NCBI GenBank assembly: GCA_022508505.1
Contig: JAFLVC010000016.1
Coordinates: forward strand, 1 to 37,736
Reading direction: 5' to 3'
Origin: Clostridiales bacterium
GTDB lineage: Bacteria; Bacillota; Clostridia; Christensenellales; Pumilibacteraceae
DNA length: 37,736 bases
Shown: piece after piece, positions 1-37,736 of the stretch
How the letters are laid out: each line of letters starts with the position of its first letter
Numbering within the stretch: position 1 is the stretch's first letter
Position numbers and translations under genes: made by a program
The notes under the pieces: generated by a model
Seen by the model: only the letters and a program-made list of their open reading frames with translations
Databases searched by the model: none
Told to the model about the DNA's origin: nothing

Positions 1-44
1 ATTCTTTACTCCATGCCGTTTTGGAATAAGGTGTGTTTTTTATT

Positions 45-91
45 TGTCATTCTGAGCGAAGCGACGCAAGCGGCGCGAAGTCGAAGAATCT
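45..91 (+). repeat. Intergenic repeat R1
   Basis: One copy of a recurring intergenic sequence that begins TGTCATTCTGAGCGAAGC and ends CGAAGTCGAAGAATCT. Other copies or fragments lie at 15994-16038, 24493-24532, 24590-24634, 22084-22109, 27359-27387 and 27486-27512. The arms are complementary enough to fold into a long hairpin. It codes for nothing visible. Function unknown. Confidence 0.8.
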
Positions 92-102
92 ATTTGTCAA
101 CA

Positions 103-174
103 GTCCCTCAGACGAGCAACAGTCCCTCAGTCTGCTCGCAAGCTCGCCGACAGGTCTTACACATGGGAGCCTTT
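103..174. repeat. Intergenic repeat R2 (degenerate copy)
   Basis: A degenerate copy of the palindromic R2 element: CCCTCAGTCTG, a small hairpin made of GCTCGCAAGCTCGC, then a GGGAGCC end. Clean copies are at 15288-15352, 22024-22083, 24427-24490, 27260-27318 and 36837-36900. Here the CCTCAG module is duplicated. It lies beside R1, as in several other copies. Confidence 0.65.
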
Positions 175-180
175 TCTATG

Positions 181-211
181 GAAAAGCGCGAGCATCTCTA
201 TCTCGCGCTTC
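181..211 (-). terminator. Terminator after the V-ATPase operon
   Basis: Inverted repeat AAGCGCGAG / CTCGCGCTT with a 9-base loop. On the minus strand it is followed by TTTTCC. It lies about 60 bases past the stop of the last V-ATPase gene, at the position expected for the operon terminator. Confidence 0.65.
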
Positions 212-221
212 TTTAATTATT

Positions 222-272
222 CAATATTCATTCTTATCTTTTATCTATTCATGTAGCCGCTTGCGGCGCTCA
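222..272 (-). repeat. Gene-end repeat R3 at the atpD stop codon
   Basis: Read on the minus strand, the TGA stop of subunit D is directly followed by GCGCCGCAAGCGGCT and then an A-rich stretch with AGATAA units, leading into a terminator hairpin. The same module follows the stop of the flavodiiron gene (24952), the small acidic gene (36804) and the 5S rRNA (about 36993). See findings. Confidence 0.7.
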
Positions 273-884
273 GCCTTCCAATTCTTTGACTTTCATCAAC
301 CTGACGACGGATGCGCGTTCGTTTTCGTCGAGCTTCATCAAGATATACTTTATCGTTTCCTGAAGCTGCGGAATCATGACGTATTCGAGCGCGTTGACAC
401 GCCGTCTGTTCTTTTCTATCTCGTCGGCGAGCATGTTGCACGTCTTTTCGACTTCGGCAAGGTGCAGCAGCCTATCGGCAAGCTCGGTCAGTCTTAATAT
501 CGCGTCGTCGAGCTCTGCGGGAGCGGCGCACAGCGCGTAAGGAAGTTCGACGTTTCCCACCCGCGCGGTCTCCATGTACGGGACGTCCACGCCCATGACG
601 TTTTTCGTTCCGACGTTTATCGACGCGGTCAGTGTGGGAAGCGCTATCGCCTGCACCACCTCGAGCGGCGCGCCTGCGGACAGCGAGAACAGTCTTAACG
701 CTTCGGCAATCTCTTTTTCTATATCCTCGCGAAGCTTTTTGTTCTCTTTTATCAGTATGAGAAACTGCCGGACCATTTCGTCCGACTTATCCTTCAACAG
801 CTTGTGCCCGCGCTCCGCGGTCTTAAGTCTGTCCTTTAGCCGACGCAGTTCCATGCGCGTCGGGTTTACGTTCAGTCTTGCCAT
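270..884 (-). CDS. atpD: V-type ATP synthase subunit D
   Basis: Central-shaft subunit D of a V/A-type ATPase, 204 residues, about the normal family length. It begins MARLNVNPTRMELRRLK, typical of the family, where two long helices form a coiled-coil axle that turns inside the A3B3 head. The rest of the protein is helical and charged, ending in the second long helix. An AAGGG Shine-Dalgarno sequence precedes the ATG at 884. It is the last gene of the operon, 45 bases after subunit B, and its stop merges into repeat R3 and a terminator. The family assignment is secure. The gene name follows the bacterial V-ATPase convention and should not be confused with the F-type beta subunit. Confidence 0.95.
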   Translation of the reverse strand: MARLNVNPTRMELRRLKDRLKTAERGHKLLKDKSDEMVRQFLILIKENKKLREDIEKEIAEALRLFSLSAGAPLEVVQAIALPTLTASINVGTKNVMGVDVPYMETARVGNVELPYALCAAPAELDDAILRLTELADRLLHLAEVEKTCNMLADEIEKNRRRVNALEYVMIPQLQETIKYILMKLDENERASVVRLMKVKELEG

Positions 885-929
885 TTTTTTAACCCTTGGA
901 TTGCCGTTCTTTTTTGGGTTACGATGATT

Positions 930-2315
930 TTACTCTTGCGTTACTATTCCTAAGAACTCGTCGAGGTATTCGTCGCGTATGCGCTTGAGCTCGCTGCGCG
1001 GCAAAATTCGAAGGAGCGACCAGCCGATGTCGAGCGTTTCTTCTATCGTGCGGTTGCAATCGAAGCCCTGATTGATGTACTGTTTTTCAAACTCCTCGGC
1101 AAACCGCGCGTACTGCCTGTCGATGTCCGAAAGCGCCGCTTCGCCGAGTATCGCGCCCAGCTCTTTTGCGTCCTTGCCTCTTGCGTACGCCGAGAACAGC
1201 TGGTTCATGGTGTCGGCGTGGTCCTTCCTCGTCTTGCCTTTGCCTATGCCCTTGTCCTTGAGTCGTGACAGCGACGGCAAAACGTCGATCGGCGGATTCA
1301 TGCCTTTTTTGTAAAGCTCGCGCGAGAGGATTATCTGCCCTTCCGTGATGTAGCCTGTAAGGTCGGGAATGGGGTGCGTCTTATCGTCCTCCGGCATGGT
1401 GAGAATGGGTATGAGCGTAATAGAGCCCGCCTTGCCGCGAACACGCCCCGCGCGCTCGTAAATGGTTGCAAGGTCGGTATACAGATAACCGGGATAGCCG
1501 CGGCGGCCGGGCACCTCGCGGCGCGCCGCCGAAATCTCGCGGAGAGCCTCCGCGTAGTTGGTTATGTCCGTCATTATGACGAGAACGTGCATGCCGCAGT
1601 CGAACGCGAGGTACTCCGCGGCGGTCATCGCCATACGCGGCGTGTTGATTCGCTCTACCGCGGGGTCGTTTGCGAGGTTGAGGAACATGACCGTTCTGTC
1701 AATCGCGCCCGTCTTGCGGAAGTCGTTGATAAAGAAGTCGCTCTCCTCGTACGTTATGCCCATTGCCGCGAACACGACGGCGAACTTGTCGTCGGTGTTT
1801 TTGACCTGCGCCTGCCGCGCTATCTGCGCCGCGAGGTCTGCGTGCGGAAGGCCGGACGCCGAGAACACGGGAAGTTTTTGACCGCGAACGAGGGTGTTAA
1901 GACCGTCTATCGCGCTTACACCCGTCTGAATGAACTCGTTGGGATAGTCGCGTGCAACCGGGTTTAACGGGCTTCCGTTTATGTCGAGGCTCTTTTCGGG
2001 AAGTATCTCCGCGCCGCCGTCGATGGGATTGCCCATGCCGTCGAAAACCCTGCCGAGCATGTCGTGCGCGACCTTGAGCTCAATCGCCTTGCCCGTGAAC
2101 TGCGCTTTCGCTTCCGCTATCTTGAGTCCGCGGCTGGGCGCGAAAAGCTGAACGAGCGCCTTGTCGCCGTCCACCTCGAGCACGCGGCCGAGCCGAGTTT
2201 CGCCCTCGCCGCTCTGCGCAATCTTGACGAGCTCGTTGTACTTGACGCCCTCGACGTTCTCGACGAGCATTAGCGGGCCTACGACCTCTTTAATCGTGCG
2301 GTATTCTTTACGCAT
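930..2315 (-). CDS. atpB: V-type ATP synthase subunit B
   Basis: Non-catalytic nucleotide-binding subunit B of the V/A-type ATPase head, 461 residues, full length. It starts [21 protein letters not shown], typical of subunit B, has an N-terminal beta-barrel (about residues 10-75), and a central RecA-like domain containing [18 protein letters not shown] (around residue 152) where subunit A carries its P-loop. Subunit B lacks a functional Walker A, as expected. Conserved blocks such as [21 protein letters not shown] (split across residues 258-278) face the catalytic site. A strong SD (AGGAG) precedes the ATG. It lies 35 bases downstream of subunit A. In the complex, three B alternate with three A subunits. 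Identification is secure. Confidence 0.97.
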
Positions 2316-2350
2316 TTTTCTCTCCTTCTTCTATCGGTCGGAACGCCCTT

Positions 2351-4105
2351 TTAGTCTCCGTCCTTTTTGAGCTCAGCTATCTGGTTGATCATCTGCGCGT
2401 GGATCTCGTCGAGGCGCGCGATGTCCTTTTCTTCGACGTACTTCGCTCTGCCTATCTGCTCGCGGCACGGAAGCGCCAAAAGCTTGTCTATATCGACGCC
2501 GCGGTCGAGAGCACGGCCTGCGTGCGCGTACCAATCGACGATGAGCTTGAGCATCTTGAACTGCTTTTTGAGCGAGGTGTACGTGTCGACCTCGTGGAAG
2601 CTGTTCTGGTGCAGGTAGTCCTCGCGCACCGACTTTGCCGCCTCCATGGTCAGCCTGTCGCGCGGCGAGAGAGCGTCCATGCCGACCAGCCTTACTATCT
2701 CGTCGAGCTTGGCTTCCTCCTGCAAGAGCTTGCTTATTTCCTTTCTGTACGAATTGAACTGTCCGTCGACGTTGCTCGAAAACCACTGCGCCAACCTATC
2801 GCTGTACAGCGAGTAGCTGACCAGCCAGTCGATTGCCGGGAAGTGGCGCTTATATGCGAGCGCGCTCGACAGTCCCCAATAAACCTTGACTATTCTAAGC
2901 GTCGCTTGGCTGACCGGCTCCGACATGTCTCCGCCCGGAGGTGAAACCGCGCCGATCGCAGTAACCGAGCCGACGCGCTCATCGCCACCGAGGATTTTGA
3001 CGGTTCCCGCGCGCTCGTAGAACTCTGCGAGCCTGCTCGAAAGGTACGCGGGGTATCCTTCCTCGCCCGGCATTTCCTGTAACCGCCCGCTCATCTCGCG
3101 GAGCGCCTCCGCCCAGCGCGACGTCGAGTCCGCCATGATAGCGACCGAATAGCCCATGTCTCTGTAGTATTCGGCAATCGTAATTCCCGTGTATATGCTC
3201 GCCTCGCGCGCCGCGACCGGCATATCCGACGTGTTTGCAATTAGCACCGTGCGCTTCATGAGCGGCTGGTTGGTCTTGGGATCGATGAGCTCGGGGAACT
3301 CGTTGAGAACGTCGGTCATCTCGTTGCCGCGCTCGCCGCAGCCGACGTACACGATGAGGTCTGCGTCCGACCACTTTGCAAGCGCGTGCTGCAACACCGT
3401 CTTACCCGAGCCGAACGGACCGGGAACGGCCGCCACGCCGCCGCGCGCTATCGGGAACAGCGTGTCGACTACGCGCTGGCCCGTGATGAGCGGCTCTGTC
3501 GGCGCGAGCTTTTCCTTGTACGGCCTGCCGCGCCTGACCGGCCAGCGCTGAAGCATGCACACGTTGTGCTTTTGCTTGCCGTCCGACACGACCGCTACAG
3601 TATCTTCTACGGTGAACTCGCCCTTATTGATTTTTTCGATTTTGCCGGCGAGCCCATAGGGAATCATTATCTTGTGCGTTATGACCTCGTTCTCTTGAAC
3701 TGTGCCAATCACGTCGCCCGCGACTACCTCGTCGCCGATTTTAGCGGTCGGCTCGAACTTCCACTTTTTCTTGCGGTCAATCGCATTCGCCTGAACGCCG
3801 CGGTCTATCCTGTCGCCCGACAGCGCCTTAAGGCTTTCGAGCGGCCTTTGAATGCCGTCGTATATTCCGCCGATAAGGCCGGGCGCGAGCTCGACAGAAA
3901 GCGGCATGTCGGTACTTTCCACCGGCTCGCCCGTGCCGAGCATGCTCGTTTCCTCATAGACCTGAATGGACGCCTTGTCGCCCCTCAGCTCTATGATCTC
4001 GCCGATAAGTCCTTTTTCGGACACGCGCACGACGTCGTACATCTTGACGTCCTGCATTCCGTCCGCGACAATCAGCGGTCCGCTTATCTTAACAATCTTT
4101 CCCAT
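2351..4105 (-). CDS. atpA: V-type ATP synthase subunit A (catalytic)
   Basis: Catalytic ATP-binding subunit A of the V/A-type ATPase, 584 residues. The Walker A P-loop GPFGSGKT is at residues 229-236 (Lys235), followed by the [11 protein letters not shown] block. The bulge domain typical of V/A-type A subunits, absent from F1-beta, lies at about residues 110-190. [18 protein letters not shown] carries further catalytic-site residues. An AAGGT SD lies upstream of the ATG. A 114-base gap separates it from subunit F, unusually wide for this operon, and holds a copy of repeat R4. It hydrolyses or makes ATP coupled to rotation of the D-F shaft and K ring. Identification is secure. Confidence 0.98.
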
Positions 4106-4126
4106 AATCTATGTTACCTTTTTGAA

Positions 4127-4200
4127 CTGTCGTGTGTTTACCTATGCGGCGCGTTATTTGTTGCGCCCGAGGAACTTTGTATCGTAAGAAACTTTTGTAC
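4127..4200. repeat. Intergenic repeat R4 inside the V-ATPase operon
   Basis: The gap between subunits F and A contains GTCGTGTGTTTACC, then TTGCGCCCGAGGAACTTTG and TATCGTAAGAAAC. This aligns with 15927-15980, 26165-26240 and 27395-27470, where the same blocks occur in the same order. It is the only recognised repeat copy inside an operon here. Confidence 0.55.
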
Positions 4201-4219
4201 GCTTTCCTTGCCGCGGTTT

Positions 4220-4546
4220 TCAATTAAACAATATATCCACGCCTACTGCCTTTTCGACGTCCTTTTTGAGCCCCGCCATGCCGTAGCCGTTGGAGCCCGT
4301 CGCGCCCGGAATGGACAGCACTGCGGGGTACGCCTTTTCCTTGAGCTTTTGCATGAGCGCGTCCATCTTGCATGCGTAGTTCTCGGTAACGAGAATGACC
4401 GCGTACTCTTCGGACTTGGACAGCTTTCGAAGCGTGTCTGCCGCCGCGTATTCGTCGTCCACCTTGAACACAGCGGCGCCTATCGCCATGAAAGCCGTTA
4501 CGCTCTCGCCGTCGCCTATTACGGCAAATTTACCTACTTTTTCCAT
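4220..4546 (-). CDS. atpF: V-type ATP synthase subunit F
   Basis: Small subunit F of the V/A-type ATPase, 108 residues, full length. It starts MEKVGKFAVIGDGESVTAF, matching the family's Rossmann-like beginning (IGD...VTGF), and ends with a helix that packs on the D shaft. It also has the conserved AVILVTENYA strand. AAGGG precedes the ATG. It lies between subunit C (68 bases upstream) and A (114 bases downstream). With D it forms the rotating central stalk. Identification is secure from sequence and position. Confidence 0.92.
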   Translation of the reverse strand: MEKVGKFAVIGDGESVTAFMAIGAAVFKVDDEYAAADTLRKLSKSEEYAVILVTENYACKMDALMQKLKEKAYPAVLSIPGATGSNGYGMAGLKKDVEKAVGVDILFN

Positions 4547-4614
4547 TCTTTAAACCCTTGGATTTTCACCCTGTTTTTTAAACCGTTGTTTCTTCCGCCA
4601 TGTCCATCATACAC

Positions 4615-5535
4615 TTAATCATATATCTTGGGCATTCTCGAAAAGAACACGTCCCTCGCGTCCGTCTTGACGCACACGAGCGCCGTCTTCATCGCCTTCA
4701 GCTCGACGCGCGCACGCGTGTAGTAATTTAAGAACGGCTCGTACGTCGACATCTTGGCGCACAGCGAATCGGTCAAAAAGAACAAGTGGTCGTCCGCGTC
4801 GCTCTCGTACTTGGCGAGCGACCGAAACTCGTCCGCTTCCATATCCTCGGCGATGTCCTCGTACTCCGTTCCGAGAAAGCACCCGCCGAAATTTTTTACG
4901 GTCAAGGACTCCATGAGCGTCTCTTTTTTGAGCGTGCCGCCGTCTATGAACTCGTCGCGGTTTTGCCCCATGCGGCGCAGCCTTGCCGCAGAGAGAATGT
5001 TCTTTAAGTCGATTTCTTTTTTGAAATACTTTTTTATTACGCGCACGCCGCAAGAGAGTATCAGCTTGTACATGGCGCGAGTGATTGCGAGGTCTATCTC
5101 GCGCGGCTCGCGCTCCTTGTTCTCGTCGAGCTCCTCAAGCGCTTCTTCGAGGTAGCGGTCGCAGTCCGAATAGTCGCCGCGCGCTATCTTGTCGGGCTCG
5201 CCGCCCACTTGGTAGTAGCCGTCGTTCGGCACCTGTATAAACCTCGACTTGTACGCGAGCTTGACGTTGTTGTACCAAAACGGCGCGGTTAAAGCTTCAC
5301 GCACTTTATCGCTCGGCGAAACCTCGTCGATAAATGCAATCAGCCTGTCCGTCTCGGCGACGACAAAGCTGTCTATCGAGACGTCCCCGGCGCACACATA
5401 CCCGTAGTCGCCGAGCATCTTCATAGCGTCGGCAACCGAGGGCGCTTCGGCGACGCGGCGAAGCTTTTCGCCGTCCAGCCGCGAGGCGTATTGCATTGCG
5501 AGCGTGTTCGCAAATATCATCGTCGAAGCCGTCAT
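4615..5535 (-). CDS. atpC: V-type ATP synthase subunit C
   Basis: Subunit C (yeast d homologue) of the V/A-type ATPase, 306 residues. It is a helical, funnel-shaped protein that sits as a socket between the membrane K ring and the D-F shaft. The N-terminal region reads FANTLAMQYASRL, resembling other bacterial C subunits, and the sequence is otherwise acidic and poorly conserved, as is usual. Its ATG overlaps the TGA of subunit E (ATGA) and no SD is visible, so translation is probably coupled to E. Order E-C-F-A-B-D is the standard bacterial arrangement and supports the call. Confidence 0.88.
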   Translation of the reverse strand: MTASTMIFANTLAMQYASRLDGEKLRRVAEAPSVADAMKMLGDYGYVCAGDVSIDSFVVAETDRLIAFIDEVSPSDKVREALTAPFWYNNVKLAYKSRFIQVPNDGYYQVGGEPDKIARGDYSDCDRYLEEALEELDENKEREPREIDLAITRAMYKLILSCGVRVIKKYFKKEIDLKNILSAARLRRMGQNRDEFIDGGTLKKETLMESLTVKNFGGCFLGTEYEDIAEDMEADEFRSLAKYESDADDHLFFLTDSLCAKMSTYEPFLNYYTRARVELKAMKTALVCVKTDARDVFFSRMPKIYD

Positions 5536-6113
5536 AGTTGAAGCGTCTTTACCGTCTCCGGCTCGGTGCGCTCTTTGAGGTCGGCGATTATCTCGTCAAC
5601 CGTCAAATCGCGGTCATACTTGGCGTTTTTGAGTATTACGCCCGCCTCGAAGTCGCCCTTCTCTTTTGAGAGCGTCAGCTTTTTCTTTATCGAACCCGAA
5701 AGCTTTTTAACCCACGCGTCGTTTACGCGCTTCGAGTCCGCCTTCGCTGCGACTATCTCGTCGCCGTCTTCCGCGACTTCCTTTATCAAGCGGCTCAGCA
5801 TGGCGAGATACTCGGCGTCCTTCATCTTGAGGATTTTTGCCTTGACTGCAGCGTAGACGTTGTCGACGCACTCGCGCTTGTAGCCGAGGAAGATCTTGCC
5901 GGCTTCGAGCTCGCCAAGCTTGAGCTTGCCGCTCTTTACGGCGTCCGCCGCGGCCTTAGCTTCCTCTTCGGCACTTTTCTCGCGCGCGGAAAGCTCGGCG
6001 GCAATCGCTTTTTCGACTTCCGCTTTTTCCTGTTCCGCGTCGGCGATCATTGTCTCCGCCGATTTTTTCGCCGACTTAATTATGTCGTCGATTATGTTCT
6101 GCTTGCCCTGCAT
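5532..6113 (-). CDS. atpE: V-type ATP synthase subunit E
   Basis: Peripheral-stalk subunit E of the V/A-type ATPase, 193 residues, full length. The first 110 residues or so form a charged coiled coil rich in Ala, Glu and Lys (for example AEQEKAEVEKAI), and the C-terminal third is globular and binds the A3B3 head. It begins 1 base after the stop of subunit K and ends overlapping the start of subunit C by 4 bases. It pairs with the small coiled-coil subunit encoded at 8675-9043 to make the stator stalk. Identification rests on composition, length and operon position. Confidence 0.85.
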   Translation of the reverse strand: MQGKQNIIDDIIKSAKKSAETMIADAEQEKAEVEKAIAAELSAREKSAEEEAKAAADAVKSGKLKLGELEAGKIFLGYKRECVDNVYAAVKAKILKMKDAEYLAMLSRLIKEVAEDGDEIVAAKADSKRVNDAWVKKLSGSIKKKLTLSKEKGDFEAGVILKNAKYDRDLTVDEIIADLKERTEPETVKTLQL

Positions 6114-6114
6114 A

Positions 6115-6606
6115 TTACGCTATTGCGGGTATGTCGAGAAGCATTATGCCGAGGAACGAGATGAGGAACGCAAAGAGCGCGAACAGCTCGACGAATATAA
6201 GCATGATTATCGCGTGGCTGCTCTCCTCCTCGTGCTTGCCGATAAGCCCTACGCAGCTGACCGCGACGTTGCCCTGCATGATAGCCGATATCATGCCGGC
6301 GAGCGCTATAGGGAGCGAGTACGCAAGTATAGTCAAGCCCATCTCGGGGGTTACCGCCTTCAAGCCGCCGATCGCGCCTGTCTGAATCAACACGATAAAC
6401 GCGACGACAAACCCGTAGAGACCCTGCGTGGACGGCATGACCTGCAAAACGATCGTCTTGGAAAACTTGTCGGGTTGCTTGCTGACGAGCGCCGCCGACG
6501 CTTGCGCGGCGCGGCCTACGCCTATCGCCGAACCTATGCCGGCGAATATGATGGCGAACGCCGCTCCGAGTATGGCGTAAAAATGCCCCATGCCCATTGT
6601 TACCAT
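6115..6606 (-). CDS. atpK: V-type ATP synthase subunit K (rotor ring)
   Basis: Membrane rotor proteolipid, 163 residues, made of two fused hairpins (four membrane helices, roughly residues 9-31, 53-76, 92-110 and 131-156). The ion-binding carboxylate is Glu140 in helix 4. Thr60-Gln61 in MPSTQGLYGF and Gln111 in IMQGN match the positions that bind sodium with the glutamate in Enterococcus hirae NtpK (Thr64, Gln65, Gln110, Glu139). The first hairpin has no acidic residue at the equivalent site, as usual for duplicated V-type rotors. A strong SD (AAAGGAG) precedes the ATG. Its neighbours are subunits I and E. Sodium specificity is an inference. Confidence 0.95.
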   Translation of the reverse strand: MVTMGMGHFYAILGAAFAIIFAGIGSAIGVGRAAQASAALVSKQPDKFSKTIVLQVMPSTQGLYGFVVAFIVLIQTGAIGGLKAVTPEMGLTILAYSLPIALAGMISAIMQGNVAVSCVGLIGKHEEESSHAIIMLIFVELFALFAFLISFLGIMLLDIPAIA

Positions 6607-6625
6607 TTTGTTTTCTCCTTTACCT

Positions 6626-8674
6626 TTAATTTTCGGCAGTTGCTGCCGTTTTTACCTTTTTGTTGTTTGCGCGCATGTTGTCGAGCGTTTCGCCGCGCCC
6701 CACCACGTGCGTGTACTTTCCGCGGCTTCCGAGCGGCACGAACAGCCGTCCGTTGCCGTCGTAGAACTTGCCGTAGAACTCAAGAAACTGAAGCCTCGCG
6801 TTGTGGACGTACGAGCCGAGAACGCCTATCAACATGTTGAATGCGTGAAGCGGGATCAAAAGTATTATTCCGAGCGGATAGCCTATGCCCGGGATGTTGA
6901 AAAGCAGACTGCCGAGCGTGTTGAACGCCATGCCGATAGCGACAGTCGCAAGCCCGAGTCCGAAGATACGGCTGTACGAAAGAATGTCCGAGAACAGATT
7001 GATGAGCCCGTATATCTCCTTGAAGCCGCCGAAGATTTTTCCGAACACGCCTTTTTTGTGACGGCCGCCGAAGATGAGCAGCATGCCGCCGCCCGTCGCC
7101 GCGAGCACGATTGCCGCCGTCATAAAGCCCTTGGGCGCGTTTTTGAGAAGTATTGTCGCCGCGAGGCAGCCGAGCGCACCGAACAGGAGGATTATCGATC
7201 CTGCGTCGAATATCGCGTCGAGCGGCTTTCCGTCCTTGCACAGCTTGATGAACTTGATGATAAAGCCTGTCGTAAGCTGAACCACTCCGAACGCAACCGC
7301 AAGACCCAAGAACATTATCGGGTCCTCAAGCGGATTGAACCACAGCGATATGTCCTTGCTGAACTCCACCGCAAAATATCCGCCGAAAACTATTCCCCAA
7401 ATGACGGCAGACACGCCGCCCATGCCGACGAGGAGGAGAAGCATTCTCGTGCCCTTTCCCATCTTTTTGGATAGGCCCAAAGCAAGCCCCACTGCGGCGA
7501 GAACAAAGCCGTACCCCGCGTCGCCTATCATCAGCCCGAAGAACAGGAAGAAGAACACCGACATTACGGGAGTGGGATCGAGCTCGCGATACCTCGGCGG
7601 GCTGGACATGTTGGTAATCTGCTCGTACGGCTCGACGATTTTTTTGTTGACGGCGAGCGAGGGCGGGTTGTCCTTTTCCTCGGGCGCGAGCGTCTGCACG
7701 AATACTTCCGGGCATTTTACGCGCAGCTCTTCCACCGTCGACTTGACCTCGACGGTGGGCAGCCACCCTTCCAAAATAAAGGTGCTGTCCGTCTTTAAAA
7801 ACTTTTCGTCAGCCTCGTTACGCTCTACGCCGTGCTCGAACACGTCGTAAAGTATCTTCAACTCGTCGTAGTATTTGAGGTAGTCGAGCGCATTCTTGTT
7901 GAGCTCAATCACCTCACGCTCGATGTCCGCTATTTCGTTTTGAAGCGCTTCGATCTTTTGTGCGGCGGTACAGTCGTCGCTAAACACACAGCGCGAAAAC
8001 CCGAATCCGCCAAGCGCCTTTTCGACTTCCCTTTCGTCCGTATCGCGACACACGGTGACGGCGAGCAAGCCGAACGGCGTCTTTGCAAGCTCATACGCGC
8101 AATTGAGCCCGTCGAGCGCCTCGCAGGGGTTTGCGGTTGAGGGCGAAGCGAACGCCGCTACGACGACGCTCCCCGTGCGTTTGAGCTGCGAAAGCCTTAT
8201 GGGAAGCTCCGCGTACGGCTCGTAGGTGCGAATGACGTTATTCGCCTCTTGCGTGCGCGTTTTGCAGTCTATTATGTCGAACGAAATTCTTTGAAGCTCG
8301 TCGCATACGTTCAAAAGCTCATACTCTTTTGCTCGCGTGTCCGAGTAGTCGTCGCGCGTAATCGGCTTGACGCCCTTTTCGAACTTGCGTTTTGCGAGCA
8401 CGTAGCTTATGGGCTCGCCCTTCTTAATTGCCTTTTCGATAGCGCTCGACATGTCTGTATAGCGCTTTTCCAAAAAGTCGATTGCAAAAGCGACGCGGCT
8501 CTGCTTGAGCTTGAGCTCGCGGGAAAGCGACGCCTCGCCGCGCTCTAAGTCGAACGACGTCTCGTCGGTCGCGCGCACCTCAAACAGTCCGCGATCGACC
8601 AACCTGTCGATTATTTTGCTCTCCGACTTTTTAAGTCCGATAAGCCGAATATGCGTCATCTCGGCTATCGCCAT
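6626..8674 (-). CDS. atpI: V-type ATP synthase subunit I (stator a)
   Basis: Membrane stator subunit I of the V/A-type ATPase, 682 residues. The N-terminal half (about 1-340) is a soluble, helical cytosolic arm (IRLIGLKKSESKIIDRLVDR at the start) that binds the peripheral stalks. The C-terminal half carries about seven or eight membrane helices, starting at PTPVMSVFFFLFFGLMIGDAG and including the conserved SYSRIFGLGLA segment, whose arginine lies beside the ion path. It starts right after the stop of the small stalk subunit, with GAGAGG as SD. With the K ring it forms the ion channel. Identification is secure. Confidence 0.95.
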   Translation of the reverse strand: MAIAEMTHIRLIGLKKSESKIIDRLVDRGLFEVRATDETSFDLERGEASLSRELKLKQSRVAFAIDFLEKRYTDMSSAIEKAIKKGEPISYVLAKRKFEKGVKPITRDDYSDTRAKEYELLNVCDELQRISFDIIDCKTRTQEANNVIRTYEPYAELPIRLSQLKRTGSVVVAAFASPSTANPCEALDGLNCAYELAKTPFGLLAVTVCRDTDEREVEKALGGFGFSRCVFSDDCTAAQKIEALQNEIADIEREVIELNKNALDYLKYYDELKILYDVFEHGVERNEADEKFLKTDSTFILEGWLPTVEVKSTVEELRVKCPEVFVQTLAPEEKDNPPSLAVNKKIVEPYEQITNMSSPPRYRELDPTPVMSVFFFLFFGLMIGDAGYGFVLAAVGLALGLSKKMGKGTRMLLLLVGMGGVSAVIWGIVFGGYFAVEFSKDISLWFNPLEDPIMFLGLAVAFGVVQLTTGFIIKFIKLCKDGKPLDAIFDAGSIILLFGALGCLAATILLKNAPKGFMTAAIVLAATGGGMLLIFGGRHKKGVFGKIFGGFKEIYGLINLFSDILSYSRIFGLGLATVAIGMAFNTLGSLLFNIPGIGYPLGIILLIPLHAFNMLIGVLGSYVHNARLQFLEFYGKFYDGNGRLFVPLGSRGKYTHVVGRGETLDNMRANNKKVKTAATAEN

Positions 8675-9043
8675 TTATTTACCTCTCAACTCGTCGAAAA
8701 GCTCGTTTGCCCGCTTTTCGATAGCCTTGCTCTTTTCCTTTACGAGCGCCTTGCCCTTTTCGTGCGCCTTTTCGATCATGTCGGCGACGGCGGCATCCGC
8801 TTCCTTTTCGGCATTCTTGACAGCCTCGCTCTTTTTGAGCGCGGCGACAGTTTCGGCATGCTCGCGCATGTTGCGCTCGCGCGTCGCGCCGTCGAGACCT
8901 ATCGCCTTGACCGATTCCTCGGCGCGACCGATTATGCGCTTCGCCTCGTCCTCGGCGGAAAGTATGTCGCCGATGGCCTGCTCGAGCTCGCCGTCCAGCT
9001 TTTCGCGCGGCTCGTATGAAATTATGGGCTGTTTCTTAGCCAT
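8675..9043 (-). CDS. V-ATPase peripheral-stalk coiled-coil subunit (G/H type)
   Basis: A 122-residue protein that is almost wholly charged coiled coil (from about residue 15 to the end), with no signal peptide or membrane helix. It is the first subunit gene of the ATPase operon, directly before subunit I, where bacterial and archaeal clusters encode the G/H-type partner of subunit E. It would pair with E to form the stator stalk. The family is too low in complexity for a call by sequence alone, so position carries much of the weight. GAGG precedes the ATG, and the start overlaps the end of rpiB by 8 bases. Confidence 0.8.
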   Translation of the reverse strand: MAKKQPIISYEPREKLDGELEQAIGDILSAEDEAKRIIGRAEESVKAIGLDGATRERNMREHAETVAALKKSEAVKNAEKEADAAVADMIEKAHEKGKALVKEKSKAIEKRANELFDELRGK

Positions 9044-9479
9044 TGTTTTCCTCGTAAGAAATGATTTTGCCTACTCGCTTTTCGTGCCGCCCGCCCGCAA
9101 ACTCTGTTTTGAGAAAGGCGTCGACTATCTTGAGCGCCGTCTCTATATCGGTGTTGCCCGCGCCGAGCGCCAAGACGTTTGCGTTGTTGTGCTCGCGGCA
9201 CAGCTTTCCCATCTCCGGTGTAAAGCACAGTCCGCACCGAATGCCTTTTACCTTGTTTGCGCAAATACTCATGCCGACGCCCGTCTTGCAAATAACGATT
9301 CCGCGTGCGCCCTGCTCTTTTGCAACTCTTTCCGCAACCGCAATGCCGTAATCGGGATAGTCGACGGAGTCAAGCGAGTCGGTGCCGAGGTCGGTTACCT
9401 TCTCGCCCTCGCCCTCGAGCTTTTGTATGACGGCGCGCTTCAAATCGAGTCCGCCGTGATCGCACGCAATGTAAACCAT
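9036..9479 (-). CDS. rpiB: Ribose-5-phosphate isomerase B
   Basis: RpiB/LacAB-family sugar-phosphate isomerase of 147 residues, which interconverts ribose 5-phosphate and ribulose 5-phosphate in the pentose phosphate pathway. It has the N-terminal IACDHGG motif (Asp7, His8), the active-site cysteine Cys64 in CKTGVGMSICANK and the HNNANVLALG block. The residue after the cysteine is Lys where many relatives have Gly. I chose the ATG at 9479, preceded by GAGG, over an upstream in-frame start at 9494 because it gives the usual length and N-terminus. It overlaps the first ATPase gene by 8 bases and shares its promoter. In Bacillus the equivalent gene (ywlF) also follows ywlE. Confidence 0.95.
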   Translation of the reverse strand: MVYIACDHGGLDLKRAVIQKLEGEGEKVTDLGTDSLDSVDYPDYGIAVAERVAKEQGARGIVICKTGVGMSICANKVKGIRCGLCFTPEMGKLCREHNNANVLALGAGNTDIETALKIVDAFLKTEFAGGRHEKRVGKIISYEENNG

Positions 9480-9505
9480 GTGAGCCTCGCGCATATATTT
9501 TACTT

Positions 9506-9534
9506 ATTTTATCACACCTCAACCCTTTTGTCAA
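9506..9534 (-). promoter_or_regulatory. Sigma-A promoter of the rpiB/V-ATPase operon
   Basis: On the minus strand: TTGACA (9534-9529), a 17-base spacer, and TAAAAT (9511-9506). The predicted start is near 9499, giving a 5' leader of about 20 bases with an SD before rpiB. It lies just after the terminator of the preceding gene, so it probably drives the whole rpiB and V-ATPase operon. Confidence 0.8.
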
Positions 9535-9570
9535 AAGATGTGAGCAATATTCTTTCACTTTCGTAACCGC

Positions 9571-9607
9571 TCAAAAAACGAAAACCCCGCCGCGGCGAGG
9601 TTTTTTG
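9571..9607 (-). terminator. Bidirectional terminator between ywlE and rpiB
   Basis: Stem AACCCCGCC / GGCGAGGTT (one mismatch), flanked by T-rich sequence on both strands: TTTTCGTTTTTT on the minus strand, TTTTTTGTTTT on the plus strand. It lies 6 bases beyond the stop codon of the arginine phosphatase gene. Confidence 0.75.
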
Positions 9608-9612
9608 TTTTA

Positions 9613-10074
9613 CTATTGCTTGTCCGAAACACGATCGCACAGTGCGAGAAGGTTGTCAAAGCCAAGCCGTATGCTTTTTGCGCAGTCGAGATAACTTTGA
9701 AGGCTCCCGCCGAACGGATCGTCGATCGGGCTTCCTATCAGCTTTTCAAACGATATGACGTTGCCGTCGCCGATGAGGTCGGCATGCCGCGCCGTCATTG
9801 CGACTATGAGGTCGCTGTCCTCCGCCATCATGACCGTAAAGGCTTTCGAGCGGCGCTTTTCGTTGTGCTTTACGCCGAGCGCCGTCAAAGCCTCGGCCGC
9901 CGTCGAGCTCATGACGTCGCCCTTTCTCGCATAAAGTCCCGCGCTCTGCACGTTAAAATCGCCCTGCCGCTTCTTTTCCTTGAGGTACGCCTTGAACATG
10001 AACTCCGCCATCGGCGAGCGGCATGTGTTGCCCGTGCATACGAATATGATGTTGAATTTCTTTTTTGCTTCCAT
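9613..10074 (-). CDS. ywlE: Low-molecular-weight phosphatase, probable protein-arginine phosphatase
   Basis: Low-molecular-weight phosphatase, 153 residues. The P-loop CTGNTCRS spans residues 13-20 (nucleophile Cys13, Arg19), and the general-acid Asp-Pro is at 119-120 in PIDDPFGGS. In this fold the fifth P-loop residue separates specificities: tyrosine phosphatases usually have Ile, whereas B. subtilis YwlE has Thr, and Thr17 is present here. That favours removal of phosphate from phospho-arginine, counteracting the McsB kinase. It follows the sua5/ywlC gene by 25 bases, as in Bacillus, and probably shares its transcript. SD is weak. The fold is certain, the substrate likely but inferred. No McsB is in the window. 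Confidence 0.88.
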   Translation of the reverse strand: MEAKKKFNIIFVCTGNTCRSPMAEFMFKAYLKEKKRQGDFNVQSAGLYARKGDVMSSTAAEALTALGVKHNEKRRSKAFTVMMAEDSDLIVAMTARHADLIGDGNVISFEKLIGSPIDDPFGGSLQSYLDCAKSIRLGFDNLLALCDRVSDKQ

Positions 10075-10099
10075 TGCCGTCCGAAAGACTTTTTACGCC

Positions 10100-11095
10100 T
10101 TAAATGATGTTACCGCCGCTGACTTTGATAAGTCGGCTTATGAGCGACTTGCCTATGCCCTCGGGCTTGACGCCCTCGGCTATCACCGCGTCGAACCGTT
10201 CCGAGTCGGCTCTACGAAGGAGCGCAAAGACGTTGTGCGCGTAGTCGGAGTACTCGCCACCCGCCGTGAACACATTGCGGTCGCCGTACTTTTCCCTGTT
10301 GCCGTCGAGACAGATTATGACCGCCTTTTTGCCCTGCGAAACTATTTCGTCGTAGCGCGTGCAGATATTGTTTGCCATGTCCGCATAATACGCCGAAAAC
10401 AGCACGTCGGCGTTTGGCGTGTAGCGCGACGAGAACGCGACGTTCTCGCGCTTGAACGCGACAGCCCCGATAGCCTTTTCTATCTCGTCGACGGACACTC
10501 CGCCCACGCGAAGAACAGTCGGCGGCTCGGTGCGAACGTCGATTATCGTCGACTCGATACCGATTTCGGACGCGCCGCCGTCGAGGATGTATTCGATTTT
10601 CCCGTCGAGGTCGTCCTTGACGTGGATTGCGAGCGTGGGGCTGGGCTTGTCCGTCGTGTTTGCGCTGGGGACGACGACCGGCTTTCCGGTAATCTCGATG
10701 AGGCGCAGCGCGGTCGCATTATTGGGAATGCGCACCGCGACGGTGTTGCCGCCCGCGGTCACGATGTCGGGAATGGTCTCCGCCCTGTCGAGAAGAAGAG
10801 TGAGCGCCCCCGGCATGAACTTATCTATGAGCGCCTTCGCCTTTTCGGGAATGCTTGCCGCCACCTTTTGTATGTCGCTCTTTTTGGACACCGCGACGAT
10901 GAGCGGCTTGTCCTTCGGTCTGCCCTTGACCTCGAATACGCGCTCTACCGCCTTGGCGTCGGTTGCCACCGCGCCGAGCGCATAGACCGTTTCGGTGGAA
11001 AACGCCACGAGCCCGCCCGCCTTGAGCGCGGCGGCGCACAGCACGATGTTTTCCGCAGTGGGCTGTAATATTTTAGTATCAAGTCGTTCTTCCAT
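10100..11095 (-). CDS. ywlC: Threonylcarbamoyl-AMP synthase (Sua5/YwlC)
   Basis: Makes threonylcarbamoyl-AMP from threonine, bicarbonate and ATP, the first step of the t6A37 modification of ANN-decoding tRNAs. The protein has 331 residues. The N-terminal YrdC/TsaC domain (about 8-190) has FSTETVYALG, the KGRPKDKPL phosphate-binding motif and the VPSANTTDKPSPT block. The C-terminal Sua5 domain (about 205-331) makes it the long Sua5 type, not the short TsaC type. I chose the ATG at 11095; an in-frame GTG at 11116 is possible. No clear SD precedes either. It is followed by ywlE, a pairing conserved in Firmicutes, and is divergent from the membrane protein gene at 11117. Confidence 0.95.
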   Translation of the reverse strand: MEERLDTKILQPTAENIVLCAAALKAGGLVAFSTETVYALGAVATDAKAVERVFEVKGRPKDKPLIVAVSKKSDIQKVAASIPEKAKALIDKFMPGALTLLLDRAETIPDIVTAGGNTVAVRIPNNATALRLIEITGKPVVVPSANTTDKPSPTLAIHVKDDLDGKIEYILDGGASEIGIESTIIDVRTEPPTVLRVGGVSVDEIEKAIGAVAFKRENVAFSSRYTPNADVLFSAYYADMANNICTRYDEIVSQGKKAVIICLDGNREKYGDRNVFTAGGEYSDYAHNVFALLRRADSERFDAVIAEGVKPEGIGKSLISRLIKVSGGNII

Positions 11096-11116
11096 AGTAC
11101 CGTTTAATTTTAGCAC

Positions 11117-11893
11117 ATGTCGTCAAAAATTTCAAGCATGAAAACACGATTTGCGAAAATTGTCGACAGAACTGTGGGCGCCGCCATGCTGTTTGCTGTG
11201 CTGACTGCCGTATTTCGGTACTACACCGTATTCGAGCTCGCCGCGTTTTCGGCGGCGTCGATTACGGTGTGCGCCTTTTTTATTTTCGGCGCGATCGGAA
11301 AACGCAACGACAGCAAAGCGGAAATGACAAAGCGGACGGACGACATGTTCTACGACTTCATGTTCGAGCGCGACGGCTACCCCGCGAAAAAGCTTGCGGA
11401 CGGGCTCAAGACGCGCGGCGTAGAAGCTTCCGTAAAAGCGGGCGCGGTGTACGCGGGAAATACCGCCGCCTTCTTTTGCTTTGACAAGCCGCTCGACAAA
11501 AAAACGGCGGCGCGAATGATAGCAAAAGCAAAGCGCGCCGGAGCCGCTAAAGCCGTCGTGTTTTGCGTAGCGCCGCCCGCGTCAACAGTCGACGTAAAAG
11601 ACTTTACGCTAAAGCCTGTAGTCGGCGACGACGTGTACAAATTGTTCGCCTCGCTCAAAGCCCTGCCCGAAAGGCGGTTTGAAAAGCCGACAAAAGCGCG
11701 TTTTTCATCGTTCAAAAACGCGCTTTCCAAAGACAAGATAATAAGATATTTCACGCTGTCCGCGTCGCTCTTCGGCGTGTCGCTCATACTCGGGTTTTCA
11801 ATCGTTCCCTTCGTGTGCGCGGTGGTCGCCGCGGTCCTCTTTACGTCCGCCGTCGCGTATAACATCTACAAAAAGACAAAGCGAAAAAGTTAG
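11117..11893 (+). CDS. Hypothetical membrane protein, two helical pairs
   Basis: Unrecognised protein of 258 residues. Two hydrophobic helices lie at about residues 18-36 and 39-60, and two more at about 214-232 and 233-250, bracketing a 150-residue hydrophilic part that probably faces the cytosol and ends KKTKRKS. The central part has alternating strands and helices (KKLADGLKTRG, AGNTAAFFCFDK, AKAVVFCVAP) that look like a small alpha/beta domain. An ATG at 11138 is an alternative start. Neither has an SD. It is divergent from ywlC with almost no gap, and its TAG stop overlaps the TAA stop of the convergent lipoprotein gene. No function is proposed. Confidence 0.75.
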   Translation: MSSKISSMKTRFAKIVDRTVGAAMLFAVLTAVFRYYTVFELAAFSAASITVCAFFIFGAIGKRNDSKAEMTKRTDDMFYDFMFERDGYPAKKLADGLKTRGVEASVKAGAVYAGNTAAFFCFDKPLDKKTAARMIAKAKRAGAAKAVVFCVAPPASTVDVKDFTLKPVVGDDVYKLFASLKALPERRFEKPTKARFSSFKNALSKDKIIRYFTLSASLFGVSLILGFSIVPFVCAVVAAVLFTSAVAYNIYKKTKRKS

Positions 11894-12408
11894 TCTGCGG
11901 CATCGATTGTTATGGTAATATTTTCGGTGTGCGGAGGTATATAGTCCAGCCTGCTTTTCGATGTCAGCTTAATTATTATTTTCTCTTTATAGCAAGGCTG
12001 TAAGACTTTCAGATTGAAGTAATTGTCCTTTTCCGGATTTGCCGTTATTTCGAATTTGGACTCGTCGCATTCGAACTCCAAGGGGCAAAAGTATTCAAAG
12101 TCAAATGCGAAAAATTCCACTTTCCCGTAACCGACACTTTGAAATCTACCCACAGCCAACTCGTAATCTTTTCCTATTTCGAGCTCCGCGCTCTTTTGTT
12201 CTTGACGTCCTGTTCCTCGGCTGTCGTCAAACCGTTCGCTACCGTCCTCCCACAGGCAATGATTGACGCCGTTTTCATCCCAAATCATGGTGTCGTGTCT
12301 CATAAACACGTGGCAACCGCCGCACCAACCCTCATCAGGCTCGCTTGCGCAAGAAAAGCAGAAAAGCGCAAGCACAGTCGCTAACAAAATCACAGATAAC
12401 CTTTTCAT
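11890..12408 (-). CDS. Small lipoprotein with a CxxCH motif
   Basis: Unrecognised exported lipoprotein, 172 residues. The N-terminus has two basic residues, a hydrophobic stretch (about 5-18) and Cys20 in CFSC as the probable lipid-anchored cysteine. Soon after comes WCGGCH, a CxxCH motif, and further cysteines follow (NHCLWED, YFCPLEFECD, QPCYKEK). The second half looks beta-rich (GKVEFFAFDFEYF, ENITITI). CxxCH could bind haem c or act as a redox or metal pair; nothing else in the window supports a cytochrome. An AGGTGA SD precedes the ATG. It lies downstream of the sigma and anti-sigma genes, separated by a terminator and with its own copy of the TTGGAC-N18-TATACC motif, so it is a likely target of that sigma factor. 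Confidence 0.75.
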   Translation of the reverse strand: MKRLSVILLATVLALFCFSCASEPDEGWCGGCHVFMRHDTMIWDENGVNHCLWEDGSERFDDSRGTGRQEQKSAELEIGKDYELAVGRFQSVGYGKVEFFAFDFEYFCPLEFECDESKFEITANPEKDNYFNLKVLQPCYKEKIIIKLTSKSRLDYIPPHTENITITIDAAD

Positions 12409-12434
12409 AATTCACCTCAACCGTGTTTTACTTG

Positions 12435-12464
12435 GGTATATCCGTTAAATTGGCATTTGTCCAA
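12435..12464 (-). promoter_or_regulatory. Candidate sigma-specific promoter of the lipoprotein gene
   Basis: On the minus strand TTGGACAAA, then GGATATACC, with 18 bases between TTGGAC (12464-12459) and TATACC (12440-12435). The motif ends 26 bases before the lipoprotein ATG. It matches the copy at 13190-13219 in sequence, spacing and position in front of a gene, and begins 2 bases after the poly-T of the terminator at 12466-12486. Confidence 0.6.
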
Positions 12465-12465
12465 T

Positions 12466-12486
12466 AAAAAGACCGCGTCAGCGGTC
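12466..12486 (-). terminator. Terminator overlapping the anti-sigma stop codon
   Basis: Stem GACCGC / GCGGTC with the loop TGAC that contains the TGA stop codon of the anti-sigma-like gene, followed on the minus strand by TTTTTATT. The hairpin therefore begins inside the coding region. Confidence 0.75.
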
Positions 12487-13170
12487 TCCAAGCAGCATTT
12501 CGGCAAGCTCGAACAGTCTCGTTTCGTCTCGGTTGTTTTTGAGCGTCAAGTAGTATTCGTAGCCGTCATGTTCGAAGATGCCGTAGCAATTTACGCCCGA
12601 CGCGCCCCACTTGACGGAACGCTCCGAAACGGTTTGTTCTCGCTTGCAAACCGATATGTTGTACTTTAAAAAGTCGAGCGGCTCGGTCGTCGGGCAGACG
12701 GTGTATTCTATATCGTCGTTTGTCTCGGGATTGACAAACCGCACCGAAATGCCACAAAACGCTTCGGTCTCGACGTGAACGTATTCCGTTAAAGCATAAT
12801 CGGAAAGCTCGGCAAAGTCGAAATACAAAAGGCTCGTGCCGTTTCGCTCGTTGTATTCAATGACGGTGCAGTCGAGCATAGAAACTTTGTATTCGCTCTT
12901 TGCGCCGGACTGATTGCTACCCACGAGATCGTCTTGCGTATTGCCTGTCAACAGCAAAGTCGGCACCAATACCGCCGCCGAAACAACAGCGGCGACAGGT
13001 GCAAAGACCGCCCAAAACAGAGCCGTAAATTTCCTTTTGTGTTTTTCCTTATCTGCGGTTTCCGCTCGTGATATTTCGGGGTGCATTTTCGAGAGCGCGG
13101 AATAAAGCGCGTCGTTACCTTCCTTCGCGCCGCTTTCTCTTATTTTTTTGTGTAAATCTTTTTCTCGCAA
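12478..13170 (-). CDS. Single-pass membrane protein, probable anti-sigma factor
   Basis: Protein of 230 residues with one membrane helix at about residues 49-75. The first 48 residues are charged and cytosolic, and about 155 residues lie outside. It directly follows an ECF-like sigma gene on the same strand, which is the usual arrangement for a sigma factor and its membrane anti-sigma. No zinc-finger HxxxCxxC motif is present, so binding would rely on another N-terminal helix. The outer domain (YEYYLTLKNNRDETRLFELAEML at its end, split over residues 205-228) resembles no family I can name. Start is TTG at 13170, with GGAGG five bases upstream. The role is inferred from context; an unrelated membrane sensor is possible. 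Confidence 0.72.
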   Translation of the reverse strand: MREKDLHKKIRESGAKEGNDALYSALSKMHPEISRAETADKEKHKRKFTALFWAVFAPVAAVVSAAVLVPTLLLTGNTQDDLVGSNQSGAKSEYKVSMLDCTVIEYNERNGTSLLYFDFAELSDYALTEYVHVETEAFCGISVRFVNPETNDDIEYTVCPTTEPLDFLKYNISVCKREQTVSERSVKWGASGVNCYGIFEHDGYEYYLTLKNNRDETRLFELAEMLLGDR

Positions 13171-13189
13171 ATTACCCTCCGATCAAATG

Positions 13190-13219
13190 GGTATATGGAT
13201 TTTTAATCCGTTTGTCCAA
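13190..13219 (-). promoter_or_regulatory. Candidate sigma-specific promoter of the anti-sigma gene
   Basis: On the minus strand TTGGACAAA (from 13219) and ATATACCC, with 18 bases between TTGGAC and TATACC (13195-13190). It lies just beyond the sigma stop codon and ends 20 bases before the TTG start of the anti-sigma gene, leaving room only for its SD. A second copy is at 12435-12464. Confidence 0.6.
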
Positions 13220-13220
13220 C

Positions 13221-13745
13221 CTACGTCAAATACTTTTCTATTTTTTTGAGCGCCTGCTTTAAAATGTATGCGATCGTGCTTTTGGGTATATTCATTTCCG
13301 CGGCGATCTCTCGCACCGTCATGCCCATGTAGATTTTACGCTCGACTATTTCGCTCTCCCTCTCGTCCAAACGCGCCATGGCTCTTTCGATATCGTACTT
13401 GTTTATGGTGTCGTTTTCGCTGAATGAATTGTCGCGGATGTCCGCCTTGTATTCGTCTAAGGACGCGTCGCGGCCGCCGTCACGATTTAGCTTGTACGCT
13501 TCGTTTTGCGTTATCTTCACTATCCATGCCTGACCGTTTTTGGTTTTGTCAAAGTCATTGACCGCCCGAAGAATTTTGTCATAGCTCAAAAAAATCACGT
13601 CGTCAACGAGTGATTTATCTATCAAATACTTATACGCGATGTACCGCAAATACCCGCGCGTATAATCGATGAACTGTTTTATGCAATCTTCACCGCGCTG
13701 TAATTTCGACAGGTATTCGTCGACTTTTTCGCGTGACGTTCTCAT
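13221..13745 (-). CDS. ECF-like sigma-70 family factor
   Basis: RNA polymerase sigma factor of 174 residues with only regions 2 and 4. Region 2 covers about residues 22-92 (YLRYIAYKYLIDKSLVDDV, then DKILRAVNDF and the WIVKITQNEAYKLNR stretch). Region 4 covers about 120-172, with RLDERESEIVERKIYMG and the helix-turn-helix TVREIAAEMNIPKSTIAYIL. It is followed by a single-pass membrane protein, so it probably answers an envelope signal. A TTGACA-N17-TAAAAT promoter is placed so that the predicted first transcribed base is the A of its ATG; there is no SD. A motif shared by two downstream genes may be its recognition site. Exact subfamily unknown. Confidence 0.9.
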   Translation of the reverse strand: MRTSREKVDEYLSKLQRGEDCIKQFIDYTRGYLRYIAYKYLIDKSLVDDVIFLSYDKILRAVNDFDKTKNGQAWIVKITQNEAYKLNRDGGRDASLDEYKADIRDNSFSENDTINKYDIERAMARLDERESEIVERKIYMGMTVREIAAEMNIPKSTIAYILKQALKKIEKYLT

Positions 13746-13751
13746 TCTTAA

Positions 13752-13780
13752 ATTTTATAATTCTTCAAGATGTTTGTCAA
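13752..13780 (-). promoter_or_regulatory. Sigma-A promoter giving a leaderless sigma-factor mRNA
   Basis: Minus strand: TTGACA (13780-13775), 17-base spacer, TAAAAT (13757-13752). The last -10 base (position -7) is at 13752, which puts +1 at 13745, the A of the sigma-factor ATG. The six bases between -10 and ATG are TTAAGA, and no SD exists. Confidence 0.75.
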
Positions 13781-13822
13781 TATTTGCCCACGCAAAAAAG
13801 TTATATATTTTTTTCGCAGTCG

Positions 13823-13853
13823 TTGGACAAAACGAGTGCGTTTCGGATATACC
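13823..13853 (+). promoter_or_regulatory. Third copy of the TTGGAC/TATACC motif, opposite strand
   Basis: Plus strand: TTGGACAAAA, 19 bases between TTGGAC and TATACC, with CGGATATACC as in the copy before the lipoprotein gene. It lies upstream of the sigma gene but points away from it, toward the 3' end of the flavoprotein gene. No sense-strand gene follows. Confidence 0.4.
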
Positions 13854-13874
13854 TTATGCCCGAATTATAAATAA

Positions 13875-14489
13875 TTATTTTATAAAATGCGTGCTCTTTC
13901 TCGGCTCGACTTGAGGGAGCGGCTGCTTTCCGCTTTCGATGTTTTTGAGCATCCACGCCATGTTGTAAGCGAGTGTGCGCATGGTCTGAAGTCCCTCCTC
14001 GTCCTTTCTCACGTCGTCGGGTGTAAAGCCGTGCACGCCGTTCCAATACTGCGAGGACACGACGGGCATTCTGTTTATCGTGAAGTACTTGTTAAGTCTG
14101 TCGAAGGCCGCCGTCGTGCCGCTGCGCCGCGCGCTGACGACCGCCGCCGCGGGCTTAAATGCAAGCCTTGCACCGCCTGCGTAAAATGCCCTGTCCAAAA
14201 GCGCTGTGAGCGCGCCGTTGGGCCCCGCGTAATAGACGGGCGAACCGATTACTATTCCGTCGGCGGACTGCATGAGCTCCAGCATTTCGTTAGCCACATC
14301 GTCCGAGAAGGCGCACTTGCCGAGCTTTGCGCACCCTCCGCAAGCTATGCAGCCGCGCACAGGCTTTTTGCCGATGTGGAATATCTGCGTCTCTATGCCC
14401 TGCGCGTTCAAAGTCTTTGCCACTTCGGAAAGTGCGGTATAAGTGCAGCCGTTCTCGTGCGGACTGCCGTTGATAAGCAATACTTTCAT
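13875..14489 (-). CDS. NADPH-dependent FMN reductase / iron-sulfur flavoprotein family
   Basis: Flavodoxin-fold reductase of 204 residues that binds FMN. It begins MKVLLINGSPHENGCTYTAL, the phosphate-binding loop of the family, and has GSPVYYAGPNGALTALLDR around the flavin. At about residues 47-60 lies CIACGGCAKLGKC, a CX2CX2CX5C spacing like the compact motif that holds a 4Fe-4S cluster in archaeal iron-sulfur flavoproteins. The ATG at 14489 was chosen because GAGGAG lies just upstream; an in-frame start at 14510 has no such support. It is 28 bases downstream of the acyl-ACP thioesterase gene and probably cotranscribed. The electron donor and acceptor are unknown, and cluster binding is inferred. 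Confidence 0.88.
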   Translation of the reverse strand: MKVLLINGSPHENGCTYTALSEVAKTLNAQGIETQIFHIGKKPVRGCIACGGCAKLGKCAFSDDVANEMLELMQSADGIVIGSPVYYAGPNGALTALLDRAFYAGGARLAFKPAAAVVSARRSGTTAAFDRLNKYFTINRMPVVSSQYWNGVHGFTPDDVRKDEEGLQTMRTLAYNMAWMLKNIESGKQPLPQVEPRKSTHFIK

Positions 14490-14517
14490 TTTACGCTCCT
14501 CGCATTTCACTGCGTGC

Positions 14518-15243
14518 TTATTTGCACGCGAAAACTATTTCGCTCTTTACGACGGGCTTACCCTGCTTCTGTAAGACTATCAAATCCCTGCCATCTCGCT
14601 CGGACTTTAAAACGTCGAGCTCGTCGCCCTCGTACGATTGGCTCGCGTAGATCACTTCCATTTCCTTGATTTTCTTTTTTTCGAGCTGAGCGACGGAGTA
14701 CGTGTTCATGATAAAACGCAGATATTCCAAGTTGTTGGTGTGGTGAGAATGGTCTACGTTTGTCGAGCGCACCGTCACCTTTTCGACGAGCGGAAACGCC
14801 TCGTCGTCGAACTTGCAAAACTCCACCTGCTCCGCAACCTCTTGCGCGACCATGGATTTATCGATGCCGACGTCGGAAATTCTCTTGATTTTTTGCGCGG
14901 CTATATCCAAAACGCAGACCTCAACCCGCGCGTACAGCACTCTTGCGCCGCCGCCGTCGCGCACCTCTATATCGACGTGCATTCTCGCCGCCGACATGGA
15001 CGATATGCACGCCGTCGCCGTGTACTCGCTGTTCCAAGCGAGGCCTTTAAAAAACTTCGCTCGCGTCTTGACGAAAACCCAGAACGCGTTGTACTTTTGC
15101 TTGATTGTTATTCCGTCTATTCCGTACTCGCCGAAAAACTCGGTCAGGGTGTCCTCGATAATCTGAAACGCGCCGATAACCGACAGGCTCTCGTCGCTTC
15201 CCACCATGCTTGCGCCTAAGCGCTGTGTCTTTTCGAATTTCAT
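14518..15243 (-). CDS. Acyl-ACP thioesterase
   Basis: Acyl-acyl carrier protein thioesterase (FatA/FatB-like, double hotdog), 241 residues. It would release fatty acids from ACP in the cytosol. The first hotdog (about 1-130) includes AFQIIEDTLTEFF. The second (about 145-241) contains NVDHSHHTNNLEYLRFI, whose N-x-D, H and N pattern matches the catalytic segment of the family. The length is typical for bacterial members. An AAGG may serve as a weak SD before the ATG at 15243. It is first of a two-gene unit with the flavoprotein, and repeats fill the 170 bases upstream. The exact chain length of its substrate cannot be read. Confidence 0.87.
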   Translation of the reverse strand: MKFEKTQRLGASMVGSDESLSVIGAFQIIEDTLTEFFGEYGIDGITIKQKYNAFWVFVKTRAKFFKGLAWNSEYTATACISSMSAARMHVDIEVRDGGGARVLYARVEVCVLDIAAQKIKRISDVGIDKSMVAQEVAEQVEFCKFDDEAFPLVEKVTVRSTNVDHSHHTNNLEYLRFIMNTYSVAQLEKKKIKEMEVIYASQSYEGDELDVLKSERDGRDLIVLQKQGKPVVKSEIVFACK

Positions 15244-15287
15244 TATTTAAGACCTTATATTTGTTACTCAATCAGCTCCCCATTTGT

Positions 15288-15352
15288 ATGAGCTTCACAT
15301 CCCCTCAGTCTGCGAGCAAGCTCGCAACAGGCTCCCCTTATTAAGGGGAGCC
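15288..15352. repeat. Intergenic repeat R2
   Basis: Clear copy: CACATCCCCTCAGTC, a GCGAGCAAGCTCGC hairpin, then the palindrome GGCTCCCCTTATTAAGGGGAGCC with a central TTATTAA. A fragment ending AGGAGCCTGATAAGGG repeats at 15396-15413. No gene is visible between 15244 and 15420. Confidence 0.8.
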
Positions 15353-15420
15353 TGATAAGGGTGTCAATCGACAAGCGGGAACATTTTGCACATAGGAGCC
15401 TGATAAGGGTACGAGTCGGA

Positions 15421-15855
15421 CTACTTACTTTTGCGCGTCTTTTTTGTCGTACTGCTCAAAAAGTTTTCGCTATCTCCGTCAGGCTCGACTTCGCCCATAG
15501 GGGCTTCATCCGTCGGAGCTTCCGTTTCCTCGCCGTCTGCCGTCGGGACTGTTTCGGCGGTGTCGGAGTTCTCGGCATTTTCCTTTTCTTTTTGCTCGGC
15601 TTCCTGTTCGGCGAGTTCTTTTTCGATTTTCTCCATTTCGATTTCGTTGTTGATTTTGGTAATCGAGTAACCCCTGCCGTCGGCCTTTAGCGCAATGAAA
15701 ATTATGATGGCAAACGCGCCCGACGCCAGCGCGACAAAGCCTATCCCGCCGCCGAGCATTTTGTAGTCTATCATCGTCATTGTGAGCGTGACTACGAATA
15801 TTCCCATGAATACGAGCGCTATTATCGCAAGCACTCTTGCCGTCTTATCTTTCAT
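15421..15855 (-). CDS. Small membrane protein with an acidic cytosolic tail
   Basis: Unrecognised protein of 144 residues. Two hydrophobic helices (about residues 7-29 and 34-56) are followed by a charged helix (NNEIEMEKIEKELAEQEAEQ, about 68-87) and a Glu/Pro/Thr-rich tail that ends in a basic KKTRKSK. The amphipathic helix may form a coiled coil. No SD precedes the ATG at 15855, and no good promoter is seen. It stands alone between repeat-filled gaps, upstream of the pgk region on the same strand. It has the look of a real gene (consistent codon use, membrane pattern), but no function can be given. Confidence 0.7.
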   Translation of the reverse strand: MKDKTARVLAIIALVFMGIFVVTLTMTMIDYKMLGGGIGFVALASGAFAIIIFIALKADGRGYSITKINNEIEMEKIEKELAEQEAEQKEKENAENSDTAETVPTADGEETEAPTDEAPMGEVEPDGDSENFLSSTTKKTRKSK

Positions 15856-15860
15856 TTTTT

Positions 15861-15980
15861 AACCGTCGTATGTTTACTGCCGTTGTTATTTGAGCGGTGC
15901 GCTCGACCAAACACAGTTTGGATATTTGTCGTGTGTTTACTGCAGTTATTCGTTTTACGTTACGCCCGAATAATAACGGA
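15861..15980. repeat. Intergenic repeat R4, two adjacent units
   Basis: Two units in tandem, starting at 15861 (CCGTCGTATGTTTACTGC) and 15927 (TTGTCGTGTGTTTACTGC). The second contains TTACGCCCGAATAA. Both align with the R4 copies at 4127, 26165 and 27395. Confidence 0.55.
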
Positions 15981-15993
15981 ATTGCTCTTATTA

Positions 15994-16038
15994 TGTCATT
16001 CTGAGCGAAGCGCCAACGGCGCGAAGTCGAAGAATCTG
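15994..16038 (+). repeat. Intergenic repeat R1
   Basis: Near-identical to the copy at 45-91: TGTCATTCTGAGCGAAGC, a short variable centre (CAACGGCG), then CGAAGTCGAAGAATCTG. Together with the R4 units it fills the gap between the small membrane protein and pgk. Confidence 0.85.
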
Positions 16039-16055
16039 TTTGAGACTGCATTTAA

Positions 16056-16087
16056 GTAAACGCGCGGACATTATGCCGCGCGTTTAC
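16056..16087. terminator. Strong hairpin downstream of pgk
   Basis: Perfect 12-base stem GTAAACGCGCGG / CCGCGCGTTTAC with an 8-base loop, 13 bases past the pgk stop. The minus strand lacks a good T-run (TTAAATGC follows), while the plus strand has seven Ts starting eight bases after the stem, so termination efficiency in the pgk direction is uncertain. Confidence 0.55.
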
Positions 16088-16099
16088 CGATTGGTTTTT

Positions 16100-17401
16100 T
16101 TACTTTTCGTTAAGGCAAGCGATGCCGGGCAGGACCTTGCCCTCGAACAGCTCGAGCGAAGCGCCGCCGCCCGTCGAGATGTGCGTTATCTTGTCGGCAA
16201 AGCCGAGCTGAGTGCATGCCGCCGCCGAGTCGCCGCCGCCGACGATTGTCGTCGCGCCCTTGGCCTCCGCCAAGGCTTCCGCAACGGCAACGGTGCCCGC
16301 CGCGAGAATGGGATTTTCAAACACGCCCATAGGTCCGTTCCAAATGACCGTCTTTGCGCCCTTAATCTTTTCCGCGAAAAGCTCGCGCGTCTTTGTGCCG
16401 ATGTCAAGCCCCATCATGTCGGCGGGGATTTCCATGGTCGGAACAATCTTTGTCTCGATCTTCGCGTCGATCGGATCGGGGAATTCCTTGGTTATGACGG
16501 TGTCGACGGGGAGCAAAAGCTCTTTGCCCGCCGCCTTCGCCTTTGCCATCATCTCCTTGCAGTAGTCGAGCTTTTCGTCGTCGACGAGCGAGGTGCCGAC
16601 GCTTCCGCCTTGCGCCTTGATAAAGGTGTAAGCCATGCCGCCGCCGATAATCAGCGTGTCGCACTTTTCGAGAAGGTTGCTAATGACGTTGAGCTTATCC
16701 GCGACCTTCGCGCCGCCCAAAATAGCGACAAACGGACGAACGGGATGCTCGAGCGAGTCGGCCATGACGGTCAGCTCCTTTTCGATGAGGAAGCCGCACA
16801 CCGCCGTCTTGACAAGCCCGTACTCGACGATAGCCGCCGTCGAGGCGTGCGAGCGGTGCGCCGTGCCGAACGCGTCGTTGACGTAAACGTCGCAGTAGGA
16901 AGCGAGCTTTTTGCAGAACTCGAGGTCCTTGCCCTCTTCTTCCCAATGGAAGCGCAGGTTTTCCAAAAGTACGCACTCGCCGTTCTTCAAGGCCTTGACT
17001 TTTGACGTAGCGTCGGGACCGACGACGTCCGAAGCGAACGCGACCTTGCCGCCGAGAAGCTCGTTAAGCCGCTTTGCAACCGGCGCGAGCGTAAGCTTTT
17101 TGGGCTCGTCCTTCTTTGCCTTTTCGATAATGGCTTCGGCGGTGGTTTCGCCCGCTTCAATCTTTTTCTTGTCCTTTTTGTCGAGCTTGACCGTATCCGA
17201 GAATATGGAGTGCGGCTTGCCCATGTGCGAGCACAGCACTACCTTCGCGCCCTGCTCCATGAGATATTTGATAGTCGGCAACGCGCCGATTATTCTGTTT
17301 TCGTCGGTGATGACTCCGTCTTTCATGGGGACGTTGAAGTCGCAGCGGACCAAAACGCGCTTACCCTTGACGTCTACGTCGCGAACGGTTTTCTTGTTCA
17401 T
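16100..17401 (-). CDS. pgk: Phosphoglycerate kinase
   Basis: Glycolytic enzyme converting 1,3-bisphosphoglycerate and ADP to 3-phosphoglycerate and ATP. It has the N-terminal VRCDFNVPM substrate block, the SHMGKP segment at about residue 58, and the nucleotide-binding GGGDSAAA and STGGGASLE loops near the C-terminus. At 433 residues it is longer than the usual 390-420. The extra length is a lysine-rich insert at about residues 64-100 (for example [18 protein letters not shown]), between the SHMGKP loop and the [13 protein letters not shown] helix. A strong AAGGAG SD precedes the ATG. It follows the TIM-barrel gene by 42 bases and may be cotranscribed with it. Confidence 0.97.
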
Positions 17402-17443
17402 TTTATATCTCCTTAAAAAAGTTATTTGCTTGTTGGAAGTTAT

Positions 17444-18238
17444 TTACTTGTTGGCGAACTTTTTATACAGCTCAAGCAGCCACTCGTAGCTGTCGCGCAC
17501 CTGCAAAAAGTCGGAATACTTGTCGCTCCTGACCGCGACGAGTATGGGCGACGTAACCTTGCGCCTGTCGAGATCGGAAAACATCTTGTCGTAGTTGAAC
17601 TTGCCGTTGCCGGGAAGCCCCCACACGCCTTTTACTACGTCCGTAACCGTGATATGGCTTATGCGGTTGGGCGCGCAGACGTCCAAATATTCGCGGAAGT
17701 CATACCCCGCCGCCTCGGCGTTATATACGTCGAGCGCGAAGTACAGCTTGGGACAGAGACCGAGAACCTTTTTAATCACGTCCGGCGTCGGGAAGTACGA
17801 CCAGTGCACGTTCTTTACCGCGAGGCTCACGCCGTAGTTTGCCGCAATATCGGCAAGCTGCGAAAGGCGTTGCGCATACCGCGACGGATCGATGTTCTTT
17901 TCGCCGCCGAGATTGATGGGGCCGCGGAAGGTGTAGTACTTTGCGCCGAACGCAAAGCACGCGTAGCACACCTTTTTGAAGATCGCCTCGGCGTCGGCGC
18001 GCACGCGCACGTTTTGAGAAAACAACTGCGGCTCGAACTGCGTCGACATGGGCGATACCGCTACTACGTTGATGTTGCGCTTTAACGACGCAAGGTTTTC
18101 CACATACTGTTTTTCGTAGTCGGAAAAGGTGTAAAGACAGACTTCCGTCGTGTCGGCGCGCATGTTTGCCAAGACGTCGAACACACCCTCGGGAGCTACG
18201 GTATTGAAAAATGTAGATGTAGATATACCGATTTTCAT
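17444..18238 (-). CDS. Sugar-phosphate isomerase/epimerase-like TIM-barrel protein
   Basis: Protein of 264 residues in the xylose isomerase-like TIM-barrel (AP endonuclease 2 fold) superfamily. It begins MKIGISTSTFF, as many of these do, and has strands such as DTTEVCLYTF, AKYYTFRGP, GVSLAVKNVH, LYFALDVYNAE and ISHITVTDV at regular intervals. NVH and LDVYNAE fit the metal-binding positions, where relatives have Glu/His and Asp. The usual metal-binding glutamate (VEN/AIEN) is replaced by Lys-Asn in AVKN, so catalysis may differ. The start at 18238 is favoured because the TTGCCT-N17-TATAAT promoter predicts +1 exactly there; ATG 18244 is the alternative. Substrate unknown. pgk follows. Confidence 0.8.
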   Translation of the reverse strand: MKIGISTSTFFNTVAPEGVFDVLANMRADTTEVCLYTFSDYEKQYVENLASLKRNINVVAVSPMSTQFEPQLFSQNVRVRADAEAIFKKVCYACFAFGAKYYTFRGPINLGGEKNIDPSRYAQRLSQLADIAANYGVSLAVKNVHWSYFPTPDVIKKVLGLCPKLYFALDVYNAEAAGYDFREYLDVCAPNRISHITVTDVVKGVWGLPGNGKFNYDKMFSDLDRRKVTSPILVAVRSDKYSDFLQVRDSYEWLLELYKKFANK

Positions 18239-18244
18239 GCTCAT

Positions 18245-18273
18245 ATTATACCACACCTTATATCAAAAGGCAA
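18245..18273 (-). promoter_or_regulatory. Sigma-A promoter giving a leaderless TIM-barrel mRNA
   Basis: Minus strand TTGCCT (18273-18268), 17-base spacer, TATAAT (18250-18245). +1 falls at 18238, the A of the MKIGIS start codon. An upstream in-frame ATG (18244) would fall before +1. Confidence 0.75.
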
Positions 18274-18335
18274 GCGTTTACAGCGCGTGTAAAAACTCGG
18301 TAAAACCTCGATAAATTTCCGCGCTCGCGCAACAT

Positions 18336-18365
18336 TTGACAGCGCTCAATTACACATGATATACT
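18336..18365 (+). promoter_or_regulatory. Sigma-A promoter giving a leaderless cardiolipin synthase mRNA
   Basis: Plus strand TTGACA (18336-18341), 18-base spacer, TATACT (18360-18365). +1 is expected at 18372, the A of the ATG. The six bases between are TTAGTG, with no SD. Confidence 0.75.
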
Positions 18366-18371
18366 TTAGTG

Positions 18372-19901
18372 ATGTTTAAAAAGCTTTTCAAGCTCCTATC
18401 CCAAAAAGCGGTAATAACCATATTCTCGCTCGTCGTGCAGGTGACGCTTATTATGTTTGCCGTGCTGTACGCCTCCACGCACGTGTGGTGGATTTGGGGA
18501 GCTTTGGAAACGGTAAGCGTCTTTATCTGCATTTACATCGTGTCCAAAGACATGAACCCCAATTACAAGCTGTCTTGGTGTATTCTCATCCTCGCAGTGC
18601 CCGCTTTCGGCGGACTCGTGTACCTGTTTATCGGGCGGCAGCACACGCCGCGGCGAGTGCGCAAACGCCTTTCCGCCGCCTCCGACGCGACGCAGGTGCT
18701 ACTTAACCTCACCAACGCGACGCTTCTTAAAACGCGCGCCGAGCTAAACCCGACGGGAACCACGTGCGCCGACCTTGTTCTGAACTCCGCGTCGTACCCC
18801 GTCTACGGCAACACGGCGACCAAGTACTATCCGCTCGGCGACGACTTCTTCCCCGACCTCGTAAAGGACATCAAGGCGGCGGAAAAGTTTATATTCATGG
18901 AGTACTTTATTATCGATCGCGGAGAAGTGTGGGACGAGATAGAAGCGGCGCTAATCGAGCGCGCTCAAAACTGCGTGGACGTAAAGCTCATCTACGACGA
19001 CGTCGGCAATATGTTTACTCTGCCCAAAAAGGTTATTGAACGGCTCAAAGCGGGCGGCATACAGGTACTGCCATTCAACAAGATAACCTTTTCCTTCGAC
19101 ATGCGGTTGAACAACCGCTCGCACCGCAAGATAACGGTAATCGACGGCAAGATAGCTTACACGGGCGGCAACAACATAGCCGACGAATACGCCAACAAGA
19201 TTGCAAAGTACGGGCATTGGAAGGATACGCACATGCGCTTCGAGGGCGAAGCGGTGTGGAGCTTTTCGGTCATGTTCCTGTCGTTCTGGCACATACTAAG
19301 CCCCGACAAGCTGATGTACAGCAGCTACATTTCGGGCGCGACAACCCCCGCCGCAGGGTACGTTCAACCGCTGTCGTCTGGCCCGGGGCGAAACGACCAC
19401 CTGATTGCGAGCGCGTTTATAAACCTCATATCGACCGCCAAGCGGTACGTCTATATAACCACGCCCTATCTCATTCTCGACAACGAGACGCAGACGGCGC
19501 TCGTAAACGCCGCAAAGTCGGGAGTGGACGTTCGCATTATCATTCCCAAAAAGCCTGACAAAAAATCGGTGTATCTCGTCACCAAATCATTCGTGCCGAT
19601 ATTAAAAAAAGCGGGCATAAAGATTTACACCTATACGCCCGGCTTTATTCACGCCAAAATGATGATAGTCGACGACGAGCGCGCGTTTATCGGCTCGTGC
19701 AATATGGACTACCGCTCGTTCTATCTCCACTACGAATGCGGCGCACTGCTCTATAACGTCGACACAATTCCCGCCATGAAAAACGATTTTCTCGCCACGC
19801 AAGAGCAAAGCGCCGAAATGACGCACGAGCAGGCAAACAACGTGACGGTGTTCACCCGCATCGCGCGAAGCATTTTGCGCCTGTTCGCACCCATGCTGTA
19901 G
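18372..19901 (+). CDS. cls: Cardiolipin synthase (phospholipase D family)
   Basis: Membrane enzyme that joins two phosphatidylglycerols to make cardiolipin and glycerol. The 509 residues have two N-terminal membrane helices (about 14-36 and 44-62, then the ILAVPAFGGLVYLFIG stretch), then two phospholipase D domains, each with an HKD motif: HRKITVIDGKIAYTGG at about residue 235 and HAKMMIVDDERAFIGS at about 430. Both histidines, lysines and aspartates are present, so it should be active. ATG 18372 was chosen; GTG 18369 is directly before it. It is divergent from the TIM-barrel gene and convergent with rnr, with 1 base between the two stop codons and no terminator. Confidence 0.95.
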   Translation: MFKKLFKLLSQKAVITIFSLVVQVTLIMFAVLYASTHVWWIWGALETVSVFICIYIVSKDMNPNYKLSWCILILAVPAFGGLVYLFIGRQHTPRRVRKRLSAASDATQVLLNLTNATLLKTRAELNPTGTTCADLVLNSASYPVYGNTATKYYPLGDDFFPDLVKDIKAAEKFIFMEYFIIDRGEVWDEIEAALIERAQNCVDVKLIYDDVGNMFTLPKKVIERLKAGGIQVLPFNKITFSFDMRLNNRSHRKITVIDGKIAYTGGNNIADEYANKIAKYGHWKDTHMRFEGEAVWSFSVMFLSFWHILSPDKLMYSSYISGATTPAAGYVQPLSSGPGRNDHLIASAFINLISTAKRYVYITTPYLILDNETQTALVNAAKSGVDVRIIIPKKPDKKSVYLVTKSFVPILKKAGIKIYTYTPGFIHAKMMIVDDERAFIGSCNMDYRSFYLHYECGALLYNVDTIPAMKNDFLATQEQSAEMTHEQANNVTVFTRIARSILRLFAPML

Positions 19902-19902
19902 G

Positions 19903-21861
19903 CTACGCCAAAAGAAAGTCCACTCTATCCCCTTCCACCTTTTCGACTATGATGTCGACGGTGTCGCCGAGGCGAAACTTTTTCTTGCCGCAAGAAATCA
20001 TCAACCGCCTTACGTCGTACGAGGCGTTGGGCGGCAGCGACGATATGCGCACCAGCCCTTCCGCCGAGTTGTCGAGCTCGACGAAAAAGCCGAAGTCTGT
20101 CACCGAGCTTATCACGCCTGTATACTTCTCGCCTATCCTGTGCGACATGTACTCCGCCTTTTTGTAGTCGTCCACCTTGCGCTCGCAGTCGAGTGCGACG
20201 CGCTCGCGGGCAGAGCTCTCCCGCGCCGCCGCGATCGTAAAGTCGCGGTATTTTTTTGTCGCCGCCGCGCCGCCTTTAAGATACGCTTTTATTATGCGGT
20301 GTATGACGAGGTCGGGATAGCGGCGTATTGGCGACGTGAAGTGACAGTAAAACCTTTCCGCAAGCCCGAAGTGTCCGGCGTTTGTCGGCTCGTACTCCGC
20401 CTTTGCCATTGAGCGGAGCGCGACGCGCGAAACGGCGCCCGACTGCTCCTTGTGCTCGGCGTCCACCCTGTTGAGAAGCGCCGCCACCTGCTTGGGCTCG
20501 GGATCGAGCGGAAGAGCCTCGCGTATGCCCGCCGCCTCGAGAAAGTCGTTTAGCGCCGACAGCTTTTCGGGCGACGGCCTGTCGTGCACCCTGTACACGA
20601 AGGGAATTTTCGACTTGCAAAACTTTTCGGCGACCGCGCAGTTCGCGAGTATCATGAACTCCTCGATTATCTTCATTGACATCAAGGACGGCTTCTTTGC
20701 TATGTCGACGACATGCCCGACGGCGTCGAACTTGATTTGCGTTTCGGTCAGCTTAAAGTCGACAGAACCTCTCGCCTTTCGTATCGCTATGCGCTTTTTG
20801 GCGAGCTCTTGCATTATTTCGAGGCTTTTTACTACGTGCTTAAATCTCTCGCGCTGCTCTTGGTCGCCGTCGAGTATCGCCTGAACACCGACGTACGTCA
20901 GCCGTGCGCACGAACGTATGACACCCTCGCACACCTCGTAGCCCATCACATAACCGCGCTCGTCGAGGTTGATGAGCGCACACAAAGTAAGCCTGTCCTC
21001 GCCCTCGTTGAGCGAGCACAGTCCGTTGGACAGTGTTTCGGGCAGCATGGGAATAACCCTGTCGGCAAGATATATACTCGTGCCGCGCGCGTACGCCTCG
21101 CGGTCGAGCGGAGACTTTTCGGTGACGTAATGCGACACGTCGGCGATATAAACGCCGAGCTTGTAGCCGCTCTCCGTTTTTTCAATCGACACCGCGTCGT
21201 CAAAGTCCTTGCTGTCGCTTCCGTCGATTGTGAACACCGTTACGCCGCGAAAATCGCGCCTATAAGGCGCGTTCGCCTCTTTTCGGTCTATTTTATCGCC
21301 GTATGATTCCGCCTGATCCGTGACGTCCTGCGGAAACTCCGTGCGCAAATTGTGCGAAGCGATTACGCTCTTTACGTCCATGCCGATTTCGTCAAACCGC
21401 CCGAGAACGTACAGCACCTCGGCGCGGTCGCCGTAGTCGCTCGCCTTTATCTTGATGACCACCTTGTCGTGTTCGCTCGCGCCGCCGAGCGCGTCCAAAG
21501 GAAGCCTCTCGCCGTACCTGCGTTCGTCGGGCTGCGCGAAATACGCGCCGTCGAAAATTACGGTCGCAACGACGTTTAACGGATTGCGCTCTAAGACGGC
21601 GACGACCTTGCCCTCTATGCGCTGCGATCCGTCGCGCCCCGGGCGGTTGCCGATAATGACGGCTTTGACCGTGTCACCGTGCCGTGCCGAGTTGAGGTTT
21701 CTGCCCGAAATAAAGATGTCGTCGCCCTCCTGCCGTATAAATCCGAACCTGTCGCCCTTGCCGTCGAGAACGCCTTCGACAATGGGCGACACTCCGCCGT
21801 ACGAGTCGCCGCGACCTTTTTTATTCAATCTGTCTCTGCCTTGACATGTTCTGAATGCCAT
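19903..21861 (-). CDS. rnr: Ribonuclease R
   Basis: Processive 3'-to-5' exoribonuclease of the RNB (RNase II/R) family, 652 residues. Two cold-shock-type RNA-binding domains occupy about residues 25-175. The RNB catalytic domain (about 210-540) contains DGSDSKDFDDAVSIEK with the metal-binding aspartates, and the HFTSPIRRYPDLVIHR block. A C-terminal S1 domain lies at about 570-650 (GEKYTGVISSVTDFGFFVEL). It lacks the N-terminal helix-turn-helix and the long basic C-terminal tail of many RNase R proteins, so it is a compact form. GGAG precedes the ATG. It follows secG, as in many Firmicutes. Confidence 0.95.
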   Translation of the reverse strand: MAFRTCQGRDRLNKKGRGDSYGGVSPIVEGVLDGKGDRFGFIRQEGDDIFISGRNLNSARHGDTVKAVIIGNRPGRDGSQRIEGKVVAVLERNPLNVVATVIFDGAYFAQPDERRYGERLPLDALGGASEHDKVVIKIKASDYGDRAEVLYVLGRFDEIGMDVKSVIASHNLRTEFPQDVTDQAESYGDKIDRKEANAPYRRDFRGVTVFTIDGSDSKDFDDAVSIEKTESGYKLGVYIADVSHYVTEKSPLDREAYARGTSIYLADRVIPMLPETLSNGLCSLNEGEDRLTLCALINLDERGYVMGYEVCEGVIRSCARLTYVGVQAILDGDQEQRERFKHVVKSLEIMQELAKKRIAIRKARGSVDFKLTETQIKFDAVGHVVDIAKKPSLMSMKIIEEFMILANCAVAEKFCKSKIPFVYRVHDRPSPEKLSALNDFLEAAGIREALPLDPEPKQVAALLNRVDAEHKEQSGAVSRVALRSMAKAEYEPTNAGHFGLAERFYCHFTSPIRRYPDLVIHRIIKAYLKGGAAATKKYRDFTIAAARESSARERVALDCERKVDDYKKAEYMSHRIGEKYTGVISSVTDFGFFVELDNSAEGLVRISSLPPNASYDVRRLMISCGKKKFRLGDTVDIIVEKVEGDRVDFLLA

Positions 21862-22149
21862 ATATTTCTCCGAAGTATTGATGTAGTATCCCTATATTAT
21901 TGACTGTGCCGTTGCTGAACCCCTTTCCCCCGCTCCGCGGGTACTGTCCCCTTTAATCGCTTCGCGCTAAAAGGGGACAGCGAGACGTTTCTATAATCAA
22001 TGTGCGAAGCTTTATCGCATCGCTCAGGCTCCCCTTAATAAGGGGAGCTGTCAGCCGAACGGCTGACTGAGGGGATGTGAAATAGATCCTTCGCAGGGCT
22101 CGTGATGACGCGCAAACGACTGAGCATTTATTATTGCACTTTACGCCGC
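21862..22149. other. Repeat-filled gap between secG and rnr
   Basis: No gene is visible. The segment contains a hairpin-rich stretch (CTGTCCCCTTT ... AAAGGGGACAG, about 21945-21979), a full R2 at 22024-22083 (GGCTCCCC, TTAATAA, GGGGAGC, then TCAGCCGAACGGCTGA) and directly after it an R1 fragment at 22084-22109. Any secG-rnr cotranscription would have to cross the terminator at 22150-22190. Confidence 0.7.
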
Positions 22150-22190
22150 CGAAAAAACAACGGGATTTGCAGTACCATACCACAAATCCC
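22150..22190 (-). terminator. Terminator after secG
   Basis: Stem GGGATTTG / CAAATCCC with a 13-base loop, followed on the minus strand by GTTGTTTTTTCGG. It lies about 29 bases beyond the secG stop codon. Confidence 0.8.
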
Positions 22191-22218
22191 GCGCCGTTTA
22201 AGTTTTTGTTATACTCGC

Positions 22219-22509
22219 TTAGCCCATCGAAATCGCAAGAGTTACGAAGAAAGCTATTGCAAGCACGCCCTCGACTATTCCGAGGATAACGGTCAAACGC
22301 TTCATGACCGATTCCAACGACTTTGATTTGTCCTTGGAATAAAACGTATCGCGCTGTCCCGTCAACGCGCCCATGCCGGACGACGAAGAGGGTTGGAACA
22401 TGATGATTACTATGAGCGCAAGCCCGACAAGCACCATCAATGATATGATTACTATTCTTATGATTCTGAACGCCTGAACTGCGGCGACAGAAAGCGATAA
22501 AAACGCCAT
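22219..22509 (-). CDS. secG: Preprotein translocase subunit SecG
   Basis: Small membrane subunit of the SecYEG protein-export channel, 96 residues. Two membrane helices (about residues 13-38 and 71-94) flank the loop with MFQPSSSSGMGALTGQRDTFYSKDKS, the family's conserved Q-x-S/G-rich segment (split here across residues 37-62). The ATG at 22509 was chosen because GAGG lies six bases upstream and the N-terminus then fits the family; the frame stays open upstream. A TTGCGT-N17-TATACT promoter at 22572-22544 gives a leader of about 28 bases. It is followed by a terminator and then rnr. Confidence 0.92.
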   Translation of the reverse strand: MAFLSLSVAAVQAFRIIRIVIISLMVLVGLALIVIIMFQPSSSSGMGALTGQRDTFYSKDKSKSLESVMKRLTVILGIVEGVLAIAFFVTLAISMG

Positions 22510-22543
22510 AATAAACCTCGTCTTAGTCTTAAGTTGCCAAGAT

Positions 22544-22572
22544 AGTATAACACAACGCAGTGCGGTACGCAA
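22544..22572 (-). promoter_or_regulatory. Sigma-A promoter of secG
   Basis: Minus strand TTGCGT (22572-22567), 17-base spacer, TATACT (22549-22544). +1 is near 22537, upstream of the SD. Confidence 0.75.
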
Positions 22573-22683
22573 GCGTTTTTGAGTTGATTTTTAATTTTTT
22601 ACGGGGCTGGCCCGTGTGTCGGAGACAAGCAAGGCGTGTGCAAAGGGGTATAAGGTCGGGGAAATTCGCCGCTTGTCTGGTTA

Positions 22684-22965
22684 TCAGTCCGTCGACGGCG
22701 ATGAGGCGCGTGCGACTTCTTCTTTATACTTGGCTATAACGGTAGATGCGATGTAGTCGCGAACCTCGTTGTTAATCGGGTGCGCGATGTCGCGGTATTC
22801 GCCGTTATTGAGTCGTTTGTTGGGCATTGCGATGAACAGCGCGTCGTCGTTTTCGACGATGCGGAGGTCGTGCACAACAAAGCTCTCGTCAATTGTAATG
22901 GATGCGGTGGCTTTGAGCCTGCCGGAATCCTTAACCAAGCGCAGTCTTACCTCGGTGATTTGCAC
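22684..22965 (-). CDS. spoVG: Regulator SpoVG
   Basis: SpoVG-family nucleic-acid-binding regulator, 93 residues, a normal length. It has ITEVRLRLV at the start, ASITIDESFVVHDLRIVEND, and the MPNKRLNNGEYRDIAHPIN block that is nearly invariant in the family. The start is GTG at 22965, preceded by AGGAGG, a strong SD. SpoVG proteins bind RNA or DNA and affect sporulation, capsule and cell division genes in Gram-positive bacteria; presence of the gene does not prove sporulation. It is divergent from the MurC-family gene and has its own TTGCTT-N17-TATAAT promoter. Confidence 0.95.
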   Translation of the reverse strand: MQITEVRLRLVKDSGRLKATASITIDESFVVHDLRIVENDDALFIAMPNKRLNNGEYRDIAHPINNEVRDYIASTVIAKYKEEVARASSPSTD

Positions 22966-22998
22966 AACTTTCCCCTCCTTTATAGATTTTATGTTACG

Positions 22999-23027
22999 AT
23001 TATACCATAACGCTCGACGAAAAGCAA
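22999..23027 (-). promoter_or_regulatory. Sigma-A promoter of spoVG
   Basis: Minus strand TTGCTT (23027-23022), 17-base spacer, TATAAT (23004-22999). Predicted +1 is near 22992, about 27 bases before the GTG start. Confidence 0.75.
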
Positions 23028-23142
23028 CACTATTTGTGAAAATTTTACAAACGTGAATACCCGTCATATTTTGCGTAAAGTACGCACGACGGTGCCATCG
23101 GATATTTTTCACACACGCGCAAAAAACAGCATAACAAATATT

Positions 23143-24399
23143 ATGAATATTCATTTTATAGGCATAAACGGAGTATCCATGCGCGCGCTCGCAGAGCTTG
23201 CCAAGAGCCGCGGTCACGACGTGACGGGCTCGGACGCCGCCGCAGAAGGTCATCGACCGGAAAACGTCGACGGTGCGCACCTCGTCGTCTACACCAACGC
23301 CGTGCCGCAGGACAACTGCGAGCTCGTTCGCGCCCGCGCTTTGAATATTCCCATAATAGAACGCGCCGAATACCTCGGCGAGATAGCCAAAACGTACGGC
23401 ACGACGATTGCCGTTTCGGGCTGCCACGGCAAGAGCACGACAACCGCCATGATCGGCGCGGCACTCGTCTCATACTCGCCCACCGTTCACGTCGGCGTGT
23501 CGGGTGCGTCCAAGGTCGGCGGCACCAAGTTTTTCGTGACCGAGGCGTGCGAGTACCGCGAGAGCTTTCTAAAGCTCCGCCCGGACATCGGCGTAATACT
23601 CAACGTCGGCTTCGACCACCCCGACTATTACAGCGATTTCGGCGAGGTCGCAAAGGCGTACCGCGCGTTCGCCGCGAACTGCAAAAGAGTGCTCGTAAAC
23701 GGCGACGACGAGCGGTGCGCGTCATTCAAAAACGCGGTCACCTTCGGGTTTTCACCGACGTGCGACTACCGCGCGGAAAACGTTTCGGATGAGCGCGGCA
23801 TGCGCAGTTTTACATACGTCCACGGCGGCAGGAGCATAAGGGTACATCTTTCGGTGGTGGGCACGCACAACGTCTACAACGCGCTCGCGGCGCTCGCCGC
23901 CTGCGACATGGCGGGGATATCGGTGCCCGAAGCGGTGTTTGCACTGTCAAGCTTTACGGGCATACCGCGGCGGTTTGAAAGGCGCGGCATCGCCTACGGC
24001 AAAACTGTCCTATGCGACTACGCGCACCACCCCGACGAAATCAAAGCGACGATCGCCGCCGCGCGCGAGCTGTTTCCGTCGGTCGCCGTCGTGTTCCAGC
24101 CGCACACATATTCGCGGACGACGAGACTGCTTGACGGGTTTGTCGATGCGCTCGGGCATGCGGACACCGTCGTAATCGCGCCCATATTTGCCGCGCGCGA
24201 AAATCCCGACGGCACGTCTTCACACACGCTGTGCCGCCGCCTCGTCGAGCGCAAGGAGAAGGCGTACTGCTTCGACACGTTCGCGGAAATCGTCGAGTTT
24301 TGCAAAACACTCGACGAAAAGGCTGTGATATTTATGGGCGCGGGAGACATAGACGTCGCTTGCGACAGGTTTGTCGGCTCTTATAAGGCGCAGATGTAA
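23143..24399 (+). CDS. murC: UDP-N-acetylmuramate--L-alanine ligase (MurC family)
   Basis: Mur ligase of 418 residues that would add L-alanine to UDP-N-acetylmuramic acid in cytosolic peptidoglycan synthesis. The N-terminal Rossmann domain begins IHFIGINGVSMRALAELA, the MurC signature. The ATP P-loop is SGCHGKSTTTAMIG (about residues 90-103), where standard MurC has GTHGKT. Later blocks include VGTHNVYNALAALAAC and DYAHHPDEIKATIAA. It is shorter than typical MurC (about 440-460). No SD or clear promoter is seen before the ATG at 23143; the frame stays open to 23053. A short GCGCCGGCG hairpin and R2/R1 repeats follow the stop. A paralogous Mur-type ligase cannot be excluded. Confidence 0.87.
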   Translation: MNIHFIGINGVSMRALAELAKSRGHDVTGSDAAAEGHRPENVDGAHLVVYTNAVPQDNCELVRARALNIPIIERAEYLGEIAKTYGTTIAVSGCHGKSTTTAMIGAALVSYSPTVHVGVSGASKVGGTKFFVTEACEYRESFLKLRPDIGVILNVGFDHPDYYSDFGEVAKAYRAFAANCKRVLVNGDDERCASFKNAVTFGFSPTCDYRAENVSDERGMRSFTYVHGGRSIRVHLSVVGTHNVYNALAALAACDMAGISVPEAVFALSSFTGIPRRFERRGIAYGKTVLCDYAHHPDEIKATIAAARELFPSVAVVFQPHTYSRTTRLLDGFVDALGHADTVVIAPIFAARENPDGTSSHTLCRRLVERKEKAYCFDTFAEIVEFCKTLDEKAVIFMGAGDIDVACDRFVGSYKAQM

Positions 24400-24865
24400 G
24401 CACATACAGAAAAGCGCCGGCGTTTCTATATAGGCTTCCCTTGAATTTAGTGGAGCTGTCGCCGTCAGGCGACTGAGGTGATGTGAAATAAACAGATTCT
24501 TCGACTTCGCTATCGCTCCGCTCAGAATGACATAATAAAGCCGTGCACTTCTTTACTACATGATTATTCAGCGTAGATATATCCTGCTGTGTCATCCTGA
24601 GCAAGCGCCTTTAGGCGCGTCGTCGAAGGATCTGAAAAGCGCGGGCATTTTTTATCCCGCGCTTCCCTATCACGCTCCCATTGAATTTAGGAGAGCCTAA
24701 TTGAAATAATAGTGAAGAGTGAAGAGACAGACATTTCCTCACACCGACGGTTGATAACGTGCAGGTACGTTATTAACGTATCTGTCGCTTAAAAGGAAGG
24801 ACGCGCGCCTACTGCCATCATCACGCCCTAAGCGAGCGCAGCGGAGAACTCCGGGCGCTTGCACC
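24400..24865. other. Long intergenic repeat block
   Basis: No gene is visible. It holds R2 at 24427-24490 (GGCTTCCCTTGAATTTAGTGGAGC, then GTCGCCGTCAGGCGAC and GATGTGAAATA), R1 on the minus strand at 24493-24532, R1 on the plus strand at 24590-24634, and an R2 fragment at 24670-24700. The remainder (24700-24865) has a small hairpin (AACGTGCAGGTACGTT) and nothing else I recognise. Confidence 0.75.
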
Positions 24866-24902
24866 GCAAAAAAGCGCCGACTCTTTAATCGGCGCTTTTT
24901 TA
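24866..24902 (-). terminator. Terminator after the flavodiiron gene
   Basis: Stem AAGCGCCGA / TCGGCGCTT with an 8-base loop, with A- and T-runs on both sides, so it can work on either strand. The loop and stem are identical to the hairpin at 36905-36935. Confidence 0.85.
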
Positions 24903-24952
24903 ATTCTTATCGATTATTTCTTATCTCTTATCTTAGGCGCTTGCGCCGCTCA
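24903..24952 (-). repeat. Gene-end repeat R3 at the flavodiiron stop codon
   Basis: Read on the minus strand, TGA is followed by GCGGCGCAAGCGCCTAAG, then AGATAAGAAATAATCG and the terminator. It has the same order of modules as at 222-272 and 36936-36993. Confidence 0.7.
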
Positions 24953-26110
24953 GCGTGCCATTTCGTCCGCGAGCTTTTTAAGCACTTCGCGGCTGTCGGC
25001 GTTGAGCGCCGAGCGAATGGTGACGGTGGTGTCGGCAAAGGTTATGTTCTTGCACGTTTCGAGCTGTGCGCGGATATGCTTTGCCGCCGCGGGCGACCAG
25101 CTTCCGTTCTCGACGATACCGACGAACTTGTTCTGGAAGAAGCGCTCGACAAGCCCCTCGACGAACGCGCGCATGGACGGGAAATATTCGTTGTTGTATG
25201 TGGTCGTTGCGAACACGATTTTGGGGTACGCAAACGCTTTTGCTATGCAGTCGGCAAGGTCGCGCCGCGCGAGATCGAAGGTTTCGACCTTTTTCACGCC
25301 GCGCTTTTTGAGCTCGTTTTCGAGCTCGCCCACAGCCTTTGCGGTGTGGCCGTAAACGGACGTGTAAGCTATCATGACGCCGTCAAACTCGGGCTCGTAC
25401 TTCGACCACTTGTCGTATAAGCCGATATAATGCCCCAGGTCGGACGAAAGAATGGGACCGTGCAACGGGCAGATTGTTTGAACGTCTATTCCGCCGAGCT
25501 TCTTCAAGAGCGCCTGCACTTGCACGCCGTACTTACCGACAATGCCGATGTAGTACCGCCGAGCCTCGTCGTCCCACGGCTCCGCGGAGTCGAGCGCGCC
25601 GAACTTTCCGAACGCGTCCGCCGAGAACAGAATCTTGTCCGCCGCGTCGTAGCCTACCATGACCTCCGGCCAGTGCACCATGGGCGCGAACACGAACTTG
25701 ATCGTGTGCCTGCCGAGCTTTAGCTCGTCGCCTTCGGCAACCACCACTTGCCTATCCGAAAAGTCGGTGCCGAAGAACGCTTTTATCATGGCGAACGTCT
25801 TGACGTTGCCTACGATTTTCGCCGTTTTGTACTTTTCGGCGAACACCGCGATATTGGCGGAATGATCGGGCTCCATGTGGCTGACTACGAGGTAGTCGGG
25901 AGTGCGACCGCCGAGCGCCTCCTCGACGTCGGCAAGCCACGCCGATCCGAAATGCGAGTCGACCGTGTCGAGCACGGCGACCTTTTCGTCGAGAATGACG
26001 TACGAGTTGTATGCCACGCCGTTAGGCACTTCGTACATGCCCTCGAACAAGTCAATCTCGCGGTCGTTGATACCGATATGAACAATATCGCTTGAAACCT
26101 TTTGAAGCAT
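24950..26110 (-). CDS. fprA: FprA-type flavodiiron protein
   Basis: A-type flavoprotein that reduces O2 to water or NO to N2O using a di-iron centre and FMN, a protective enzyme of anaerobes in the cytosol. The 386 residues comprise a metallo-beta-lactamase-like domain (about 1-245) and a flavodoxin domain (about 250-386, starting VMIAYTSVYGHTAKAVGELE, split). Iron ligands are visible: HMEPDH at residues 78-83 (His78, Glu80, Asp82), a His in MVHWPE, Asp in SADAFG and His in CPLHGP. There is no C-terminal rubredoxin, so an external donor is needed. AAAGGAG precedes the ATG. Confidence 0.95.
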   Translation of the reverse strand: MLQKVSSDIVHIGINDREIDLFEGMYEVPNGVAYNSYVILDEKVAVLDTVDSHFGSAWLADVEEALGGRTPDYLVVSHMEPDHSANIAVFAEKYKTAKIVGNVKTFAMIKAFFGTDFSDRQVVVAEGDELKLGRHTIKFVFAPMVHWPEVMVGYDAADKILFSADAFGKFGALDSAEPWDDEARRYYIGIVGKYGVQVQALLKKLGGIDVQTICPLHGPILSSDLGHYIGLYDKWSKYEPEFDGVMIAYTSVYGHTAKAVGELENELKKRGVKKVETFDLARRDLADCIAKAFAYPKIVFATTTYNNEYFPSMRAFVEGLVERFFQNKFVGIVENGSWSPAAAKHIRAQLETCKNITFADTTVTIRSALNADSREVLKKLADEMAR

Positions 26111-26131
26111 GATTAAATTCTCCTTTGTTAT

Positions 26132-26160
26132 TTTATATCACGTAGCGCCCTTTTTGTCAA
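26132..26160 (-). promoter_or_regulatory. Sigma-A promoter of fprA
   Basis: Minus strand TTGACA (26160-26155), 17-base spacer, TATAAA (26137-26132). +1 near 26125 would start the message almost at the SD, leaving a leader of about 15 bases. Confidence 0.75.
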
Positions 26161-26164
26161 GCAG

Positions 26165-26240
26165 GCATAGCCTGTTTCCGTCGCGTGCGGACTGCACGGA
26201 TAAAACGACGTTGCTCCCGACGAATTGCGTATCGTTATAA
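26165..26240. repeat. Intergenic repeat R4
   Basis: AGGCATAGCCT hairpin, TTTCCGTCGCGTGCGGACTGC, then GTTGCTCCCGACGAATTG and TATCGTTATAAAT. It aligns block by block with the copy at 27395-27470. It overlaps the -35 side of the fprA promoter region and the 3' flank of cysK. Confidence 0.5.
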
Positions 26241-26269
26241 ATTACTTAACGCCGATCTTATTAGCTATC

Positions 26270-27190
26270 TTACCGTGCGACAGACAAATACCTATCCCCG
26301 CTGTCGGGAAAAACGACGACAACCGTCTTGCCGTCGAGGCCGTCGCGTTTTGCAAGCCTAACCGCCGCCGCGAGCGCCGCGCCCGAGCTTATGCCGACGA
26401 GAACGCCCTCTTTTTTCCCCACTTCGCGCGAAAATAAAAATGCGTCGTCGTTTGATACGGTCATCACCTCGTCGCAAACCTTTGCGTCAAATGTTTTGGG
26501 GACGAATCCCGCGCCGATACCCTGAATCTTATGCGCGCCCGCTCTGCCGCCGGAGAGCACGGGCGACGAGGCGGGCTCGACGGCGACTGTCCTTATATTC
26601 GGGTTTTGCGATTTTAAGAACGCACCCGCGCCGGAAACCGTGCCGCCGGTGCCGACGCCCGCAACGAGCGCGTCGATATTACCGTCGGTGTCACGCCAAA
26701 TCTCGGGCCCTGTCGTGCGGTAGTGCACGTCGGGGTTTGACGGGTTTTCAAACTGATTGGGGATAAAGCTATCGGGTGTCGCCGCAGCGAGCTCTCTCGC
26801 CTTTTCAACCGCGCCGCGCATGCCCTTTGAGCCGTCCGTCAAAACTATTTCCGCTCCGTACGCAGAAATGAGTTGCCGCCGCTCTATAGACATCGTTTCG
26901 GGCATGACGATGATTACGCGGTACCCGCGCGAAACGCCCACGGCGGCGAGTCCGATACCTGTGTTGCCGCTCGTCGGCTCGATTATGACAGAACCGCTTT
27001 TAAGCTTGCCGCACGCCTCGCCGCTGTCGATCATCGCCTTGGCAATCCTGTCCTTTACCGAACCCGTCGGATTGAAGTATTCGAGCTTTGCGAGTATTCG
27101 AGCTTTGAGGCTGTACTCGCGTTCTATGTTGTGAAGCCTGAGTATCGGCGTGCCGCCTATCAGCTCGTCAACGGAATTGTTTATGCGCAT
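26270..27190 (-). CDS. cysK: Cysteine synthase A
   Basis: O-acetylserine sulfhydrylase, a PLP enzyme that makes cysteine from O-acetylserine and sulfide in the cytosol. The 306 residues include the PLP lysine Lys46 in NPTGSVKDR, the substrate loop TSGNTGIGLA and the phosphate-binding GVGTGGTVSG. GIGAGFVPKTFD near the C-terminal third is also typical of CysK. The ATG at 27190 was chosen because AGGAG lies eight bases upstream and the protein then starts like the family; the frame runs open to 27292. Cystathionine-beta-synthase-like relatives share these motifs, but length and the N-terminus favour CysK. It stands alone between R4 and a repeat block. Confidence 0.93.
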   Translation of the reverse strand: MRINNSVDELIGGTPILRLHNIEREYSLKARILAKLEYFNPTGSVKDRIAKAMIDSGEACGKLKSGSVIIEPTSGNTGIGLAAVGVSRGYRVIIVMPETMSIERRQLISAYGAEIVLTDGSKGMRGAVEKARELAAATPDSFIPNQFENPSNPDVHYRTTGPEIWRDTDGNIDALVAGVGTGGTVSGAGAFLKSQNPNIRTVAVEPASSPVLSGGRAGAHKIQGIGAGFVPKTFDAKVCDEVMTVSNDDAFLFSREVGKKEGVLVGISSGAALAAAVRLAKRDGLDGKTVVVVFPDSGDRYLSVAR

Positions 27191-27520
27191 GCTTTTCGCT
27201 CCTTTTTTTGGACATAATATATGCGCGAGAAGTACTGTATGTACTGCTTTTATCCACATTAGGCTCCCCCTAAATAATGGGAGCCGGCGCATTTATGCGA
27301 CTGAGGGGATGTGAAAATTTCAGAGCCCCGCGAAGAATCTGTTAATTGCGTGCCGAAGCAGATCCCTCGACTTCGCTCGGGATGGCACAGGCACAGCCTG
27401 TTTTCCGTCGTGTGTAGACTGCATTGTTAAATTTTTGCTACGCCCGAAAAGTTGCCTGTCGTAAAGAAATGCGTAGTTTTTAATATGTCATTCCGAGCCC
27501 CGCGAAGAATCTATTCCGCA
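27191..27520. other. Repeat-filled gap upstream of cysK
   Basis: No gene is visible. It contains a -10-like TATATT near 27225 for cysK, R2 at 27260-27318 (GGCTCCCCC, AATAATGGGAGCC, GACTGAGGGGATGTGAAAA), an R1 fragment at 27321-27343, R1 on the minus strand at 27359-27387, R4 at 27395-27470 and another R1 fragment at 27486-27512. Confidence 0.7.
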
Positions 27521-27556
27521 ACGCAAAACCCCTTTCGCATATGGCGTCGAAAGGGG
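27521..27556 (-). terminator. Terminator after the sipW-like gene
   Basis: Stem CCCCTTTCG / CGAAAGGGG with a 10-base loop, followed on the minus strand by TTTTGCGTT. It begins 17 bases beyond the stop codon of the signal peptidase gene. Confidence 0.8.
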
Positions 27557-27572
27557 TATCAATCTGTGATTA

Positions 27573-29168
27573 TTATTTAATCTTTGCCAAAAGCTTTCTG
27601 TCGGAGTTGATACGCTTGAGCCGACGAATGGTCGCGGCGCGCGCCTTGGCAAGCTTTTGCTCGGACAGATACAGCTCGCGGTCGGCGGGCTCGAGCGAAT
27701 TGAGGAACGCCTCCTGCTCTGCCTTGCGCTTTTCCGCCGCTTCCTTGCGCGCGGCAAGTTGTTCGGGCGTGGGCTTTTTCTTTTCTTTGGGCGGCTCGAC
27801 AGGCTTTTGCTTTTTGCGCTCTTCCTTGTACGCAGAGATTCGCGCCTTTTCTTCGGGCGATAGCGGCTCGGTCGAGCTCAAAAGCGTATTGAGCTCTTCC
27901 ACCTGTTTAAGCTCGAGCTGTGCAGCCTGCTCGCGGTACTGCGCGTATGCACTGTGCGAGCTCAAAAGCCTTGCGCCATCATCGCCGAGCCTGTGTTTGG
28001 GCTGCGGCAGCTCCGGATAATCCTCGGCCTTTTCGAGCGGCTGTCCCTCGAAGAACTCGGGGTAATCGGGATTGCTCGTCGCACCGTTGCTGTCGACGCC
28101 CGGCGCGATGTCAGAACGCAAGCGCACACCCTGTTGACAAAGTATAATACCCTCGGGTGTTTGAACCGGAGTTAAGACAATGCTCTTGCCGCCCGACATG
28201 CCGCTAAGGATAAGCGTTTGCCCGTCCTCGGCGCTGCGCAATGTCGCACCGTTTCGGAGCGATTCGGCGAGCGACGAGGTAGTAACAGGCGCGGTCTGCG
28301 CGTCGACTGCCGCCGCAGTCTCGGGCGCCGTCTCGGGTGCTTGCGTTTTCTCGAGCGCGACGGACTTAGTCTCGATGAACTCGCCCAGCCTCTGCTCGAG
28401 CTCCTTGTCCTCCGTTCGTGTTTTGGGCTCCTCGGTAACCATGCCGATAACGTCCATGACCGCCGCTATCTCGTGAATGTTTTCGTAGCGCTGACTTACG
28501 TCGGCAAGCTCCTGCGCGCTCTTTTTGAGCGCCGCAGTCTCGAGCGCCTTGCGCTTTTCTTGCTTTTTGAGGTACGCAATCACTATCCAAGCGACCGCTA
28601 TTATGAACAGAATGACGATGAGAGTTACCGCGCCCTGCGCCGACTGCAAGAATCCGAATAAGTACCCGAAGAACCCGCAATGCTTGCCGGTGTAAATACC
28701 GATAACGTCGTCGTAGTCGGGATGAATGCTGTCAACGCGGACGTTCTTGTTGTCGCCCTTTGTCGTGTACGATGTTTTGCCCGTATTGGGGTTTTTGATG
28801 ACTTCAATGACGCGGTGCGTGAGAACGGTTATATTGCCGTCCTTGTCCTCAACCTCGAACGTGATGATAGTTCCGGCCTTGATATTGTCCTTCTTTTCGG
28901 ACTCGGGCACTTTGACAACTATCATGTGCCCTTCGGGAATTGTGGGGTCCATCGAGTCGGACACTATGGCAAACAGCCTGTAGTCGCCGAAGGTCGGATA
29001 ATAGTGCGGCATAAAAATACTCAAAATCGAGTTGATAACAAGCGCAACCAAAATCACCAACAACAGACATAAGCCCGTGTATTTAAACACTGCACGAGCG
29101 CGGTGCTTTTTGGGCTTAACCGCAGCGCCGCCGCTCTCAATCCCCTTTACTTCTTGTTCTTGCGACAT
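27573..29168 (-). CDS. sipW: SipW-like signal peptidase I with a long cytosolic tail
   Basis: ER-type signal peptidase I, 531 residues, that would cut the signal peptides of the neighbouring exported proteins. The enzyme part is residues 30-200: a first membrane helix (about 31-53), catalytic Ser72 in VSDSMDPTIPEG, His118 in LTHRVIEV replacing the lysine of the bacterial type, Asp139 in TKGDNK, and a second helix (about 180-200). Unlike SipW of Bacillus (about 190 residues), a further 330-residue charged tail follows, with Ala/Pro/Thr-rich and Lys/Glu-rich helical parts and no family I recognise. By topology it should lie in the cytosol. The ATG at 29168 sits 3 bases after the predicted +1 and has no SD. 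A terminator separates it from the upstream substrate gene. Confidence 0.9.
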   Translation of the reverse strand: MSQEQEVKGIESGGAAVKPKKHRARAVFKYTGLCLLLVILVALVINSILSIFMPHYYPTFGDYRLFAIVSDSMDPTIPEGHMIVVKVPESEKKDNIKAGTIITFEVEDKDGNITVLTHRVIEVIKNPNTGKTSYTTKGDNKNVRVDSIHPDYDDVIGIYTGKHCGFFGYLFGFLQSAQGAVTLIVILFIIAVAWIVIAYLKKQEKRKALETAALKKSAQELADVSQRYENIHEIAAVMDVIGMVTEEPKTRTEDKELEQRLGEFIETKSVALEKTQAPETAPETAAAVDAQTAPVTTSSLAESLRNGATLRSAEDGQTLILSGMSGGKSIVLTPVQTPEGIILCQQGVRLRSDIAPGVDSNGATSNPDYPEFFEGQPLEKAEDYPELPQPKHRLGDDGARLLSSHSAYAQYREQAAQLELKQVEELNTLLSSTEPLSPEEKARISAYKEERKKQKPVEPPKEKKKPTPEQLAARKEAAEKRKAEQEAFLNSLEPADRELYLSEQKLAKARAATIRRLKRINSDRKLLAKIK

Positions 29169-29177
29169 ATTACAGTT

Positions 29178-29206
29178 AGTATACCACACACGCCCGCTGT
29201 TGTCAA
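29178..29206 (-). promoter_or_regulatory. Sigma-A promoter of sipW, near-leaderless
   Basis: Minus strand TTGACA (29206-29201), 17-base spacer, TATACT (29183-29178). +1 is expected at about 29171, 3 bases before the ATG. No SD. Confidence 0.8.
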
Positions 29207-29248
29207 TACCTACCGAAAAATATAAGTTATATTTTTTCTTGCGCAACA

Positions 29249-29284
29249 CAAAAACCGACTGTCAAAGACAATCGGTTTTGCTTT
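29249..29284. terminator. Bidirectional terminator between substrate gene and sipW
   Basis: 12-base stem AAACCGACTGTC / GACAATCGGTTT (one G-T pair) with a 3-base loop. T-rich sequence follows on both strands (GGTTTTTG on minus, TTTTGCTTTTC on plus). It lies about 140 bases downstream of the TasA-like gene at 29423. The 138 bases between hold nothing recognised. Confidence 0.7.
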
Positions 29285-29422
29285 TCTTTGCGCGCGCAGG
29301 GAATCGCATGTTTTAATCGGTTACGCTCCGGAGCATATTATTCCGATTTTTATATGTTTGCATCTATATGTATCGATGCCACAGATTGGAGTAAAGTTTG
29401 ACTTAAATTTGATATCGGTTGA

Positions 29423-29965
29423 TTAATCTGCGAGTGTGGCAGTTACGGTCAAAGTGTAATCTTTGCCCATTTCTGCTTTGGCTGCTGCGCCGGAAGCATC
29501 GGACGCCAATATTACATTGATTGTAACCGTTCCCGTGCTTGCGAGGTCAGTCAATACTATGCTTCCTGTCAACGATTCCCATCCGGTAGGAACAAGTGTG
29601 TCTCCACGCGTCGGAGTTGAAACCGAACTACCAAGCTTATAGTACAGGGGGAGAGTAGCTTCATTTTCAACAGTCAACGTAAATTTATAGGTTGAAGCAG
29701 GTGCTTTTGCCCCTGACTCATCGCTATACGCAACCGTGAAAGTGTGTATAGTAGTGCCGCTACCCTGATCATACGGGACCAATGCAGTAGCAGAGGCCGG
29801 AGTAATCGTAACAGTACCAGCTTCGGTGATAATTGTGGAAGTAGAACCGGTAGCGCTTTCAGTGCTCGGAGTCCCGCTCGTCCACGCCGCGAACGAAACA
29901 GCGCCGATGCCCGCGATAGCCGCGACCGAGGACGCGATTACGAGGGGTTTTACAAACTTTTTCAT
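29423..29965 (-). CDS. TasA/camelysin-like exported protein 1
   Basis: Small secreted protein of 180 residues, probable substrate of the adjacent SipW-like peptidase. A signal peptide (KKFVKPLVIASSVAAIAG, about residues 2-19) ends in VSFAAW, with cleavage likely after the Ala. The mature part is rich in Thr, Ser, Ala and beta strands (GTVTITPAS, TYKFTLTVENEATLPLYYKLG, GTVTINVILAS, DYTLTVTATLAD), with no cysteine, as in the fibre-forming TasA and camelysin families. A strong AAAGGAG SD and a leader similar to that of the paralogous gene at 30244 precede it. Fibre formation is an inference from family and context. It may be a minor or major fibre protein. Confidence 0.82.
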   Translation of the reverse strand: MKKFVKPLVIASSVAAIAGIGAVSFAAWTSGTPSTESATGSTSTIITEAGTVTITPASATALVPYDQGSGTTIHTFTVAYSDESGAKAPASTYKFTLTVENEATLPLYYKLGSSVSTPTRGDTLVPTGWESLTGSIVLTDLASTGTVTINVILASDASGAAAKAEMGKDYTLTVTATLAD

Positions 29966-30049
29966 CTTTTTTCTCCTTTAAAGATTTTATTTTCAATTTA
30001 TTTTAAGCCGTCTGCGCCCTGCCGCTTTCAGCATTAAAATCGGTGATAT

Positions 30050-30210
30050 CGCGAGCAGAGCTCGCGGTGAGATTTTGCGCTTGCGCGCAAAGCGAGATTC
30101 GCCAATCTGCGAGTGAGCAGTGCGGCGCGCGAACAAACAGCGAACAATCATGTAGATTGCTTGCTACGAGAGCGAGCGAGGGACCGAGGCGTTACGGCTT
30201 GCGGTCCCCG
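30050..30210. other. Run of small hairpins between the two TasA-like genes
   Basis: Four separate inverted repeats in a row in the 278-base gap: GCGAGC/GCTCGC (30051-30065), TTTGCGC/GCGCAAA (30074-30091), AGATT/AATCT (30095-30108) and GGGACCG/CGGTCCC (30180-30208). None has a T-run as a normal terminator would. No ORF of note is present. Confidence 0.6.
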
Positions 30211-30243
30211 CCGCTTTTGGCGTAAAAAAAGTTGTAAGCGCTG

Positions 30244-30810
30244 TTATGCGTTGGTTGCGGTTGCGGTGAACGTCAGCGCCACCGTCGCGCCCATAGAGTC
30301 GGTATTGTCGGCTACCAAATAAACATAAATAGTCGCCGTTTTGGTGCTTCCGGTAATCGTAGTAATTGTTTGTGCCGAAGAAATATTCTTGCCAGCCCCG
30401 TCATCTTTTCCGGTCGGCGCTGCACCTTCCTTGAACATCAGAGCCGGAGTCCCCGTATTTGCCGTGCCACCGGAAAGCGTGCCCGATATTTGCACGGTTT
30501 GGGCGCCGTCACCGGTAACGGTTACAGTAAACTGCCAATATTTTACGCCGTCGCCGACACCCGTATCCTGGTCGACAGGATACAAAGCTTTCATTGTGCC
30601 CTGTGCCGTACCGCTTGAGTTGTCATACGTGCCGGAAGCCTCGTCAGCTTTAACCGTAACGCTGCCTACCGTGTTGATCGAGCCGGTCTGTCCTGAAACC
30701 TCGACATTCTTGCTGGTGTCGCCCGTCCACTTTGCGAACGAGACGGCGCTGATGCCTACTGCCGCTACTGCGGCTGCCGCGATGATGAGTGCCTTTTTTG
30801 CCTTTTTCAT
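30244..30810 (-). CDS. TasA/camelysin-like exported protein 2
   Basis: Exported protein of 188 residues, related in layout to the one at 29423. The signal peptide (MKKAKKALIIAAAAVAAVG) ends VSFAKW. After it comes TSKNVEVSGQTGSINTVG, similar to the same region of the giant protein. The mature part is beta-rich with many Gly, Thr and Ala (YWQFTVTVTGDGAQTVQISG, ATIYVYLVADNTDSMGATVALTF in pieces) and has no cysteine. The ATG at 30810 was chosen for its AAAGGAG SD. It lies between the giant gene (104 bases upstream) and TasA-like protein 1. The likely role is a fibre or matrix protein processed by SipW. Confidence 0.82.
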   Translation of the reverse strand: MKKAKKALIIAAAAVAAVGISAVSFAKWTGDTSKNVEVSGQTGSINTVGSVTVKADEASGTYDNSSGTAQGTMKALYPVDQDTGVGDGVKYWQFTVTVTGDGAQTVQISGTLSGGTANTGTPALMFKEGAAPTGKDDGAGKNISSAQTITTITGSTKTATIYVYLVADNTDSMGATVALTFTATATNA

Positions 30811-30913
30811 GATTTTTTTCTCCTTTTGGAAATTATTTTTTATTTTTCTGCCTTTCGGCATTAAAACCGTTATATATGCTGTTGTTTAACGTCTGCTCGC
30901 CCGACGAGTGAGG

Positions 30914-33900
30914 TTAATATGAAACGTACGACGAGCCGTTATAGCGTTTACATGTAGGCGTCCATTCCAAATCCCACCAATCCCAGTGATCGTTATAATT
31001 GGCCTCTACGAAATATGAGTACCCTGCTGAAAACTTGGACGAACTTATATCAGAAGACTTCCATATGTTACTCGTGCTATGAGGCGACTCAAAATTGATA
31101 ACTACTACGTATGTAGATGTAAGTAGCGTCGACGTCTTAAAGTCGTAATAATAAACTCCGCTACTTGTGGCATTGTCGTCACGGATATAGCTCATATAAT
31201 TTCCGGGCCATGACGTTCCACCCGACAAGTTGTTGCTCGAATTATTGAAATGGATTCTCGGTGCTTTGCTGGCCATGCTTTTGTTACTTATTGTCTTGTA
31301 CTGTGAGAATACCACGCGGAACATGCTTTTAACGGTCGGATACATGCTACTTGTACCTTTCGTGAACTCGTCGACGGTAAACTCGGTCGACATAACGTCC
31401 ATGTTGTACTCGTCGCCATTGGTGGTGCTGCCGTTCTTGCCGTACCAGGTAAAGTTCGAGCCCGAGGTCGGGACATACACTATCTTATACTTGGTAAACG
31501 CTTCCGGACTTTCGACATTCGTCACGATGAAGTCGAGCGTCGCGCTGTACACACCCTCTATCGTCGTAGCAGTCAGTTTGTTGGCGGCAAACGCCTGCCA
31601 ATTGGAGAAGGTGCCGACCGCATACCAACCCGAGTTTGCTGTAGTGCCCGTGGTTATCGCCGTTTGCAGTGCGGCATTTCCGCCCATAAAGCCGATCGAC
31701 ACGGCATCCCCGGAGGCCGACACGCCTATCGTGAACTTGCCCTTGACCTTCGCCTCGATATTCGTACCGCCGCGCGTGGAGTTGATAGTGTAATTATAGC
31801 CGGAACGCGTTACACGATAGATGTCGTCGGCAAATTTATCGCCATTGTGAATGGTAGCATTCACTCGACTGCTGCCGCGGTAAATCATGAACGAGGTGCC
31901 GGGCGCGATATAATCGGCGCTACCCTTCTTGCTGTCGAGGGTGTACAAATCGGTCTGGTAATATCCGTCGCCCGACGGCGCATTGAGAGAAGCGGTCTTT
32001 ACCGTAGTGCCGTCTTTATATACAATGCTGTCTACCCAACCGACAGTGAGCGAGGTCTTGTTAGCATAAGTTACAGTCGTCTGCATAGGCGTATGACCGT
32101 AAACTACGCTTGCCGTGCCGTTAGTCACTTTAATCTTGAGCGTATACACATCTGCGGTGTCGACAAATATGTTGCTGTCCGCGCTCGTCGTTTTAAGACC
32201 GCTTCCGATAGCGTCCGAAGGCAGCGAATACCAATTGTTGTTTATGACAAACTTGAACTCGTCGCCGGGCGCAAGGTATATATCTTTAAACACATACCAA
32301 CCGTCCTCTGTCGAATCGTTCTTAATGCCGGTACTCCAAGTAGAGCCTATGCTTGCAATCTGTCCCGCAATCACCGCTCCGCTTATAGCACCCAGAGATT
32401 TGGTAGGCTTTATCAACGCCAAGCGGTACGACTTGCCCGAAGTGAACGCGAACGAGCTTCCTGCAGTAACCGCGTTGATATCGACGCCGTTACTTACCGT
32501 GAGCGAAGCTATCTTGAGCGTGCTCAGGGCATCCGCGTAGTAGCCTGCGATGCCGGAGCCGCTCGGGGTTTTCTTAAATGTTATTCCAAGCGAAATGTCT
32601 GCGCCGAATATGTCTGTACGGTACGTTACGACGGGAGCCGTATCACCCTCCACTATTATACGGTAGACATCAGGCAGAGCGTTTACGATCTCGTCCTTCC
32701 ACTCGTCGTAGTAAAGCGCTGTTATTTCATTTCCGTTGTTGAGAACGAGGGTTTCACTGCCGCTTATCGTCAGATACTTGGTGATGACGACGCCGCTACC
32801 GTATTCGACGACCGCGATGCGGTACATGGCGCCGTTTGCGATATCGAGCCCTGTCTTGCCGTAAATGCCTTCGATATCGGTCGTCGTAAGCCTATTCGCC
32901 GCGAGCACCTCGTAGTTGGAGAAACTGCCGACTGCGTAGTAGCCGCTCGCCGTAGCGTCGCTCTTGATGTTGCCGTCGGTCGCAGGGAGAACTTCCAGCC
33001 TGTCGCCGTCGAGATAAACCCTGTACGTGCCGGCCGACTTGATGTTGACTATTCTTTCCTTGAATGCTCCGCCGCCGAAATAATCATAAGCGCCGCCGTT
33101 TACATGCTCCGTTACGAACTCGGCATACTTGCCGTCGAACGCGTCGAGCGAATAACCACTGACAATGAGGCTATCAGTCGTGCTGTCGGATATGCCCGTA
33201 AGGCTCATCTGACCGAGCGACACCTCGCCGTCCGCAGATACTTCTATGACCTTGAACTGCGTGCCTGCCGCAACGTTCTCCAAGATAGCCGCTATGCCTG
33301 CTTCCTTGCCGCTTTCGGTATAGCCAACTGTTTCAAATTTGACAAACTTGCCGACGCCTGTCGCAGGATTGGCTATATACACGTACTTGCCTGCCGCAAG
33401 ACGGACGGTTTCACTCGTCCAGTAGTCGGCAACTACGAGCGAGTAATCGTCCTCACCGTTCTGAGTGAACTGCAAGGTGTACATGCCAGATTTTTCGGCA
33501 ACTAGGTACTTCTTGCCGGTCATTGTCAAGCCGTCGGCGGAAGTAATCGTGCGAGGCGCCGAACCGTCATACGTATTGTACATATACACGCGCTCACCCG
33601 TTTCAAGCCATACAGTGCCCTCGACGGTGGTCTTTGATGCAATCGAAGTGGCAACTTTTGTAAATTCGTCGCCATGTCTAATCCACAGGCTGGAATCAAC
33701 ATACGTCCATTTTGCCGTAAGCGTGATATCGGCATTTACGACATTATTATCGAAATCCCAAAGCACTTCGTTATAGTACCAACCGAGGAATATATCGTTA
33801 TTCGTTCCCTTTGTCGGGTCGGACGGAACCGTAGCCGTTTCGCCTACTGTGACATACTGCTCAACAGTCGAAGCCCCGTCTATGCTACCGCCGTCGGCGT

Positions 33901-36490
33901 CAAACGTCACGATGTAGAAGTTGGGCGCAACACTGAGCCTTCCGTCGGCAAAAATCGCTCTGTACGCTCCCTCCGCCTTGACTTGGAAAATCTTGTTTTT
34001 ATACTCTTCCTTGTACTCGCCGCCGTTCGGGTGAGAATTTATAACCTCTGCAAAGTCGTTGCTGTCAACAAGGGTAAAGGTTTGCACAATGCTTTCGGAC
34101 GAGCTTTCGGACACTCCGGTAAAGCTTATGTTGACAAGCGTTACCGCGCCGTTGCTTGCCAAGCTTATGATCTTAAACTGCGTGCCGGACTTGATATCGT
34201 TCAATACCGCAGAGCCGTTTTCGAGCTTGACAAACCTATTAGCCGCATTGAGCGTATTGTCTATGATGTACAGATACGTGCCTGCCGTAAGCTCGACGGA
34301 CTCGACCTCCCAATAGTCGGCAACCCAGAGCGCGTAATCGTCCTCACCGTATTGAGTAAACTGCAAGGTATACATTCCGTCTTTATCAGCAGTCCAAGAC
34401 CTAACATCCGTTGCCGAACCGTTGACGGAAGTCATATTGCGCGGTGTGGGCGCATTCCACGTATTGTAGATATACACGCGCTCACCCGATACAAGCCAAA
34501 CCGTACACCCGATGGTGTGCGTCGCCGCCATATCACCGCTGAGCTTGACAAATTTGATATTGTTATAATTGTCCTCATCGCCGTATCTGATATACAGACT
34601 GCTTGCGTCGAGAGTTGCCCACTGGGCGTAAAGAGTCATGTCATCGGTTATTACGGTGTCGAAGTTCCAGCGCGTGCCGTCCTCTTTATACCAGCCGAGG
34701 AATATTTCTGTATTTCCCCACTTCACGGGGTCGGTAGGAGCCGACACGGCATTATTGACATCGACGTATCGAGAATAAGGCGTATCGTCGGGGAACCAGC
34801 CGCCGTTGGTATCAAACGCCACGATCTTAACCGATACGGCAGCGAGAGCGCCTATACTATGATCCCCACTCGCTTTGAAGTACAATCCAATCCGATCGTC
34901 GACTAACGATGTTGCAAAGTTCTCACCGTCGTTCTTTAATACAGCGTCGCCGTTGTTTTCGCATATAAACGTGGGAACGTCTCCGTCCACGAAGAAGCGA
35001 AGTTCGTCGTCAGGTTTAAGATCAACGGCGACAAAGAACTCATCTCCGTATCTATCGTCATCGGTGACATTGCGATGCCAGCCCATTCCTTTGAGTTCGC
35101 CGTTAACGACAGCATACCACACTCCGTCAAGATCGCTCTTTAAGTGCCACTTGGCGTACAGAGTCTTGTCTGCGGTCACTTTGCCGGTATTGAAGTTCCA
35201 GAACTTCGTGCAAGCACTGTCCTCGAACCATCCGCCGAATACGTAGTTGTTTCGCGTAGGATCTGCCGGACGAGGAACTGAATTATCGTCATTGACTTGA
35301 GATTCAAAAGAGTTATTTTCTCCGTAGTTCAAGTCGAACTTAACTTTAAGTGCTTCGCTTGTAAGTGTGCTGAGTACACCGTACGTATGATTACTGTCGG
35401 TTTTGAAGTACAATGTGAATATGCCGTCTTTGAGCGCAGTTGCGAAGTTGTCGCTCGCCTTCTTTTCTATTGCGCCGTCTACCCAGTCAAGAGTAAACGG
35501 AGGCACGTCGCCGTCAACAAAGAACCTTATCTCGTCGCTCTGTGCAAGAATGACGTTAACACTGAACTCGTCATTGAATTGTCCGCCGGTTTCTTCATAG
35601 AAATTATGATGCCAGCTCATATCCATGAGTTCGCCGTTAATAACCGCATACCAGTGTCCGTCAAGCTCGTGCTTGTAATGCCACTTGGCGTACAGCACCA
35701 AGTCTTCTGTCACGGTATCTCTATCGAAGTTCCAGAACTGCGTGCAGTCTCTATCCTTGAACCAGCCGCCGAAGACATAAATAACATCCATTCCGCCGCC
35801 GTCCCAGCCCCACCAGTCGTTATTTCTGGTAGGATCAGCCGGACGAGAGACCTTGCCGTTTTCAGTCACGTACTGGGGAGGCGGAGTAGTACTGCTTCCG
35901 CCGTTAAGGTCGAACTTCACTTCTAATCCGTTGACAGGTTTTTCCCTTGTAACTATCGCGTTAAGCGTAAAGCTGACAGTATCGTTTATCGGGTCAATGA
36001 GAAAATCCAGAGCGCAATATTGCTCCGCTCCGGCACCGAAATCTATTTGTATATACCGTCCGTTTAATGTGGCGGCGTTCACTTCTATTTTATCAAAGCC
36101 GTCGAGAGCTTGTTTACCGCCAGACGGCACGCCGTTTTCATCCGTCGGCGTGCGATACAGTGAAAACCTAAATACACCGGCTTCATTTGTAACGTTCGAC
36201 GTTTCAAACTTTATGTAAACCGTGCCGGCGGACTCTTCGCCTGTCGACGACACACAGATATAATTGTTGTACTGTACACCCCACGCTATACTTACGTTCG
36301 CTGTTCTGACGACTTGGTCGTCTCCTTCGAACTCTTGATAGAACAGGCCTACCTCGCCGTTGACGGCGGCGGTCTTGGAGCTTTCGCTCTGCCACTGCGC
36401 AAATGAAACGGAAAATAATGCGGTAAACAAAAGCACCGCGAGTGCAATGGCAGAAAATATGGCTATTCGCAACCGTTTAGTGCCTGTCAT
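30914..36490 (-). CDS. Giant modular exported protein with InlB-type repeats
   Basis: Secreted protein of 1858 residues. A signal peptide (about 1-31) ends VSFAQW, as in the two TasA-like proteins, followed by a related N-terminal domain (to about 185). Four Listeria-Bacteroides (Flg_new/InlB B-type) repeats, each ending in a LYAKW-like motif, lie at about 190-270, 382-448, 555-624 and 858-928. Between them are two further duplicated modules: one with DGxWYAVxNGEL and FFVDGDVP (about 272-380 and 450-553), and one with WIRxGDE, ERVYxYNT and GMYTLQFTQ (about 626-857 and 930-1170). Later, GxYAVGSFSN / GWYAVGTFSNW is duplicated, and the C-terminal 120 residues (TSWPGNYM, YYYDFK) resemble starch-binding CBM26 modules. 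There is no LPxTG anchor. A consensus promoter and a GGGG SD precede the ATG. Probable adhesin or matrix scaffold. Confidence 0.85.
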   Translation of the reverse strand: MTGTKRLRIAIFSAIALAVLLFTALFSVSFAQWQSESSKTAAVNGEVGLFYQEFEGDDQVVRTANVSIAWGVQYNNYICVSSTGEESAGTVYIKFETSNVTNEAGVFRFSLYRTPTDENGVPSGGKQALDGFDKIEVNAATLNGRYIQIDFGAGAEQYCALDFLIDPINDTVSFTLNAIVTREKPVNGLEVKFDLNGGSSTTPPPQYVTENGKVSRPADPTRNNDWWGWDGGGMDVIYVFGGWFKDRDCTQFWNFDRDTVTEDLVLYAKWHYKHELDGHWYAVINGELMDMSWHHNFYEETGGQFNDEFSVNVILAQSDEIRFFVDGDVPPFTLDWVDGAIEKKASDNFATALKDGIFTLYFKTDSNHTYGVLSTLTSEALKVKFDLNYGENNSFESQVNDDNSVPRPADPTRNNYVFGGWFEDSACTKFWNFNTGKVTADKTLYAKWHLKSDLDGVWYAVVNGELKGMGWHRNVTDDDRYGDEFFVAVDLKPDDELRFFVDGDVPTFICENNGDAVLKNDGENFATSLVDDRIGLYFKASGDHSIGALAAVSVKIVAFDTNGGWFPDDTPYSRYVDVNNAVSAPTDPVKWGNTEIFLGWYKEDGTRWNFDTVITDDMTLYAQWATLDASSLYIRYGDEDNYNNIKFVKLSGDMAATHTIGCTVWLVSGERVYIYNTWNAPTPRNMTSVNGSATDVRSWTADKDGMYTLQFTQYGEDDYALWVADYWEVESVELTAGTYLYIIDNTLNAANRFVKLENGSAVLNDIKSGTQFKIISLASNGAVTLVNISFTGVSESSSESIVQTFTLVDSNDFAEVINSHPNGGEYKEEYKNKIFQVKAEGAYRAIFADGRLSVAPNFYIVTFDADGGSIDGASTVEQYVTVGETATVPSDPTKGTNNDIFLGWYYNEVLWDFDNNVVNADITLTAKWTYVDSSLWIRHGDEFTKVATSIASKTTVEGTVWLETGERVYMYNTYDGSAPRTITSADGLTMTGKKYLVAEKSGMYTLQFTQNGEDDYSLVVADYWTSETVRLAAGKYVYIANPATGVGKFVKFETVGYTESGKEAGIAAILENVAAGTQFKVIEVSADGEVSLGQMSLTGISDSTTDSLIVSGYSLDAFDGKYAEFVTEHVNGGAYDYFGGGAFKERIVNIKSAGTYRVYLDGDRLEVLPATDGNIKSDATASGYYAVGSFSNYEVLAANRLTTTDIEGIYGKTGLDIANGAMYRIAVVEYGSGVVITKYLTISGSETLVLNNGNEITALYYDEWKDEIVNALPDVYRIIVEGDTAPVVTYRTDIFGADISLGITFKKTPSGSGIAGYYADALSTLKIASLTVSNGVDINAVTAGSSFAFTSGKSYRLALIKPTKSLGAISGAVIAGQIASIGSTWSTGIKNDSTEDGWYVFKDIYLAPGDEFKFVINNNWYSLPSDAIGSGLKTTSADSNIFVDTADVYTLKIKVTNGTASVVYGHTPMQTTVTYANKTSLTVGWVDSIVYKDGTTVKTASLNAPSGDGYYQTDLYTLDSKKGSADYIAPGTSFMIYRGSSRVNATIHNGDKFADDIYRVTRSGYNYTINSTRGGTNIEAKVKGKFTIGVSASGDAVSIGFMGGNAALQTAITTGTTANSGWYAVGTFSNWQAFAANKLTATTIEGVYSATLDFIVTNVESPEAFTKYKIVYVPTSGSNFTWYGKNGSTTNGDEYNMDVMSTEFTVDEFTKGTSSMYPTVKSMFRVVFSQYKTISNKSMASKAPRIHFNNSSNNLSGGTSWPGNYMSYIRDDNATSSGVYYYDFKTSTLLTSTYVVVINFESPHSTSNIWKSSDISSSKFSAGYSYFVEANYNDHWDWWDLEWTPTCKRYNGSSYVSY

Positions 36491-36520
36491 TTTCCCCTAT
36501 CACCGTTTAGCAGTAAAAAC

Positions 36521-36549
36521 ATTATAACACCATACGCATACCTTGTCAA
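36521..36549 (-). promoter_or_regulatory. Consensus sigma-A promoter of the giant gene
   Basis: Minus strand TTGACA (36549-36544), 17-base spacer, TATAAT (36526-36521), a perfect match to consensus. +1 is near 36514, leaving a 24-base leader. It may also serve the two TasA-like genes downstream. Confidence 0.85.
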
Positions 36550-36612
36550 TACCCACATTGAATTTTTTTCGTGCACTTTTTATTATCGAATTGTCATAAT
36601 TCATTCACGCGC

Positions 36613-36641
36613 TTGCGTTTCTGTCGAAAAAATGATAAACT
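36613..36641 (+). promoter_or_regulatory. Sigma-A promoter giving a leaderless small-gene mRNA
   Basis: Plus strand TTGCGT (36613-36618), 17-base spacer, TAAACT (36636-36641). +1 is expected at 36648, the A of the ATG, with GACGCT between. Confidence 0.65.
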
Positions 36642-36647
36642 GACGCT

Positions 36648-36806
36648 ATGACAAATCTCGAACTTATGCGGCTGTCCGACAACGACGACGAGGATGCTTT
36701 TGAACAAGACGACTTCGAACAGCACAAAAAAACGCAAAAACAAATCTACGACGAATTTTACGACGACGTCAAACAGCCGTCGCGATATATCAAGGAAGAC
36801 TGGTAG
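36648..36806 (+). CDS. Small acidic protein, 52 residues
   Basis: A short gene that standard length cut-offs would miss. It encodes 52 residues: MTNLELMRLSDNDDEDAFEQ, then DDFEQHKKTQKQIYDEF, ending YIKEDW. It is strongly acidic, with no cysteine, signal peptide or membrane helix. Support comes from a good promoter whose predicted +1 is the ATG, codon use like that of neighbouring genes (many GAC and AAA codons), and a stop codon that runs straight into repeat R3, as at other gene ends here. It is divergent from the giant gene. No SD. Function unknown. Confidence 0.65.
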   Translation: MTNLELMRLSDNDDEDAFEQDDFEQHKKTQKQIYDEFYDDVKQPSRYIKEDW

Positions 36807-36900
36807 CGCGCTGCAAGCGGCTAAGATAAGAGATATTTCACATCCCCTCAGTCTGCCGCAAGCGGCAGCCGGCTCCCCTAAATTCAAGGGGAGCCTAATA
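36807..36900. repeat. R3 fragment followed by R2
   Basis: After the small gene's TAG comes CGCGCTGCAAGCGGCTAAG and AGATAAGAGATA (R3, plus orientation, without a terminator), then R2 at 36837-36900: CACATCCCCTCAGTC, GCCGCAAGCGGC, GGCTCCCC, AAATTCAA, GGGGAGCC. Confidence 0.7.
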
Positions 36901-36904
36901 TATG

Positions 36905-36935
36905 GAAAAAGCGCCGACTCTTTAATCGGCGCTTC
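36905..36935 (-). terminator. Second terminator downstream of the rRNA operon
   Basis: Stem AAGCGCCGA / TCGGCGCTT with loop identical to the fprA terminator (24866-24902), followed on the minus strand by TTTTTCC. It forms the end of the R3 element that follows the 5S gene. Confidence 0.7.
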
Positions 36936-36993
36936 CTTAATTTTTATATCTTATTTTTTATTTCTTATCTATTCATTTAGCCGCAACGCGGCG
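36936..36993 (-). repeat. Gene-end repeat R3 after the rRNA operon
   Basis: Minus strand: TAGCGCCGCGTTGCGGCT, AAATGAATAGATAAGAAATAA, further A-rich sequence, then the terminator. It follows the 5S terminator rather than a protein stop codon. Confidence 0.65.
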
Positions 36994-37014
36994 CTATCTA
37001 TATTCCGCCATGAG

Positions 37015-37056
37015 GACAAAAGAAAAAAGACATTGATTTCTCAATGTCTTTTCTCT
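37015..37056 (-). terminator. rRNA operon terminator
   Basis: 12-base perfect stem AAAAGACATTGA / TCAATGTCTTTT with a 4-base loop, followed on the minus strand by TTCTTTTG. It lies about 10 bases past the 3' end of the 5S rRNA. Confidence 0.85.
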
Positions 37057-37062
37057 ACTGAA

Positions 37063-37180
37063 ATGCGGCAGTTACCTACCCTCCCGGCCAGTTGCCCGAC
37101 AGGTACTCTCGGCTCCATAGGGCTTAACTTCTGTGTTCGGAATGTGAACAGGTGGATCCCCTACGATATGACCACCGCAA
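37063..37180 (-). rRNA. rrf: 5S ribosomal RNA
   Basis: Minus strand: begins TTGCGGTGGTCATATCG, has the loop B/C block CCACCTGTTCACATTCCGAA and CACAGAAGTTAAGCCC, and ends GGTAACTGCCGCAT. The 5' and 3' ends pair as helix I. About 117 bases, full length. It lies directly after tRNA-Asn with no spacer. The exact ends are uncertain by one or two bases. Confidence 0.95.
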
Positions 37181-37256
<76 letters not shown>

Positions 37257-37412
37257 TTACGCTCTATCTGTCAAACGCTTTTCGCGCTTCACAAGCTCGT
37301 TATTGCGGACTATTTACTTAAAATGTTCGTTCCGCTTGCCCTGTCGAACAAAGGCAACTGCATATTACTTATTACGAGTGGGTTCAATCTTGCTTTCATT
37401 TATTAGAAATCG

Positions 37413-37736
<324 letters not shown>

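Follow-up and report, generated by a model that had tools for sequence, protein, structure and literature searches.

Do three proteins of very different size, which share one signal end beside a signal peptidase, belong to a single surface fibre? The locus that raises this question lies in a window of 37,736 nucleotides, the whole stretch of DNA that we analysed, where a 9-kb run holds a giant of 1858 amino acids, two small proteins of 188 and 180 amino acids and a SipW-type signal peptidase, with all three substrate ORFs on the minus strand (Table 1). We lean, with moderate confidence, towards a SipW-dependent heteropolymeric surface fibre of gut Anaerocaecibacter that carries the giant, probably as a glycan-binding adhesin. 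AAAGGAG ribosome sites precede both small subunit genes, and the start of the 188-residue protein was set at the ATG behind this stretch (the mechanical ORF has 205 amino acids).

Table 1. Features of the SipW-type locus in the window (positions in the window; aa, amino acids).
Feature	Position	Strand	Evidence or remark
Giant modular protein with SipW-type signal, proposed fibre-borne adhesin, 1858 aa	30914..36490	-	ORF; PF09479 repeats, E 2.5e-43
Giant signal end S-F-A-Q-W	36392..36406	-	DNA-pattern site read in frame
D1 domain of giant, residues 57-187	35930..36322	-	One strong copy in 16/16 giants
InlB-type (Listeria-Bacteroides) repeat, best of four in giant, residues 382-447	35150..35347	-	PF09479 match
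SusF_SusE-like module of giant, residues 1391-1485	32036..32320	-	Below Pfam cut-off
CBM26-like stretch (starch-binding module) near giant C-terminus, residues 1743-1799	31094..31264	-	Below Pfam cut-off
Clade A subunit, 188 aa	30244..30810	-	ORF, start choice, alignment, tree
Clade A subunit signal end S-F-A-K-W	30727..30741	-	DNA-pattern site read in frame
Subunit on B side of tree, 180 aa	29423..29965	-	ORF, alignment, model, tree
B subunit signal end S-F-A-A-W	29882..29896	-	DNA-pattern site read in frame
SipW-type signal peptidase, 531 aa	27573..29168	-	ATG aligned with relatives (12 sipW copies compared); mechanical ORF from 29249
12-of-12 promoter-like site before giant, TTGACA-17-TATAAT, TG ahead of second hexamer	36521..36549	-	
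11-of-12 promoter-like site before sipW, ending 9 bases 5' of sipW ATG	29178..29206	-	
Hairpin with T-rich arm between 180-aa subunit gene and sipW, possible terminator	29251..29279	-	By eye; absent from the scanner's list

The original prediction assigned an S-F-A-x-W signal end to the proteins of 180, 188 and 1858 residues, and we recovered all three and located their sites on the DNA. Searching the genome for the DNA pattern returned 32 sites, compared with 23 for a reversed control; because the bare pattern is barely enriched, the evidence rests on signal context. Thirty of the 32 sites were read in frame (the remaining two start with a Thr codon, not Ser), and among these a hydrophobic stretch precedes only the three locus sites, where the best 12-residue mean hydropathy is 2.26-2.90, against at most 1.07 at all other scorable sites; upstream of the non-scorable ones the open frame is too short. 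A profile built from the three N-termini, whose own matches to it arise by construction, found no further genome match better than E 0.9, and the SipW-cognate signal model TIGR04088 (cut-off 19 bits) had no match in this genome at E 10. In this genome only the three locus genes carry the S-F-A-x-W signal end, which is more than chance would give. Among relatives, S-[FY]-A-x-W is present in 32/32 aligned subunits (exact SFA-x-W in 25/32), and [S/T]-x-[A/C]-x-W in 16/16 giants (exact in 3/16). The proposed post-cleavage pattern S-K-x-x-x-V-x-G-x-x-G is indeed found in the giant and the 188-residue protein, but the statistical case for likeness between the mature N-termini of giants and those of subunits is weak, marginally above chance, with 3 of 16 giants exceeding 95% of their own shuffles (window giant, 0.0355).

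The adjacent gene had been read as a dedicated peptidase, and both its match to TIGR02228 (74.5 bits, cut-off 51.85; 77.8 bits in the genome search) and the exclusivity of the signal end agree with this. The S-D-S-M serine and T-H-R-V histidine motifs, which we take to supply the catalytic pair of SipW, are invariant in 13/13 aligned peptidases. The tail of the window peptidase, some 320 residues long, is conserved, and the enzyme reaches 85.1 bits with the Bacillus SipW equivalog NF046067, below the 190-bit cut-off.

Conservation of the locus, which the prediction had proposed as a check, was clear: the small subunits and D1, a domain of the giant, occur together in 17 of 20 genus genomes and are jointly missing from the same three. 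D1 was found in none of 61 genomes outside the genus, and across all 81 genomes no D1 giant occurs without subunits. The locus thus marks the genus Anaerocaecibacter (Pumilibacteraceae) and is inherited together. There is usually one D1 giant per genome, directly upstream of the subunits in most loci read; in genome G002 it lies on another contig. Given the exclusive signal end and this linkage in relatives, the motif is not common to all exported proteins, nor are the genes unlinked. The idea of a complete fibre system holds for the peptidase, the exclusive signal and the linkage of giant and subunits, while polymerisation of the subunits and a scaffold or tip role for the giant are putative. 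Gene order varies, and SipW is non-adjacent in 4 of the 17 locus-bearing genomes and undetected in another two. Sortase PF04203 had no match in the window's genome (96.8% complete) at E 0.1, while 3 of 14 controls matched.

The 16 giants that we compared range from 772 to 2040 amino acids, and each has one strong copy of D1, which is predicted, in a low-confidence model, to adopt a jelly-roll. They pair D1, and often InlB-type repeats, with CBM26-, SusE/F- and CBM20-like modules. When 91 of 95 giant slices (four short terminal ones dropped; 15 of the 16 giants, L109 omitted) were compared with Pfam, eight families matched at E 0.01 or better, including CBM26 and CBM_20, whose family descriptions are starch-binding, and SusF_SusE, presumably also a starch-binding family. 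This tally carried no slice names; four of the five CBM26 slices and three of the four SusF_SusE slices were traced afterwards. The window giant matches SusF_SusE at E 4.9e-4 (20.9 bits, under the Pfam cut-off of 27.5) and CBM26 at E 6.3e-4 (20.3 bits, under 28.1); the sole traced match above its cut-off is that of the L106 giant to CBM26 (29.0 bits against 28.1). Judged from these sequence matches, the giant is probably a glycan-binding adhesin.

A subunit tree separates the two small proteins: the 188-residue one sits in a set of 15 rows (support 99/95), the 180-residue one on the opposite side. The clade A kind is closer to the giant in 8/8 loci with both kinds clearly assigned, a count that omits the loci with one kind in the tree (G002, G006, G007, G008, G016, G017 and G018, of which G006 and G008 each have a second subunit absent from it), G015, whose third subunit is ambiguously placed, and G013, with a subunit absent from the tree. 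The mature part of the 180-residue subunit was modelled as a beta-sandwich (pLDDT 86.2, pTM 0.83), and its residues 1-9 fall below a pLDDT of 50, which suggests a free N-terminus. Foldseek matches to this model were weak; nine of the 50 listed are donor-strand filament proteins, among them FimG, CfaB, PapA, PapK, the Pyrobaculum bundling pilus and the Sulfolobus 0406 filament. The modelled likeness to chaperone-usher pilins is one of fold only, and compared with the solved TasA fold ours is a predicted beta-sandwich with weak matches, some of them to donor-strand filament proteins. PF12389 (TasA/CalY) was found in none of the 20 genus genomes at E 0.01, with a Bacillus subtilis control matching, and is absent among the 25 families listed, of 33, for the 32 subunits. 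The predicted division into two subunits and a giant is supported by the two tree sides, one pilin-like model and D1 with a signal variant in all 16 giants; the exact signal end is found in few giants.

Taken together, the exclusive signal and gene linkage suggest that a dedicated membrane signal peptidase cuts just the three S-F-A-x-W proteins in this genome. By analogy with TasA and from the modelled fold, a member of each tree side, both small beta-sandwich proteins, would then assemble extracellularly into a mixed polymeric fibre, in which each subunit probably lends its flexible N-terminus to its neighbour as a strand. The same enzyme would release the giant, which may join the fibre through its N-terminal part, the site of D1, and present a stalk that combines InlB-type repeats and carbohydrate-binding-like modules. 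Because the giant displays such modules, we propose that the fibre acts as a glycan adhesin, with starch or another alpha-glucan as a plausible ligand. A bolder version, which we regard as possible but doubtful, is a starch-gripping Gram-positive pilus: two-subunit, SipW-assembled and sortase-free, with a giant alpha-glucan-binding adhesin, a TasA-like thread tying a gut clostridium to starch grains or other polysaccharide.

Alternatively, the small proteins might form a cell-embedding biofilm matrix mesh like TasA or BsaA, with the giant a separate protein of the surface or matrix whose only tie to them is the common export route. TasA, BsaA and CalY/TasA are described as matrix polymers in the available text of the reports (PMC9674648, PMC7395162, PMC13082335), and the lack of relation between D1 and the subunits in profile comparison and of a sortase match in the genome would both suit this explanation. 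We nevertheless consider it unlikely, as a shared export route does not require the co-occurrence and adjacency of giants and subunits. Less probable still is that the small proteins, of sandwich fold, stay soluble and unpolymerised and serve as decoration or chaperones of the giant, which would be the sole working surface protein. Their variable number (one to four matches per genome, with usually a single giant) and the uniformly weak fold matches are in keeping with this, but a set of divergent small paralogues next to a single peptidase is the pattern of pilin-like fibres, and the ribosome sites before both small genes and the free N-terminus of the subunit model also count against it. That the signal end is a lineage habit of exported proteins, in a cluster without joint function, is largely refuted and very improbable: the shortness of the motif and the scant enrichment of its bare pattern speak for it, but no other site read lies behind a hydrophobic stretch, the profile finds no other protein and the locus genes are co-inherited.

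SipW-dependent fibres described from Bacillus and Clostridium perfringens are, in the same available text, biofilm matrix. Returning to the adhesin-bearing fibre that we favour, this genus of gut anaerobes would have a version in which the place of third substrate is taken by a giant modular protein, which has parts resembling sugar-binding modules and is inherited along with the subunits. If true, a genome that gave no sortase match would make an adhesive fibre that needs no sortase; with its one peptidase and three substrates the system would be a simple model, and it would offer a testable idea of how Anaerocaecibacter hold polysaccharide. As curated signal and subunit models miss the locus, loci of this kind in other clostridia may have gone uncounted.

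The locus proved, as predicted, comparable to but distinct from tapA-sipW-tasA. Within the same family, locus L157 of another genus (genome G030) also combines SipW with two proteins that carry a SipW signal, a small one of 234 aa and a large one of 1201 aa; the latter has a stretch like the adhesin HupY/LrrG, far under that model's cut-off. Both L157 proteins exceed the TIGR04088 cut-off, the only two to match among eight proteins from four outside loci, and the large one matches PF12389; the window proteins match neither. One L165 protein has a weak hit to a TasA model (E 0.0023). With tapA-sipW-tasA of Bacillus subtilis (PMC9674648, PMC10151520), where the text available describes TasA fibres formed by donor strand (PMC9674648) and TapA acting as strand donor (PMC10151520), the locus shares a SipW beside its substrates and a small protein of beta-sandwich fold whose N-terminus is flexible. 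Unlike that operon, it lacks PF12389 throughout the genus and the TIGR04088 signal in its own genome, and has two small-subunit kinds, a giant modular partner and the long peptidase tail. The sipW-bsaABCRSD operon of Clostridium perfringens likewise belongs to a clostridial anaerobe, and is reported to yield filaments from sipW-bsaA and to encode further secreted proteins (PMC7395162, as far as its available text goes); the window locus differs in that none of its four genes from giant to sipW is a two-component gene. SipW fibres are reported to be sortase-independent (PMC7395162, PMC13082335). In Bacillus cereus, SipW of the sipW-tasA/capP/calY region also processes three substrates, TasA, CalY and CapP, described in the available text as two co-assembling filament subunits and one accessory (PMC13082335). 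There the third substrate is the chaperone-like CapP, whereas in the window it is a giant with carbohydrate-binding-like modules.

We find that a giant 1858-residue protein, two small putative fibre subunits (188 and 180 residues) and a SipW-type signal peptidase are encoded together (see table) in a 1.89-Mb genome of 25 contigs (96.8% complete). The window comprises one entire contig (G000:C8), which ends upstream of the locus after genes for 5S rRNA and tRNA-Asn and an LSU rRNA gene represented by its 3' end. The peptidase is of SipW type: it scores above the cut-off of TIGR02228 and below that of the Bacillus SipW model, and its S-D-S-M and T-H-R-V motifs are invariant in all 13 aligned copies. 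The sole other peptidase-like match to the same model in this genome (G000:C1, 27.8 bits) lies under the cut-off. Named relatives in a peptidase-profile search include Anaerocaecibacter muris strain CLA-AA-M11 (Pumilibacteraceae, Clostridia). The window's peptidase exceeds the SipW model (189 positions) by a tail of about 320 residues. The 11 aligned main-locus copies keep this tail, whereas the G003 paralogue has a diverged version and the G016 paralogue lacks most of it; no Pfam match to the tail was better than E 0.7. Second SipW copies adjoining small proteins with SipW signals also occur in the genus, at L099/L128 (G003:C17), L111/L130 (G016:C2) and L133 (probably G002:C44).

Coordinates of the SipW-linked locus and features within it
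Feature	Position	Strand	Remark
SipW-linked locus	36490 to 27573	-	giant, then subunits, then sipW
Gap between subunit genes, 278 bases	30243-29966	-	contains a G+C-rich stretch
sipW promoter-to-ATG region	29206-29169	-	near-perfect promoter-like site
Peptidase tail, ~320 residues	27576-28547	-	conserved in alignment of relatives

The original prediction that three proteins share a signal peptide ending in SFA-x-W was borne out, and the signal is exclusive to them in their own genome. A hydrophobic run precedes just the three locus sites among the 30 read of 32 DNA-pattern sites, and a profile of the three N-termini, which by construction recovers them (E 6.1e-25 or better), gave no further match there below E 0.89. 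Among relatives the signal end varies: in the aligned subunits it is always S-[FY]-A-x-W (32/32; SFA in 25, SYA in 7). The 16 giants carry S/T-x-A/C-x-W with differing middle letters, and exact SFA-x-W in three; after the cleavage point, giant and subunits show marginal likeness.

The predicted linkage in relatives also holds, and the locus genes are co-inherited. Small subunits and giants bearing the conserved domain D1 each occur in 17 of the 20 genus genomes, the same 17 in both cases. Neither was found in G005, G009 or G014; a gap is possible in G005 and G009 because the peptidase there lies within ~2 kb of the contig's low end. Outside the genus, D1 occurs in none of 61 genomes and the subunits in one (G042). 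TIGR02228 (E 1e-8) matched in 17/20 genus genomes, own included, and not in G007, G013 or G014; SipW was not found in G007 (~410 contigs) or G013, where 127 bases separate the start of the giant from the end of a contig. The three-row signal profile likewise matched 17/20, and weakly (E 0.002 to 0.009) 3 of the 61 others. The genes are not always arranged alike: the window, G018 and G019 have the giant first, then the subunits and SipW, and in G001, G003, G004, G008, G010, G012 and G016 SipW comes first, followed by the giant and the subunits. SipW lies 17 kb off in G006 and on a separate contig in G011, G015 and G017, as does the giant in G002. In other genera, 20 stretches around SipW genes were screened by a loose rule for SipW-like signals, and several hold small and large proteins whose signals end differently. 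Eight such proteins were tested; TIGR04088 is matched by two, both of G030, the larger of which (1201 aa) touches an adhesin model. This adhesin-like protein is encoded at SipW locus L157 of G030, a genome from another genus of the same family with 13 PF12389 matches, nine within frames of at least 600 aa.

The subunits are of two kinds; the window's 188- and 180-aa proteins are mutually related (33% over 78 residues, E 6e-6), and modelling gives the 180-aa one a beta-sandwich fold. The giant is modular. All 16 giants compared have a single strong copy of D1 (residues 57-187), directly after the signal in the window, L108, L120 and L127 and further inward in the rest; the D1 profile shows no relation to the subunit profile. 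In G006 another D1 giant frame, 1039 aa long, lies on a separate contig (G006:C8:1404-1961) and has a SipW-type signal match; in G016 two more open reading frames off the main locus, 3712 and 4002 aa long (C2:275528, C8:11881), show weak SipW-type signal matches (E 2.2e-4 and 2.9e-4). The window giant has strong InlB-type repeats, as do 5/7 relatives scanned over their whole length. A Pfam scan of 91 slices from 15 giants (E 0.01) matched eight families, including CBM26 (5 slices), SusF_SusE (4), whose proteins are starch-binding, and CBM_20 (1). At least 8/15 giants carry such matches: the window (CBM26, E 6.3e-4; SusF_SusE, E 4.9e-4), L119, L121 and L125 (CBM26 below cut-off, with CBM_20 in L121), L108 and L103 (SusF_SusE), and L106 (CBM26, 29.0 bits against a cut-off of 28.1). 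The eighth, L123, reached E 1.1e-4 for CBM26 on the whole protein, but 0.015 on the slice. Because the L106 match alone passes its cut-off, the ligand is likely a glycan, with starch as a lead.

Promoter-like sites before the giant (12-of-12) and before sipW (11-of-12), together with a hairpin between the 180-aa gene and sipW, indicate that giant and subunits probably form one transcription unit and sipW another. For these two sites, match quality and placement carry weight, not the number of sites (17 observed vs 9.9 expected from shuffles). All 10 main-locus copies examined have a near-perfect promoter-like site before sipW, its second hexamer ends 7 to 10 bases ahead of the ATG, and no Shine-Dalgarno-like string precedes the gene; the subunit genes, unlike sipW, have clear ribosome sites. 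The paralogues G003b and G016b lack that promoter. The arrangement suggests that the sipW message is leaderless or nearly so.

We propose that this SipW would cut the three signal proteins, that the subunits would polymerise by strand exchange, and that the giant would dock on the fibre and bind glycan. TasA fibres are described as assembling via N-terminal donor strands (PMC9674648), and TapA, which has the same strand, is a proposed fibre starter (PMC9674648, PMC10151520). Export of polymer-forming BsaA from the C. perfringens cell is reported to require SipW (PMC7395162), and B. cereus SipW to process TasA, CalY and CapP (PMC13082335). No giant partner of this kind was found in the literature searched. 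As predicted, the present locus is comparable to but distinct from tapA-sipW-tasA: it would resemble the TasA, BsaA and B. cereus systems in outline of working, as those reports describe them, and departs from described SipW systems by its giant partner and by matching neither the TasA/CalY nor the SipW-signal model.
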